The position numbers and the translations under genes were made by a program. The notes below the pieces were generated by a model. The model worked only from the letters and a program-made list of their open reading frames with translations, did not search any database and was not told the origin of the DNA. A stretch of 64,000 nt of DNA, from NCBI RefSeq assembly GCF_000473165.1, contig NZ_KI421504.1, positions 1,084,501 through 1,148,500 on the forward strand. The letters run 5' to 3'. Source of the stretch: Leisingera aquimarina DSM 24565 (GTDB lineage Bacteria > Pseudomonadota > Alphaproteobacteria > Rhodobacterales > Rhodobacteraceae). Of the stretch, positions 1 through 64,000 are shown piece by piece; position 1 is the stretch's first letter; each line of letters begins with the position of its first letter.

Positions 1-1
1 G

Positions 2-1633
2 CTTGCGGGCCGCATGGGGATGCAGTGGATGCGCGAGGAACTGGAGGATCTGGCGTTCCGCGTGCTGAACGCTGAAGGCCGCCAGTCGATCATCCGCCGT
101 TTTGTGACCCTGCAGCGAGAAACCGGTGATGTGATCCACCGGATCACGGGCGACATGCGGCTGGAGCTTGAAAAAACCGGGATCGAGGCCGAAGTCTTTG
201 GCCGCGCCAAGAAACCCTATTCGATCTGGCGTAAGATGCAGGCCAAGGACCAGGGGTTTTCCCGGCTGTCGGATATCTACGGATTCCGGGTGATCACCAT
301 GTCCGAAGAAGATGCCTACCGGGCGCTGGGCGCCATACATCAGCGCTGGCGGGCGGTGCCGGGCCGGTTCAAGGATTACATCAGTCAGCCGAAATCCAAT
401 GGCTACCGCTCAATCCACACCACGGTGTCGGGCCGGGACGGTAAGCGGGTGGAGGTGCAGATCCGCACCCGCCAGATGCATGACGTGGCCGAAACCGGGG
501 TTGCGGCGCATTGGTCCTACCGCGACGGTGTTCGGACGGAGAACCCCTTTGCGGTGGATCCGGCCAAGTGGATCGCATCGTTGACCGAGCAGTTCGACGC
601 CGAGGATGATCACGACGAATTCCTCGAAGCGGTGAAGCTCGAGATGTATTCGGACCAGGTGTTCTGCTTCACCCCCAAGGGTGATGTGATCAAGCTGCCC
701 AAAGGGGCGACGCCGATCGATTTTGCCTATGCCATCCACACCCGCATCGGCCATGCCTGCGTCGGCGCCAAGGTGGACGGTATCCGGGTGCCCCTGTGGA
801 CCAGGCTCAGGAACGGCCAGTCCGTGGATGTGATCACCGCCGAGGGCCAGACCCCGCAGGTGAGCTGGCTGGAGATCGCCACCACCGGCAAGGCCCGCAC
901 TGCGATCCGCCGCGCCCTGCGCGAAGCGGACCGGGCGCGGTTTGTGAAGCTGGGCCATGAACTGGCACGCTCGGCGTTTGAGCATGTCGGCAAGAAGGCC
1001 ACCGACAAAGCGCTGGAAACCGCAGCGCGCGCCTTGCGGGCAGGCGGGGTGAATGAGCTGCTGGCGCGATTGGGTGCGGCGGAGATCACTGCGCATGACG
1101 TGGTGCAATCGGTGTATCCGGAACTGACCACCACTGGCGATGGCGACGAAATCTCTCCGCGCCGGGCGGTGGTCGGTCTGGAGCCGGGGCAAAGCTTTGA
1201 GCGCGCGCCCTGTTGCCAGCCGCTGCCGGGAGAGCGCATTATCGGCATCACCTACCGCGGCCGCGGGGTGGTGGTGCATTCCGCGGATTGCGACAAGCTG
1301 GGTGAGTTTGAAGATCAGCCGGAGCGCTGGATGGATGTGCAATGGCACAGCGGCACCCATCCGGCGGCCTATGGCACCACGCTTGAACTGACCATTGGCA
1401 ATGACGCCGGTGTGCTGGGACGCATTTGTACATTGATTGGCGAGAAAAAGGCCAATATCTCGGACCTGGAATTTGTCGACAGGAAACCAGACTTTTACCG
1501 GCTTATGATCAATGTGGAGCTGCGGGATGTGGAGCAGCTGCACTCGCTGATGCTGACGCTTGAAGCAGAAAGCGATGTTGCCGCGGTGGCGCGGTTCCGG
1601 AACAAGCCGGAAGAGCGCCATTTTCCGGGATAA
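2..1633 (+). CDS. rsh: RelA/SpoT-family (p)ppGpp synthetase/hydrolase, 5' end outside window
   Basis: C-terminal three quarters of a bifunctional Rsh protein; the reading frame is open to the left edge (codons from base 2), so the N-terminal HD hydrolase domain lies upstream. Visible parts in order: synthetase domain (GFSRLSDIYGFRVI and PKSNGYRSIHT, roughly visible residues 60-170), TGS domain (VFCFTPKGDVIKLPKGATP, about 215-275), a Cys-containing conserved region (APCCQPLPGERIIGI ... HSADCD), and a C-terminal ACT domain (about 455-535). The family makes and degrades the alarmone (p)ppGpp in the cytoplasm, and alphaproteobacteria usually have a single such enzyme. The linked pdxJ-acpS-lepB-rnc-era-recO order fits a vertically inherited housekeeping locus. 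Whether the hydrolase is intact cannot be judged from this window. Confidence 0.95.
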   Translation, partial: LAGRMGMQWMREELEDLAFRVLNAEGRQSIIRRFVTLQRETGDVIHRITGDMRLELEKTGIEAEVFGRAKKPYSIWRKMQAKDQGFSRLSDIYGFRVITMSEEDAYRALGAIHQRWRAVPGRFKDYISQPKSNGYRSIHTTVSGRDGKRVEVQIRTRQMHDVAETGVAAHWSYRDGVRTENPFAVDPAKWIASLTEQFDAEDDHDEFLEAVKLEMYSDQVFCFTPKGDVIKLPKGATPIDFAYAIHTRIGHACVGAKVDGIRVPLWTRLRNGQSVDVITAEGQTPQVSWLEIATTGKARTAIRRALREADRARFVKLGHELARSAFEHVGKKATDKALETAARALRAGGVNELLARLGAAEITAHDVVQSVYPELTTTGDGDEISPRRAVVGLEPGQSFERAPCCQPLPGERIIGITYRGRGVVVHSADCDKLGEFEDQPERWMDVQWHSGTHPAAYGTTLELTIGNDAGVLGRICTLIGEKKANISDLEFVDRKPDFYRLMINVELRDVEQLHSLMLTLEAESDVAAVARFRNKPEERHFPG

Positions 1634-1676
1634 GCCGCTGAAATTTTGAGCCGGGAACTGGGAAGGACGCACAGCT

Positions 1677-2318
1677 TTGGTATTCAGGCGCCGGGACAGA
1701 CGTCCGCCCCTCCGGGCGCTGGCGGATTTTCTCTGGCCGCGCGGCGGCTGGGGAAGGGCGTTCCTGTATGTGAAGCACCGGGTGCGGCGCCTGCCTGATT
1801 CGCCCGAACGCATTGCCCGCGGCATCTGGGCCGGTGTGTTCACCACCTTCACCCCCTTTTACGGGCTGCATTTCCTTGTGGCGGCGGTCATTTCCCGGCT
1901 GATGAACGGCAACATCCTAGCCTCGCTCAGCGCTACCTTCTTTGGCAACCCGCTGACCTATGTGCCGATCGGAGTGGCCTCGTTGCAGACCGGGCATTGG
2001 ATCCTGGGCACCGAGTTCGACGAGGAAGTCGATAAGTCCCTGGTTGGCAAATTCATGGCAGCCGGCGGCGACCTGAAAGACAACCTGTTTGCGTTGTTCA
2101 AGGATCAGCCTGCCGATTGGCAGGGCCTGCACCTGTTCTATAACGAGGTGTTCTATCCCTATATGATCGGCGGCATTATTCCGGGCCTCGTTACGGCCAC
2201 GGTCTGCTATATATTGAGCTTGCCGGTGATCCGGGTCTACCAGCAGCGCCGCCGAGCCAAGATCAAAGCCAAGTTCGAAGCAATCAAACAGCGGGCAGAA
2301 GTCGGGATCGACCCCTGA
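1677..2318 (+). CDS. DUF2062 domain membrane protein
   Basis: 213-residue protein beginning at a TTG codon 43 bases after rsh. A basic N-terminus (FRRRDRRPP) is followed by hydrophobic segments at about residues 60-105 (GVFTTFTPFYGLHFLVAA, then FFGNPLTYVPIGVAS) and again near 160-190 before a basic tail (QQRRRAKIKAKFEA). The GxFxxFxPFxGLH and GNPLTxxP motifs are characteristic of DUF2062, a family of small inner-membrane proteins without an established biochemical role. It is co-directional with rsh and upstream of pdxJ, probably in the rsh transcription unit. The TTG start is the first plausible one in frame and remains tentative. Function unknown. Confidence 0.8.
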   Translation: MVFRRRDRRPPLRALADFLWPRGGWGRAFLYVKHRVRRLPDSPERIARGIWAGVFTTFTPFYGLHFLVAAVISRLMNGNILASLSATFFGNPLTYVPIGVASLQTGHWILGTEFDEEVDKSLVGKFMAAGGDLKDNLFALFKDQPADWQGLHLFYNEVFYPYMIGGIIPGLVTATVCYILSLPVIRVYQQRRRAKIKAKFEAIKQRAEVGIDP

Positions 2319-2423
2319 ACTATGCTGCCGGATTGTACCATTATCACCTGCAGGGTTGCTCTTGCCAGGCTGGTGTCTAGTCTTTGGTTAAAGCATTGAC
2401 TTCAGACGGATGAGACAGATCTC

Positions 2424-3173
2424 ATGACACAGAACAAATTGCGCCTGGGCGTGAACATCGACCATGTTGCCACCGTGCGCAACGCCCGCGGCGGTGCCTA
2501 TCCGGACCCGGTCCGCGCCGCAAAGCTGGCCGAGGAAGCAGGCGCCGCTGGGATTACCGCACATCTGCGCGAAGACCGCCGCCATATCACCGATGCCGAT
2601 ATCGACAGGCTGATGGAAGCACTGAACGTGCCGCTGAATTTCGAGATGGCGGCAACAGAGGAGATGCAAAGGATCGCCCTGCGCCACAAGCCGCACGCTG
2701 TTTGCATCGTGCCGGAAAAACGCGAGGAACGCACCACTGAGGGCGGGTTGGAAGTCGCCCGTGAAGAAAACCGCCTGGCCCATTACATCGCACCCTTGCG
2801 CGATGCGGGCTGCAGAGTGTCGATATTCATTGCAGCTGATAAAAAGCAGATTGAAGCTGCGCACCGAATTGGCGCCGAGGTGATCGAACTGCACACGGGC
2901 GCCTATTGCGACTACCACGCCGAGGGCAAGGCCAAGGACCGCGACCGCGAACTGGAAGCACTGCGCGAAATGTCCGCATTTGCCCATTCGCTGGGGCTGG
3001 AAGTGCATGCAGGCCATGGCCTCACCTATGAAACAGTCAAGCCGGTAGCGGCCTTTCCAGAGGTGAAGGAGCTGAACATCGGCCACTTCCTGATCGGCGA
3101 GGCGGTCTTCCGCGGCTTGACCCCGGCAGTGCAGGAAATGCGCCGGATGATGGACGAAGCGCGGGAGGTATAA
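2424..3173 (+). CDS. pdxJ: Pyridoxine 5'-phosphate synthase
   Basis: PdxJ condenses 1-deoxy-D-xylulose 5-phosphate with 3-amino-2-oxopropyl phosphate in the last ring-forming step of DXP-dependent vitamin B6 synthesis. The 249-residue protein has the expected TIM-barrel length and opens with LRLGVNIDHVATVRNARG. Counted against the family, the active-site residues are present: His47 (ITAHLRED), Glu74 (LNFEM) and His198 (HAGHGLTYE), and the phosphate-binding end ELNIGHFLIGEAVF is intact. The start ATG follows a 105-base gap that may hold its own promoter. The next gene begins four bases after the stop, suggesting a pdxJ-membrane protein-acpS-lepB-rnc operon. Confidence 0.97.
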   Translation: MTQNKLRLGVNIDHVATVRNARGGAYPDPVRAAKLAEEAGAAGITAHLREDRRHITDADIDRLMEALNVPLNFEMAATEEMQRIALRHKPHAVCIVPEKREERTTEGGLEVAREENRLAHYIAPLRDAGCRVSIFIAADKKQIEAAHRIGAEVIELHTGAYCDYHAEGKAKDRDRELEALREMSAFAHSLGLEVHAGHGLTYETVKPVAAFPEVKELNIGHFLIGEAVFRGLTPAVQEMRRMMDEAREV

Positions 3174-3177
3174 GGCC

Positions 3178-3597
3178 ATGCAAGTCAATTTGATCCGCTA
3201 TGGGCTGCTGTGGATGGCGGCCTCGGTCGGTATGATGCTATTGGGACTGGTGCTGGCACAGTTCGGGGCCGGCATGCCGGCCGGGCTGGCAACGGTCCTG
3301 CCGCCGATGTTTGCCGCAGTTCTAGAAGGAATGCGCATCGCGCAGGCAACCCGGGCACCGCTGGCCGGCAAAACGGCCTGGGTCTGTGCTGCGGCGATGA
3401 CAGGGGTTGTCGCGCTGCTGACCATTGCCCAGCTGCCGCTATACTGGAACAATCCGGTGATCGCAGAGGCGCGGGCAACCATTCCTGTCCTGTATCTCGC
3501 AGGCCTTTTCGTGTTGCTGCTGGCGGTCATCCTGATGGTCAACCGCCTGTTTCTTGCGCATGGCATCAAACTGGGGCTGAAGCGGCTGGAAGAATGA
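3178..3597 (+). CDS. Small integral membrane protein (ABZJ_00895-like)
   Basis: 139 residues with four predicted membrane segments at about 7-28, 33-50, 63-83 and 101-122 and no enzymatic motif. Both the size and the pattern resemble the ABZJ_00895 family of uncharacterised membrane proteins seen between pdxJ and acpS in Rhodobacteraceae; this is my recollection of family and context, not a search result. The ATG lies four bases after the pdxJ stop, and the stop codon overlaps the acpS start (ATGA), so the gene is almost certainly cotranscribed and translationally coupled to acpS. No function can be assigned. Confidence 0.75.
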
Positions 3598-4025
3598 TCC
3601 TGGGCGTTGGAACCGATCTGGCCAATATCGAGCGTATCCAGCGCACGCTGGACCGTTTCGGCGATAGGTTCCGCAACCGGGTTTTCACCGTAACCGAACA
3701 GCGCAAGGCCGAACGCCGCCGCGATGTCGCGGGCACCTATGCCAAGCGCTGGGCCGCCAAGGAAGCCTGTTCCAAGGCACTGGGCACAGGCCTGCGCATG
3801 GGTATCGCCTGGAAGGACATGGCGGTGACCAATTTGCGTACCGGTCAGCCAGTGATGCATGTGACCGGCTGGGCCGCCGAACGCCTGCGCGAGATGACGC
3901 CTCCTGCCCATGAGGCTGTGATCCACGTGACACTGACTGATGATCACCCCTGGGCTCAGGCTTTTGTGGTGATCGAGGCGCTTCCCATCGCAGCGAACCC
4001 GGCGGAATTGCCCGCCGGAACTTGA
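3594..4025 (+). CDS. acpS: Holo-[acyl-carrier-protein] synthase
   Basis: AcpS transfers the 4'-phosphopantetheine arm of CoA to a serine of apo-ACP, activating it for fatty-acid synthesis. The 143-residue protein starts at the ATG that overlaps the preceding stop (ATGA). It has the two family signatures [12 protein letters not shown] (residues 4-15, Mg ligand Asp8) and [16 protein letters not shown] (51-66, Mg ligand Glu57). It is slightly longer than the usual 120-130 residues because of a Pro/Ala-rich tail. The frame is open further upstream, but the start used here is the only one that opens with the conserved motif. Linkage to lepB, rnc and era is typical of many bacteria. Confidence 0.96.
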
Positions 4026-4083
4026 CTTGGCCCTTTCAGGCCCGCATGTAGCCCCGGACCCTGTTTTCAATCCGGAGAGCCTG

Positions 4084-4920
4084 ATGACGGCCAAAGCAAA
4101 GACCAGCAGTTCGATCATCGAGACGATAAAGACCATCGTCTATGCGCTGCTGATCGCCGGTGTCTTCCGCACCCTGTTTTTCCAGCCCTTCTGGATCCCC
4201 TCCGGATCGATGAAGGAGACCCTGCTGATCGGGGATTTCCTGTTCGTGAATAAGATGGCCTACGGCTACTCCTACGCCTCCTGCCCCAGCGTGCGCATTC
4301 CGGCGGTTGGTCTGAACATCGACGCCAAAAACATCTGCGGCTTCCTGGACGGCGACAACACCCGCCTGATGGGCAGCCAGCCTGAGCGCGGCGACGTGGT
4401 GGTGTTCCGCCATCCGGTCAACAGCAATGACTTCATCAAACGGCTGATTGGTTTGCCGGGCGACAAGATCCAGATGAAAAACGGTGTGCTGTTCATCAAC
4501 GGCGAACCGGTCAAACTGCAAGACGCCGGCCAATTCGAGGAAGTGATGGAGCGCCAGGGACCGCAGGGTTCCTTCCCGCGCTGTGAAAACGCGCCGGTAG
4601 GCCAGGGGGCTGTCTGCAACAAGTCGCGCAAACTGGAAACCCTGTCGGGCGGCAATGAACATATCGTGCTTAACATTACCAATCAGGGCATGGATCACAC
4701 CGGTGTCTATCAGGTGCCGGAAGGCCACTACTTCTTTATGGGCGATAACCGGGACAACTCCTCGGACAGCCGCTTGCCGCAGTCTGCCGGCGGGGTTGGT
4801 TTTGTGCCGTTTGAAAATCTGATCGGCCGGGCCGACCGGATCATGTTCTCCTCTGCAGGGCGGTCCATGCTGTATTTCTGGACATGGCGGAGCGACCGTT
4901 TCTTCAAGGGGATCCAGTGA
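4084..4920 (+). CDS. lepB: Signal peptidase I
   Basis: LepB cleaves Sec signal peptides on the periplasmic face of the inner membrane. I take the ATG at 4084 (278 residues), preceded by GGAGAG; an earlier in-frame start would overrun the acpS tail without a ribosome site. One membrane anchor spans about residues 13-33. The catalytic Ser42 is in IPSGSM, the general-base Lys119 in [11 protein letters not shown], and the conserved [11 protein letters not shown] box is near the C-terminus. An insertion of roughly 60 residues between the Lys box and GDNRDNS contains two Cys ([15 protein letters not shown]), which could form a periplasmic disulfide. The stop overlaps the rnc GTG start. Confidence 0.96.
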
Positions 4921-5594
4921 AGCTGTCCAAGGAATTGCGCGCGTTTGAAGACCGGATCGGGCATCATTTTGCCCGCCCTGACCTGTTGCAGCGCGCTGTG
5001 ACACATGCGTCTGTGTCCTCGCCCAACCGCAAGGACAACCAGCGGCTGGAATTTCTGGGTGACCGGGTGTTGGGGCTGGTGATGGCAACTGCACTGCTGG
5101 AGCACGACAAGACCGCCACCGAGGGCCAGCTGGCGCCGCGCTTCAATGCGCTGGTGCGCAAGGAGGCCTGCGCTGATGTCGCCGCAGAAATCGACTTGGG
5201 CGCCGTTCTGAAACTGGGCCGGTCGGAAATGATGTCCGGCGGACGCCGCAAGCAGGCCCTTCTGGGCGACGCCATGGAAGCGGTGATTGCCGCAGTCTAC
5301 AAGGACGCAGGCTTTGAGGCCGCGGCGGAAATGATTCTGCGCTTGTGGGGGCGCCGTATCCATCAGGTCGAAAGCGACGCACGCGACGCCAAGACCTCGC
5401 TGCAGGAATGGGCGCAGGCGCGAGGCCAGAAACCGCCGGCCTACATTGAAGTGTCCCGCAGCGGCCCGGATCACGCGCCGGTTTTCACTATTGCAGCACG
5501 GTTGCAGGACGGAACCGAGGCACAGGCGACCGCAGGTTCCAAGCGGCAGGCCGAACAGGCCGCCGCAAAGGCACTGCTGGAACAGCTCGGTTGA
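4917..5594 (+). CDS. rnc: Ribonuclease III
   Basis: RNase III cuts double-stranded RNA in rRNA precursors and structured mRNAs. The GTG at 4917 overlaps the lepB stop (GTGA) and gives 225 residues, the family norm. The signature [13 protein letters not shown] (42-54) carries the acidic metal ligands Glu45 and Asp49, a second acidic site follows in [12 protein letters not shown], and a double-stranded-RNA-binding domain occupies about 155-225 ([18 protein letters not shown] ... [18 protein letters not shown]). In many relatives era follows immediately; here a minus-strand multicopper oxidase gene lies between rnc and era, whose stop is four bases from the rnc stop. Confidence 0.97.
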
Positions 5595-5598
5595 GCCA

Positions 5599-6978
5599 TC
5601 AGGTCACGCGGATGTAACCCGCGAGGCCGGTTTTCTGATGCTCGATCACATGGCAGTGAAAGGCCCAGTCGCCCGGATTGTCCGCAACCAGCGCGATCTC
5701 GGCCACCTCATCCTTCAACAATAGCATGGTGTCCGTCACCAGCGGCGGCAGCGTGCGCAGGTTTGAGCGGATCGGGATAAAGGCCAGCCCATGCAAATGG
5801 ATCGGATGCAGGTTCGGCGATTCATTCCTCAGCCGCAGCACATAGCTTTTGCCGCGCTCTAGCGTCGCCAGCGGCCCGGTGCCCTTGGCCGCATCTCCGG
5901 CCCAGGGCGTGCGGTTGATCGACCAGAAACTGTAGCCGAGAGAACCGCAATACCCATCATTCGGCGGCCCGCCCTCAGGCGTCCAGCCAAAGACGAAATC
6001 AAGCACCTCGGCGTTTGTTGGATCTGGCCGTGAAATGGGATTGGCAGGCAGCGGTTTCAACTCGGCCATGTTCCGTGCCAGGTTTGTGCCAACCGACCGC
6101 AACTTCGCCATGGTGCGGGTGGGCTGGCCCGGCAGCTCTGCCAGCAGATCCGCCGTCTGCCCCTCGCTTGCAGGCATGCGCAGCGCGAAATCCACCCGCT
6201 GGCCAGGGCCGACCAGCAGCGGCTCCGTGGCAGAGGGCAGGGGAACGTCAATTTCCACCGGATGCCCGTCCCAAGCGATGATCCGTGCCTGGGCTGTACT
6301 AAGATGCAGCTTGTAGATCCGCGTGGTATCCGTGTTCACTATGCGCAACCGCACCAGCCCGCCCGCGGGGTGATCGTAAACCGGCGCCCGCAGCCAGTTC
6401 GCGGTCAGCACATTGCCGTGGGTTCCGCCGCGGGCCGCGCCGCGGGCGGAGTAGTAGGACAGGAAGGCGCCATTCCCATCCAGCCGGAAGTCGCGCAGGT
6501 TGATCACCTGGTCACCGTCGAAACCGGGATCCTCTGCTTCCCTGATTACCATCACCCCGGTCAGCCCATGCGCCATCTGCGCCATGGTCATGCAGTGCGG
6601 GTGATACCAGTAGGTGCCGGCATCCGGCGGAGTGAATTCATACTCAAACGACTCGCCGCCGGCGATCGGCATTTGGGTCAGATAGGGCACCCCGTCCATT
6701 GCGTTGGCGATCCGCAGTCCGTGCCAGTGCATCGCGGTGTAATCTTCGGTGCCGTTGGCCACTCGCAGGCGCATGGGGTTGCCCTGGGTGCCATAAATTA
6801 CCGGCGGCGGCGCATCCGGCGACAGGCTCACCAACCCGTCTGTTGGTTTTTCGCGAAAGGCAAAGCGGGCGGTCTGGATGGTCAGCTGCTGTTCGGTGCT
6901 GCGGGCTGCCCCCCAGGAAGCGGCGCCCATCACTCCTGCCGTCGCAGCAGTTCCAAGCAGAAAGTCACGGCGTTTCAT
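5599..6978 (-). CDS. Tat-exported multicopper oxidase (laccase/CueO-like)
   Basis: 459 residues with a twin-arginine leader (MKRRDFLLGTAATAGVMGAA), so export is probably folded into the periplasm. The four copper-ligand blocks are intact: MHWHG (His84, His86), WYHPH (His126, His128), HPIHLHG (around 395), and HCHVIEH near the end (His441, Cys442, His443, His447). Ten residues after Cys442 the type-1 copper axial position is Leu452, where CueO-type enzymes have Met; leucine there usually means a higher-potential laccase-like site. No Met-rich insert is visible. The substrate could be phenolics, Mn(II) or Cu(I). The gene is convergent with rnc and divergent from era, and appears to be an insertion into the rnc-era operon. 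Confidence 0.9.
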   Translation of the reverse strand: MKRRDFLLGTAATAGVMGAASWGAARSTEQQLTIQTARFAFREKPTDGLVSLSPDAPPPVIYGTQGNPMRLRVANGTEDYTAMHWHGLRIANAMDGVPYLTQMPIAGGESFEYEFTPPDAGTYWYHPHCMTMAQMAHGLTGVMVIREAEDPGFDGDQVINLRDFRLDGNGAFLSYYSARGAARGGTHGNVLTANWLRAPVYDHPAGGLVRLRIVNTDTTRIYKLHLSTAQARIIAWDGHPVEIDVPLPSATEPLLVGPGQRVDFALRMPASEGQTADLLAELPGQPTRTMAKLRSVGTNLARNMAELKPLPANPISRPDPTNAEVLDFVFGWTPEGGPPNDGYCGSLGYSFWSINRTPWAGDAAKGTGPLATLERGKSYVLRLRNESPNLHPIHLHGLAFIPIRSNLRTLPPLVTDTMLLLKDEVAEIALVADNPGDWAFHCHVIEHQKTGLAGYIRVT

Positions 6979-7179
6979 TGGAAGCCTCCCTAAGGCAAAA
7001 TGTCATGAAAAGCCTGGCTCGCGGAATGGCTTGGCGCTGCGGTTGTCACATTGGATCTGCCACAGGTCTTTGACATAGGGCAAGGTTGTGGGAAGATGCC
7101 GGTGGCCCGTTGAAAACGCCTCTGGCCCCTATGGGTGAAATCCTGTAGTTGGTCTGCTCTGCAAACAGGACCAGTACAG

Positions 7180-8085
7180 ATGACCACACGCGCCGGATTC
7201 GTTGCCCTGATCGGAGAGCCCAACGCGGGCAAATCTACCTTGTTGAACCGCATGGTCGGGGCGAAGGTCTCGATCGTGACCCATAAGGTGCAGACCACCC
7301 GAACGCGGATCCGCGGCGTGGCGATGGAGGGCGACGCGCAATTGGTGTTCGTCGACACCCCGGGCCTGTTCAAACCGCGCCGCCGCTTGGACCGGGCCAT
7401 GGTTGCTGCCGCCTGGGGCGGCGCAGCGGATGCAGATGTCGTCGTGCTGATGGTCGAGGCCCACCGCGGCATCACCGAAGGCGTCGAAACCATCCTCGAA
7501 GGGCTTGAGGAAATCGGCACCGGCCGCAAAGTGGCGCTGGCCATCAACAAAATCGACAAGGTGCCGGCCGAAAAACTGCTGGGCCTCGCCGAGGATCTGA
7601 ACAGCCGCTACGGTTTTGCCGAAACCTTTATGATCTCTGCTGAACGCGGCCATGGTGTCGACGACTTGCGTCAGTGGCTGGCGGGCAAATTGCCGGAAAG
7701 CCCCTGGCTCTACCCCGAGGATCAGATAGCCGACCTGCCGATGCGGATGATTGCGGCAGAAATGACCCGCGAAAAACTGACGCTGCGCCTGCATCAGGAA
7801 CTGCCCTACCAGCTGACGGTGGAAACCGAGAATTGGGAAGAACGCAAGGACGGCTCAGCCCGGGTGGACCAATTGATCTACGTGGTGCGCGACGGGCATA
7901 AGGGCATTGTGCTGGGCAAGCGGGGCGAGACGATCAAAGCGGTCAGCCAAGCGGCCCGCGCTGAGCTGGAGGAATTCCTGGACCGCAAGGTGCATCTGTT
8001 CCTGCAAGTGAAGGTGCGCCCGAATTGGCTGGAAGAATCCGAGCGCTATTCCGAAATGGGCCTCGACTTCAAAGACGGCAATTGA
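7180..8085 (+). CDS. era: GTPase Era
   Basis: Era is an essential GTPase that binds the 3' end of 16S rRNA during small-subunit maturation. The ATG at 7180 has AGGA about ten bases upstream and gives 301 residues starting MTTRAGFVALIGEPNAGKST. G1 is GEPNAGKST (12-20), followed by the switch TRTRIRG, G3 VDTPG and G4 NKID. A C-terminal KH domain of about 205-290 contains the GKRGETIKAVSQAAR signature. The frame extends 15 codons upstream without a better ribosome site. Because a minus-strand oxidase gene separates it from rnc, era probably has its own promoter in the roughly 200-base gap between the divergent starts (6979-7179); I could not pick a convincing -35/-10 pair there. Confidence 0.97.
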   Translation: MTTRAGFVALIGEPNAGKSTLLNRMVGAKVSIVTHKVQTTRTRIRGVAMEGDAQLVFVDTPGLFKPRRRLDRAMVAAAWGGAADADVVVLMVEAHRGITEGVETILEGLEEIGTGRKVALAINKIDKVPAEKLLGLAEDLNSRYGFAETFMISAERGHGVDDLRQWLAGKLPESPWLYPEDQIADLPMRMIAAEMTREKLTLRLHQELPYQLTVETENWEERKDGSARVDQLIYVVRDGHKGIVLGKRGETIKAVSQAARAELEEFLDRKVHLFLQVKVRPNWLEESERYSEMGLDFKDGN

Positions 8086-8173
8086 AGCTGCCCATGCGCT
8101 TCACTTTTGTGAAAATACTCCCGCCGGAGGCGTCCGTTCGTTCAACCGGCGGCACCGCCGGAAAACGCGCAGC

Positions 8174-8503
8174 ATGACCCGCCTTACTGCTGAATTCTGG
8201 GTGCAGGCCTATCTGGCCCGGCTGCGGCTGATGGAGATCCCTGCCTTTGTAACGTCGCACGGTGACGACACGGCGGGTGCGGTGCTGGTGAAACTCAACA
8301 CCCTGAACGGCCAGGCACGCGCCTTCCACCGCACCTATGACCTGATGAGCGGCGCGCGCAAATGGGATGAACTTTCAGCCGGGCCGGAGGCTGAGGTCGA
8401 CACCTCTATCCTGCGCCAGCGTTCGTTTGATCCCGACCTCTGGGTTATTGAGGTCGAAGACCGGGCTGGACGCCATCTGCTGGACGAGCCTGGGTTGGAA
8501 TAG
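8174..8503 (+). CDS. DUF1491 family protein
   Basis: 109-residue soluble protein opening MTRLTAEFWVQAYLARLRL and containing AVLVKLNTLNGQA and DPDLWVIEVEDRAGRHLLDE, the pattern I associate with DUF1491, a small alphaproteobacterial family often found between era and recO. There is no signal peptide, membrane segment or catalytic motif. The short segment between era and this gene (8086-8173) holds a TTCAC/GTGAA palindrome followed by a short GC-rich inverted repeat (see findings). Gene direction and spacing suggest an era-DUF1491-recO unit. The biochemical role is unknown. Confidence 0.8.
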   Translation: MTRLTAEFWVQAYLARLRLMEIPAFVTSHGDDTAGAVLVKLNTLNGQARAFHRTYDLMSGARKWDELSAGPEAEVDTSILRQRSFDPDLWVIEVEDRAGRHLLDEPGLE

Positions 8504-8572
8504 TCTTGACGCTTGCGGAACGCACCGCAATGCGGTCTGCTGAGGCTGCCGGAACAACAGAGAGGGCCGCCA

Positions 8573-9298
8573 GTGGAGTGGCGTGATCACGGCATATTGC
8601 TTTCAGTGCGCCGCCACGGTGAAAACTCGGCCATCATCGATGTCTTTACCGAAGAGCATGGCCGTCACACGGGCATGGTGCGCGGCGGTGCCAGCCGCAA
8701 GCTGGCCCCGATCCTGCAGCCTGGTGCGCAGCTGGACCTGAGCTGGAGAGCGCGGCTGGAGGACCATCTGGGCAGCTATCACGCTGAGCCATTACGCAGC
8801 CGTGCCGCAGCTGCGATGTCCGGAAGGCTGGCACTAGCCGGCCTTAATGCGGTGACAGCGCTGCTGTCCTTCTGTCTGCCAGAGCGTGAGCCGCACCCTG
8901 ATCTCTATACCCGCAGTGAACGGCTGCTGGATCTCTTGGGTAATGAAGAACTCTGGCCGCTTGCCTATCTGCGCTGGGAGTTGGCGCTGCTGGAGGAGAT
9001 GGGTTTTGGCCTCGATCTGTCAGCTTGCGCCGTGACCGGCAGTGACAGAGCCCTGAGTTATGTCTCGCCGAAATCAGGCCGGGCTGTTTCACGTGAAGGC
9101 GCCGGTGATTGGGCGGACCGGCTGCTGCCTTTGCCGCCGGTGATGCTGGGACAGGGCAGCGCGGAGGATGCGGAAATTGTGCAGGCGCTGCGCACCACAG
9201 GCTATTTTCTGGACGCGCATCTGGCGCCATCTTTGGGCAATCTGCCAATTCCAGAGGCGCGGAGGCGGCTGACGGATCTGCTCATCCGCCGGCTGTGA
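8573..9298 (+). CDS. recO: DNA repair protein RecO
   Basis: RecO works with RecR and RecF to load RecA onto SSB-coated single-stranded DNA. I chose the GTG at 8573, which gives 241 residues starting (V)[16 protein letters not shown], the usual opening of alphaproteobacterial RecO; the frame is open for 20 more codons upstream but that sequence has no family character. The N-terminal OB fold covers roughly 1-80 and a helical domain follows. Only one Cys (LSACAVTGS) survives of the zinc-finger region found in some RecO proteins, so zinc binding is unlikely. The 3' end overlaps the convergent lipoprotein gene by 17 bases. Confidence 0.93.
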
Positions 9299-9674
9299 AC
9301 AGCATCTCGCGCCCCTGGCCGTTGCTGAGGATCAGCACATCTCCGGAAACCTCGGCCAGAGTCATTGTCTGAAGGGACTGCAGAAATTCGGTTTCAAGTG
9401 CCAGTTCGGGGCAAGCCGCGCGTGTAACGGTAAACGCCTCAGCGCTGAACCAGGGGTAAGGCGCGGTCTGAGCACCCTGGAAACTGTTACAGGGCGTATG
9501 CCCGGTGATTTTACCAGGTTCAGGGAAGGCTAGCCTGGCAATTGCAGGAAAGGCCGCATTGTCGATGCTGGAGAGACGCCAGGTTTTATCTGCCGCCCCA
9601 TAGGCCGATAAAGTCTCGTCTCCGGTGCAGGCACTGGCAAGCACCAGTAAGCAGATCAAAATAGAACGCAGCAT
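9282..9674 (-). CDS. META-domain-like lipoprotein
   Basis: 130-residue protein from the ATG at 9674. The leader [16 protein letters not shown] ends in a lipobox (LASAC), so a lipidated, probably outer-membrane-facing protein is expected. The mature part, with [23 protein letters not shown] and a C-terminal [11 protein letters not shown], resembles the META/HslJ domain, which often occurs in small envelope lipoproteins of uncertain function. The assignment rests on motif impression only. It is transcribed against recO and overlaps it by 17 bases tail to tail. The 264 bases upstream (9675-9938) hold no convincing gene but contain a GC-rich block with inverted repeats. Confidence 0.65.
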
Positions 9675-9938
9675 CAGGTTTCCGCATAGCAGTGATATTT
9701 CGCACTCTGGAAAATGAGCGCAGAGAACGCAAGGAAGGCCCGGAATTGGAAAAGTGACGGCTCCCGTCCGCCGCAGCGGCATTGTGAATGCCTTGCGCCC
9801 GTTGGGCATGGCACCGCGCAATGCGCGGCGCGGACGGGCCCGGGCGGGAATGCGCTGTTGCGCCGTGCGCAGCATGGCGCCCGGCCCAACGCAGGAGATG
9901 GATTCTACGATTGCGTCTGAAGCGGCGGGACGGGCCGC

Positions 9939-10622
9939 CTAATTTGACTGAATGATTTCGGCCAACTTGCGGCCGATCTCGTTGCTGGCCTTTACCGACG
10001 GGTGGATCATATCCAGTGCGTGATAAGACCGGTCGCCAAAGGGCACCATGTCTTTGTTCGACAGGAAGAAAATGCCCTCATCCAGTGCAGCCAGGCGTTC
10101 GATGCGGGTTTCCAGCTCGTTGCCCTCATCGCGGCAATGCTCGATCATCGATCCCACGCCGGGGCTGCGCAGATAACCGACGTAAATCACCTTGGCACCG
10201 GTTGCGCGCAGTTCTGACAGCATGCCCGGGATCGCACCTTTGCGTCCGTCAGGGGAAACCAGTTTGTTAAGCTTGCGATCACAGGCAAAACAGCCGCAGC
10301 CGAGCCACAGATCATTGCCGCCGCCATTCACGATCACCCAGTCCCATTTGCCAGGCTTGTACTGTTTGCGGATCTGCATTCCTGCCGCGCCGGAAATCGG
10401 CAGCTTGTAAATGATCCGCGCGGCCGAGACGGAGCGGTCAACGACTGGTTCCTGCAGCTCGCGGGCAACGGTGTCGGAAATGGATTTGCCTGCCAGGCTG
10501 TGCCAGGCCAGCAGGGAATCCCCCATCGCCAGAATGCGGGGGAACTGATCCGCCGGCACAGCACCGGAGCAGGCGGAAAACAGAAACAGCACGGGAAGCA
10601 GAAAGCAGCGGAAGAGTGTCAT
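9939..10622 (-). CDS. SGNH/GDSL-family hydrolase lipoprotein
   Basis: 227 residues with a lipoprotein leader MTLFRCFLLPVLFLFSAC. SGNH blocks are readable: block I AMGDSLLAW (nucleophile Ser), block III VNGGGNDLWLG (Asn), and the catalytic Asp-His pair in ALDMIHPSVK near the C-terminus. An uncommon Cys cluster, LGCGCFACDRK, follows block III and might form a disulfide or bind metal. Such enzymes hydrolyse ester bonds in lipids, polysaccharides or peptidoglycan modifications; the substrate is unknown. It lies downstream of a 174-base gap from mcd, on the same strand as mcd, and could be read from the mcd promoter or its own. Confidence 0.85.
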   Translation of the reverse strand: MTLFRCFLLPVLFLFSACSGAVPADQFPRILAMGDSLLAWHSLAGKSISDTVARELQEPVVDRSVSAARIIYKLPISGAAGMQIRKQYKPGKWDWVIVNGGGNDLWLGCGCFACDRKLNKLVSPDGRKGAIPGMLSELRATGAKVIYVGYLRSPGVGSMIEHCRDEGNELETRIERLAALDEGIFFLSNKDMVPFGDRSYHALDMIHPSVKASNEIGRKLAEIIQSN

Positions 10623-10796
10623 GGTTTCTTGTTAACCAAAACTGGTGAAAGATCGAATAACCCGGATTGGAAACAGTCTTATTCCTCGCATTGGTTGCAG
10701 CGTGAACGCATCCTGGGCAGATCCCGGCTGCAAGAAGCCCGGCGCGAACGCCGAGCCTGAGCAGGATTTCTCCCGAGCGAAACAGCTTTCGGCCGG

Positions 10797-12482
10797 TCAG
10801 CCCAACAGGCGGCGGGCGATAACCTGGGCTTGGATTTCTGCGGCGCCTTCAAAGATATTGAGGATCCTTGCATCACACAAAACGCGGGAGATTTTGTATT
10901 CCATCGCAAAGCCGTTGCCGCCGTGGATCTGCAGCCCGTTGTCGGCGGCGGCCCAAGCGACACGGGCGCCCAGCAGTTTGGCCATGCCGGCCTCCAGGTC
11001 GCAGCGGTGGCCGTGGTCCTTTTCCCAGGCCGAGAAATACGTCAGCTGGCGGGCGATCATGATTTCCACCGCCATCATCGCCAGCTTGCCGGAGACGCGG
11101 GGGAAGTTGATCAGGGACTTGCCGAACTGTTTGCGGTCCTGCGCGTACTGCATGGCAATATCCAGCGCCGACTGGGCGACGCCAATGGCGCGGGCCGCGG
11201 TCTGGATGCGGGCAGATTCAAATGTCTCCATCAATTGTTTGAAGCCTTTGTTTTCCTCGCCGCCCAGCAGGTTCCCGCCCTTCACATGGAAGTTGTCGAA
11301 ACCCAGCTCGTATTCCTTCATGCCGCGGTAGCCCAGCACTTCGATCTCGCCGCCGGTCATGCCTTCAGTGGGGAATGGCGCCTCGTCGGTGCCGGGCGTT
11401 TTTTCCGCCAGGAACATCGACAGTCCGCGGTGGTCGGTGGTGCTCGGGTCGGTGCGCGCCAGCAGGGTCATCACATGAGTGCGGGCGGCGTGGGTAATCC
11501 AGGTCTTGTTGCCGGTGATCTTGTAGTCGCCGTTCTCGTCCTTCACCGCGCGGGTGCGCAGGGAGCCGAGGTCGGAGCCGGTGTTCGGTTCGGTGAACAC
11601 AGCGGTGGGCAGGATTTCAGCACTGGACAGCTTGGGCAGCCAATTGGTTTTCTGCTCCTCGGTGCCGCCGCAAAGGATCAGCTCCGCTGCAATTTCCGAA
11701 CGGGTGCCAAGCGAGCCAACGCCGATATAGCCGCGCGACAGCTCCTCGGAGACCACGACCATCGAGGCCTTGGAGAGGCCGAAACCGCCGTATTCCTCGG
11801 GGATGGTGAGGCCGAACACACCCATTTCCGCCAGCTCTTCGATCACGCTGAGCGGGATCAGCTCATCCTTCAGGTGCCAGTCATGGGCGTGCGGCTCGAC
11901 CTTCTCCACCGCATAGCGGCGGAACTGGTCGCGGATCATCTCCAGCTCTTCCTCCAGACCGGAGGCACCGAACATGGTGGAGCCAGCCTGTTCTTCCATC
12001 AGCTTGACCAGGCGGGTGCGTGCGGCCTGGCTGTTGCCCTGCTCGCATAGCGTCATCACCGCCGGCACCATTTGCGCACGCTGGGCATCCTGAGAAAGGC
12101 CCAGATCCTGCAGGCGGATGATCTCGCCCTGGTTCATCTGGATGCCGCCATAGACCTGCCACAGGTATTCGCCAAAGCCGATCTGATGGATCAGCTGCTC
12201 CATCTCGCCGAACTTGGCCTCACTCTGCAGCTTCTCGGCCCATTTCTGCATCTGGCGCAACGAGTAGACATAGGTCGCCAGCCACGACAGGCCATGTGCG
12301 GCAACCTGGTTTTCCTCGATCAGACGGCCCGAGACGCGGCCGTCGCTGCTCACCATCTCCTTGACCGAGGCGCGGGCGGCCTCAAGCAGCTGGTTCAGCG
12401 GTTCCAGTGCGGCGCCGGTCAGCGCCAGCAGGTCGGGAATGAGTGTCGGTTTCATCTGCAAGTCCTGTCCGTCATGAGCCAT
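10797..12482 (-). CDS. mcd: (2S)-Methylsuccinyl-CoA dehydrogenase
   Basis: 561-residue acyl-CoA dehydrogenase with an extra N-terminal helical region of about 170 residues (SSDGRVSGRLIEENQVAAHG, then LATYVYSLRQMQKWAEKL), as in Mcd of the ethylmalonyl-CoA pathway. The C-terminal 380 residues carry the usual signatures, FTEPNTGSDLGSLRTRA and YAQDRKQFGKSL, and end QIHGGNGFAMEYKISRVLCD. Mcd oxidises methylsuccinyl-CoA to mesaconyl-CoA, passing electrons to ETF, during acetate assimilation without isocitrate lyase. The ATG at 12482 has AAGGA upstream; an ATG nine codons later also has AGGAC, so the exact start is uncertain. A short-form acyl-CoA dehydrogenase of another specificity is the alternative, but the N-terminal extension argues against it. 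Confidence 0.85.
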   Translation of the reverse strand: MAHDGQDLQMKPTLIPDLLALTGAALEPLNQLLEAARASVKEMVSSDGRVSGRLIEENQVAAHGLSWLATYVYSLRQMQKWAEKLQSEAKFGEMEQLIHQIGFGEYLWQVYGGIQMNQGEIIRLQDLGLSQDAQRAQMVPAVMTLCEQGNSQAARTRLVKLMEEQAGSTMFGASGLEEELEMIRDQFRRYAVEKVEPHAHDWHLKDELIPLSVIEELAEMGVFGLTIPEEYGGFGLSKASMVVVSEELSRGYIGVGSLGTRSEIAAELILCGGTEEQKTNWLPKLSSAEILPTAVFTEPNTGSDLGSLRTRAVKDENGDYKITGNKTWITHAARTHVMTLLARTDPSTTDHRGLSMFLAEKTPGTDEAPFPTEGMTGGEIEVLGYRGMKEYELGFDNFHVKGGNLLGGEENKGFKQLMETFESARIQTAARAIGVAQSALDIAMQYAQDRKQFGKSLINFPRVSGKLAMMAVEIMIARQLTYFSAWEKDHGHRCDLEAGMAKLLGARVAWAAADNGLQIHGGNGFAMEYKISRVLCDARILNIFEGAAEIQAQVIARRLLG

Positions 12483-12533
12483 GAATCAGATCCTTCTTCG
12501 GTCGCCCGGTGGTAAATCATTTTGCAGGTGCAG

Positions 12534-12561
12534 CGCAACAAAAATACTCAAAGGTGTTGCG
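12534..12561. promoter_or_regulatory. Inverted repeat between mcd and the TauE/SafE gene, candidate operator
   Basis: CGCAACA at 12534-12540 and TGTTGCG at 12555-12561 form a perfect 7-base inverted repeat with a 14-base spacer, centred in the 145-base region between two divergent genes. The geometry (half-site centres 21 bases apart, two helical turns) suits a dimeric regulator. I cannot name the protein. Confidence 0.4.
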
Positions 12562-12627
12562 TTTGGATCAAATCTTGCGTGTTGATTTTGCCAATGCAGC
12601 ACGCTGCGGATATGGTACAGCGGAGGT

Positions 12628-13395
12628 ATGACGGCATTGATTTCCCTTCTTTCCCCAGCAGAGCTGGCGGCCGCCTGCGGTATCGCGCTGCTGGCGGGCA
12701 CAGTCAAAGGCCTGGTTGGTTTTGCCATGCCGATGATTTTCATTTCCGGTCTCAGCATGTTTCTGGCGCCGGATCTGGCGCTGGCCGGGCTTATTTTGCC
12801 GACGCTGGTGACAAACGGTATGCAGGCGCTGCGCCAGGGGCCTGCGGCTGCCATAGCCTCGATTCGCAAATTCCGGGTGTTCCTGCTTATCGGCCTTGTC
12901 TGCCTGCTGCTGAGCGCCCAGTCTGTGCGGTTGCTGCCGCAGCAGGCGCTGCTGCTGGTCATTGGCCTGCCGGTCACGGTCTTTGCTTGCATCCAGTTGA
13001 TGGGCAAGGTTTTCACCCTGGCAAACCCCACACGCCGCAGCGAGGCGGTGGTGGGCGGCATTGCAGGGCTGATCGGCGGTGTTTCCGGGGTCTGGGGCCC
13101 GCCGACGGTGGCCTATCTCACCGCCTTGAATACCGAGAAGGCGGAACAGATCCGGGTGCAGGGCGTGATCTACGGCCTCGGCGCAGTGGCGCTTCTGGTG
13201 GCGCATATCGGATCGGGTGTGATCCGTGCTGAAACTGCGCCTTTCTCGCTGGCGCTGATCGTGCCGGGGGTGGTTGGCATGTGGATCGGCGGTCAGCTGC
13301 ATGACCGGATCGACCAAGCGCTCTTCCGCCGCGCAACACTTGTGGTTTTGCTGATCGCCGGGCTGAACCTGCTGCGCCGCGGCCTGCTGATGTGA
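12628..13395 (+). CDS. TauE/SafE family anion permease
   Basis: 255-residue integral membrane protein with about eight hydrophobic segments and the two TauE/SafE repeats: AGTVKGLVGFAMPM near residue 25 and GGIAGLIGGVSGVWGPPTV near 145. The family moves sulfite, sulfoacetate or related organic anions across the inner membrane. The ATG has AGGT close upstream (GGAGGT). It is divergent from mcd across a 145-base regulatory gap and is followed 22 bases later by a CDF transporter in the same direction, so the two may be cotranscribed. The substrate cannot be deduced; no sulfonate gene lies nearby. Confidence 0.88.
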   Translation: MTALISLLSPAELAAACGIALLAGTVKGLVGFAMPMIFISGLSMFLAPDLALAGLILPTLVTNGMQALRQGPAAAIASIRKFRVFLLIGLVCLLLSAQSVRLLPQQALLLVIGLPVTVFACIQLMGKVFTLANPTRRSEAVVGGIAGLIGGVSGVWGPPTVAYLTALNTEKAEQIRVQGVIYGLGAVALLVAHIGSGVIRAETAPFSLALIVPGVVGMWIGGQLHDRIDQALFRRATLVVLLIAGLNLLRRGLLM

Positions 13396-13417
13396 ACAGG
13401 GGCCGGAGGACAGGATC

Positions 13418-14314
13418 ATGCATCAACGGCTGAGTGCCGAGCAGATGGCAACAGGCTCGATCCTGGTCGCGCTGGCAGTCATGGGGCTGAAGGCGGCGGC
13501 CTGGATGATGACCGGGTCGGTCGCGCTGCTTTCGGATGCGCTGGAGTCGCTGGTGAATATCGGGGGTGCTGTGATGGCGTGGTTTGCCGTGCGCTACGCC
13601 CAGCGGCCGCCTGATGCGGGCCACCCTTATGGTCATCATAAGGCTGAGTATTTCTCTGCTGTGGCTGAAGGCATTATGATTGTTATCGCCGCTTTGGTTA
13701 TCATTCATGAAGCCGTGAATGCTCTGGGCCGCCCGGCCGCAGCCGACTGGAGCACCGCGGGTTTGGTGGTCAATGCGCTGGCTATGGGCGCGAACCTGGC
13801 TTGGGCGCGGATGTTGTTGCGGGGCGGAAGGCGGCTGCATTCACCGGCGCTGTCTGCCGGGGGCCGCCACTTGATGAGCGACGTCTGGACGTCGGCTGGG
13901 GTGTTGCTGGGCCTGGTGCTGGCACTGGCCAGCGGCTGGGCAGTGCTCGACCCGCTGCTGGCGCTGCTGGTTGCGGTCAACATCTTGCGCGAAGGCTGGC
14001 AGGTGATTTCCGGATCAGTGAATGGGCTGATGGACACCGCCGCCCCTGAAGGGGAGCGTGCGAAGATTGAGGAAATCATCCACAGTTCGGCCGCCGGAGC
14101 GTTGCAGGTGCATGGCCTCAAGACCCGCCGCGCAGGCCGGGCGCTGTTTGTGGAATGCCACATGGTTGTCGAAGGCGGCATGACTGTTCAGGAAGCGCAC
14201 GATATCTGCGACCGCGTGGAAGCCGCATTGCACCAGGGGTTTCCAGACGCGCAGCCGGTGATTCACGTGGAGCCGGAGCACAAGCTGGAGCCCGCCGGGA
14301 TCAAGCCGCGCTGA
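13418..14314 (+). CDS. Cation diffusion facilitator metal exporter
   Basis: 298 residues, six membrane segments and a C-terminal cytoplasmic domain of about 85 residues, the standard CDF layout. Metal-site motifs are visible: SVALLSDALESLVN in TM2 (Asp), RPPDAGHPYGHHKAEYFSA in the TM2-TM3 loop region, and HLMSDVWTSAGVLLG in TM5 (His and Asp), consistent with Zn(II)/Fe(II)/Co(II)-proton antiport out of the cytoplasm. The His-containing HPYGHHKAE loop is typical of the family. The gene follows the TauE-like gene by 22 bases; dgt starts 63 bases downstream. Confidence 0.93.
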   Translation: MHQRLSAEQMATGSILVALAVMGLKAAAWMMTGSVALLSDALESLVNIGGAVMAWFAVRYAQRPPDAGHPYGHHKAEYFSAVAEGIMIVIAALVIIHEAVNALGRPAAADWSTAGLVVNALAMGANLAWARMLLRGGRRLHSPALSAGGRHLMSDVWTSAGVLLGLVLALASGWAVLDPLLALLVAVNILREGWQVISGSVNGLMDTAAPEGERAKIEEIIHSSAAGALQVHGLKTRRAGRALFVECHMVVEGGMTVQEAHDICDRVEAALHQGFPDAQPVIHVEPEHKLEPAGIKPR

Positions 14315-14377
14315 AGCGATTGCATTTCCGCCCGGCCTCCCGTTTAACCGCGTTCAAACAGGCAAAGGAGCAGGCAA

Positions 14378-15739
14378 ATGGCGATGGAGTGGAACAGGCT
14401 GCTGAACCCGGGGCGGCTGTGCCGGTCGGACTACCCCGAAGCACCGGGACGCGAGGCCTATTTGCAGGACTATGACCGCATCCTGTTCTCCGAACCCTTT
14501 CGCCGTTTGGCCCAGAAGACCCAGGTGCATCCGCTTTACAGCCACGACCATGTGCATCACCGGATGATTCACAGCATGGAGACCTGCAGCGTCGGGCGGT
14601 CACTCGGTACCAGTGTCGGCCATGCCTTGCTGAAGGATAGGCGGATCTCTGCGGATCAAGTTCTGCGCATTGCGGGCCATGTGCAGGCCGCCTGCCTGCT
14701 GCATGACATTGGCAATCCGCCATTCGGGCACTCCGGCGAGGACAGCATCGGCGGCTGGTTTGCAGCGCAATTCAGATCCGGAAACGGGCTGGCGGCCCGG
14801 ATCCCGGCAGACCAGCAGGCCGAGTTCGCATATTTCGAAGGCAACGCACAGGGCCTGCGGATTGCAGGGCGGCTGGAAATGGCGCGGCGCGAGGGTGGCA
14901 TGCGGCTTAGCTATGCAACGCTGGGCGCCTTCCTGAAGTACCCCTGCACCCGGCTGGTGCGCGATGCCGTCTGCGGCGACGGCCCGGCGCCTTATTCAGG
15001 CCTCAAGAAATTCGGCGTCTTTGCCTCTGACGCCGCATTGCTGGATGAGATCTGCGATGCCACGGGCATGCTGCAAGAAGGCGCGGGCTGGTACCGCCGC
15101 CATCCGCTCGCGTTCCTGGTCGAGGCGGCGGACGACATCTGCTACCGGATCATGGATATCGAGGACGCAGGCGCGGTCGGTGACCTGGACCGCTCCGACG
15201 TGGCAGCAGTGCTGGAGGACATCACCGGCAAGCGCAACCGTGAGGAAGACGCGGCCATGCCGCTGAATGACAGGGTTGCCTTGCTGCGTGCCTTGTCAAT
15301 CGGTGCTGCTACCAGCGCGGCGGTTCAGGCGTTCATGGACAATTATGACGCCATCATGAGCGGTGAGTTCGACGGCGATCTGATCGGAGCTTCAGCCAAG
15401 GCTGACGCGTTCGCTGAACTTCAGCGATTGTCGGTGGAGCGCATTTTTGCCGCGCGCCGCAAGACCGAGCTGGAAGTCGCAGGTCGCCAGGTGCTGCACC
15501 GCCTTCTCGACCACTTTCACGGGCTTTATGCCGATCTCGCTTCTTGTGAATGGGATCAGAGTCAGCTGGGCAAAAAGCACCCGCACTGGAAGCAGCTGAT
15601 CCGCGCCGTGGATCTGGATTTGCGCGGCGTGGAAGACCCGTACACGGCGATGCATTCGCTTGCCGACTTTGTCTCCGGTATGACCGACCGTTACGCGGTC
15701 AAAGTTCGGGGCATGGTCACAGGCTCGCTTCAGGTCTGA
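14378..15739 (+). CDS. dgt: Deoxyguanosinetriphosphate triphosphohydrolase (dGTPase-like HD protein)
   Basis: 453 residues with the HD-superfamily metal motif LLHDIGNPPFGHSGED near residue 108 and an upstream HHRMIHSMETCSVGR His region. The opening, MEWNRLLNPGRLCR followed by YLQDYDRILFSEPFRRLAQKTQV, is typical of the long dGTPase form. Enzymes of this group split dNTPs into nucleosides and tripolyphosphate, adjusting dNTP pools and in some cases limiting phage replication; which dNTP is cleaved needs assay. The gene has a plausible GGCAAAGGAGCAGG ribosome-binding stretch. Its end overlaps the convergent PAS gene by ten bases. Confidence 0.92.
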   Translation: MAMEWNRLLNPGRLCRSDYPEAPGREAYLQDYDRILFSEPFRRLAQKTQVHPLYSHDHVHHRMIHSMETCSVGRSLGTSVGHALLKDRRISADQVLRIAGHVQAACLLHDIGNPPFGHSGEDSIGGWFAAQFRSGNGLAARIPADQQAEFAYFEGNAQGLRIAGRLEMARREGGMRLSYATLGAFLKYPCTRLVRDAVCGDGPAPYSGLKKFGVFASDAALLDEICDATGMLQEGAGWYRRHPLAFLVEAADDICYRIMDIEDAGAVGDLDRSDVAAVLEDITGKRNREEDAAMPLNDRVALLRALSIGAATSAAVQAFMDNYDAIMSGEFDGDLIGASAKADAFAELQRLSVERIFAARRKTELEVAGRQVLHRLLDHFHGLYADLASCEWDQSQLGKKHPHWKQLIRAVDLDLRGVEDPYTAMHSLADFVSGMTDRYAVKVRGMVTGSLQV

Positions 15740-16413
15740 TCCGTTGCCCGTGCGCGCATGAGCTTGTCGCGGGCTGAGCTGTCTCGGCCCGCCATCTGAT
15801 CCGTAATCCGGTTCGCCCAAGCGTTGTTCTCGTCCGCAAGCGCCTTGATCTCACGCGCCAGAAACGCAAAGCCCTGGCCAGCCTTTCCGGCCCGGGCAGC
15901 CTCGATGCCCGCATTGATGGCCAGGATCGAAAGTTTCTGAACTGACCGTAGAATATTCTCTGCCAGCTTGAGGATTTCGGCATTGTCTGCTTCGGTCTTC
16001 TGCAAAGTCTCTTCGAGTTCCCTGCGCAGGTTGACCTCAGCCGAGGCATCCACGACCAACCCCTCAAGGTAAACCATTTCGCCATTGTCATCATAAACCG
16101 CATTGCCGCGCTCGCGTACCCAGGCGGCTGAGCCGTCCGGCCGGCTCAGCCGGTAGGCGACGTCCCAGTTCTGCCGCGCTTCTATTGCGGCATCCACATC
16201 GGCAAAGACACGGTCGATGTCCTCTGTGTGAGTCAAGCTGACATAGGACACCTTTGCATTTCCTAGAATGTCCGATTTGGGGCAGCCGCAGAGCTTTTCA
16301 ATCTGCCCGGCCATGAACTTCATCGTGAAATTCTCGTCATTGGCACAGCGGTACACAAAGGCGCTGCCGGAACTGAAAATGCTGTTGAAAACCGTTAAAG
16401 CCTCTTTGTCCAT
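15730..16413 (-). CDS. Soluble PAS protein with a short chemoreceptor-tip hairpin
   Basis: 227 residues from the ATG at 16413, preceded by GGGGAGAGA. A PAS domain (about 20-125, with PDGSAAWVRERGNAVYDDNG and a conserved YLEGLVVDAS end) is followed by about 90 residues with the methyl-accepting chemotaxis tip sequence: LSILAINAGIEAARAGKAGQ, then FAFLAREIKALADEN. There is no membrane segment, HAMP domain or long methylation helices, so the coiled-coil arms are much shorter than in a standard receptor. It could be a cytoplasmic receptor fragment that still contacts CheA/CheW, or a relic. No che gene lies in this window. Confidence 0.82.
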   Translation of the reverse strand: MDKEALTVFNSIFSSGSAFVYRCANDENFTMKFMAGQIEKLCGCPKSDILGNAKVSYVSLTHTEDIDRVFADVDAAIEARQNWDVAYRLSRPDGSAAWVRERGNAVYDDNGEMVYLEGLVVDASAEVNLRRELEETLQKTEADNAEILKLAENILRSVQKLSILAINAGIEAARAGKAGQGFAFLAREIKALADENNAWANRITDQMAGRDSSARDKLMRARATDQT

Positions 16414-16602
16414 TCTGATCTCTCCCCGGAGCGTGGCGCAAAAATCGGTGAAACAGCCGCAAAGCTGCGTTTGCGGAAGGATTGCGCTGGAAGAGTTAAA
16501 GAAGAGTTTACTGGAAAAATAATTTCCTGGAATGAAAAAACAGCGCAAGGCCGGGGTTTTCGTTATTCGGAAGAGTCTGAAAGGGATCAGCCAAGGCTCT
16601 TT

Positions 16603-18221
16603 GGAAACTCCTCCTCGGCAGCCCCGTTGACCTCGCTCCTGAGCTGCCACGACAATGATCTGGCGAAAGATCCGGGAGATTGAACTGCCCCTTCAGGATG
16701 GGATCGCTTTCATCAGCCCGCAACACCGGTCAGAGCGATCATTCTCTTCATGTTGCAGGCAAGAACGTTCAATGCCATCTCTGTTCGGACGCATTTGAAC
16801 CGCCGCGTCAGGAAGTGCGCCATTCCCATCCAGGCCTTGATTGTGCCAAAGGAATATTCGACGGTGCTGCGGCGTGGCTTCATTGGATCATGCGCACCGC
16901 CGAGGCGAGGCAGCATCTGATCAATCAGAGGCGCGTGTTCCCAACGGGAGATCATGCGTTCCTCGCCGGTTGTGCCGCGGCGCTTGATTGGGCAGTGCCC
17001 GCACCGCCCGGTCCAGTAGCGCCGGATGGGCCGCCCGTTTTCCTCTCGCGTATAACGATAGCTCCGCACCTGACTGGCGGGGCAGTGATAGACATCTTTG
17101 GACGCGCCGCAGGCGAAACCCGCCTTTACGAACATGCCCTTCGAGCGGTTGCCAGAAGCTTCAGGACGCGGAACGGCCGTGGTGTTTCCAACCGTGTGGC
17201 AGGCTAGTATCCCGGCGCTGCTGAAGCACCCCTTGTCTGCGGCGGCGTGCAGATCCTTTCGCCCAAGCGCTGTCTTCGCCGCCTTGGTCATGGGAGCCGG
17301 CTGATCGCGGCCGAACCCCTGGCTGGTTGCCTCGTGCGCCACAATCAGACGGGTGCCGGTTTCCACTGCGCTTTGGATGCTGCAGCCTGCATGGCCGCTG
17401 CCGCGCGCTGATCGCCATGGCGCGCGCGTCCGGGCCGGTCAGGGAAATTTGCCCATCGGGTGTCTCCGCCAGAGCCTCCCCCATTGCCTTCAGGCATTCG
17501 ATCTCCTGGAGGAGCCGCCCACGGCGTTTGCCAGGATGGGCGAGCCTCTCCGCCCTGGCGTCTCCGGCGTCTTGCCGGTCAATGCGAACCATCTCGCCGA
17601 TGCAGCGTTCGGCATCAGCCTCGAGATGGGCCAATCGGCTTGCAATCTTGCGCTTGATAATGTTCCGGCCCCGGTTGCTGACGTCTTGAACCTGCTCCCG
17701 CCGATGGCGGCGCAGGCACCTTTCAGGGCGCCGGCACGGCGGCACAGTTCCACGAAACGAGCGCAGCTCCGGCGGATTGCAGAACCGTCCTCAGGGGAAA
17801 CGATCCCCGGGATCGCTTCCTTGTCCTTCGAACTCGCGGCGGAAGCCGGCGATGGCCTTGCGGTCATCCAGAAGGCACCCGGTCAGCCACATCACTTCGA
17901 CATTGCGCCCGGCCTCCCGCTCAAGGCGGCGGCTGGAGGGGATGCAGTTCAGACAGCCGTAGATGAATAGCTTGAGCAGCGCAGCCGGATGAGACCCCGG
18001 CCGCCGGGTTCGTGCTGGAGGGGGCGGCTGAAACCCGGCGCGGCCAAATCGAGGTCCTTGATAAAGAGACCGGCCGCACGGACCGGATGATCCTTGCGGA
18101 TCCAGTCTTCAAGTCGTTCCGGAAACAGTGTTGTCTGATCCCGGTTCACGCCCTCGATAAAGCCTGCCATGATTGCCTCCCGCGCCCGTCTGGAAATTAC
18201 CGCACCAGGCAGGGAGTTTCC
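16603..18221 (-). mobile_element. Degenerate IS1182-family insertion sequence
   Basis: Region of about 1.6 kb containing a broken transposase. Candidate terminal inverted repeats are GGAAACTCC at 16603-16611 and its complement GGAGTTTCC at 18213-18221; identity beyond nine bases is weak, and I see no clear target duplication, as expected for an old copy. The right end lies nine bases from the pckA stop. The 189 bases left of the element, up to the PAS gene start, show nothing recognisable. Confidence 0.65.
16713..18170 (-). pseudogene. IS1182-type transposase, multiply frameshifted
   Basis: Reading right to left, transposase character jumps between two frames. The N-terminus MAGFIEGVNRDQTTLFPERL (from 18170) shifts near 18010 to LLKLFIYGCLN and WLTGCLLDDRKAIAGF. 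It shifts near 17830 to AIRRSCARFVELCRRAG, and near 17690 to RGRNIIKRKIASRLAHLEAD and TPDGQISLTGPDARAMA. It shifts near 17400 to TRLIVAHEATSQGFG, ENGRPIRRYWTGRCGHCPIK and the C-terminal RRSTVEYSFGTIKAWMGMAH. At least four frame changes rule out a functional product. The family assignment is from the characteristic order of these motifs as I know them from IS1182 transposases. No passenger gene is visible. Confidence 0.85.
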
Positions 18222-18230
18222 GCACAGCCA

Positions 18231-19829
18231 TCAGCCGATGGCTGCAGCCTTCACGTCCTCGTCGATGAACGGCAGATACTGCTCAAAGTTGTCGGAGAAC
18301 ATCTGCACCAGCTTGGCCGCCTGCGCGTCATATGCCCCTTTGTCGTCCCAGGTGCGGCGCGGGTCCAGCAGCATTTCAGGAACGCCCGGCACGTCGACCG
18401 GCACGTCGAAGCCAAAGTTGGCATCCTTGCGGAATTCGACATTGGCCAGCGAGCCGTCCAGGGCTGCGGTCAGCAGGGCGCGGGTTGCCTTGATCGGCAT
18501 CCGGCTGCCGGTGCCATAAGCGCCGCCGGTCCAGCCGGTGTTCACCAGCCAGCAGGTCGCGCCGTGCTGGGCGATCTTTTCGCGCAGCAGGTTGCCGTAA
18601 ACCTCAGGGCGGCGCGGCATGAAGGGGGCGCCGAAACAGGTCGAGAATGTCGGTTCCGGTTCGGTCACGCCGCGCTCGGTCCCCGCTACCTTGGAGGTGA
18701 AGCCTGACAGGAAGTGGTACATTGCCTGCGCCGGGGTCAGCCGCGAGATCGGAGGCAGAACGCCGAACGCATCACAGGTCAGCATGATGATGTTTTTCGG
18801 GTGGCCGCCGCGGGCGCTGTCCGATGCATTCGAGATGTAATGCAGCGGGTAAGCACAGCGCATGTTGGCGGTGAGGCTGTCGTCGTTGAAATCCAGCTCC
18901 TTGGTCTCCGGATCAAACACCATGTTCTCGATCACGGTGCCGAACTTGGAGGTGGTGGCATAGATTTCCGGCTCTGCCTCGGCATTCAGGTTGATGGTCT
19001 TGGCATAGCAGCCGCCTTCAAAGTTGAAGGTGCCGTTGTCGGCCCAGCCATGTTCGTCATCGCCGATCAGGACGCGGTCCGGGTCGGCGGACAGGGTGGT
19101 CTTGCCGGTGCCCGACAGGCCGAAGAACACGGCGGTGTCGACCGGGTTGCCCTTGGCGTGATTGGCCGAGCAGTGCATCGGCATGATGCCTTTCTCCGGC
19201 AGCAGGTAGTTCAGCAGGGTAAAGACGGATTTCTTGTTTTCGCCAGCATATTCGGTGCCGCCGATCAGGATCATCTTGCGGTCGAAATTCATCGCAATGA
19301 CGGTCTCGGAACGGCAATCATGCTTTTTGGGGTCGGCCTGGAAACTGGGGCAGTTGATGACCGTGAAATCTGCGATGAAGTCATCCAGGTCTTCGCGGTC
19401 CGGACGGCGCAGCATGGTGCGGATGAACAGGTTGTGCCACGCCAGTTCGGTCACCATGCGGACATTGATCGCATGGGCCGGGTCAGCACCGCCGACCAGA
19501 TCCTGGACGTAATAGTCCTTGCCTTTCATGTGCTCCAGCATGTCGGTGTAAAGCGCGTCAAAGCCTTCCGGGCTCATCGCTGCATTGTTGTCCCACCAGA
19601 TGGTGTCGCGCACGCTGTCCGACTTGACGACATGTTTATCTTTGGGCGAGCGGCCGGTGAATTTGCCGGTGGTCACAAGGAAGGCGCCGCCATTGCCCAG
19701 CGTGCCTTCGCTGCGCTTCAGCGCAGCTTCGATCAGCGCTGGCTCCATGAAGTTGTAGAAGACATTGCCCAGACCCTCGATGCCCTGATCCTCGAGGCGG
19801 AATTGCGGGTTAACCCGTCCAGATGTCAT
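18231..19829 (-). CDS. pckA: Phosphoenolpyruvate carboxykinase (ATP)
   Basis: PckA converts oxaloacetate and ATP to phosphoenolpyruvate and CO2, the entry step of gluconeogenesis. The ATG at 19829 has AGGAGA seven bases upstream and gives 532 residues beginning [14 protein letters not shown], the family length. Visible motifs are [15 protein letters not shown] (substrate-binding Arg), the kinase-1a loop [25 protein letters not shown] and [15 protein letters not shown]. Divergent pckA and chvI are a known arrangement in alphaproteobacteria, where ChvI-type regulators influence pckA. The upstream gap holds a striking pair of direct repeats. A dead IS adjoins the 3' end without touching the coding region. 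Confidence 0.97.
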
Positions 19830-19964
19830 ACGTTTTTTCTCCTGTGGCGGCGCGGCGGCACGCAGGCTGCGGGCTGCGCCAATGGGGCAATAGAACACGG
19901 CATCGCTGCCGGTGGCGGGGTCTTAACACGGCGTTTCGGGCGGTGAACAGGCCGGTTCCCCCGA

Positions 19965-19997
19965 GTTAGCGCCACCAAGGCGACGTTTAGCGCAACC
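19965..19997. promoter_or_regulatory. Paired TTAGCGC direct repeats in the pckA-chvI intergenic region
   Basis: TTAGCGCCACC at 19966-19976 and TTAGCGCAACC at 19987-19997 match at ten of eleven bases and start exactly 21 bases apart, two helical turns. They lie about 140-170 bases upstream of the pckA ATG. Half-site GTTAGCGC resembles LacI-type operators, including what I recall for CceR, a central-carbon regulator of Rhodobacteraceae; that link is inference. The rest of the 341-base gap (19830-20170) becomes AT-rich towards chvI and must hold both promoters, which I could not place confidently. Confidence 0.5.
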
Positions 19998-20170
19998 ATC
20001 AGTTTAAGCCTGCGCCGGTGCCTGCTTGTTCAGCAGACGCTAAGGTATTTTTGCCCCAATTGAGACCAAAGATCGCCCTGATTCTTCAAATGGGATTGAT
20101 TCGGGGCACCATAACGGCGATGAAAGTGCTAAAAAATAACACAGAACAGAGCAGATTAGGGGCAATTCCG

Positions 20171-20875
20171 ATGTCAAAAATTGCATTGGTAGATGATGAC
20201 AGGAACATCCTGACATCCGTTTCCATGACGCTTGAGGCCGAAGGCTTTGAGGTGGAAACCTACAACGACGGCCAGGCGGCGCTGGACGCATTCAACAAGA
20301 AGCTGCCGGACATGGCCGTGCTGGATATCAAAATGCCGCGGATGGACGGCATGGATCTGTTGCAGCGGCTGCGCCAGAAATCCCAGATGCCGGTGATCTT
20401 CCTCACCTCCAAAGATGATGAGATCGACGAGGTGCTTGGCCTGCGCATGGGCGCTGACGACTATGTTAAGAAGCCGTTCTCGCAGCGCCTTCTGGTCGAA
20501 CGGATCCGGGCGCTGTTGCGCCGCCAGGAGGCGATCAGCAGCGACGCTGCCGGAACCGCCTCGCCCGAGGCCAAGGTTATGGAGCGCGGCAACCTGCGGA
20601 TGGACCCGCTGCGCCACGCGGTCAGCTGGAAGGGCAGGGACGTATCGCTGACAGTGACGGAGTTCCTGCTGCTACAGGCGCTGGCCCAGCGGCCGGGTTT
20701 TGTAAAAAGCCGCGACCAGCTGATGGATGTGGCCTATGATGACCAAGTCTATGTGGATGACCGGACCATCGACAGCCATATAAAGCGTTTGCGCAAGAAA
20801 ATGCGCACAGCGGACTCGGATTTTGCGGCAATCGAAACCCTTTATGGAATCGGTTACCGTTATAATGAAGAATAA
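20171..20875 (+). CDS. chvI: Response regulator ChvI (OmpR family)
   Basis: 234 residues from the ATG at 20171: a receiver domain with acidic pocket DDD (8-10), phospho-acceptor Asp52 ([11 protein letters not shown]), Thr79 (FLTS) and Lys101 (YVKKPF), then a winged-helix DNA-binding domain (about 130-232) with [20 protein letters not shown] and [15 protein letters not shown]. In rhizobia and Caulobacter, ChvG-ChvI responds to acid and envelope stress. The frame is open for 51 codons further upstream, but that part lacks receiver homology. It is followed after 52 bases by its sensor gene and then by the PTS-related genes, a conserved alphaproteobacterial order. Confidence 0.95.
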
Positions 20876-20927
20876 GCGGCACGTTTAAGCGGGGCTGTTT
20901 CCCCCGGGGCCGAAGGAGTGGGCGCGC

Positions 20928-22643
20928 ATGCGCGATACCAGCATTACGCAACGCCAGCAGGACGGCGATGTTGTTCTAGGGGAAGACTGGGTCACCCCTG
21001 AGCAATCCGTTACGCAGGAGATGCAGGTCAAGCGCGCGCGCCGGGGGCTTCTGTCGCTCAAGGGCTCGCCGCTGACCCGGAAGATCATCACTTTCAACCT
21101 GATCGCACTGATCATTCTGGTCACCGGGATCCTGTACCTGAATTCCTCGCGTCAAAGCCTGGTGCAGCAGCGCGCGGGCGCTCTGGTATCCGAAACCATG
21201 CTGGCGGCGGATGTCTTTGAGGCAGAAATGCCGGCCGCAGGCGCAGTCAGCTTCGCTGCAGGCGACGGTATCCAGGTCGAGGACACGCTGGCGCGGCTCA
21301 GCCTGCGCGGCGGCGTCGAAGCCTTTGTGTTCGATACCACCGGCAATCTGATTTCCAGCATCAAGGGCGTGGACCGCAGTGATGCCCTGAACGTGTTGAA
21401 TGACAGTGGCCGAAGCCGCACGCTGATCAGCGATGCACTGTCGGCCATTTGGGGCATAGCTGATGGCGGCGAGGCGGCTGCTGCTGGTTCCGCCGCGTTG
21501 GGACCGTCCTTAGAGAAACGGCTGGGCGGTTTGGTCGATCGGACGATGAACGGCGGCACCGGCATTGAAACTGTCGTAGACACCACTGGCAGCCGGGTGA
21601 TCTCTGCGGCAACGCCTATCATGCATAATGACAGGGCAGTCGGTGTTATCGCGCTGACATCCCCGACGGGCGAAGTGGACGCTTTGGTGCGCGGCGAGCA
21701 GGAACGCGTGCTGCAGATGTTTGTCGTTGCCTTGCTGGTCTCGGTCGGGTTGAGCCTGGTGCTGGCCTCGACCATCGCCAACCCGCTTGCCGATCTCGCT
21801 GAGGCTGCCGAACTTGGCCGCGAGCGCGGCAGCCGCAAGTCAAACCCGGGGCGGATCCGGATTCCGGATCTGTCTGCCCGGCCGGACGAAATCGGACGGC
21901 TGAGCCGCGCACTGCGCGGCATGGTCAAGGCGCTTTATTCCCGGATCGACAGCAACGAACAGTTTGCAGCCGACGTGGCGCATGAAATCAAAAACCCCTT
22001 GGCCAGCCTGCAGTCGGCGGTCGGCACCTTGCGTATGGTTCACCGTGATGACCAGCGTGAGAAGCTGATGGAAGTGATTGAACACGATGTCCGCCGCCTG
22101 GACCGGCTGGTCAGCGACATCTCCAACGCGTCGCGGCTGGATGCCGAGCTGGTCAAGGAGGAAGAAGAAGACTTCGATCTGCTGGCCATGCTGGGCAACC
22201 TCAACCAGTACTTGGGGGAAGACGCCCGCGCCAAGGGGATCGACTACATCACCGACCTGCCGGCCCAGCCCATTCAGTTGCAGGGCCTTGAGGCACGATT
22301 GGCGCAGGTTTTTGTCAATCTGATCACCAATGCGATCTCGTTCTGCGAGGAGGGCGACGCCATACGCGTATGGGCTCGGCGCCGTGCAAACCGGGTGCTG
22401 ATTGTGGTCGAAGATACTGGTCCAGGCATTCCGGATCAGGCCTTGTCGAAGATTTTCAAACGCTTCTATTCGCAGCGCCCGGTGGAGCATTTCGGTAACA
22501 ATTCAGGACTCGGTCTGGCAATTTCGAAGCAGATTGTCGAGGCGCACGGCGGCGTGGTTTGGGCTGAAAACATCCGCCCGACAGAAGCCGACGTCACCTC
22601 TGAACCTTTGGGTGCGCGGTTTGTAGTTGGTCTGCCGGTATAA
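20928..22643 (+). CDS. chvG: Sensor histidine kinase ChvG
   Basis: 571-residue inner-membrane kinase. TM1 is at about 53-72, a periplasmic sensor region at 73-260, TM2 at about 262-282, then HAMP, the dimerisation/phosphoacceptor helix with His352 in ADVAHEIKNPLASLQ, and a HATPase domain (NLITNAISFCE, VEDTGPGIP, NNSGLGLAISKQIVEAHGG). AAGGAG precedes the ATG. The roughly 190-residue periplasmic part carries a conserved EAFVFDTTGNLISS stretch. In relatives ExoR restrains this kinase in the periplasm; no exoR is in this window. Pairs with ChvI immediately upstream. Confidence 0.95.
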   Translation: MRDTSITQRQQDGDVVLGEDWVTPEQSVTQEMQVKRARRGLLSLKGSPLTRKIITFNLIALIILVTGILYLNSSRQSLVQQRAGALVSETMLAADVFEAEMPAAGAVSFAAGDGIQVEDTLARLSLRGGVEAFVFDTTGNLISSIKGVDRSDALNVLNDSGRSRTLISDALSAIWGIADGGEAAAAGSAALGPSLEKRLGGLVDRTMNGGTGIETVVDTTGSRVISAATPIMHNDRAVGVIALTSPTGEVDALVRGEQERVLQMFVVALLVSVGLSLVLASTIANPLADLAEAAELGRERGSRKSNPGRIRIPDLSARPDEIGRLSRALRGMVKALYSRIDSNEQFAADVAHEIKNPLASLQSAVGTLRMVHRDDQREKLMEVIEHDVRRLDRLVSDISNASRLDAELVKEEEEDFDLLAMLGNLNQYLGEDARAKGIDYITDLPAQPIQLQGLEARLAQVFVNLITNAISFCEEGDAIRVWARRRANRVLIVVEDTGPGIPDQALSKIFKRFYSQRPVEHFGNNSGLGLAISKQIVEAHGGVVWAENIRPTEADVTSEPLGARFVVGLPV

Positions 22644-22648
22644 TAACC

Positions 22649-23086
22649 ATGTCTGATACCGAAAGCCTCATCCTGCATGCCTCCTGTGTCGCGTTGGAGG
22701 GACGGGGGCTTTTGATCACTGGCACTTCCGGGCAAGGCAAGTCCGCGCTGGCACTGCAACTGCTGGCTTTTGGCGCGCAACTGGTGGCGGACGACCGGGT
22801 GTTGCTGCAACTCTTGGACGGGCAGGTTGTGGCCAGCGCGCCAGAGCCGATCCGCGGACTGATCGAGGCGCGGTTCATGGGCCTGCTGCATGCGCAGATC
22901 CGCAGCCCTGTACCGGTTGCTGCACTGGTGGACTTGGATGAGGCTGAAATCGAACGCCTGCCGGTGCGGCACAGCACGCAGTTGCTGGGGCAGGAGGTGC
23001 TTCGGGTCAAGCGCGTGAACGGTGCGCATTTCGCTCCGGCGCTGATGCAGTATCTCAGATGCGGAGCTTTGGACCCCGATGCCTGA
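22649..23086 (+). CDS. hprK: HPr kinase/phosphorylase, short form
   Basis: 145 residues, only the C-terminal catalytic core of HprK; the N-terminal domain present in Firmicutes is absent, as is usual in alphaproteobacteria. Walker A is GTSGQGKSA (25-33), followed by [11 protein letters not shown] and [16 protein letters not shown], corresponding to the HprK signature region. The enzyme phosphorylates and dephosphorylates a serine of HPr, and the HPr in this cluster has Ser46 in the right place. The gene begins five bases after chvG and overlaps rapZ by eight bases, so translation is probably coupled. Confidence 0.92.
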
Positions 23087-23957
23087 GGCGGAGAAAAAGG
23101 CGGTTCCGGCGGTGCTGGTCACCGGTCCCTCAGGGGCGGGCCGGACCACAGCGATCAACGTGCTTGAAGATCTTGGCTTTGAGGCGATCGACAACCTGCC
23201 GCTGCGGCTGCTGCCGGGGCTCATTGATGCCGCCGCGGCTCCGCGGCCGATGGCCTTGGGGCTGGACAGCCGAAACCGGGATTTCTCGCCGCGGGCGCTG
23301 CTGGATGTGATCGATATGCTGTCCGGCCGCCGCGAGGTGGAGCTGACGGTGCTGTACCTTGATTCGCAAGCTGACGTGCTGCTGCGGCGCTATTCCGAGA
23401 CGCGCCGCCGCCATCCGCTGGCACCCGCGGAATCTCCGGGCGAAGGAGTGCGCCGCGAGCTGGATCTGATGGCACCGATCCGCGACCGGGCTGATATCCT
23501 GCTGGAAACTTCGGATATGAATGTGCACCAGTTGAAGGCAGAGATCGAACGCTGGTTTGCCCCTGAAGGCCGCACGCTGGCACTGTCGGTGCAAAGCTTC
23601 TCTTACAAACGCGGCATGCCGCACGGCATTGACATGGTGTTTGATTGCCGCTTCCTGGCCAATCCTTATTGGCAGCCCGAATTGCGTCAATGTAACGGCA
23701 TTGACCAGGCTGTGCAGGACTATGTGCGGGCCGACGGCAGGTTCACCCCTTTCTTCACCCGGGTGCTGGATCTCACCCGTCTGCTGTTGCCGGCTTACCA
23801 GGAAGAGGGGAAATCGCATTTTTCCATCGCCTTCGGCTGCACCGGCGGGCAGCACAGATCAGTAACGATGGCGGAAACCCTGGCCAAGGCCCTTGCGGAA
23901 GACGGCCTGCAAGTGTCAATTAGACACCGCGAGCTGCAAGGCCAGCAAAAGAAGTGA
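23079..23957 (+). CDS. rapZ: RapZ-family nucleotide-binding protein (RNase adapter)
   Basis: 292 residues. The Walker A-like motif is GPSGAGRTT (16-24) with Arg22 where E. coli RapZ has Lys; further hallmarks are [40 protein letters not shown] (with RFLANPYW next), and [15 protein letters not shown] near the C-terminus. In E. coli RapZ senses glucosamine-6-phosphate and presents small RNAs to RNase E; in alphaproteobacteria the partner RNAs are not generally known and the protein is studied mainly through its link with PTS genes. The ATG overlaps hprK by eight bases. The Arg substitution seems common in Rhodobacteraceae and need not mean loss of function. Confidence 0.95.
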
Positions 23958-23966
23958 GAGGCCGGG

Positions 23967-24374
23967 TTGATCGGGATTGTGATCGTAGCGCATGGCGAGC
24001 TGGCAAGGGAATACCTTGCCGCTGTGGAACACGTTGTGGGCCCGCAGCCCTGCCTGATGGCCATCGGCATCGGACCCGAGGACGACAGGGATCGCAAGCA
24101 GGATGAGATCTGCTCGGCTGCGAATGAAGTGGACACTGGCGACGGGGTCGTTGTGGTCACCGACCTGTTCGGCGGCTCGCCTTCCAACCTCAGCCTGAAG
24201 GCATGCGCCCCGGCGGATCGCCGTATTCTTTACGGGGCCAATTTGCCGATGCTGATCAAACTGGCGAAATCCCGCCACCTGCCTGTGGCCGATGCGGTCC
24301 GGCAGGCCATGGAGGCCGGGCGCAAGTACATAAACGCTCAAAACGTAAACCCTGATGGGGAGCAGGCACATTAA
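23967..24374 (+). CDS. PTS EIIA component, mannose-class (regulatory, no permease)
   Basis: 135 residues from a TTG start with GGCCGGG just upstream, giving MIGIVIVAHGELAREYL with the phosphorylatable His9. VVVVTDLFGGSPSNLSL matches the mannose-family EIIA (PF03610) fold. No EIIB or EIIC sugar permease is nearby, so this belongs to the truncated regulatory PTS of alphaproteobacteria, in which EI-HPr-EIIA carries signals rather than sugars. It sits between rapZ (9-base gap) and ptsH (no gap), and is often called ptsL or manX in related genomes; I leave the symbol blank because usage varies. Confidence 0.93.
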   Translation: MIGIVIVAHGELAREYLAAVEHVVGPQPCLMAIGIGPEDDRDRKQDEICSAANEVDTGDGVVVVTDLFGGSPSNLSLKACAPADRRILYGANLPMLIKLAKSRHLPVADAVRQAMEAGRKYINAQNVNPDGEQAH

Positions 24375-24644
24375 ATGGCTGTGAAGACGCTGAAAATCAT
24401 CAATGAAAAGGGGTTGCACGCCCGCGCCTCGGCCAAGCTGGTAGAAGTGGTCGAAGGGTTCGATGCCACGGCAGAGGTGATCAGGGACGGCTTGTCTGCT
24501 TCCGGCGACAGTATTATGGGTCTTTTGATGTTGGCAGCCTCGAAAGGAACGACTATTGACGTCGAGACTTCGGGGCCCGATGCTGATGCGCTGGCGCATG
24601 CGCTGGAGGCCCTGGTGGCCGGCAAGTTCGGCGAGGGCTACTAG
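24375..24644 (+). CDS. ptsH: Phosphocarrier protein HPr
   Basis: 89-residue HPr. His15 sits in the EI-phosphorylation motif GLHARASAK and Ser46 in ASGDSIMGLLML, the position targeted by HprK, so both covalent controls appear possible. The start ATG follows the EIIA stop directly, giving tight coupling. EI (ptsP/ptsI) is not in the window. Together with hprK, rapZ and EIIA this forms a signalling module that may tie phosphoenolpyruvate availability to ChvG/ChvI output, consistent with pckA (a PEP producer) being divergently transcribed at the other end of the locus. Confidence 0.95.
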   Translation: MAVKTLKIINEKGLHARASAKLVEVVEGFDATAEVIRDGLSASGDSIMGLLMLAASKGTTIDVETSGPDADALAHALEALVAGKFGEGY

Positions 24645-24676
24645 GCCCGCACCGGCAGCGGAACGGGAAAAACACT

Positions 24677-25570
24677 TTGGCGGATACCGCACACGACAGG
24701 AATACCGGCGTTGCGCCGGAAACCGCTGGTCAGACAGGCGAGGTCTATGACCGCCGCACGCTGACCTATGCCAATTCCTTTGACGACCGCTGGACCTCTC
24801 TGGCGATCAAGACCATCGAATGGCTCACCGGAAAACTGACCATCCTGCGTATGGTCAGCAAGTTCGAAAAACAGAATGCGGAATACCGCGGCCAGAAGTT
24901 CTGGCGCGGCGCCCTCAATATTATGGGCATTGATCTGCAGACGCCGGAAGAGCAGATCAACAACATCCCCAAGGACGGACCTGTGGTGATCGTTGCCAAC
25001 CATCCCCACGGGATGGTTGATGGCATGATCTTTGCCGACCTCATCGGCCGCCGCCGCCTGGATTACCGCATCCTGACCCGCTCGGTGCTGACAGGGCTGG
25101 ACGAAGCGGCAACTTCCTTCATGATCCCGGTGCCGTTCCCGCATGATCCCGAAGCGCAGCGCAAAATGGTCGACATGCGGGCCAAGACCATGGCCTTCCT
25201 CAAGGACGGCGGCGCGGTGGCGTTGTTCCCGTCCGGCGTGGTGATGTCTTCCGACAGCTGGTTCGGCCCTGCGGTTGAGCGTGAATGGAACGTCTTTACC
25301 GCACAGCTGATCCGCCGCTCTGGCGCCCGGGTGGTGCCGATATACTTCCCCGGCCACAATTCCCGATGGTATCAGATCGCCTGCCGGATCTCACCGATCC
25401 TGCGTCAGGGTCTGCTTCTGCGCGAGATTGTCCGCTCCTGCAACAAGCCGCAGGCGCCAGTTGTGGGCAAACCGCTGACGGACGCGCAGATGGAACAGCT
25501 GCAAAGCGATCCGCGGGGTTTCATGGCCTGGCTGCGCGAACATACCCTGAGCCTCGGCAAACAAGGCTAA
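24677..25570 (+). CDS. Lysophospholipid acyltransferase (PlsC/hemolysin-type)
   Basis: 297 residues with the acyltransferase block VIVANHPHGMVDG at about 111-123 and the second block ALFPSGVVMS near 192, followed by VVPIYFPGHNS. This NHPxGxxDG variant is characteristic of the OlsA/hemolysin-like branch of PlsC proteins, which acylate lysophospholipids or ornithine lipids at the inner membrane. The start is a TTG at 24677 without a strong ribosome site; the first clear family character begins about 50 residues in. It ends the chvI-ptsH cluster and is followed by a strong intrinsic terminator, so it is probably cotranscribed with ptsH (32-base gap). Confidence 0.88.
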   Translation: MADTAHDRNTGVAPETAGQTGEVYDRRTLTYANSFDDRWTSLAIKTIEWLTGKLTILRMVSKFEKQNAEYRGQKFWRGALNIMGIDLQTPEEQINNIPKDGPVVIVANHPHGMVDGMIFADLIGRRRLDYRILTRSVLTGLDEAATSFMIPVPFPHDPEAQRKMVDMRAKTMAFLKDGGAVALFPSGVVMSSDSWFGPAVEREWNVFTAQLIRRSGARVVPIYFPGHNSRWYQIACRISPILRQGLLLREIVRSCNKPQAPVVGKPLTDAQMEQLQSDPRGFMAWLREHTLSLGKQG

Positions 25571-25597
25571 GCCTGCCTCATCACCGGGGCAGAATCA

Positions 25598-25627
25598 GAA
25601 AGGCGCCCCGCGGGGCGCCTTTTTTTG
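25598..25627. terminator. Intrinsic terminator, bidirectional
   Basis: A perfect palindrome of 20 bases (AGGCGCCCCG and its complement, 25601-25620) is flanked by AA on the left and seven Ts on the right. It lies between the convergent acyltransferase and hbd genes and would stop transcription from the left efficiently; for the minus strand the A tract is shorter. Confidence 0.9.
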
Positions 25628-25633
25628 TTCCCG

Positions 25634-26509
25634 CTACCGTGTCGGCACCGGCGTTTCCCCGCGATAGTCATAAAAGCCGCGCTGTGTCTTGCGGCCCAGC
25701 CAGCCGGCCTCGACATATTTGGTCAGCAGCGGGCAGGGGCGGTATTTGGTGTCCGCCAGCCCGTCATGCAGCACGTTCATGATTGCCAGGCAGGTGTCCA
25801 GACCGATGAAATCCGCCAGTTCCAGCGGCCCCATCGGGTGATTGGCGCCAAGTTTCATCGACTCATCGATCGATTTGACCGAACCGACGCCCTCATACAG
25901 CGTATAAACCGCCTCGTTGATCATCGGCATCAGAATGCGGTTGACGATGAAGGCCGGGAAATCTTCAGCACTTGCAGAGGTCTTGCCCAGGCGGGCCACG
26001 ACTTCCTGGCAGGCAGTGAATGTCGGTTCATCCGTGGCAATGCCGCGGATCAGCTCAACCAGCTGCATCACCGGCACCGGGTTCATGAAATGGAACCCCA
26101 TAAAGCGTTCCGGACGGTCGGTGCGGCTAGCAAGCCGGGTGATCGAGATTGACGAGGTGTTGGACGTCAGGATCGTGTGCGGCAGAAGATGCGGCAGCAG
26201 ATCATCAAAGATCGCCTGTTTGACGGTTTCCCGTTCGGTGGCCGCTTCGATGACAAGGTCGGTTGCGCCGACATCTGCAAGCGTCAGTGAGGGGGTAACG
26301 CGGGCTAATGCAGCCTTTACGTCTGCATCCGAAATCTTTCCCTTGCTTGCCTGGCGCTCCATGTTCTTGTGAATGAGGCTCAGGGCACTGTCCAGCGCCG
26401 GCTGGCTGACATCATTCAGCACGACCTCGTACCCGGCAAGCGCCAGAACATGGGCAATGCCATTGCCCATCTGCCCGGCGCCGATCACTCCAACCTTCTG
26501 AATTTCCAT
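25634..26509 (-). CDS. hbd: 3-Hydroxybutyryl-CoA dehydrogenase
   Basis: 291 residues. NAD-binding motif GVIGAGQMGNGIAHVLALAG at residues 8-27, then the catalytic His in FMGFHFMNPVPVMQLVE and the Asn-rich SNTSSISITRLAS; the C-terminal dimerisation domain has PMGPLELADFIGLDTC. It oxidises 3-hydroxybutyryl-CoA to acetoacetyl-CoA (or the reverse) in butyrate, polyhydroxybutyrate and ethylmalonyl-CoA metabolism. In many Roseobacter genomes hbd directly follows etfBA; here it shares their strand, but a plus-strand DUF6473 gene and a terminator lie between them, so it needs its own promoter. The paaH/fadB2 naming would be equally acceptable. Confidence 0.93.
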   Translation of the reverse strand: MEIQKVGVIGAGQMGNGIAHVLALAGYEVVLNDVSQPALDSALSLIHKNMERQASKGKISDADVKAALARVTPSLTLADVGATDLVIEAATERETVKQAIFDDLLPHLLPHTILTSNTSSISITRLASRTDRPERFMGFHFMNPVPVMQLVELIRGIATDEPTFTACQEVVARLGKTSASAEDFPAFIVNRILMPMINEAVYTLYEGVGSVKSIDESMKLGANHPMGPLELADFIGLDTCLAIMNVLHDGLADTKYRPCPLLTKYVEAGWLGRKTQRGFYDYRGETPVPTR

Positions 26510-26662
26510 GCCTCAGGCTCCTGAAATATCTGCGGCAACCTTACTGGCGGGCGAAGGGCGGGCACAAGGGCAGCAGGGACTGATTTGAGGCAAATTCTCA
26601 CTTTAGGGAATTTGCAATGCTTGCGTGGCAAGGTGAGTCTCGGGTGAAAAATTGGTGGTGAA

Positions 26663-27481
26663 ATGAGCTATGAACTCAAAAGCGCGGGGGTGCTTTCGGG
26701 GGAACCATGCAGATATGGGCATTCCAGGCTGTTGGTCCGGGGCCCACAGCGGTCCCTGGATAAACCCTATGTTGCCTTTCTTGGTGGAACCGAAGTTTAC
26801 GGGCGATTCGTTGAATTTCCCTTTGTCGACTCTCTGCAAACCCAGCTTGGATTGGATTGCATCAACCTAGGCAGTGTGAACGCCGGGCTGGACAGTTTTG
26901 TGCAGGATGATTCCCTGATCAATATCGCCAGACAGGCGAATGTATCCGTGGTGCAGATGCTGGGTGCGCAAAACATCTCAAACCCCTATTACCGGGTGCA
27001 CCCGCGCCGCAACGACCGGTTTCTGCAGGCCCACGCGGCCCTTAAGACGCTCTATCCCGAAGTGGATTTTACGGAGTTTCATTTCAACAAGCATCTGCTT
27101 TGCACCCTGCGAGAAATCTCCGGCCAGCGGTTTGAGCAAGTGCAGGAGCAACTGCAACGCAGTTGGATAGAGCGGATGAGCGACCTGGTCGAGGCGCTTA
27201 GTGGCCGTGTTCTGCTGCTATGGCTCCGCTATGAATTGGACGCCGAAGCCGGGTTCCCAGAAGAGCCGGTCCTGGTAGACCGTTCCATGGCCGATGCCTT
27301 GCGCCCCAAGGTTCAGGGGGTGCTGGAGTTCAGAACTTCTTCGGCGGCAGTGGCACAGGACATCGCCGGCATGATCTTTGGCCAGATGGAATTGCCCGCC
27401 GCCCGCCACATGATTGGGCCGAAGGAACATCTGCGGATTGCCGATGCGCTGGCTGACCGTCTGTCGCCGCTGGTCAAGTAG
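26663..27481 (+). CDS. DUF6473 family protein
   Basis: 272-residue soluble protein without signal peptide or membrane segment. PYVAFLGGTEVYGRFVEFPF and LGLDCINLGSVNAGLDSF, followed by VSVVQMLGAQNISNPYY, suggest an SGNH- or alpha/beta-like fold: the GGTE turn sits where SGNH hydrolases have GDS, and a HMIGPKEHLRIADAL segment lies near the end. I recognise the pattern as DUF6473, common in Rhodobacteraceae and often near polysaccharide or sulfotransferase genes. It sits alone, opposite in strand to the etf and hbd genes on either side, with a terminator just behind it. Function unknown. Confidence 0.7.
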   Translation: MSYELKSAGVLSGEPCRYGHSRLLVRGPQRSLDKPYVAFLGGTEVYGRFVEFPFVDSLQTQLGLDCINLGSVNAGLDSFVQDDSLINIARQANVSVVQMLGAQNISNPYYRVHPRRNDRFLQAHAALKTLYPEVDFTEFHFNKHLLCTLREISGQRFEQVQEQLQRSWIERMSDLVEALSGRVLLLWLRYELDAEAGFPEEPVLVDRSMADALRPKVQGVLEFRTSSAAVAQDIAGMIFGQMELPAARHMIGPKEHLRIADALADRLSPLVK

Positions 27482-27506
27482 TAAGAACGCCTTTGGTGAA
27501 GGAAGC

Positions 27507-27533
27507 AAAAGGCCCGCCGGATGGCGGGCCTTT
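27507..27533. terminator. Intrinsic terminator between DUF6473 and etfA
   Basis: GGCCCGCC (27511-27518) pairs with GGCGGGCC (27523-27530) around a GATG-like loop; AAAA precedes and TTT follows, so it can act in both directions for the convergent genes. Confidence 0.85.
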
Positions 27534-27560
27534 CCTGATTTGTCAGCTGTCGAGCCAGGC

Positions 27561-28490
27561 TTAGCCCAGCTTTTCGGTCAAGGCCGGGACGGCTTCGAAC
27601 AGGTCGGCAACCAAGCCAAAGTCCGCAACCTGGAAGATCGGTGCTTCTTCGTCCTTGTTGATCGCCACGATGACCTTGGAGTCCTTCATGCCGGCCAGGT
27701 GCTGAATGGCGCCGGAGATGCCGATGGCGACATACAGGTCCGGAGCAACAACCTTGCCGGTCTGACCGACCTGCCAGTCGTTCGGGGCGTAGCCCGAGTC
27801 GACCGCGGCGCGCGATGCGCCAACAGCGGCACCCAGCTTGTCGGCCAGGCCTTCGATCAGTTTGAAGTCTTCCTCAGAACCAACGCCGCGGCCGCCGGAG
27901 ACAACGATACCGGCCGAGGTCAGCTCGGGACGGTCGCTTGCGGCAACCTTGTCTTCAACCCACTCGGACAGGCCCGGGTTTGCGGCAGCCGAGATGGTCT
28001 CAACCGAAGCCGAACCGCCTTCGCCAGCTGCGTCAAAGGACGCGGTGCGGATCGAGACGACTTTCTTGGCGTCGTTCGACTTAACGGTCTGGATTGCGTT
28101 GCCAGCATAGATCGGGCGCTCGAAGGTGTTGCCGTCGACAACGCCGGAAACGTCCGAGATCACCATCACGTCCAGCAGCGCGGCAACGCGCGGCAGAACG
28201 TTCTTGGCGTCGGTGGTGGCGGGCGCAACGATGTGCTCGAAATCAGACGCCAGACCTGCGATCAGTGCTGCGGTCGGCTCCGCCAGGCGGTGGCCCAGCG
28301 ATGCGTCTTCGGCAACCAGAACCTTGGCAACGCCTGCGATCTTGGCAGCTTCTTCGCCAGCCGCAGCAGCGGAGGCGCCAGCGGCCAGAACGGTCACGTC
28401 GCCCAGCGATGCAGCTGCGGCCACGGCTTTTGCGGTTGCGTCCAGCGCCAGGGCGCCGTCGGTCACTTCAGCAAGGAGAAGAACAGCCAT
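27561..28490 (-). CDS. etfA: Electron transfer flavoprotein, alpha subunit
   Basis: 309 residues. The C-terminal FAD domain is clear: [40 protein letters not shown], and [16 protein letters not shown] followed by [16 protein letters not shown]. The alpha/beta heterodimer takes electrons from acyl-CoA dehydrogenases, including the Mcd encoded in this window, and passes them to ETF-ubiquinone oxidoreductase. The ATG overlaps the etfB stop by one base (TAATG), typical of translational coupling and equal subunit ratio. Confidence 0.97.
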
Positions 28491-29248
28491 TACACAGCCC
28501 CCGCTTCTTTGAGTTTCTCAACCAGCTCGTCGACGGAACCAACCACGATGCCTGCAGCGCGGGCGGCCGGCTCTTCGGTCTTGACGATTTCCAGGCGCGG
28601 CGTGACGTCGACGCCGTAATCGGCGGCGGTTTTCTCGGCCAGCGGCTTTTTCTTCGCCTTCATGATGTTCGGCAGCGACGCATAGCGCGGCTCGTTCAGG
28701 CGCAGGTCCACGGTGATGATGGCGGGCATCTTCACGGAGATGGTCTGCAGGCCGCCGTCGACCTCACGGGTCACCTTGGCATTGTCGCCTTCGATGTCCA
28801 GTTCGGAGGCAAACGTGCCCTGGGACCAGCCCAGAAGCGCCGACAGCATCTGGCCGGTTGCGTTCATGTCGTTGTCGATTGCCTGCTTGCCGCAGAGCAC
28901 GACGCCCGGCTGCTCTTCCTCGACCACTTTGGCCAGGATTTTCGCAACGGCCAGCGGCTCGATGTCGGTGTGCACGTCATCGGCAGCAACCACCAGGATG
29001 GCGCGGTCTGCACCCATGGCCAGCGCGGTGCGCAGGGTTTCCTGGGCCTGCTTCACGCCGATCGAAACTGCAACCACCTCGTCAGCCTTGCCGGCTTCTT
29101 TCAGGCGGATGGCTTCTTCGACGGCGATTTCGTCGAAGGGGTTCATCGACATTTTCACGTTGGCGAGATCGACACCGCTGCCGTCCGCTTTGACGCGGAC
29201 CTTCACGTTGTAGTCAATCACGCGTTTGACAGGCACGAGTACCTTCAT
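28490..29248 (-). CDS. etfB: Electron transfer flavoprotein, beta subunit
   Basis: 252 residues from the ATG at 29248, which has TTAAGGAGAG upstream; an earlier in-frame start lacks family character. The protein opens [20 protein letters not shown] and has the ETF-beta signature around [20 protein letters not shown] plus the AMP-binding [10 protein letters not shown] and [17 protein letters not shown] segments. It forms the soluble ETF heterodimer with EtfA. The 286 bases upstream (29249-29534) separate it from the cobalamin adenosyltransferase gene on the same strand and presumably contain the etfBA promoter; no convincing pair of hexamers was found. Confidence 0.97.
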
Positions 29249-29534
29249 TTTGCGTTCTCTCCTTAACAAACGGCAAGCCGCCCCAAGGCGACTCCCCTCT
29301 ATGCTCTCGCAGCGTTGATACCGGCTGGTGTGCGCCTGCAACAGGGCAAAATCGTCACGTTAGCGCACGCCGACGTCGCGTTTGCTCATTTGGAACATCA
29401 TTTTTGTAAGAATGTTTCCGGTGGGAAATCCGCCTGCCGGGTTGGCGCTGCCGCGGGCATGCAAATGACGCGTTGCCCGCGGGATTGGCCGAAAACCGGC
29501 ATGAAATCGCGAATCAAGCCGGAAGCTGGGGGAA

Positions 29535-30107
29535 TCAGCGGTTGGCGCCCGGAACCCACAAAACGTCGTCCTTGCCGCCGTTGTTGGCAACGCGGGCGGC
29601 GACAAAGAACCAGTCCGACAGGCGGTTCAGGTATTTCACTGCTGCCGGGTTCACGTCCTCACCGGTGCTGAGGTCGGTGGCCAGCCGTTCGGCGCGACGC
29701 GCCACGGTGCGGCAGACATGCAAATGTGCTGCCAGTTTCGAGCCGCCCGGCAGGATGAAACTGCGCAGCGCTTCCAGATCCTTGTTCATCACGTCAATCT
29801 CGGCTTCCAGCCGCTCGACCTGAGCGACGGCAACCCGCAGCGGCGGATATTCGGCATCCGCGTCCTTGGCCATCTCCGGGCGGCATAGATCGGCACCCAG
29901 GTCGAACAGATCGTTCTGAATGCGCGCCAGTGCGGCGTCCATTTCACCGTCTGCTTCCAGCCGGGCCACGCCGACAAAGGAATTCAGCTCATCCGAAGTG
30001 CCATAAGCGTTGACCCGGGCCGAATGCTTGGCCACGCGGTCGCCGTTGCCCAGGGCGGTTTCACCCTTGTCGCCGGTGCGGGTGTAGATTTTGTTCAAAA
30101 CGACCAT
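29535..30107 (-). CDS. PduO-type corrinoid adenosyltransferase
   Basis: 190 residues with the PduO/MMAB fold motifs: TRTGDKGETALGNG (ATP binding) near residue 8, YGTSDELNSFVG, FILPGGSKLAAHLHV, CRTVARRAER, and YLNRLSDWFFVAARVAN. It adenosylates cob(I)alamin to make adenosylcobalamin, the cofactor of the B12-dependent mutases of the ethylmalonyl-CoA pathway. The ATG is six bases from the upstream small membrane protein stop, so they form an operon. Names cobO, pduO and mmaB are all used for this type; I leave the symbol blank. No cobalamin riboswitch is visible upstream. Confidence 0.93.
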   Translation of the reverse strand: MVVLNKIYTRTGDKGETALGNGDRVAKHSARVNAYGTSDELNSFVGVARLEADGEMDAALARIQNDLFDLGADLCRPEMAKDADAEYPPLRVAVAQVERLEAEIDVMNKDLEALRSFILPGGSKLAAHLHVCRTVARRAERLATDLSTGEDVNPAAVKYLNRLSDWFFVAARVANNGGKDDVLWVPGANR

Positions 30108-30113
30108 TGCCAG

Positions 30114-30317
30114 TTATCCTCCCTGGTTGCGCAGGTAGACGTAGGACAGCAGCAGCACCACTGCAATGAATTGAAACAGGATGCGCAGCCGCATCATCTT
30201 GTTTGCATTCTTGCGGTTGAACTCGCCGCCCTTGCCAAAGCCGCCGATGCCGACGACCAGGGCCACAACCACGGCGGCAACGGCTGCCAGTCCCAGATAA
30301 TACAGCGGATCGCTCAT
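30114..30317 (-). CDS. Small twin-transmembrane protein (HIG1-like)
   Basis: 67 residues from the ATG at 30317, preceded by GGGGGAC; a TTG four codons upstream is less likely because it would use up that ribosome site. Two hydrophobic segments (about 5-26 and 44-62) flank a basic loop GEFNRKNANKMMRLRI, a hairpin reminiscent of HIG1-domain proteins, which in mitochondria and some alphaproteobacteria associate with respiratory supercomplexes. It is directly upstream of, and coupled with, the corrinoid adenosyltransferase, a recurrent pairing in Rhodobacteraceae as far as I recall. Function unproven. Confidence 0.75.
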   Translation of the reverse strand: MSDPLYYLGLAAVAAVVVALVVGIGGFGKGGEFNRKNANKMMRLRILFQFIAVVLLLSYVYLRNQGG

Positions 30318-30392
30318 CTTGTCCCCCAAAGGCGCATCAATTCTGTTGCCTTCCTCTATCCTGCGTCAGCTCTGTTGGCGACTGCGAATCCG

Positions 30393-31223
30393 CTATCCGA
30401 GCTTCACCAGGATGCGGTCTATTGCCCGTGTGCTGAGGATCCGGCGCAGAAAACCGGCGATATGGGTAGGGGTGGTGACGTAATAGCGTTCGCGCGGACG
30501 GCGGGATTCGCAGGCATGTGCCAGCTTGGCAGTCACGGCAGAGGCCGGCAGTTCGAACCGGTCAGGTCCATTGCTTTCATACAGCCGCTTCAGCAGCCGG
30601 GATTCATAAAGCTCCCGCAGCGGCGACGCCTTCCAGTCGATGAAGCGTTCGAAATGCGGGATCGACTTCTCGCGAATCTTCGACGTGACCGGCCCCGGCT
30701 CGATCAGCACCATATGGATCCCGGTGCCTCGCAGCTCTACCCGCAGCGTGTCGGTCAGCCCTTCCAGCGCGTATTTCGTTGCCACATAGGCGCCGCGCCA
30801 GGGGAAGGTGACAAATCCCAGGATCGAGGAATTCTGCACGATCCGCCCATGTCCCTGCTTGCGCATCACCGGAATCACCTGCCGTGTCAGCTCGTGCCAG
30901 CCAAAGAAATTGGCCTCAAAAATTGTCCGCAGGGCGTCGGTCGGCAGATCCTCCACCGCACCGGGCAGCCCGTGGGCGCCGTTGTTGAACAGCGCATCCA
31001 GCGTGCCGTCTGTGGCCGCCAGCACTTCGGCCAGACCGGATGTGATGCTGGCCGGATCCGTGTAGTCAATCCGCGGGCTTTCGAACCCCTCGGCGCGCAT
31101 CCGGTCGCAGTCCCGCTGCTGGCGGCAGGAGGCAAACACCCGCCAGCCGCGTTCCCGCATGCCGCGCGCCGCATCCAGGCCGATTCCTGAGGAACAGCCG
31201 GTAATCAGAATGGTTTTCTTCAT
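30393..31223 (-). CDS. SDR family NAD(P)-dependent oxidoreductase
   Basis: 276 residues. Rossmann motif ILITGCSSGIGLDAARGM at the N-terminus, ALFNNGAHG (variant NNAG), catalytic Ser in QNSSILGF and Tyr-Lys in YVATKYALEG. The C-terminus (HACESRRPRERYYVTTP then THIAGFLRRILSTRAIDRIL) is typical of uncharacterised SDRs close to the oxidoreductases annotated in lipid or retinol-like metabolism. It stands alone on the minus strand with gaps of 75 bases to the small membrane gene and 35 bases to the SH3 protein gene upstream. Substrate unknown. Confidence 0.9.
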   Translation of the reverse strand: MKKTILITGCSSGIGLDAARGMRERGWRVFASCRQQRDCDRMRAEGFESPRIDYTDPASITSGLAEVLAATDGTLDALFNNGAHGLPGAVEDLPTDALRTIFEANFFGWHELTRQVIPVMRKQGHGRIVQNSSILGFVTFPWRGAYVATKYALEGLTDTLRVELRGTGIHMVLIEPGPVTSKIREKSIPHFERFIDWKASPLRELYESRLLKRLYESNGPDRFELPASAVTAKLAHACESRRPRERYYVTTPTHIAGFLRRILSTRAIDRILVKLG

Positions 31224-31258
31224 GTGAACGCCTCTTGCCCCGGAATCCTCCGCAGCAG

Positions 31259-31888
31259 TTATGGGCGTTTCTTGCTCACCAGGGAAGCGGCAATCCAGCC
31301 GGTAATGCCCTTGTCCGGAGCGCGAAGATGCAGCCAGCCGGTGCCGCCGTCCTCAATCACGATGACCTCGTCACCGCCCAAAAGACGGGTGATGACCGGA
31401 TAGGATGTGCCTGGCCCCTGGCGCATATTCACGCGTGAGGCACGGATGCTGCGGCGGTCCGGGAATGTCGCTGATGCGGGCTGTGTGACGGGGGCCGCAA
31501 CAGCCGCGGCGGGCGCAGCGGTGATGGCTGCAAGGCCGCCATCAAGCGATGCCAGCTGCAATGCGCCCGGTGCAGGTTCGCCTGAGAAGGCAGCCTGGGT
31601 TGAGGTAAGCACACCGGATGCGCTGGCCAGATGCTCTGCTGCCACACGCTGGCGCAGTTCCGGATCTGCGGCCGGACGGGCCGGGGTTTGAACCTGCGCC
31701 CGCTGTGTCAGGACGGGCCGGGTGGCGAGTGACGCGGCTGTGATTCTATCCCGTTCAGCCTGTTGGCCTATAGATTCGGCCTCTGCCGCTGCAGCGGGCC
31801 GTTTCGGCGGCTCAAAATCCGCTCCTCCGCTCAACTCGTAAAAGCCCCATCCAAGAAAGGCGAATGATACCATAGCAAATCGCGACAT
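31259..31888 (-). CDS. Membrane-anchored bacterial SH3-domain protein
   Basis: 209 residues from the ATG at 31888 (GGGGGGACC upstream). An N-terminal hydrophobic stretch (FAMVSFAFLGWGFYELSGGA) serves as signal or anchor. A long Ala/Pro/Gln-rich linker of about 100 residues follows, then a C-terminal SH3b domain at about 150-205 (SRVNMRQGPGTSYPVITRLL, EDGGTGWLHLRAPDKGITGW). Bacterial SH3 domains often bind peptidoglycan stem peptides, so a periplasmic cell-wall role is plausible. It is divergent from parC across about 220 bases. Confidence 0.85.
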   Translation of the reverse strand: MSRFAMVSFAFLGWGFYELSGGADFEPPKRPAAAAEAESIGQQAERDRITAASLATRPVLTQRAQVQTPARPAADPELRQRVAAEHLASASGVLTSTQAAFSGEPAPGALQLASLDGGLAAITAAPAAAVAAPVTQPASATFPDRRSIRASRVNMRQGPGTSYPVITRLLGGDEVIVIEDGGTGWLHLRAPDKGITGWIAASLVSKKRP

Positions 31889-32107
31889 AATCCGGTCCCC
31901 CCAGACCAACAGACGGCAGCTGCACTTTATTGCATGAATTTGGAAACAAACGCGCGGCGCGGCTGCCTGGTTCCAATTTAACTAGTGCAAGTTAAGGCGC
32001 AGGAAACAGGGGAGAGTCAGCTGTCTTCTCCCCCGAACTGCGCAGTGGCGTGCGAATTTCGCGCGCGCCCGCTTTACCAATTCCGGCAGCGGCAGTATCA
32101 CCGATTC

Positions 32108-34456
32108 ATGACCGATCTGGTAGAAGACCCCGACATGCCGTCCGCCCCCGAACAAGGCGAAATCCTGGAACCGCTGCGCCGCGCCATTGGCGAGCGCTAT
32201 TTGACCTATGCGCTCAGCACCATCATGCACCGGGCGCTGCCCGATGCGCGTGACGGGCTCAAGCCGGTGCACCGGCGGATCCTTTATGCGATGAACCGCC
32301 TGCGGCTCAGTTCGTCCGGCGGCTTTTTGAAATCGGCCAAGATTTCCGGCGACACCATGGGCGACTTCCACCCCCATGGCGACGCCGCGATTTATGACGC
32401 GATGGCGCGGCTGGCGCAGGACTTCAACGTCCGCTATCCGCTGGTCGACGGCCAGGGCAACTTCGGCAACATCGACGGCGACAACCCGGCGGCGTCCCGC
32501 TACACCGAGGCGCGGATGACCTTCGTCGCTGAGGCGATGCTCGAAGGCCTGAACGAAGACTCGGTCGATTTTCGCGACAATTATGATGGCCGTCTGACCG
32601 AACCGGCAGTGCTGCCCGCGACCTTCCCGAACATCCTCGCCAATGGCGCGGCCGGCATTGCGGTGGGCATGGCCACCAATATTCCGCCGCACAATATTGC
32701 CGAGCTGATCGACGCCTGCCTGCATCTGATCAAAATCCCGGATGCCCGCGACGATACCCTGCTGAACTACGTGCCCGGTCCGGACTTCCCCACCGGCGGC
32801 GTCATTGTCGAACCCAAGGAAAACATCGCCAAGGCCTACAGCACCGGCCGTGGCTCTTTCCGTCTGCGCTGCACCCATGAGGTCGAGGACCTGGGCCGTG
32901 GCCAGTGGCAGATCGTCGTCACCGAAATTCCCTATCAGGTTCAGAAGTCCAAGCTGATCGAGAAGATCGCCGAGCTGATCCAGACCAAAAAGGTTCCGAT
33001 CCTCGCCGATGTGCGCGACGAATCGGCGGACGACATCCGCATCATCCTGGAGCCCAAGTCCAAGAACGTGGACCCCGAGGTTCTGATGAACATGATGTTC
33101 CGCAACTCGGACTTGGAAATCCGATTCAGCCTGAACATGAACGTGCTGATCGATGGTGTGACCCCCAAGGTCTGCTCGATGAAGGAAGTGCTGCGCGCCT
33201 TCCTCGACCACCGCCGCGACGTGCTGCAGCGCCGGTCCCGGCACCGGATGGAAAAGATCGACCACCGGCTGGAGGTGCTCGAAGGCTTCATCATCGCTTT
33301 CCTGAACCTCGACCGTGTGATCGACATCATTCGCTATGACGAGGACCCCAAGGCCGCGCTGATCCGCGAGGATTGGAGCAAAGACCACCCCCGCGCCTTT
33401 ACCGAGGCCGAATACATCACCCCGGCCCCTGGCACAGGCGAGCTGACAGAGGTTCAGGCCGAGGCCATCCTCAACATGCGCCTGCGGTCGTTGCGCAAGC
33501 TTGAGGAAATTGAGCTGGTCCGCGAACGCGACGCCCTGCGCGCCGAACGTGCCGGGCTGGTCGAACTCCTGGGCTCTGAAGAACTGCAGTGGACCCGCAT
33601 CTCCGAACAGCTGAAGGAGACCAAAAAGCAGTTCGGCAAGGACTACGCCGGCGGCGCCCGCCGCACCCGCTTTGCCGAGGCGGGCGAGGTCGAGGACGTG
33701 CCGCTGGAAGCGATGATCGACAAGGAGCCGATCACCGTTGTCTGCTCGCAGATGGGTTGGATCCGGGCGATGACCGGCCATATCGACCTGAACCGAGAAT
33801 TGAAGTTCAAAGACGGCGACGGGCCGCGCTTTGTCTTCCATGCGGAAACCACCGACCGGCTCTTGGTGTTCGGTTCCAATGGCCGTTTTTACACGCTGTC
33901 GGCGGCGAATCTCCCTGGCGGCCGCGGAATGGGCGAACCGCTGCGCCTGATGGTCGACCTGCCGAACGAGGCAGAGATTGTCGACCTGCTGATCCATAAC
34001 CCCGAGGGACGGCTGCTTGTTGCATCCGATGCGGGTAACGGCTTCATCTGCGCTGAAAAGGAAATCGTTGCACAGACCCGCAGCGGCAAGCAGGTGCTGA
34101 ACGTCAAGGACGACGACCACGCCAAGATCTGTATCCCGGTCGACGGCGATCACGTCGCCATTGTCTCGGAAAACGGCAAGTTCCTGGTCTTCGCGGTCGA
34201 GGAAATGCCGGAACTCACCCGCGGCAAGGGCGTACGCCTGCAGAAATACAACATGGCCCGTGGCAAGCAGGGTTCGCTGGAACTGGACGGCGGCCTTAGC
34301 GACATCACCACCTTCAATTGGGATGATGGGCTCAAGTGGGAAATGGGCGGCGGCAAGACCCGGCATGAGGCCGACCTCACCCAGTGGCTGGGAAAACGGG
34401 CCGGGGTTGGCAAACGCCCGCCGCACGGTTTCCCGCGCGATTACAAGTTCAAGTAA
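32108..34456 (+). CDS. parC: DNA topoisomerase IV subunit A
   Basis: 782 residues from the ATG at 32108 (MTDLVEDPDMPSAPEQGEIL); the frame is open for 41 more codons upstream but those lack conservation. ParC-ParE decatenates daughter chromosomes. The opening RYLTYALSTIMHRALPDARD (first-exon motif of the A subunits), the catalytic Tyr132 in SRYTEARM, and the C-terminal beta-pinwheel are present. In the quinolone-determining region HPHGDAAIYDAM, Ala93 occupies the E. coli Ser80 position and Asp97 the Glu84 position. An intrinsic terminator follows. parE is not in the window. Confidence 0.96.
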   Translation: MTDLVEDPDMPSAPEQGEILEPLRRAIGERYLTYALSTIMHRALPDARDGLKPVHRRILYAMNRLRLSSSGGFLKSAKISGDTMGDFHPHGDAAIYDAMARLAQDFNVRYPLVDGQGNFGNIDGDNPAASRYTEARMTFVAEAMLEGLNEDSVDFRDNYDGRLTEPAVLPATFPNILANGAAGIAVGMATNIPPHNIAELIDACLHLIKIPDARDDTLLNYVPGPDFPTGGVIVEPKENIAKAYSTGRGSFRLRCTHEVEDLGRGQWQIVVTEIPYQVQKSKLIEKIAELIQTKKVPILADVRDESADDIRIILEPKSKNVDPEVLMNMMFRNSDLEIRFSLNMNVLIDGVTPKVCSMKEVLRAFLDHRRDVLQRRSRHRMEKIDHRLEVLEGFIIAFLNLDRVIDIIRYDEDPKAALIREDWSKDHPRAFTEAEYITPAPGTGELTEVQAEAILNMRLRSLRKLEEIELVRERDALRAERAGLVELLGSEELQWTRISEQLKETKKQFGKDYAGGARRTRFAEAGEVEDVPLEAMIDKEPITVVCSQMGWIRAMTGHIDLNRELKFKDGDGPRFVFHAETTDRLLVFGSNGRFYTLSAANLPGGRGMGEPLRLMVDLPNEAEIVDLLIHNPEGRLLVASDAGNGFICAEKEIVAQTRSGKQVLNVKDDDHAKICIPVDGDHVAIVSENGKFLVFAVEEMPELTRGKGVRLQKYNMARGKQGSLELDGGLSDITTFNWDDGLKWEMGGGKTRHEADLTQWLGKRAGVGKRPPHGFPRDYKFK

Positions 34457-34485
34457 GGCGGCAGAAACCTGCTGCCCGCCTGTGC

Positions 34486-34513
34486 CCCCCGCGCCACCTG
34501 CGCGGGGGTTGCT
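34486..34513 (+). terminator. Probable parC terminator
   Basis: CCCCCGCGC (34486-34494) pairs perfectly with GCGCGGGGG (34500-34508) around a five-base loop. Only a broken T tract (TTGCTGTTT) follows, so termination may be partial. Confidence 0.6.
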
Positions 34514-34584
34514 GTTTCCAGGCCTTTACCCGCCGCACTGCGCCCGGCTATCTGAGCGGGATCGAATTTCCTTGGGGGGCGTCC

Positions 34585-35184
34585 ATGATCCGCATTCTTT
34601 CCATTCTGGCCACGATGGCCTTGCTCGCTGCCTGCGGTGAAACCCGGTTGGACGAAGCGCCCGAGGACCTCGGCGCCTTTCAGGCTCGGGTAACGCATGT
34701 CTACACCGAAAAGGCGCTGCAATGGCCGCTGTCGCGCGACGCCGAACACAGCGAATGGGATGCGGCGATGAAGAACGCCCTGGAAACCCGCCTGCGCCGC
34801 TATCAGGGGGCGCAGGAGTATGATGTGGCAGTAACGCTGGAAGGTTTCATGCTGGCACCGCCTGGTGTGCCGGTTCTGTTTTCACCCAAAAGCGCGGTGG
34901 TGGTGAATGTCTTTGTCTATGACGTCGCGGAAAAGAAATTCCTGGCCAAGAAGCACCAGATGGAGATCTTTGAAAGCACCACTGGCGAAAGCGCGCTGCT
35001 GGGATCCGGCCATGCCCGCACCAAAGAGCAGCAAATCCAGGGCTTGGCAGTCAATATTGCCGACAAGGTCGAAGAATGGATGGCAAAACAGCATGAGGCC
35101 GAGGGCTGGTTTGCGCCGCGCCCGGCGGCGGGGTTCAGCAGCGGAGCTGCTGCGGATGCCGCTGTGCCCGCGCCAGCCGGCTGA
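34585..35184 (+). CDS. Lipoprotein of unknown function
   Basis: 199 residues from the ATG at 34585 with GGGGGG about six bases upstream. The leader MIRILSILATMALLAACGET carries a lipobox (LLAAC). The mature domain has SPKSAVVVNVFVYDVAEKKF and QIQGLAVNIADKVEEWM segments, which suggest a beta-rich fold with a C-terminal helix, and ends in a low-complexity Ala/Pro tail. I do not recognise the family beyond noting that similar lipoproteins occur in Roseobacters. It lies between parC (with a terminator) and tuf, in the same direction. Location is probably periplasmic, anchored to the outer membrane. Confidence 0.75.
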   Translation: MIRILSILATMALLAACGETRLDEAPEDLGAFQARVTHVYTEKALQWPLSRDAEHSEWDAAMKNALETRLRRYQGAQEYDVAVTLEGFMLAPPGVPVLFSPKSAVVVNVFVYDVAEKKFLAKKHQMEIFESTTGESALLGSGHARTKEQQIQGLAVNIADKVEEWMAKQHEAEGWFAPRPAAGFSSGAAADAAVPAPAG

Positions 35185-35308
35185 GCCTCGCGAATTCCGC
35201 CTCCGTCAAGCAAGAACGGGTTGATTTTTCCGCTCAAACCAAATAACCCGCCCGCGCAGAGGTAACCGGGTCAATGCATGACCCCTGTTTCAAAAGGGCG
35301 CCTAAGGA

Positions 35309-36484
<1,176 letters not shown>

Positions 36485-36501
36485 GACGGCTTCGCCGTCT
36501 G

Positions 36502-36546
36502 GCGGGCGGCAGATGGTTTTCCGAAGGAAAATCGCCGAGAGCCCGC
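36502..36546 (+). ncRNA. Structured tuf 3'-UTR element, copy 1
   Basis: Outer stem GCGGGC (36502-36507) with GCCCGC (36541-36546). Internal loop GGCA (36508-36511) opposite GAGA (36537-36540). Inner stem 36512-36522 with 36526-36536, closed by a GAA loop and containing one A-C mismatch. The same architecture with compensatory changes follows tuf copy 2 (61173-61216). It lies between the stop codon and the terminator. A separate hairpin, GACGGC-TTC-GCCGTC, is at 36485-36499. Whether it is a processing site, a stabiliser or a stable RNA is unknown. Confidence 0.6.
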
Positions 36547-36563
36547 ACCGGTGAGATGATAAG

Positions 36564-36591
36564 AAGGGCCGCTCGAAAGAGCGGCCCTTTT
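36564..36591 (+). terminator. tuf copy 1 terminator
   Basis: Eleven-base-pair stem AAGGGCCGCTC (36564-36574) with GAGCGGCCCTT, closed by a GAAA tetraloop and ending in four Ts. The stem sequence is shared with the terminator after tuf copy 2, where the loop is AATC. Confidence 0.92.
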
Positions 36592-36603
36592 GCATTGCGG
36601 CAA

Positions 36604-36673
36604 CCGGAAACCGGCGCGGTTTCCGGCCCGGAAAAATCGATTTTTCCGAGCCGTTTCCCTAGCAGGGAAACGG
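36604..36673. repeat. Three tandem perfect hairpins
   Basis: CCGGAAACCG/CGGTTTCCGG (36604-36626, GCG loop), CGGAAAAATC/GATTTTTCCG (36629-36648, no loop spacer) and CCGTTTCCCT/AGGGAAACGG (36651-36673, AGC loop) follow each other with only two bases between them. The array sits between the convergent tuf and acyltransferase genes, three bases from the latter's stop. It may block read-through in both directions or be a dispersed intergenic repeat. Confidence 0.75.
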
Positions 36674-36676
36674 TAT

Positions 36677-37387
36677 TCAGGTGGCTTGAGACTGAGGCCG
36701 CTCGCCAATCCGTCCAGCGGCGCTGTCTGCCGCAGCAGTGATGGCCTCCAGCGAGGCTTCCAAGCTTAATCGCAAGTTTTCTGCCTCGGCATCGGTTGGC
36801 TTTTTCGGAACTTCATCTGTCCACTCCTGGCACATCAGCACACCCCTGGAAAATGGCAGAGGCAGCATTTGCCGGTCCCAGGTTGGCAGCTCAACTACTT
36901 TTTTTTCGGCGAACGCGACCGTGAAAACCCTGCAGCCGGTCATCCGGGCCCAGACAACTGGGACGGTTGAGGATATGCGCGCCGGACCGCGCGGCCCGTC
37001 GGCGGCGATGCCGATGGAACAGCCGTCCCTGGTGCGGCGCAGCACTTCGCGCGACAGCGCCACATGGCGCTTGTGGCTGGACATCGGGATGGTCTCGAAC
37101 CCAAGCCGGACCAGGATCTGGCCGGCCAGCCGCCCGGCGCGGGCCGAGGACGTCAGGGCGCAGATGCGGCCCAGCGAAGTATCAAACAGATAAGGTGCCA
37201 TGATCAGCCGCTGGTGCCACAGCACAAAGATCACCGGCTCGCCGCGGCGCACGCAGGCGTCCATGTCCTCGAACCCGCTGCGGGTCCAGCGTGAGGTGCG
37301 GAAGGCGAATCGCACATAAGCGGCAAACAGCCCCTCGATAGCGCGGTTGACGCGAGGGCTGTCAGCGATTTTCTTTCTTAGGCTCAC
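36677..37387 (-). CDS. DUF374 lysophospholipid acyltransferase family protein
   Basis: 236 residues from the GTG at 37387 (reads SLRKKIADSPRVNRAIEGLF next); the frame continues upstream through the tRNA-Trp gene, so longer starts are excluded. Family motifs are VIFVLWHQRLIMAPYL near residue 55, TSSARAGRLAGQIL, and GIAADGPRGPARISS near 130. DUF374 proteins are related to LpxL/PlsC acyltransferases and in some bacteria are linked to lipid A or capsule lipid synthesis; a specific substrate cannot be given. The gene is convergent with tuf copy 1 and divergent from tRNA-Trp. The 179 bases upstream (37388-37566) must hold promoters for both. Confidence 0.8.
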   Translation of the reverse strand: MSLRKKIADSPRVNRAIEGLFAAYVRFAFRTSRWTRSGFEDMDACVRRGEPVIFVLWHQRLIMAPYLFDTSLGRICALTSSARAGRLAGQILVRLGFETIPMSSHKRHVALSREVLRRTRDGCSIGIAADGPRGPARISSTVPVVWARMTGCRVFTVAFAEKKVVELPTWDRQMLPLPFSRGVLMCQEWTDEVPKKPTDAEAENLRLSLEASLEAITAAADSAAGRIGERPQSQAT

Positions 37388-37523
37388 GATTGGCGGCTCG
37401 TATTTTCGAGTGTCCCGGAGCAAAAGGCCCCAGCATCCGCCTTGTCTTACTGCATGGCTGAGCCGCGGCAAAGCCTGCAACGGCCAAACCGCAGGCCGAC
37501 ACCCGGAAAACCCGTTTTTCCTC

Positions 37524-37551
37524 TTGCCAGCGCAGCACGTCTGCCTTAGGA
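37524..37551 (+). promoter_or_regulatory. Candidate sigma-70 promoter for tRNA-Trp
   Basis: TTGCCA at 37524-37529 and TTAGGA at 37546-37551 with a 16-base spacer; a start about 7 bases downstream would leave a leader of roughly ten bases before the tRNA. The -10 box is only moderately similar to consensus. Confidence 0.4.
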
Positions 37552-37566
37552 AATGCCGCACCGTAC

Positions 37567-37642
37567 AGGGGTATAGCTCAGTTGGTAGAGCGACGGTCTC
37601 CAAAACCGTAGGTCTCGGGTTCGAACCCTGATGCCCCTGCCA
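37567..37642 (+). tRNA. tRNA-Trp (anticodon CCA)
   Basis: 76 bases with CCA encoded. The acceptor stem AGGGGTA pairs with TGCCCCT (one G-T pair), the D-loop is AGCTCAGTTGGTAGAGC, the anticodon stem ACGGT/ACCGT encloses CTCCAAA with CCA at 37600-37602, and the T arm is CGGGTTCGAACCCTG. A tuf-tRNA-Trp-secE-nusG order is common in bacteria; here a minus-strand glycosyltransferase gene separates the tRNA from secE. A GC-rich hairpin at about 37686-37710 followed by CTTTG may terminate it. Confidence 0.97.
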
Positions 37643-37721
37643 TTTCACCGGATCAGCAGCAGCACAGCAGAATACCTCCGGGAAAGCCCGCCCGCTTGGG
37701 CTGCGGGCGCCTTTGCTATGG

Positions 37722-39860
37722 TTAGGCCAGCGGCAGGTGCTGTGGGGCGGATCCTTGCAAATACCGATCATAGGCGGCGTCATAGGCCTGTTCGATTTGC
37801 TGTGCCAGGCGTGCTGGGTCCGGTAAAACCGCGTGCTGGAGGCGGCGTTTCAAGGTTTTGCCGGCCTCCGGATCCTGCGCCAGGCCTGCAGCCTTTGCCT
37901 CGTAGTCCACTGCGCTGGCGGCGATCAGTTCCGGCAGCCCGGCGGCCTGCAGCAGGCTTGCGACAGTGCGGGCGGCGAATTGCTGTCCCGGCAAGGTGAG
38001 CACCGGCAGCCTGGCTGCCAATGCTGACAGGGCGGCGCTGCGGGCATTCACAGTGAAGGTGTCCAGGAATAAATCTGCCAGCAGCAGGCGGGCCTGGTGT
38101 TCCGCCGGCGGGGCAGGCGGTGCAAAGACGAGCCGGTCCGGATCTACACCGCGCACCGCCGCAGCCCGGCGCAGGTTGGACACTGCATGCGCGCCGTTAT
38201 CCTGCAGCCACAGAACGCTATTCTTGGCCCCGCTCAGCAACCGCATCCAGATGTCGAATTCTGACGGGGTGATCCGGCTGCCTGCAGCAAAGCTGCAGAA
38301 AACAAATCCAGTCTCCGGCAGGCCGCAACTGGTCCGGTCCGGGCTTTCCACAGGGGTGGGCTGTGCCGGCGTCACTGCCAGGTGGCTGTCCGGCAGGCGC
38401 AGCACGTACTCGTTGTGATAACGTTCGCTGCCGGGCGGGCACACGATGTGATCGCCGATCAGGTAGTCAAAGGCGGCGGTGCCCATGGTGCCGGGGTATC
38501 CCGGCCATGCAATGTGCAGCGGTGCCAGCCGCTCGGAAAGCAGTTGGCTCAGGCTGCCGTTTGTATAGCCTGAGACATCCACGGCAATGTCCAGACGGTC
38601 TGCTTTGATTGCGGCGGCCGCGTCTTGTCCGGCTGGTCCGCCCAGTTGCTTGAAGCAGGAGACGGTTTGGCTCAATTCGGCAGCGGTTTCTGCTGCAAGT
38701 CCTGAGCCGGTGGCATAGGCGTGAATTTCAAACCGGGTGCTATCGTGGGCTGCCAGTATTGCGGCATGCCGGTTTGCAACTGCGTCTCCTTCACTGTCGG
38801 CAAAGAAGTATCCAATCCGCAGCCGGGCGGGACGCTCCCGGACGGGAGGGGACGCTTGCAGCTCAAACACCGAAGACGCGTCGCTGGTATAAGCTTGGGC
38901 ACGTGCCCGAAGCAGATCCGGGTTGTCTTCCATCAGCATCAGCACGCTTGGATCGCAGCCGCTGCCGCGCAAGCCCAGCAGGCGTCGGTAGTCCGCGTAT
39001 TCCTGCACCCACCGCCAGTCATTGAGCTCCGCCAGAACATGCAGCCGCTGGGTGCGGCTGCGGTCATCGGATGGTGAAATTTGCAGGATCTTGTCAAAAC
39101 AAGGCAGGGCATCCGCAAAGCGGCCCTCGGCCTTAAGCTGCAGGCCAAGCTGGAAATGCGCTTCGGTCAGCTGCGGATCCAGGCTGGCTGCACGGGTGTA
39201 ATGCTCTTTGGCTTCAGCGGAGGCGCCCAGCTTCTGGAGCAGGCCGGCCAGTGTGAAATGCAGCGAGGCATCTCCGGGGTCAAGGGAAACGGCCTGACGC
39301 AGAACGCCGGCGGCCTCGATGCTGCGTCCTTCGAGCGGCAGGGCTTCGGCCATGCTGCGCAGGGCAGGCAGGCATTCTGCATCCAGCTTCAAGGCTTTCT
39401 GATACAGGGCCATGGCGTTGTCATGCTGCCCGCGCGCTATATGGACACGTCCCATCGCGGCATAGGTGCCTGCTTCCTGGGAGTTCAGCCCGCAGGCTTT
39501 GTTCAAGCAGGTCGCGGCGTTGTCCAGATGGCCTGCCGCTAGGTGGCAGCGGCCCAGGAAATCCCACAGGAAATGCGACTCGCGGAACGTCTTGAGCAAG
39601 GCGCCGCAGCTGTCAGCCGCATCGAAATGGCGGCCGGCGGCAAGCGCTGTCTCCAGTTCCGCTTTGGTGTCCGGCGAGGGCTCCCGCTGTTCGCGCAGGC
39701 GGCCGCGCAGGGAACTCAGCGCTTGCAGGGCGCGGGTGTTCTTCGGGTTGCGTGCCAGGATGCCGGAATAGGCAAGCACAGCATCCTCAAGTTTGGAGTC
39801 ACGTTCAAGCTGTTCGGCCTGGGATAAGGAATATGCGGGTGTCATGGCATCCAATCTCAT
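37722..39860 (-). CDS. TPR-repeat protein with GT41 (SPINDLY/OGT-like) glycosyltransferase domain
   Basis: About 712 residues. The first roughly 300 consist of tandem TPR-like helices (for example AGTYAAMGRVHIARGQHDNA, DASLHFTLAGLLQKLGASAE, LTEAHFQLGLQLKAEGRFAD). The C-terminal half has the O-GlcNAc-transferase-like catalytic region: LRIGYFFADSEGDAVANRHA, DIAVDVSGYTNGS, HIAWPGYPGTMGTAAFDYLI, FCSFAAGSRITPSEFDIWMR and LFLDTFTVNARSAALSALAA. Related bacterial enzymes glycosylate adhesins, flagellins or other proteins, but the acceptor here is unknown. Start candidates at 39860 and 39845 both lack a good ribosome site. It is an unusual neighbour, separating tRNA-Trp from secE. Confidence 0.88.
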   Translation of the reverse strand: MRLDAMTPAYSLSQAEQLERDSKLEDAVLAYSGILARNPKNTRALQALSSLRGRLREQREPSPDTKAELETALAAGRHFDAADSCGALLKTFRESHFLWDFLGRCHLAAGHLDNAATCLNKACGLNSQEAGTYAAMGRVHIARGQHDNAMALYQKALKLDAECLPALRSMAEALPLEGRSIEAAGVLRQAVSLDPGDASLHFTLAGLLQKLGASAEAKEHYTRAASLDPQLTEAHFQLGLQLKAEGRFADALPCFDKILQISPSDDRSRTQRLHVLAELNDWRWVQEYADYRRLLGLRGSGCDPSVLMLMEDNPDLLRARAQAYTSDASSVFELQASPPVRERPARLRIGYFFADSEGDAVANRHAAILAAHDSTRFEIHAYATGSGLAAETAAELSQTVSCFKQLGGPAGQDAAAAIKADRLDIAVDVSGYTNGSLSQLLSERLAPLHIAWPGYPGTMGTAAFDYLIGDHIVCPPGSERYHNEYVLRLPDSHLAVTPAQPTPVESPDRTSCGLPETGFVFCSFAAGSRITPSEFDIWMRLLSGAKNSVLWLQDNGAHAVSNLRRAAAVRGVDPDRLVFAPPAPPAEHQARLLLADLFLDTFTVNARSAALSALAARLPVLTLPGQQFAARTVASLLQAAGLPELIAASAVDYEAKAAGLAQDPEAGKTLKRRLQHAVLPDPARLAQQIEQAYDAAYDRYLQGSAPQHLPLA

Positions 39861-39987
39861 CAATAAACGCGGGATATGCCTGTACGGCGCGCACAGGGCG
39901 CCGGGGCTGCTTGGGACAGTTTTGCAGGAAGTGGATTAAAATTGGATTGACTGGGCGGCCCAGGCCGCTCTGCCGCTGGAGCAGGGC

Positions 39988-40015
39988 TTGAATTTACCCG
40001 CAGCAGGCGTTAAAT
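39988..40015 (+). promoter_or_regulatory. Candidate sigma-70 promoter for secE-nusG
   Basis: TTGAAT at 39988-39993 and TTAAAT at 40010-40015, spacer 16 bases, 34 bases before the secE ATG. This would give secE-nusG a promoter independent of the upstream minus-strand glycosyltransferase gene. Confidence 0.45.
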
Positions 40016-40048
40016 CGCGACCACTGCTAGCAGAGAGACACCCCCAGT

Positions 40049-40246
40049 ATGGCGACTATCAATCCAGTACAGTTCATTCAGCAAGTCCGCGCCGAAGTGT
40101 CCAAGGTCGTTTGGCCGACCCGGCGCGAGGTTCTGCTGACCACGGTCATGGTGTTCATCATGGCGGCGCTTACGGCGGTGTTCTTTGCACTGGTCGATCT
40201 GCTGATCCGCTATGGCCTGCAGGGCTTGCTGGGGATGTTCGGCTAA
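40049..40246 (+). CDS. secE: Preprotein translocase subunit SecE
   Basis: 65-residue single-span SecE: a cytoplasmic amphipathic part (PVQFIQQVRAEVSKVVWPTR, with the conserved VVWPTRRE) and one membrane helix (LTTVMVFIMAALTAVFFALV). It stabilises SecY in the inner-membrane translocon. The short single-TM form is usual outside enterobacteria. nusG follows after a 216-base gap, longer than usual; the gap contains no supported gene. Confidence 0.95.
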   Translation: MATINPVQFIQQVRAEVSKVVWPTRREVLLTTVMVFIMAALTAVFFALVDLLIRYGLQGLLGMFG

Positions 40247-40462
40247 GCCTGCGGCAGTTAGATGGCTTCCAAGCCCGTGTTGCTGTGCCGCCCTTGATCT
40301 TGGCGGCAATGGGCGGTAGGTGAGCCGTAACTATTGAGGCGGGCGTGCGGCGATTCGGTTTGCACGCCGCTTTTTGTTGGAGAGCGCAGCTTCAGGGCTG
40401 CATCGGGATGATAAAGCGGCGGCGCGGCAATGGCCCGCCCGGCAATACAAGGACGATTGTTC

Positions 40463-40996
40463 ATGGCGAAACGGTGGTATTCGGTCAGCGTTCTTTCGAA
40501 TTTCGAAAAGAAAATCGCAGAGCAGATCCGCACCTCGGTCGCAGAACAGGGCCTTGAGGACGAGATCGACGAGGTGCTGGTCCCCACCGAAGAGGTGATC
40601 GAGATCCGCCGCGGCAAGAAGGTCTCGACCGAGCGCCGGTTCATGCCCGGCTATGTTCTGGTCCACATGGAAATGTCCGACCGCGGTTATCACCTGATTT
40701 CTTCGATCAACCGCGTCACCGGCTTTCTCGGCCCGCAGGGCCGCCCGATGCCGATGCGCGACGCCGAGGTGCAGGGCATCCTGGGCCGCGTCGAGGAAGG
40801 CGTCGAGGCGCCGCGCACCCTGATCCACTTCGAGATCGGCGAGAAGGTCAAGGTCAACGACGGCCCGTTCGAGGATTTCGACGGCATGGTCGAAGAGGTC
40901 GACGAGGACAGCCAGAAGCTCAAGGTCACCGTGTCGATCTTCGGCCGGGAAACCCCGGTGGAGCTGGACTTTACCCAGGTTACCAAACAGGGGTGA
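40463..40996 (+). CDS. nusG: Transcription termination/antitermination protein NusG
   Basis: 177 residues from the ATG at 40463 (AAGGA upstream), beginning [20 protein letters not shown], the usual NusG opening. The NGN domain ([20 protein letters not shown]) is followed by a C-terminal KOW domain ([20 protein letters not shown]). NusG binds RNA polymerase and couples it to ribosomes and Rho. A strong intrinsic terminator 45 bases downstream separates it from the EamA gene, so it does not lead into rplK here. Confidence 0.97.
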
Positions 40997-41041
40997 TAGG
41001 GCGGCGGGCCGGTTGCCCACCTTACTCCGCGAAATTCATCG

Positions 41042-41074
41042 CGCCGCGTTGCATAATGCACCGCGGCGTTTTTT
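41042..41074 (+). terminator. nusG terminator
   Basis: Outer stem CGCCGCG (41042-41048) with CGCGGCG (41062-41068); inner TGCA/TGCA pairs across a TAA loop; then six Ts (41069-41074). A clear Rho-independent structure that closes the secE-nusG unit. The 227 bases from here to the EamA gene are lower in GC and hold nothing I can name. Confidence 0.9.
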
Positions 41075-41301
41075 GTTTGGCGGCTGTGCGGAAAGAGCTG
41101 TCGTTGACCAAATGCCCGCTTTTTTGTCCGTGCTAAGTCACGCGAATACCAACGGCGCAGTGGGTTTTGCTCAGCTCCTTTCCCTGTCCCTCAAGTGTCG
41201 GAAACAAGTGAAGTGCGGTCGATTCAATCCGAGCAATGGGGTTGACGTTTTCTGACAGTGTAAAAAATCCCCTGCCCGAACAGGCACCAGATTGAAGGTC
41301 A

Positions 41302-42267
41302 ATGATAGTGTCACAAGCAAGCACAATGCATCAAGGTGCCGACAACACAATAGCTGGGATCGGACTTCTGATCCTCGGTTTGTTTGTGTTTTCCATTCAA
41401 GACGCGATCATGAAGTTCTTCAGCGATCAAATGGCTGTCCAAGAGGTCATCTTTGCGCGGGGCGTCGTGACCCTCGCCTTGATCAGCACGGCGCTATACC
41501 TCACGCAGGGAACACGCGGGTTTACCACCCGAAGGCCGTTCCTAAATTGTCTGCGCGGGTTCTTTTCATTCATCTGTTTTTCCACGTTTTCAATGGCGCT
41601 CGCGGTGCTGCCATTGGCCGACGCAATGCCGCTCTACTACACCGCTCCTCTTTTCGTCGTCATCTTCGCGGGACCGTTTTTGGGCGAAACAGTAGGATTG
41701 CGCGTCTGGTTTGCAGTTGTGGCGGGCTTCATCGGCGTGGTTCTCGTTGCTCAACCGAGTGCTGACGGCGTCGAACCCGCGATGGTCCTGGCCATCATTT
41801 CCGCGATTGCCTATAGCGCTCAGATCCTTCTGACCAGGCTGCTTGGCTCCTCAGAGAGCGCCTTGAGCATGACGTTTTATCTGACGCTGATGTTTGTACT
41901 GTTCAGCGGGTTGACGGGTCTGGTTTTCGGTTCGGGCTGGATGGACCAGTTCGATCACCCGAGCGCGGCCTATCTGTTTCGTGCCTGGAGCGTTCCCAAC
42001 CTGTTCCAGGCTGGCCTCTTCCTGGCGCTCGGGCTTACGGGCACTATAGGGTTTTACTGCATCAGTCAGGCCTATCGCTATGGTCACGCAAGCCAGATGG
42101 CTCCGTTTGAATATAGCTCCCTACCTTTTGCCGTGCTTTGGGGATGGTTGTTTTGGGGCGCGCTGCCAAACGTATCGACGATGCTTGGCAGTGTTCTGAT
42201 CGTCGGGGGCGGGCTGTTCATCGTGTATTCGGAAATCAGAACTTCGAGGAAACGAGCCACGGGCTGA
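41302..42267 (+). CDS. EamA-family (DMT) transporter
   Basis: 321 residues with about ten hydrophobic segments arranged as two EamA repeats (first about 18-140, second about 160-310), for example IGLLILGLFVFSIQDAIMKF and LGLTGTIGFYCISQAYRYGH. Drug/metabolite-type exporters of this kind typically export amino acids, purines or other metabolites. The ATG has GAAGG just upstream. The codon and base composition look less GC-rich than the flanking ribosomal genes, and its position between nusG and rplK is unusual, so it is probably an insertion. A terminator precedes it and the rplK promoter candidate follows it, so expression is likely separate from the translation genes. Confidence 0.9.
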   Translation: MIVSQASTMHQGADNTIAGIGLLILGLFVFSIQDAIMKFFSDQMAVQEVIFARGVVTLALISTALYLTQGTRGFTTRRPFLNCLRGFFSFICFSTFSMALAVLPLADAMPLYYTAPLFVVIFAGPFLGETVGLRVWFAVVAGFIGVVLVAQPSADGVEPAMVLAIISAIAYSAQILLTRLLGSSESALSMTFYLTLMFVLFSGLTGLVFGSGWMDQFDHPSAAYLFRAWSVPNLFQAGLFLALGLTGTIGFYCISQAYRYGHASQMAPFEYSSLPFAVLWGWLFWGALPNVSTMLGSVLIVGGGLFIVYSEIRTSRKRATG

Positions 42268-42333
42268 ACACATCCAAATCTTGGTGCAGAATGGGCTCGA
42301 AGCGGCCGTTTCTAATTCCACCAGCCCGCCCAC

Positions 42334-42360
42334 TTGCCAACCCCACCATTCCCCTATAAA
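42334..42360 (+). promoter_or_regulatory. Candidate rplKA promoter
   Basis: TTGCCA at 42334-42339 and TATAAA at 42355-42360. The spacer is 15 bases, shorter than ideal for sigma-70 but close to what alphaproteobacterial housekeeping promoters tolerate. A 120-base leader would follow. Confidence 0.4.
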
Positions 42361-42446
42361 CGCCGCCTATCGTCTTCGGGCGAGATTCTCTCGTGGGAGA
42401 TGGACGGATCGCGATCCTGAATTCCGACCACGCAACATACATCGGA

Positions 42447-42460
42447 CGGGACGCGTCCCG
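42447..42460 (+). promoter_or_regulatory. Palindrome in the rplK leader
   Basis: CGGGACGCGTCCCG is a perfect 14-base palindrome 22 bases before the rplK ATG and shortly before the AAAGGA ribosome site. In many bacteria ribosomal protein L1 represses the rplK-rplA mRNA through a leader structure; this hairpin is a candidate, but I see no classic L1-site loop. Confidence 0.4.
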
Positions 42461-42482
42461 CCCTTGTTGAAAGGAAAACCAA

Positions 42483-42908
42483 ATGGCTAAGAAGCTCGTC
42501 GGCACGATGAAGCTGCAAGTTAAAGCCGGTCAGGCAAACCCAAGCCCGCCGGTCGGTCCGGCGCTGGGTCAGCGCGGCATCAACATCATGGAATTCTGCA
42601 AGGCGTTCAACGCCAAGACCGCAGATCTGGAGCCCGGTGCGCCGTGCCCGACCGTGATCACCTACTATCAGGACAAGTCCTTCACCATGGACATCAAGAC
42701 GCCGCCCGCGTCTTACTACCTGAAGAAGGCTGCCAAGGTGAAGTCGGGTGCAAAAACCCCGTCGCGCGAAACCGTCGGCACCGTGACCGCGGCCCAGGTG
42801 AAAGAAATCGCCGAAGCCAAGATGAAAGATCTGAACGCCAACGACATCGACGCGGCAATGCAGATCATCCTGGGCTCTGCCCGCTCCATGGGCATCGAGG
42901 TGAAGTAA
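42483..42908 (+). CDS. rplK: 50S ribosomal protein L11
   Basis: 141 residues, the standard length. It has the conserved proline-rich N-terminus [20 protein letters not shown] that binds thiostrepton-region 23S rRNA, and the [16 protein letters not shown] segment of the C-terminal domain. L11 forms the stalk base and is needed for RelA-type ppGpp synthesis. AAAGGA precedes the ATG, and rplA follows two bases after the stop. The usual nusG neighbour is replaced by an EamA gene. Confidence 0.98.
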
Positions 42909-42909
42909 G

Positions 42910-43608
42910 ATGGCAAAGCTCGGTAAACGTACCCGCGCCGCGCGCGAAGCTCTGGCTGGCAAAGATAACCTGTCGGTTGAAGAAGCTGTTTCCCTGATCA
43001 AGGCGAACGCCACTGCGAAATTCGACGAAACCGTCGAAATCGCCATGAGCCTGGGTGTTGACACCCGCCACGCAGACCAGATGGTCCGCGGCGTGGTCGG
43101 CCTGCCGAACGGCACCGGCAAAGCCATGCGCGTTGCAGTGTTCGCCCGCGGCCCCAAAGCGGAAGAAGCTCAGGCGGCTGGTGCAGACATCGTCGGCGCC
43201 GAAGACCTGATGGAAGCCATCCAGGGCGGCAACATCGATTTCGACCGTTGCATCGCAACCCCGGACATGATGCCCGTCGTTGGCCGTCTGGGTAAGATCC
43301 TCGGCCCGCGCAACCTGATGCCGAACCCCAAGGTCGGCACCGTGACCATGGACGTCAAGGCAGCTGTTGAAGCGGCCAAGGGCGGCGAAGTTCAGTTCAA
43401 AGCTGAAAAAGGCGGCGTTGTGCATGCAGGCGTCGGCAAAGCCTCCTTTGACGAAGCCAAGCTGGTCGAAAACGTCCGTGCCTTCATCTCGGCCGTGGCC
43501 AAGGCCAAGCCGTCGGGCGCAAAAGGCGCATACATGAAGAAGATCAACCTGACCTCGACCATGGGTCCGGGCGTCACGGTTGATGTGGACAACGCTGTTT
43601 CCGAGTAA
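42910..43608 (+). CDS. rplA: 50S ribosomal protein L1
   Basis: 232 residues with the family signatures [34 protein letters not shown], and [17 protein letters not shown]1 contacts the E-site stalk and usually represses its own operon by binding the rplK leader. It follows rplK by one base and is closed by an intrinsic terminator; rplJ is separated from it by a Hint-domain gene. Confidence 0.98.
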
Positions 43609-43632
43609 TTCGGGCGGCAGTGCCAGAACAAG

Positions 43633-43663
43633 GGCTCCGGGTGTTGCACCCGGGGCCTTTTTT
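43633..43663 (+). terminator. rplA terminator
   Basis: GGCTCCGGGTG (43633-43643) pairs with CACCCGGGGCC (43647-43657; one T-G pair) around TTG, followed by six Ts. This ends the rplKA unit before the Hint gene. Confidence 0.9.
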
Positions 43664-43758
43664 GTCCGGCGGCGGTGCGCCGCTCAAAAGACCGTGCGTT
43701 GCATTTCAACCATGTGTTTACCCTTGCGCCTGATTGCTTGCACTCATAATTGCGGTCT

Positions 43759-44820
43759 ATGGCACTTCGCAGTTTCTTCGCTCAGGGCAGTTCGAGCCTG
43801 GTTGTCACGTCGAGCTCCAATGGCTCCATTGTCGGTGATGCGGTCATCAACAATTCGGACACGCCCAACGGAACTGTTTTCGCCTATTCCGGCGGCACCG
43901 GAACCGAAGTCACGCTGAATGATACCGGTGGCGGGCGGAACAGATTCAATGATGACCGGGAAGCGGATCACGTCATAACCGATGGCGGCGGCATCGTTGC
44001 AGACGGTGTGCAAGTTGAATCCGAGTCGCATATCCTGGTGCGCGAACTCGACGGAAACGGCAACCCTGCCGGGCCGGAGATTACAATCTACGTCTTTTCG
44101 CAGGGCGGCCAGACATCCAATGTCTGGGGATTTGCGACGGACCTGCCGCTTGAGGCCGGGAAATCCTATGTAAAGACCGGCGGCCAGAACGCTGGCACGT
44201 CGCGCTATTCGGATTATGTCACCTGCTTTGGGGAAGGGACGCAGATTGAGACCGCCGACGGCCAGGTGGCCGTGGAGGATATCACCACGGGGCAGATGGT
44301 CTGGACCAAGGATGCCGGGCTGCAGCCGGTGCGCTGGATCTCATCCACGCCGGTTCGCGGCGGCGGGAACTTTGCCCCTGTGGTTTTTGCACCCGGGGCT
44401 ATTGGGAATGCCGGCGAGCTGGTCCTGTCGCAGCAGCACAGGGTTCACGTAGAATTGCCGGTTGCGGAGATGCTGTTCGGCCAGGCGGATGTCCTGGTGG
44501 CTGCAAAACATCTCTGCGGGCTCCCGGGAGTCAGGATCCGCGAGCAGGCTGCAATCCGCTATTTCCATTTCATGTTCGACCGCCATCACATCGTGCGATC
44601 CAATGGTGTGCTGACAGAAAGCTTCTTTCTGGCGCCGGGGTCGGTGGCCGCCCTGGATGCGGCGCAGCGCGTTGAGCTGCTGTTGCTTTTTCCGTCTCTT
44701 GGCCCGGACGGCAGCCGGTTCGGCGGGACTGCGGCGATGACGCTGACCTCAGGCGAGGCGCGTGTGCTGAGGGGCTGTCTGGAAACCCGTGGCGGACAGT
44801 CCTGTTCTGCGGCGCGCTGA
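43759..44820 (+). CDS. Hint-domain protein
   Basis: 353 residues from the ATG at 43759. The first 150 residues are a Gly/Ser/Asp-rich, probably beta-rich region without signal peptide. A Hint domain starts at Cys156 (DYVTCFGEGTQIETADGQVA) and includes DITTGQMVWTKDAGLQPVRW, LVLSQQHRVHVE and LTESFFLAPGSVAAL. The Hint fold is the self-processing domain of hedgehog proteins and inteins. In Rhodobacteraceae many stand-alone copies sit behind adhesin-like N-termini; whether this one cleaves is unknown. A terminator precedes it and a strong hairpin follows. It lies between rplA and rplJ, normally adjacent in many bacteria. Confidence 0.88.
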   Translation: MALRSFFAQGSSSLVVTSSSNGSIVGDAVINNSDTPNGTVFAYSGGTGTEVTLNDTGGGRNRFNDDREADHVITDGGGIVADGVQVESESHILVRELDGNGNPAGPEITIYVFSQGGQTSNVWGFATDLPLEAGKSYVKTGGQNAGTSRYSDYVTCFGEGTQIETADGQVAVEDITTGQMVWTKDAGLQPVRWISSTPVRGGGNFAPVVFAPGAIGNAGELVLSQQHRVHVELPVAEMLFGQADVLVAAKHLCGLPGVRIREQAAIRYFHFMFDRHHIVRSNGVLTESFFLAPGSVAALDAAQRVELLLLFPSLGPDGSRFGGTAAMTLTSGEARVLRGCLETRGGQSCSAAR

Positions 44821-44886
44821 ATTTGCCTGAGGCAGCCAGTTTCCCCCTTGGAAAACCGGTAAAATACGACTAACTACGGCTACGAG

Positions 44887-44916
44887 ATAAAGCGTGCGAT
44901 TCGTCGTGCGCTTTAT
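44887..44916 (+). terminator. Stem-loop in the Hint-rplJ intergenic region
   Basis: ATAAAGCGTGCGA (44887-44899) pairs with TCGTGCGCTTTAT (44904-44916), thirteen base pairs including two G-T pairs, with a TTCG tetraloop, followed by TTCATTTCG. It may terminate the Hint gene or be part of an L10-type leader. A possible promoter TTGGAA at 44848-44853 lies upstream (17 bases to TAACTA), in which case the hairpin would be in the rplJ leader. The remaining leader to 45115 is consistent with a long autoregulated 5' UTR. Confidence 0.5.
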
Positions 44917-45115
44917 TTCATTTCGTCCAAGATGGTGGGTGGCCTTTCGATCGGGTCTTAATTTCCCTCCTGAGACGGGTAAGACCAAGAAGATCGAGGG
45001 TTTTCATTCCCTCGGGCGGATTTGGCTCATCCCGTAAAACGGACCTGAACGCCGGGACATCTGGACCGGCAAATATGAGCCGGGGTGCACAAGCATCCCT
45101 AACTTGGAGAGAACT

Positions 45116-45634
45116 GTGGATAGAGCCCAGAAAGAGAAAGTGGTCGAGGAACTCGGCCAGATCTTCGAAAGCTCTGGCGTCGTAGTGGTTGCCCACTACG
45201 CCGGTCTGACAGTTGCCGAGATGCAGGATCTGCGCGCGCGTGCAAGCGACGCGAACAGTTCCGTGCGTGTTGCCAAGAACAGGCTCGCCAAAATCGCCCT
45301 CGAGGGAAAGCCGTGTGACAGCATGGCCGGCCTGCTGACAGGGATGACTGTTCTGACCTATTCCGAAGACCCCGTGTCCGCCGCCAAGGTGGCCGAGGGT
45401 TTCGCCAAGGATAACAAAAAGTTTGAAATCCTCGGCGGCGCAATGGGTGAGAATGCTCTGGACCGCGCAGGCGTCGAAGCCGTGTCGAAAATGCCGTCCC
45501 GCGACGAGCTTATTGCTCAGATCGCAAGCTGCATTGGCGCACCCGCTTCCAACATCGCCGGCGCAATTGGCGCACCTGCAAGCAACATCGCAAGCATCCT
45601 TTCGACCATCGAAGAGAAGGCGGAAGCTGCGTAA
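45116..45634 (+). CDS. rplJ: 50S ribosomal protein L10
   Basis: 172 residues from the GTG at 45116, nine bases after TTGGAGAG; the frame begins four codons earlier but that start lacks a ribosome site. Typical L10 stretches are [32 protein letters not shown] and the C-terminal L7/L12-binding helix ([19 protein letters not shown]). L10 carries the L7/L12 stalk and represses rplJL through the long leader upstream (44917-45115). rplL follows after 80 bases. Confidence 0.97.
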
Positions 45635-45714
45635 GCGGTTGGCACTGAATGACTGGCGTGGGGCAAAGCCTGCACGTTGGAACACACATACTGTAAACGG
45701 AAAGAGCTGATACA

Positions 45715-46089
45715 ATGGCTGATCTGAAAGCACTCGCAGAAAGCATCGTGGGTCTGACCCTGCTGGAAGCACAAGAACTGAAAACCATCCTCAAAGACGA
45801 ATATGGCATCGAGCCCGCAGCCGGCGGCGCAGTTGTCATGGCAGCCGGCGGCGACGCCGGTGGCGCAGCTGAGGAAGAAAAGACCGAATTCGACGTCGTT
45901 CTGAAGAACGCCGGCGCTTCCAAAATCAACGTGATCAAAGAAGTCCGCGGCATCACCGGTCTGGGCCTGAAAGAAGCCAAAGAACTGGTCGAAGCCGGCG
46001 GCAAGATCAAAGAAGGCGTCGACAAAGCCGAAGCCGAAGACGTCAAAGCCAAGCTGGAAGCAGCTGGCGCAGAAGTCGAGCTGGCCTAA
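45715..46089 (+). CDS. rplL: 50S ribosomal protein L7/L12
   Basis: 124 residues: an N-terminal dimerisation domain ([20 protein letters not shown]), an Ala/Gly-rich hinge (about 40-55), and the C-terminal factor-binding domain ([20 protein letters not shown] and [17 protein letters not shown]). Multiple copies on L10 recruit EF-Tu and EF-G. The short spacer from rplJ (80 bases) is typical. A strong hairpin without a T tract lies between it and rpoB. Confidence 0.98.
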
Positions 46090-46127
46090 GCCCTGCTCCT
46101 GGTGCATTTCTGATGCATCGGAAATTT

Positions 46128-46157
46128 GGCTGGGTCCGGAGTTCTCCGGGCCCAGCC
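46128..46157 (+). promoter_or_regulatory. rplL-rpoB intercistronic hairpin
   Basis: GGCTGGGTCCGGA (46128-46140) pairs with TCCGGGCCCAGCC (46145-46157; one T-G pair) around GTTC. No T tract follows, so it is unlikely to be a full terminator. In E. coli the same position holds an attenuator and an RNase III site that sets the ribosomal-protein to polymerase ratio; a similar role here is inferred. A weak internal promoter candidate, TTGATC 46248-46253 with TATGGG 16 bases later, lies ahead of rpoB. Confidence 0.6.
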
Positions 46158-46335
46158 GAACCTGTCTTAAAAAGGGCCTCTGAGGGGGCGTTTTTTCAGG
46201 CGGAGTTCAAAGGATCGGGAGGCTGCCTTCGGGACGGTGGCCATGAATTGATCCGAACGCGCTGTCTCGTATGGGCAAGGTGCCGGGGCCCGGCGGCATC
46301 CTTGACCGGTGAGAACTCGAAAGGTGACATCTGAC

Positions 46336-50469
<4,134 letters not shown>

Positions 50470-50521
50470 GGGCTCCGGCCCTTACCCCCTCCTCCCTTCC
50501 GCACGAATTTGAGGTATCAAA

Positions 50522-54766
<4,245 letters not shown>

Positions 54767-54788
54767 GCCACGGCTCATACCTTCAGGA

Positions 54789-54822
54789 AAAGCCCCCGCA
54801 TGATCTCATGCGGGGGCTTTTT
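54789..54822 (+). terminator. rpoC terminator
   Basis: AGCCCCCGCATGA (54791-54803) pairs perfectly with TCATGCGGGGGCT (54806-54818) across TC; AA precedes and five Ts end at 54822. A strong Rho-independent signal. Confidence 0.93.
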
Positions 54823-54898
54823 CATTTCTGCAACCGCGGCTATCTGTAGTCAGGCAGGGGATCGGGCCGGACAACACGGCTGCAGGCGGGGAGCGGTG

Positions 54899-55714
54899 AT
54901 GGATATCAGGCTGCGGATGATCGGATTGGTGCGGTTTTCCGTACTCAGCACGAATTACTATTCAGAGCGGTTCAACAGCTTGGAGGAAAAGGCTGCGCAT
55001 CTGTTCTCGCCGGAACGGATGGAGTTGCGCTTCCGGCTGTTCGAACATTTGTGCCTGCGGTCGCTGACACAGCAGAGCGACCCAAGTTTCCGGCTGATCG
55101 TTCTGACCTCCGAAGATCTGCCTGATCCCTATCTGGAGCGGCTGCTGGAGCTGACAGAACCCTATAGCAATATCTTTTGCCACGGCGCGGCCCCGGATAC
55201 GCACTACCAGCAGCTGAAGGACGCTTTCGGCCTGGTGAATTTACGGCGCGCCACCCATCACGTTCTGTTCCGGCTGGATGATGACGATGCTTTGGACCGG
55301 AATTTCGTCAAACGCACCAAGGGCTTTGCCCGCGCCATGATTCCGTTGCAGGGCGATGGGCAGACCCCTTTTATGATCGCCCATAACCGTGGCTTGTATC
55401 TGGAAAAAACCGCCGCCGGAGCGGAGCTGTATGACACCTGCGAGCGGTCGCCGTTGTCCGCCGGCCTGTCGCTGGTTGCTCCGGCGGATCACCCGGCCAA
55501 CCCCTATGCGTTCAACCACCGCAAAATTGCGCAGCACTATAATACGTTTTCCGACATTTCGGTGCCCGCATTCCTGCGGACCATTCATGGCGACAATAAA
55601 TCGGACCCTGCGCAACTGGGCCTGACCCGGAAATGGCCCGCACACCAAATCGAAGACGCGCTGAACGAGCATTTCGGCTATACAGCGGCGCACCTGAAGG
55701 CCTTGCTGCCGTAG
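54899..55714 (+). CDS. Putative glycosyltransferase (rhamnosyltransferase-like), plus strand
   Basis: 271 residues from the ATG at 54899 (GGCGGGGAG upstream). Motifs include MIGLVRFSVL at the start, a LIVLTSEDLPDPYLERLL segment and a DDDD motif in HHVLFRLDDDDALDRNFV, consistent with a GT-A-like nucleotide-sugar binding DxD. I recognise the pattern as the family annotated putative rhamnosyltransferase in Rhodobacteraceae, without experimental support here. It is clearly homologous to the convergent gene at 55738-56544. It begins 77 bases after the rpoC terminator. Confidence 0.72.
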   Translation: MDIRLRMIGLVRFSVLSTNYYSERFNSLEEKAAHLFSPERMELRFRLFEHLCLRSLTQQSDPSFRLIVLTSEDLPDPYLERLLELTEPYSNIFCHGAAPDTHYQQLKDAFGLVNLRRATHHVLFRLDDDDALDRNFVKRTKGFARAMIPLQGDGQTPFMIAHNRGLYLEKTAAGAELYDTCERSPLSAGLSLVAPADHPANPYAFNHRKIAQHYNTFSDISVPAFLRTIHGDNKSDPAQLGLTRKWPAHQIEDALNEHFGYTAAHLKALLP

Positions 55715-55737
55715 CAGCCTGCCTGGCCGCTGCCGGC

Positions 55738-56544
55738 TTAGCGCGGCTTGAACGCCGCCCGCACTTTGGCAGCCCGCAGACCAAAGGCCGTAGCAAACTC
55801 AAGCTCTTGTTTGCGGGTCAGCGGTGCGACGTCAACAGCTGCGGCGCCGTCTTGCCGGGAGTCATTGAACCGGTTGTGGCTTCGGACCCACATGGGGACG
55901 TCGGTTAGGGTGACAGACGGCATGTGGTGGTGAATACGGTGGTGGGCAAAGTTCATGATCGTTTTGCGGCTGCCCGCTGCCACGTGCATGCCAAGGGCTG
56001 CGGTGAAATAGGGCCGGACGGTTGGCGCTGCTGAAATGCCGTCCGGGCCGAACTCCGCGACATAGCCCCGGTTGAAATCAATCGCCGCCGAGGCGGATTT
56101 GGCAAACAGCTTGGCGCAGTCTCTTGCGGTGTCCCGCAGACGCTCGACAAATTCCGTTGCCACCGCGTCATCATCGTCGAACCTGAACTGCAGGCAGGGC
56201 TGGCCGGGTTGGCGCCGCGCGCCGTTCAAAAGATATTTCATCACCTCACGATGCTTGCGCGGCGGTTCCGCATGAAGCTGGATTTGCGGTATGTCCGCTA
56301 TCAAATCCTGCAACCGGTCGCGGTGAACCTGGGGCAGGCTGTCGCCGATCACCATGATCAAGTCAAAATCCTGGTCGGTTTGCTCCCGCAGGCAGGGCAG
56401 GGCGACGGTTTCCAGCAGCCGGAACCGCTCTTCCATCCGGGCTTCGGCATAGAGATAGGCAATCCGCTCTTCAATCGTTTCTTGCTCCACTTGGAACCCG
56501 CCGATGGCCGGATAGGAAAACCGGCACAATCCGATGACTTGCAT
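55738..56544 (-). CDS. Putative glycosyltransferase (rhamnosyltransferase-like), minus strand
   Basis: 268 residues reading MQVIGLCRFSYPAIGGFQVE, with RMEERFRLLETVALPCLREQ and a DDDD motif in LQFRFDDDDAVATEFVERL that aligns with the plus-strand neighbour (54899-55714). It shares the same fold and probably the same reaction type. The two stops are 24 bases apart. A His-rich stretch, NFAHHRIHHHMPSVTLTD, lies in the C-terminal third. Sugar donor and acceptor are unknown; candidates are surface polysaccharides. It is divergent from rpsL. Confidence 0.72.
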   Translation of the reverse strand: MQVIGLCRFSYPAIGGFQVEQETIEERIAYLYAEARMEERFRLLETVALPCLREQTDQDFDLIMVIGDSLPQVHRDRLQDLIADIPQIQLHAEPPRKHREVMKYLLNGARRQPGQPCLQFRFDDDDAVATEFVERLRDTARDCAKLFAKSASAAIDFNRGYVAEFGPDGISAAPTVRPYFTAALGMHVAAGSRKTIMNFAHHRIHHHMPSVTLTDVPMWVRSHNRFNDSRQDGAAAVDVAPLTRKQELEFATAFGLRAAKVRAAFKPR

Positions 56545-56672
56545 TCTGAAATCCGTCTTATACTAAAGCGCTGCCGCCGCGACTATGCCGCTCAGCTGTG
56601 CTGCGGGCAAGGGCGGGCAGGGGCGCGGGCACCGGTGCGGTCCTGCTGGCAGCAAACCCGCACCGCCCGCTG

Positions 56673-56701
56673 TTGACAACCTGGGCGACTCCCCATATAC
56701 G
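56673..56701 (+). promoter_or_regulatory. Promoter for the rpsL-rpsG-fusA-tuf operon
   Basis: TTGACA at 56673-56678 matches the sigma-70 -35 consensus, with TATACG at 56696-56701 after an ideal 17-base spacer. It leaves a leader of about 220 bases before rpsL. The full gap from the glycosyltransferase (56545-56927) is 383 bases and contains no other gene I can support. Confidence 0.7.
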
Positions 56702-56927
56702 CGCGCTTATCCGGCACCCGGAGTGTATTCTTCGAAAGCCGAATTCAAAATTGCAGTGGCTCAAGGCTTGGGCACTTTTACCACCCGGGCCCTCTGTAAC
56801 CTCACCGCGTCGTCTCACCTCGGAATGGGAGCGATTGCGGTTTTTGCGCTTGTGGACGCACAAGTGCAGCGAAATCACCCGCACGCGCCGGCGTGCATGA
56901 CAGTGTTGCGAAACGGGGAAAACCTGA

Positions 56928-57299
56928 ATGCCAACGATCCAGCAGCTGATCCGCAAGCCGCGTCAGCCGAAACGCAAAGTTTCGAAGTCCCAGCACCTCG
57001 AGCAGTGCCCGCAGAAGCGCGGCGTCTGCACCCGCGTGTACACCACCACACCGAAGAAACCGAACTCCGCTATGCGGAAAGTTGCCAAGGTCCGCCTGAC
57101 CAACGGTTTCGAAGTGATCTCCTACATCCCCGGTGAAAGCCACAACCTTCAGGAGCACTCTGTGGTTCTGATCCGCGGCGGCCGGGTAAAAGACCTTCCG
57201 GGTGTCCGTTACCACATCCTGCGCGGTGTTCTGGATACCCAGGGCGTTAAAGACCGTAAACAACGCCGTTCGAAGTACGGCGCGAAGCGTCCTAAGTAA
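56928..57299 (+). CDS. rpsL: 30S ribosomal protein S12
   Basis: 123 residues: [20 protein letters not shown], then [20 protein letters not shown] and [16 protein letters not shown]. The lysines in PKKPNSA and GGRVKDLPG, at which streptomycin-resistance substitutions arise, are wild-type. S12 shapes decoding-centre fidelity. First gene of the str operon, with rpsG 15 bases downstream. Confidence 0.98.
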
Positions 57300-57785
<486 letters not shown>

Positions 57786-57803
57786 GCCGGAGGACCTAGA
57801 CCT

Positions 57804-59921
57804 ATGGCACGCGACTATCCGCTCGAACTGTACCGTAACTTCGGTATCATGGCGCACATCGATGCAGGTAAAACCACCTGCTCCGAGCGCATCCTGTATT
57901 ACACCGGCAAATCCCACAACATCGGTGAGGTGCACGACGGTGCAGCCACCATGGACTGGATGGAGCAGGAACAGGAACGCGGCATCACCATCACTTCGGC
58001 TGCGACCACCACTTTCTGGGAACGCACCGAGGATGGCCAGACCGCTGACTCGCCCAAGCACCGCCTGAACATCATCGACACCCCTGGCCACGTTGACTTC
58101 ACCATCGAAGTTGAACGCTCGCTGGCGGTTCTCGACGGTGCTGTCTGTGTTCTGGACGCCAACGCCGGTGTTGAACCCCAGACCGAAACCGTGTGGCGCC
58201 AGGCTGACCGCTACAAGGTTCCGCGCATGGTGTTCGTCAACAAGATGGACAAGATCGGCGCTGACTTCTTCAACTGCGTTGAAATGATCGAAGACCGCAC
58301 CGGCGCCCGCGCGGTTCCGGTTGGTGTGCCGATCGGCGCCGAAACCGAGCTGGAAGGCCTGGTTGATCTGGTCAACATGGAAGAATGGCTGTGGCAGGGC
58401 GAAGACCTTGGCGCATCGTGGATCAAAGCACCGATCCGTGACAGCCTGAAAGACATGGCTGATGAATGGCGCGGTAAGATGATCGAGGCGGCCGTCGAAA
58501 TGGACGACGACGCCATGGAAGCTTACCTGGAAGGCGAAGAGCCTGACGTGCCGACCCTGCGCAAACTGCTGCGCAAGGGCACGCTGGAAATGGCCTTTGT
58601 GCCGGTTCTGGGCGGCTCCGCGTTCAAAAACAAAGGCGTGCAGCCGCTGCTGAACGCTGTGATCGACTACCTGCCCAGCCCGCTGGACGTTGTCGATTAC
58701 ATGGGCTTCAAACCCGGTGACGAAGAAGAAGTCCGTGATATCGCCCGCCGTGCGGACGACAACATGGCGTTCTCGGGTCTGGCGTTCAAAATCATGAACG
58801 ACCCCTTCGTCGGCTCGCTGACCTTTACCCGGATCTATTCCGGTGTCCTGAACAAGGGCGACACGCTCTTGAACTCGACCAAAGGCAAGAAAGAGCGCGT
58901 TGGCCGGATGATGATGATGCACTCGAACAACCGTGAGGAAATCACGGAAGCGTTCGCGGGCGACATCATCGCGTTGGCAGGTCTGAAAGACACCACCACC
59001 GGTGACACCATCTGCGCTGTCAACGACCCGGTCGTGCTGGAAACCATGACCTTCCCCGATCCGGTTATCGAAATCGCGGTTGAGCCCAAGACCAAGGCCG
59101 ACCAGGAGAAAATGTCCCAGGGTCTGCAGCGTCTTGCTGCCGAAGATCCGTCCTTCCGTGTTGAGACCGACATCGAGTCCGGTCAGACCATCATGAAGGG
59201 CATGGGCGAACTTCACCTGGACATCCTGGTTGACCGTCTGAAGCGTGAATTCAAGGTCGAAGCCAACATCGGTGCGCCGCAGGTGGCCTACCGCGAGACC
59301 ATCTCCAAAGAGGTCGAGCATTCCTACACCCACAAGAAACAGTCGGGTGGTTCGGGCCAGTTCGCCGAGGTGAAACTGATCATCTCGCCGACAGAGCCGG
59401 GCGAAGGCTACTCCTTCGAATCCCGTATCGTCGGCGGTGCGGTTCCGAAGGAATACATCCCGGGCGTCGAAAAAGGCATCAAGTCCGTCATGGATTCTGG
59501 CCCGCTGGCCGGCTTCCCCGTGATCGACTTCAAGGTTGCCCTGATCGACGGTAAGTTCCACGATGTGGACTCCTCGGTTCTGGCCTTTGAAATCGCGGCC
59601 CGCATGGGCATGCGTGAAGGTATGCGCAAGGCTGGTGCGAAACTGCTCGAACCGGTGATGAAAGTCGAAGTGATCACCCCGGAAGACTATACCGGCGGTA
59701 TCATCGGCGATCTGACCTCGCGCCGGGGCCAGGTGTCCGGCCAGGAGAACCGCGGCAACGCAATCGCGATCGACGCGTTTGTGCCGCTGGCGAACATGTT
59801 CGGCTACATCAACACCCTGCGTTCGATGAGCTCGGGCCGCGCCCAGTTCACCATGCAGTTCGACCACTACGAACCGGTTCCGCAGAACATCTCGGAAGAG
59901 ATCCAGGCGAAATTCGCGTAA
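57804..59921 (+). CDS. fusA: Elongation factor G
   Basis: 705 residues. G1 [10 protein letters not shown]3 DTPGHVDF and G4 NKMDK are present, followed by domains II-V, including the fusidic-acid-related region and the C-terminal [16 protein letters not shown]. It drives translocation of tRNA and mRNA. GGAGG precedes the ATG by eight bases. tuf copy 2 follows after 64 bases. Confidence 0.98.
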
Positions 59922-59985
59922 GCGTCATAAAAATTGAGGGGTTCGCGTCCGCTGCGGCCCCCTCTCGAAACAATAGGAGGCCATC

Positions 59986-61161
<1,176 letters not shown>

Positions 61162-61172
61162 TTTTGGAAACA

Positions 61173-61216
61173 GTGGGTGGCAGGCGGTTTTCGTTAGAAA
61201 ATCGCCGAGAACCCAC
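61173..61216 (+). ncRNA. Structured tuf 3'-UTR element, copy 2
   Basis: Outer stem GTGGGT (61173-61178) with ACCCAC (61211-61216). Internal loop GGCA (61179-61182) facing GAGA (61207-61210). Inner ten-pair stem GGCGGTTTTC with GAAAATCGCC closed by GTTA. Relative to copy 1, two outer-stem C-G pairs are replaced by T-A pairs, while the internal loop is unchanged. Confidence 0.6.
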
Positions 61217-61232
61217 ACAGGATTGTTCTGCG

Positions 61233-61262
61233 AAAGGGCCGCTCAATCGAGCGGCCCTTTTT
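61233..61262 (+). terminator. str operon terminator (tuf copy 2)
   Basis: Twelve-base-pair stem AAAGGGCCGCTC (61233-61244) with GAGCGGCCCTTT, loop AATC, followed by further Ts to 61262. Confidence 0.93.
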
Positions 61263-61269
61263 CTATGCG

Positions 61270-61360
61270 CTGACGCTGGAACAGGGCAGGGACCGGCCAG
61301 GGGCCGAAGGCCGTCTTGCAAAAGCTCCGGTGGAGCTTTTGAGGCCGCAGGGAGCGTCAG
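61270..61360. repeat. Structured GC-rich intergenic repeat
   Basis: CTGACGCT (61270-61277) and its complement AGCGTCAG (61353-61360) enclose about 75 bases containing GGCC-GAA-GGCC and AAAAGCTCC-GGT-GGAGCTTTT (61320-61340), a perfect nine-pair hairpin. The whole could fold as one multi-branched unit. I suspect a dispersed Roseobacter intergenic repeat. The rest of the 357-base gap to the next gene (61361-61518) is GC-rich, then becomes abruptly AT-rich after about 61441. Confidence 0.55.
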
Positions 61361-61518
61361 CTCCGGGTGCGATGCAATCGCGCCCGCCCTCCGGGCTGGC
61401 CGGGCGCGGCCCGAACGCGGGGCGTCCGGGCGTGAGAGCGTGATTGATCGGTTGCTTGGGTTAGTTAAGCTGCTAACTTCATTGGTGAAATTGGAAAAAA
61501 TGAACTTGAAGGTTTGAG

Positions 61519-62115
61519 GTGGCTGTTCGACCACCAAATGAAAACCCCTACCATCATCCATATGTTAAGCCGTTGGCTGTTGATCTTGAGGAGGTTGAGA
61601 GAATAGCGCGTGATTGTTTTGAGATAGTGCTAGCCTCTCGCTCAGTTGGCGCATTTTGGAATGGCGATTTGGAGGAGTTTGGTGAGAAGAGCGATTGGTC
61701 CTTCCCTAGCTTGATGGCAGCTCATTTGGGAACTGCCGAAGAACGCTTGTCGACCTCCTTGGCGAAACTAGCCGTTCTATTTCGAGCTTTGGATGATCAA
61801 CTGGCGACTGATGATGATTACAATGAATGTAAAGCAAGGCTGGAAAGTGAACTATCTCCTTTCCTGACTGCTTATTCAGGTGAAGGTATACCAACCACGC
61901 TTAGAGAGTCCTGCAACAAGATCATCCATTGCGAAGACTTTCGCCCGGTCTATGACAACGGCTCTGAGCCACGTGATGAGGGTGTCTACTATATGACAGG
62001 TGAAATCGAGCTTGAGGGCAGGAAGGGGACTAAGAATTGGTTGGTTTCAGTAGACCTATTTAATCTTTTGGAAGGGGTGATGGATACGATCTGCTTTTTC
62101 AAAGCAAAGGGCTAA
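61519..62115 (+). CDS. Hypothetical protein, low GC, foreign-looking
   Basis: 198 residues from a GTG with GAAGG upstream. No signal peptide, membrane segment or recognised motif. Acidic, soluble composition; notable stretches are SDWSFPSLMAAHLGTAEERL, RESCNKIIHCEDFRPVYDNG and KNWLVSVDLFNLLEGVMD. Base composition is visibly AT-richer and codon use (many TTG, GAT, AAT-type codons) differs from the flanking ribosomal genes, which points to recent acquisition. A 25-codon reading frame (GTG at 61440 to TGA 61517) ends one base before its start and could be a coupled leader. Between str-operon terminator and S10 promoter, it is probably expressed separately. Confidence 0.7.
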   Translation: MAVRPPNENPYHHPYVKPLAVDLEEVERIARDCFEIVLASRSVGAFWNGDLEEFGEKSDWSFPSLMAAHLGTAEERLSTSLAKLAVLFRALDDQLATDDDYNECKARLESELSPFLTAYSGEGIPTTLRESCNKIIHCEDFRPVYDNGSEPRDEGVYYMTGEIELEGRKGTKNWLVSVDLFNLLEGVMDTICFFKAKG

Positions 62116-62241
62116 TTTCCAAGACTTTGGATAGTTAGTTTGGAGTGGTCAATCTGCCCTCCTAAACCTCCCTTTAACACTCCCAAACAAACCCCAAACC
62201 CACCGTCCGCCGCAAACGCAACCGTTTCGCCGCGAAACCCC

Positions 62242-62270
62242 TTGCCACATTGCCCTATCAGGCGTATAGC
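62242..62270 (+). promoter_or_regulatory. Promoter of the S10 ribosomal operon
   Basis: TTGCCA at 62242-62247 and TATAGC at 62265-62270 with a 17-base spacer. A leader of about 115 bases would precede rpsJ. In E. coli the S10 leader is a target for L4 autoregulation; I did not identify an equivalent structure. Confidence 0.6.
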
Positions 62271-62390
62271 GCGCAGGTTCGCCATGTGCGGATAGAGGCG
62301 GGGTGATTCCCGCCTTTTGGGTTCGACGAGGGTTCCGCGGTGGTCGCAGGCCCTCCTCTCAACCTCAACGCCTCAATAAAGGCAGATGTA

Positions 62391-62705
62391 ATGCAAAGCC
62401 AAAACATTCGCATTCGGCTGAAGGCATTCGATTACCGCGTTCTGGATGCCAGCACGCAGGAAATCGTCAACACAGCCAAGCGCACCGGCGCTCAGGTTCG
62501 TGGCCCGATCCCGATGCCGAACAAGATCGAGAAATTCACTGTTCTGCGTGGCCCCCACGTTGACAAGAAATCCCGTGACCAGTTCGAAATCCGGACGCAC
62601 AAGCGTCTTCTCGACATCGTTGATCCGACCCCCCAGACCGTGGACGCGCTGATGAAGCTCGACCTCGCCGCTGGTGTGGACGTCGAAATCAAGCTGCAGT
62701 CGTAA
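62391..62705 (+). CDS. rpsJ: 30S ribosomal protein S10 (NusE)
   Basis: 104 residues from the ATG at 62391 (AAAGG upstream), starting [20 protein letters not shown], with [20 protein letters not shown] and ending [11 protein letters not shown]. It serves in the 30S head and, as NusE, in antitermination with NusG. The reading frame is open further upstream but that part is not conserved. First gene of the S10 cluster; rplC follows after 18 bases. Confidence 0.97.
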
Positions 62706-62723
62706 GATCGGAGGGTAATGAAT

Positions 62724-63449
62724 ATGCGCTCTGGTATTATCGCAAAGAAAGTCGGCATGACCCGGCTGTTCCTGGAAGACGGCAAGCAGATCCCTGTGAC
62801 CGTTCTGTCGCTGGACGGCCTGCAGGTTGTTGCGCAGCGCACCGATGACAAAGACGGCTACACCGCCGTTCAGCTCGGTGCTGGTTCCGCCAAGGCAAAG
62901 CGCACGTCGCAAGCCATGCGCGGCCATTTCGCAGCAGCCAAGGTTGCGCCGAAGCGCAAGCTCGTGGAATTCCGCGTGCCCGCAGACGCCCTGATCGAAG
63001 TCGGCGCCGAGATTTCGGCCGAACACTTCCTGGCTGGCCAGAAAGTGGACGTCACCGGCACCTCGATCGGTAAAGGTTTCGCCGGTGCCATGAAGCGGCA
63101 CAACTTCGGCGGCCTGCGCGCCACGCACGGTGTGTCGATCTCGCACCGTTCGCACGGCTCCACCGGTCAGTGTCAGGATCCGGGCAAAGTCTTCAAAGGC
63201 AAGAAGATGGCCGGCCACATGGGCGCAGCCCGCGTGACCACCCAGAACCTGGAAGTGGTGAAAACCGACGCCGACCGCGGCCTGGTCTTCATCAAAGGCG
63301 CCGTTCCCGGCCCGAAATCCGGCTGGGTCACCGTCAAGGACGCCGTGAAGAAGAAAGCGCCCGAAGGTCTGCCGTTCCCGGCCGGTCTGAAAGCGGCTGC
63401 AACCGATGCACCGGCTGTTGAAGCCCCCGCGGAAGGTGGTGAAGCATGA
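62724..63449 (+). CDS. rplC: 50S ribosomal protein L3
   Basis: 241 residues. Two in-frame ATGs compete: at 62718 the GGAGGG ribosome site (62710-62715) would be only two bases away, while at 62724 it is eight bases away, so the second is preferred, giving [20 protein letters not shown]. Conserved later parts are [20 protein letters not shown] and [20 protein letters not shown]. The tail of about 25 residues is Ala/Glu-rich. The stop overlaps the rplD start (ATGA). Confidence 0.97.
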
Positions 63450-64000
63450 AACTTGACGTGATCAAACTCGACGGCGGCAAGTCCGGCGACATCGAGCTGT
63501 CCGAAGACCTGTTCGGCCTGGAGCCGCGTGCGGACATCCTGCACCGTGTGGTCCGCTGGCAGCGCAACAACGCGCAGGCCGGCACCCACAAGGTGAAGAC
63601 CCGCTCGGAGACCTCCTATTCGACCAAGAAGATCTATCGCCAGAAGGGCACCGGCGGCGCACGCCACGGTGACCGCAACGCGCCGATCTTCCGCAAGGGC
63701 GGTATCTACAAAGGCCCGGTTGTCCGTTCGCACGGCCACGATCTGACCAAGAAGTTCCGCAAGCTGGGTCTGCGCCACGCGCTGTCCGCAAAGGCAAAAG
63801 CGGGCGAGCTGGTCATCATCGAGGATGCAGCCTCCGAAGGCAAAACCGCCGCTCTGGCCAAACAGGTGAAAAACCTGGGCTGGAAACGCGCGCTGGTCAT
63901 CGACGGCTCTTCGGTCAACGAAGACTTCCTGAAAGCGTCGCGCAACATTGAAGGCCTGGATATCCTGCCGACAATGGGCGCAAACGTCTATGATATCCTG
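63446..64000 (+). CDS. rplD: 50S ribosomal protein L4, 3' end outside window
   Basis: 185 codons visible of an expected 205 or so, running off the right edge with no stop. It begins [20 protein letters not shown] and has the L4 signature [20 protein letters not shown], with [12 protein letters not shown] following. The ATG overlaps the rplC stop. L4 lines the peptide exit tunnel and in enterobacteria represses the S10 operon. The extended loop is intact in the visible part. Confidence 0.96.

Follow-up and report, generated by a model that had tools for sequence, protein, structure and literature searches.

Two genes for elongation factor Tu lie on the forward strand of the 64,000-nucleotide stretch of Leisingera aquimarina DSM 24565 DNA analysed here (the window). 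These genes, tuf copy 1 (35309..36484) and tuf copy 2 (59986..61161), are reading frames of 391 amino acids and encode the same protein. Three hairpins follow each tuf gene on the same strand. Hairpin A sits at the stop codon: at copy 1 it abuts the stop and reads GACGGC TTC GCCGTC (36485..36499), and at copy 2 it spans 14 bp (61141..61171), the last tuf codons and the stop pairing with an inverted copy just downstream. It is followed by element B, hereafter the element (36502..36546 at copy 1 and 61173..61216 at copy 2), and by a hairpin resembling an intrinsic terminator (36564..36592 and 61233..61263, respectively). The element is not itself an intrinsic terminator, as a U run is absent directly after both window copies and the terminator-like hairpin is a separate structure downstream. 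Its 3' arm (GAAAATCGCCGAGA) resembles the coding end of tuf, a likeness judged to be due to chance; an unrelated gene of the genome contains this word as well (L003/L008). The window also holds a separate structured RNA, Rhodo-rpoB (RF03074, 84.5 bits), at 46212..46304, in the gap that separates a probable rplL-like frame from the putative start of rpoB.

The element is built from a six-pair outer stem, a 4x4 internal loop with GGCA opposite GAGA, and an inner stem. In copy 1, the outer stem GCGGGC/GCCCGC leads into GGCA (36508..36511) and GAGA (36537..36540), and the inner stem (36512..36522 with 36526..36536) is closed by a GAA loop. In copy 2, the outer stem is GTGGGT/ACCCAC, the internal loop occupies 61179..61182 (GGCA) and 61207..61210 (GAGA), and the inner stem (61183..61192 with 61197..61206) is closed by GTTA. 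The two outer stems differ by two compensating changes, each from C-G to T-A. The original prediction had drawn this two-stem fold after both tuf stops; both copies fold as described, and the unchanged loop and the two compensated pairs can be read directly from the sequence. It had also given the inner stem ten or eleven pairs with different closing loops. The loops stand, but the pair count does not hold in full for copy 1, where an A.C mismatch occupies the second inner pair (GATGG against ATCGCC). Because relatives pair GATGG with ATCAT[CT] and GGCGG with ATCGCC, copy 1 resembles a hybrid between two inner-stem types.

Taken alone, copy 2 is markedly stable (z of -5.5, with none of 200 shuffles equally good), and copy 1 is only mildly above its shuffles (z of -1.8; 14 of 200). 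A structural scan of both strands of the window returned copy 2 as its sole match, compared with a mean of 0.55 matches in 20 windows shuffled in 100-base blocks; copy 1 was not picked up because of its A.C mismatch. Two models of the element, R1 and R2, score copy 1 at 67.5 and 68.3 bits (G000:C1:1121000-1121051) and copy 2 at 72.9 and 66.9 bits (G000:C1:1145671-1145721), respectively, both copies being among the sequences from which these models were built.

At the tuf genes of relatives, the element is frequent within the genus and sparse beyond it. A pattern search that tolerated three mismatches at most had matches in 11 of 61 genomes, each belonging to the genus of the window. All 14 of its places lie 3' of a tuf stop codon, with a displacement of about 120 nt in three. 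Tuf 3' ends were also gathered by the EF-Tu tail regardless of the element; the tail had matches in 88 of 120 genomes of the family and in 17 of 21 of the genus. R2 detects the element at 23 of 31 genus tuf ends, the two of the window included (31 of the 32 genus ends were covered). Across the family it does so at 11 of 100 tuf loci, including one in the genome of the window (100 of 110 loci were counted, leaving out L050, L224 and L234-L241). Four looser cases seen by eye were missed by R2 (L038, L041, L175 and L199). A further EF-Tu scan of named genomes yielded 80 loci, few of them from Rhodobacteraceae; among the tuf ends L053-L068, L053 (Leisingera sp. JC1) was the sole one in which the element was recognised by eye. 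Because its presence is patchy, and because both tuf copies of one congener are without it (G006; L133 and L149), the element is dispensable.

Several tuf loci carry, downstream of the live stop codon, a displaced second tuf 3' end (GYGTCGAARATC.. or similar; L011, L018, L021, L026, L135, L148, L044, L179 and L272). The displaced copy lies about 85-120 nt downstream in most of them and is closer and tandem in L044, L179 and L272. It is preceded by GATC[CT]CGAGACGC, giving a sense-inverted-sense series. The displaced ends look like the outcome of a snap-back or replacement of the gene end.

The stems of the element covary among relatives. Nineteen sequences were aligned with MAFFT without reference to structure; in this alignment, 98.6% of the 287 cells are paired and 8 of 16 pairs are changed on both sides. 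None of 500 shuffles reaches any of five measures for this alignment, and shifting the partner by one to three columns abolishes the signal. These 19 sequences were picked from 35 available cores for good alignment, and 17 of them come from one genus or a near neighbour; the shuffle test is inflated because of this relatedness and choice. When 39 of the 62 R1 matches were aligned to the model, 97.4% of cells were paired and 12 of 15 pairs showed two-sided change. This larger alignment, the source of R2, excludes redundant genus copies, L147, L163, L164, the doubtful L259 and L267, the reverse-strand match of L016 and a GT variant (L261, L264, L270 and L271). In that variant, found after lepA, lpdA and ettA, a 2-nt GT replaces the 3' GRRA.

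Matches to R1 and R2 are biased towards the internal loop, and the claim of loop conservation rests first on the tuf 3' ends that were collected by protein search. In 20 tabulated tuf 3' ends, two of them from the window, the loop is more conserved than the stems. Its 5' side has G in 18, R in 20, C in 20 and A in 19, and its 3' side has G in 20, R in 20, R in 20 and A in 19. The pairs adjoining the loop vary (GC, GU, UA and CG), and pairing fails at the second inner pair in 3 of the 20 and at the first outer pair in one. L041 has wholly different stems and keeps the loop exactly. L175, too, has GGCA/GAGA intact between two stems of other sequence, and this arrangement is its minimum-energy fold. 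Across the aligned copies the loop is GRCA opposite GRRA, with some exceptions. The expectation of an invariant loop within covarying stems, the mark of a selected RNA structure, is borne out by both alignments and by the 20 tuf ends: the stems covary in relatives and the loop stays near GRCA/GRRA. The element shows structural constraint. Compensating differences at one site could in part reflect replacement by another copy of the repeat.

The element is not confined to tuf. R1 finds it in 41 of 394 family genomes (E <= 0.01, about 4 genomes expected by chance) and R2 in 91 of 394 (E <= 0.03, about 12 expected), with E-values that are rough and per genome and chance expectations that are approximate. 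The R1 matches in the genome of the window are the two tuf copies only. In a class-wide sample, 6 of 289 genomes matched, three of them outside Rhodobacteraceae, and about three were expected by chance. The sole convincing case outside the family is G689, with three matches, two of which combine hairpin A and the element after reading frames other than tuf.

In fetched loci, chosen in part by the analyst, 124 model matches were inspected, 123 of them distinct. In 78 of the 123, the element lies in sense orientation after one of six genes: tuf (31), rplP (17), groEL (16), ettA (7), lepA (5) or lpdA (2). None of the 123 is placed antisense after these genes, the test covering at least 153 nt downstream of each match (less than 300 nt for 23 of the 124). 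The five names other than tuf were presumptive at first, resting on C-terminal tails, and one locus of each then matched the corresponding NCBIfam family. The distance from stop codon to element is typically 8-35 nt. At the rplP 3' end of the genome of the window, an R2 match is absent. The remaining 45 distinct matches are unlinked to the six genes.

Hairpin A often accompanies the element. A perfect abutting hairpin of at least 6 bp is found at 53 of 67 distinct gene-linked copies, 24 of 52 copies in other contexts and 289 of 2380 shuffles. As at tuf copy 2 of the window (61141..61171), this hairpin often consists of the last 12-17 nt of the gene itself and an inverted copy after the stop, for example after lepA (L304 and L264), rplP (L310, L334 and L305) and tuf (L262). 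Tandem copies of the element also occur, such as four after groEL in L268. Other copies lie at genes for stable RNAs: next to or between the tRNA-Ile and tRNA-Ala genes of rRNA operons, after tRNA-Leu and tRNA-Arg, after SRP RNA (L314 and L337), near 5S and 23S rRNA (L303 and L318), and beside or inside the RNase P RNA stretch (L320 and L308). At L308:1254-1304, the RNase P RNA match encloses the element, which runs on the other strand and may extend a peripheral helix of that RNA. Copies near tRNAs and in insertion sequences (IS) occur in both orientations.

Shorter copies have moved into transposons. Weak model matches in the genome of the window are short hairpins within transposon genes, and versions of about 40 bp with the same loop interrupt IS genes at sites that are empty in relatives (three inserts). 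An IS5-type gene of this genome carries a 40-nt and a 39-nt insert; Leisingera sp. M527 has the second only, and in Roseinatronobacter sp. S2 and Pseudosulfitobacter pseudonitzschiae the site is empty for both. An IS3 gene carries a 45-nt insert that is missing from Sulfitobacter sp. W027. The pattern TGCCCGRCRG N{8,34} GARAGGGG is present in 20 of 21 congeners, with 47 matches in the genome of the window, 58 in G002 and 45 in G003; the reversed control pattern gave no match in the congener genomes. Many of the 47 are repeats of one IS with identical inserts, so independent insertions number fewer than 47. A palindromic core is present in 28 of 31 pattern matches (30 fetched loci). Seven frames, chosen as transposase-like from 31 insertion contexts, belong to families of the types Y2_Tnp, DDE_Tnp_1_5, DDE_Tnp_IS66, rve and DDE_Tnp_1; other contexts (for example, L367, L368 and L391) are near the ends of other genes.

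The inner palindrome GGCGATT..AATC-T-GCC is common to genus groEL 3' copies (L290 and L293) and IS copies (L285 and L287). Because they have the loop, the fold and inner-stem sequence in common, the short mobile copies and the 3'-UTR copies are tied together, probably as one family. The 5' flank of the short copies tends to YCCRC before TGCCC, and clear target duplication was not seen at three junctions. Inserts in rve-type (IS3) transposases leave the reading frame open (L379 and L386), and those in L288 and L349 bring stops or frame shifts. In IS5-type genes, inserts recur at particular points of diverged transposases, near LL[VI]D/STG (L288 and L349) and after GEWNARK (L349, L353 and L371), suggesting preferred insertion sites in these genes.

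A Y1 transposase (PF01797) is encoded in 4 of 20 element-bearing genomes chosen by the analyst, among them that of the window, which has three such genes. Of 9 Y1 loci, 3 have short copies at a distance of 0.15-1.3 kb, in G003 and the genome of the window: about 145 nt upstream of the Y1 match in L353, about 270 nt and 1.3 kb downstream in L354, and about 0.9-1.0 kb downstream in L349, where they sit in a neighbouring IS5-type gene. A local link of short copies to Y1 genes within the genus is possible. A general RAYT/Y1 mobiliser was rejected, since only those 4 of 20 genomes carry Y1, even though copies are found near 3 of the 9 loci.

The reading we prefer, to which we give a probability of roughly one half, is that the element is a dispersed palindromic repeat of Rhodobacteraceae with mobile short copies, whose 3'-UTR copies are selected as RNA structures, most likely for a function at mRNA 3' ends. 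The family signature is a hairpin foot with unpaired GRCA on the 5' side opposite GRRA on the 3' side, closed by a second, covarying outer stem. Copies of about 40 bp have moved recently, interrupting transposase genes, and other copies have their place just 3' of stop codons, in sense and mostly between the stop-codon hairpin and the terminator. Genes hosting the 3'-UTR copies are usually highly expressed. These copies are likely to act at the RNA level because of their placement after the stop, their sense-only orientation, their position before the terminator and their covariation, and selection would have retained them as transcribed structures. We infer that the element protects or processes mRNA 3' ends: as a 3'-end structure of abundant mRNAs, it would slow decay from that end or fix a processed one. 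The internal loop could be bound by a protein that reads GRCA/GRRA.

The element might instead be purely selfish DNA, a stem-loop with unpaired feet that serves as a recombinase or transposase site, its fold kept for mobility and its 3'-UTR copies functionless. The insertions with empty sites, the dozens of pattern matches in some congeners, the several IS families hit, the patchy presence and the short copies near 3 of 9 Y1 loci all speak for this account, and in having unpaired feet the element is reminiscent of IS200/IS605 and REP elements with their guide tetranucleotides (PMC8266576). It does not readily explain why copies after the six genes are exclusively in sense (78 versus 0) while those in IS and near tRNAs run both ways, why the same few genes are hit repeatedly across genera, or why the stems are retained at tuf throughout the genus; and just 4 of the 20 chosen element-bearing genomes have a Y1 transposase. 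We hold it doubtful as a full account, though worth keeping in mind. Spread via transcripts is a further reading: entry in sense only, often together with a snap-back copy, is what an RNA or cDNA intermediate that primes itself would be expected to leave, and not a DNA transposase. The hairpin would then enter in sense at the 3' ends of abundant RNAs, often with an inverted snap-back of the last 12-17 nt of the gene, and the host would later have adopted it as a 3'-end structure shared by genes for translation and folding. We regard this scenario as quite unlikely.

One RNA-binding protein or small RNA could recognise the GRCA/GRRA loop and co-adjust the mRNAs of a translation and folding regulon, as the recurrent hosts tuf, rplP, lepA, ettA and groEL and a loop conserved beyond its stems would suggest. 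Such a regulon appears unlikely, given that the element also follows lpdA, is found inside IS and at the genes of several stable RNAs (tRNA, rRNA, RNase P and SRP RNA), and varies in membership among genomes. The original prediction favoured a regulatory or processing element specific to EF-Tu mRNA, in keeping with its presence after both tuf genes of the window and, more widely, at 23 of 31 genus tuf ends. That specificity did not survive: the same element follows other genes and occurs as inserts, R2 matches only 11 of 100 family tuf loci, and both tuf genes of G006 go without it, leaving the EF-Tu-specific account very improbable. A recent duplication of the tuf 3' region followed by drift, with incidental pairing, would draw on the fact that tuf copies can share sequence; in G007, for example, the two tuf stops are followed by the same 150 nt. 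Covariation across sequences and an identical loop within wholly different stems contradict it, and differences across genera exclude it as the only cause of the similarity, so that its probability is close to negligible.

The dispersed repeat with selected 3'-UTR copies connects two phenomena usually treated separately: a covarying RNA structure carried at their 3' ends by the mRNAs for EF-Tu, L16, GroEL, EF4 and EttA, and a mobile palindrome that disrupts transposons. Its internal loop is a testable candidate binding site, and its presence or absence at both tuf copies within one genus supplies natural pairs for measuring an effect on EF-Tu mRNA. It also raises the question of how a 40-bp hairpin spreads without a known enzyme.

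That no described family is known to match the element, as originally noted, agrees with the comparisons made here. Rfam returned nothing over the element at gathering score in the window and 11 loci; sub-threshold matches, such as those to STnc250, RT-12, ncS01 and mir-981 (the last on L267), lay on the terminator or spanned the element and were judged to be chance. The literature searched, a body largely without subscription journals, does not describe it, and no description was found in the available parts of seven papers (PMC3733652, PMC2873474, PMC6209633, PMC8266576, PMC2229807, PMC2864571 and PMC8632094).

REP elements are palindromes of 20-40 bp, one end of which bears a short unpaired tag; they occur mainly downstream of genes, sometimes inside them, and protection or definition of mRNA 3' ends has been hypothesised for them (PMC3733652). 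The main text of that paper, figures aside, is without the words Rhodobacter, Ruegeria, Silicibacter and Paracoccus. Like REP, the element is a short palindrome with many copies per genome (47 pattern matches here), mostly downstream of genes (78 of 123 distinct matches, in sense). Unlike REP, it has GRCA/GRRA feet in place of a GTAG or CGTC tag and keeps a second outer stem. It differs from GTAG REPs in lacking a consistent RAYT/Y1 partner (4 of 20 genomes), and CGTC REPs were set aside because their tag and tail differ from its own. The element is not filed as REP, as it has neither the tag nor the general transposase partner of the tagged REP families.

The RUP of pneumococcus is a MITE-like small repeat in transposase genes of several IS families, and Rickettsia palindromic elements (RPE) measure 105-146 bp (PMC2229807). 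Like RUP-type MITEs, the element interrupts the transposase genes of several IS families with short inserts, cleanly and with empty sites in relatives; unlike them, it is about 40 bp long. Target duplication is not clear at three junctions. With RPE it shares being an alphaproteobacterial palindrome inserted in genes, the frame staying open in two inserts (L379 and L386), whereas other inserts bring stops or frame shifts (L288 and L349). Like Rhodo-rpoB and HRC-8-4, it is an RNA structure confined to Rhodobacterales. However, Rhodo-rpoB is a separate element in the same window, and HRC-8-4 is a terminator-like stem at cco genes (PMC8632094). The element is best called a new sort of dispersed palindromic repeat with a conserved internal-loop signature.
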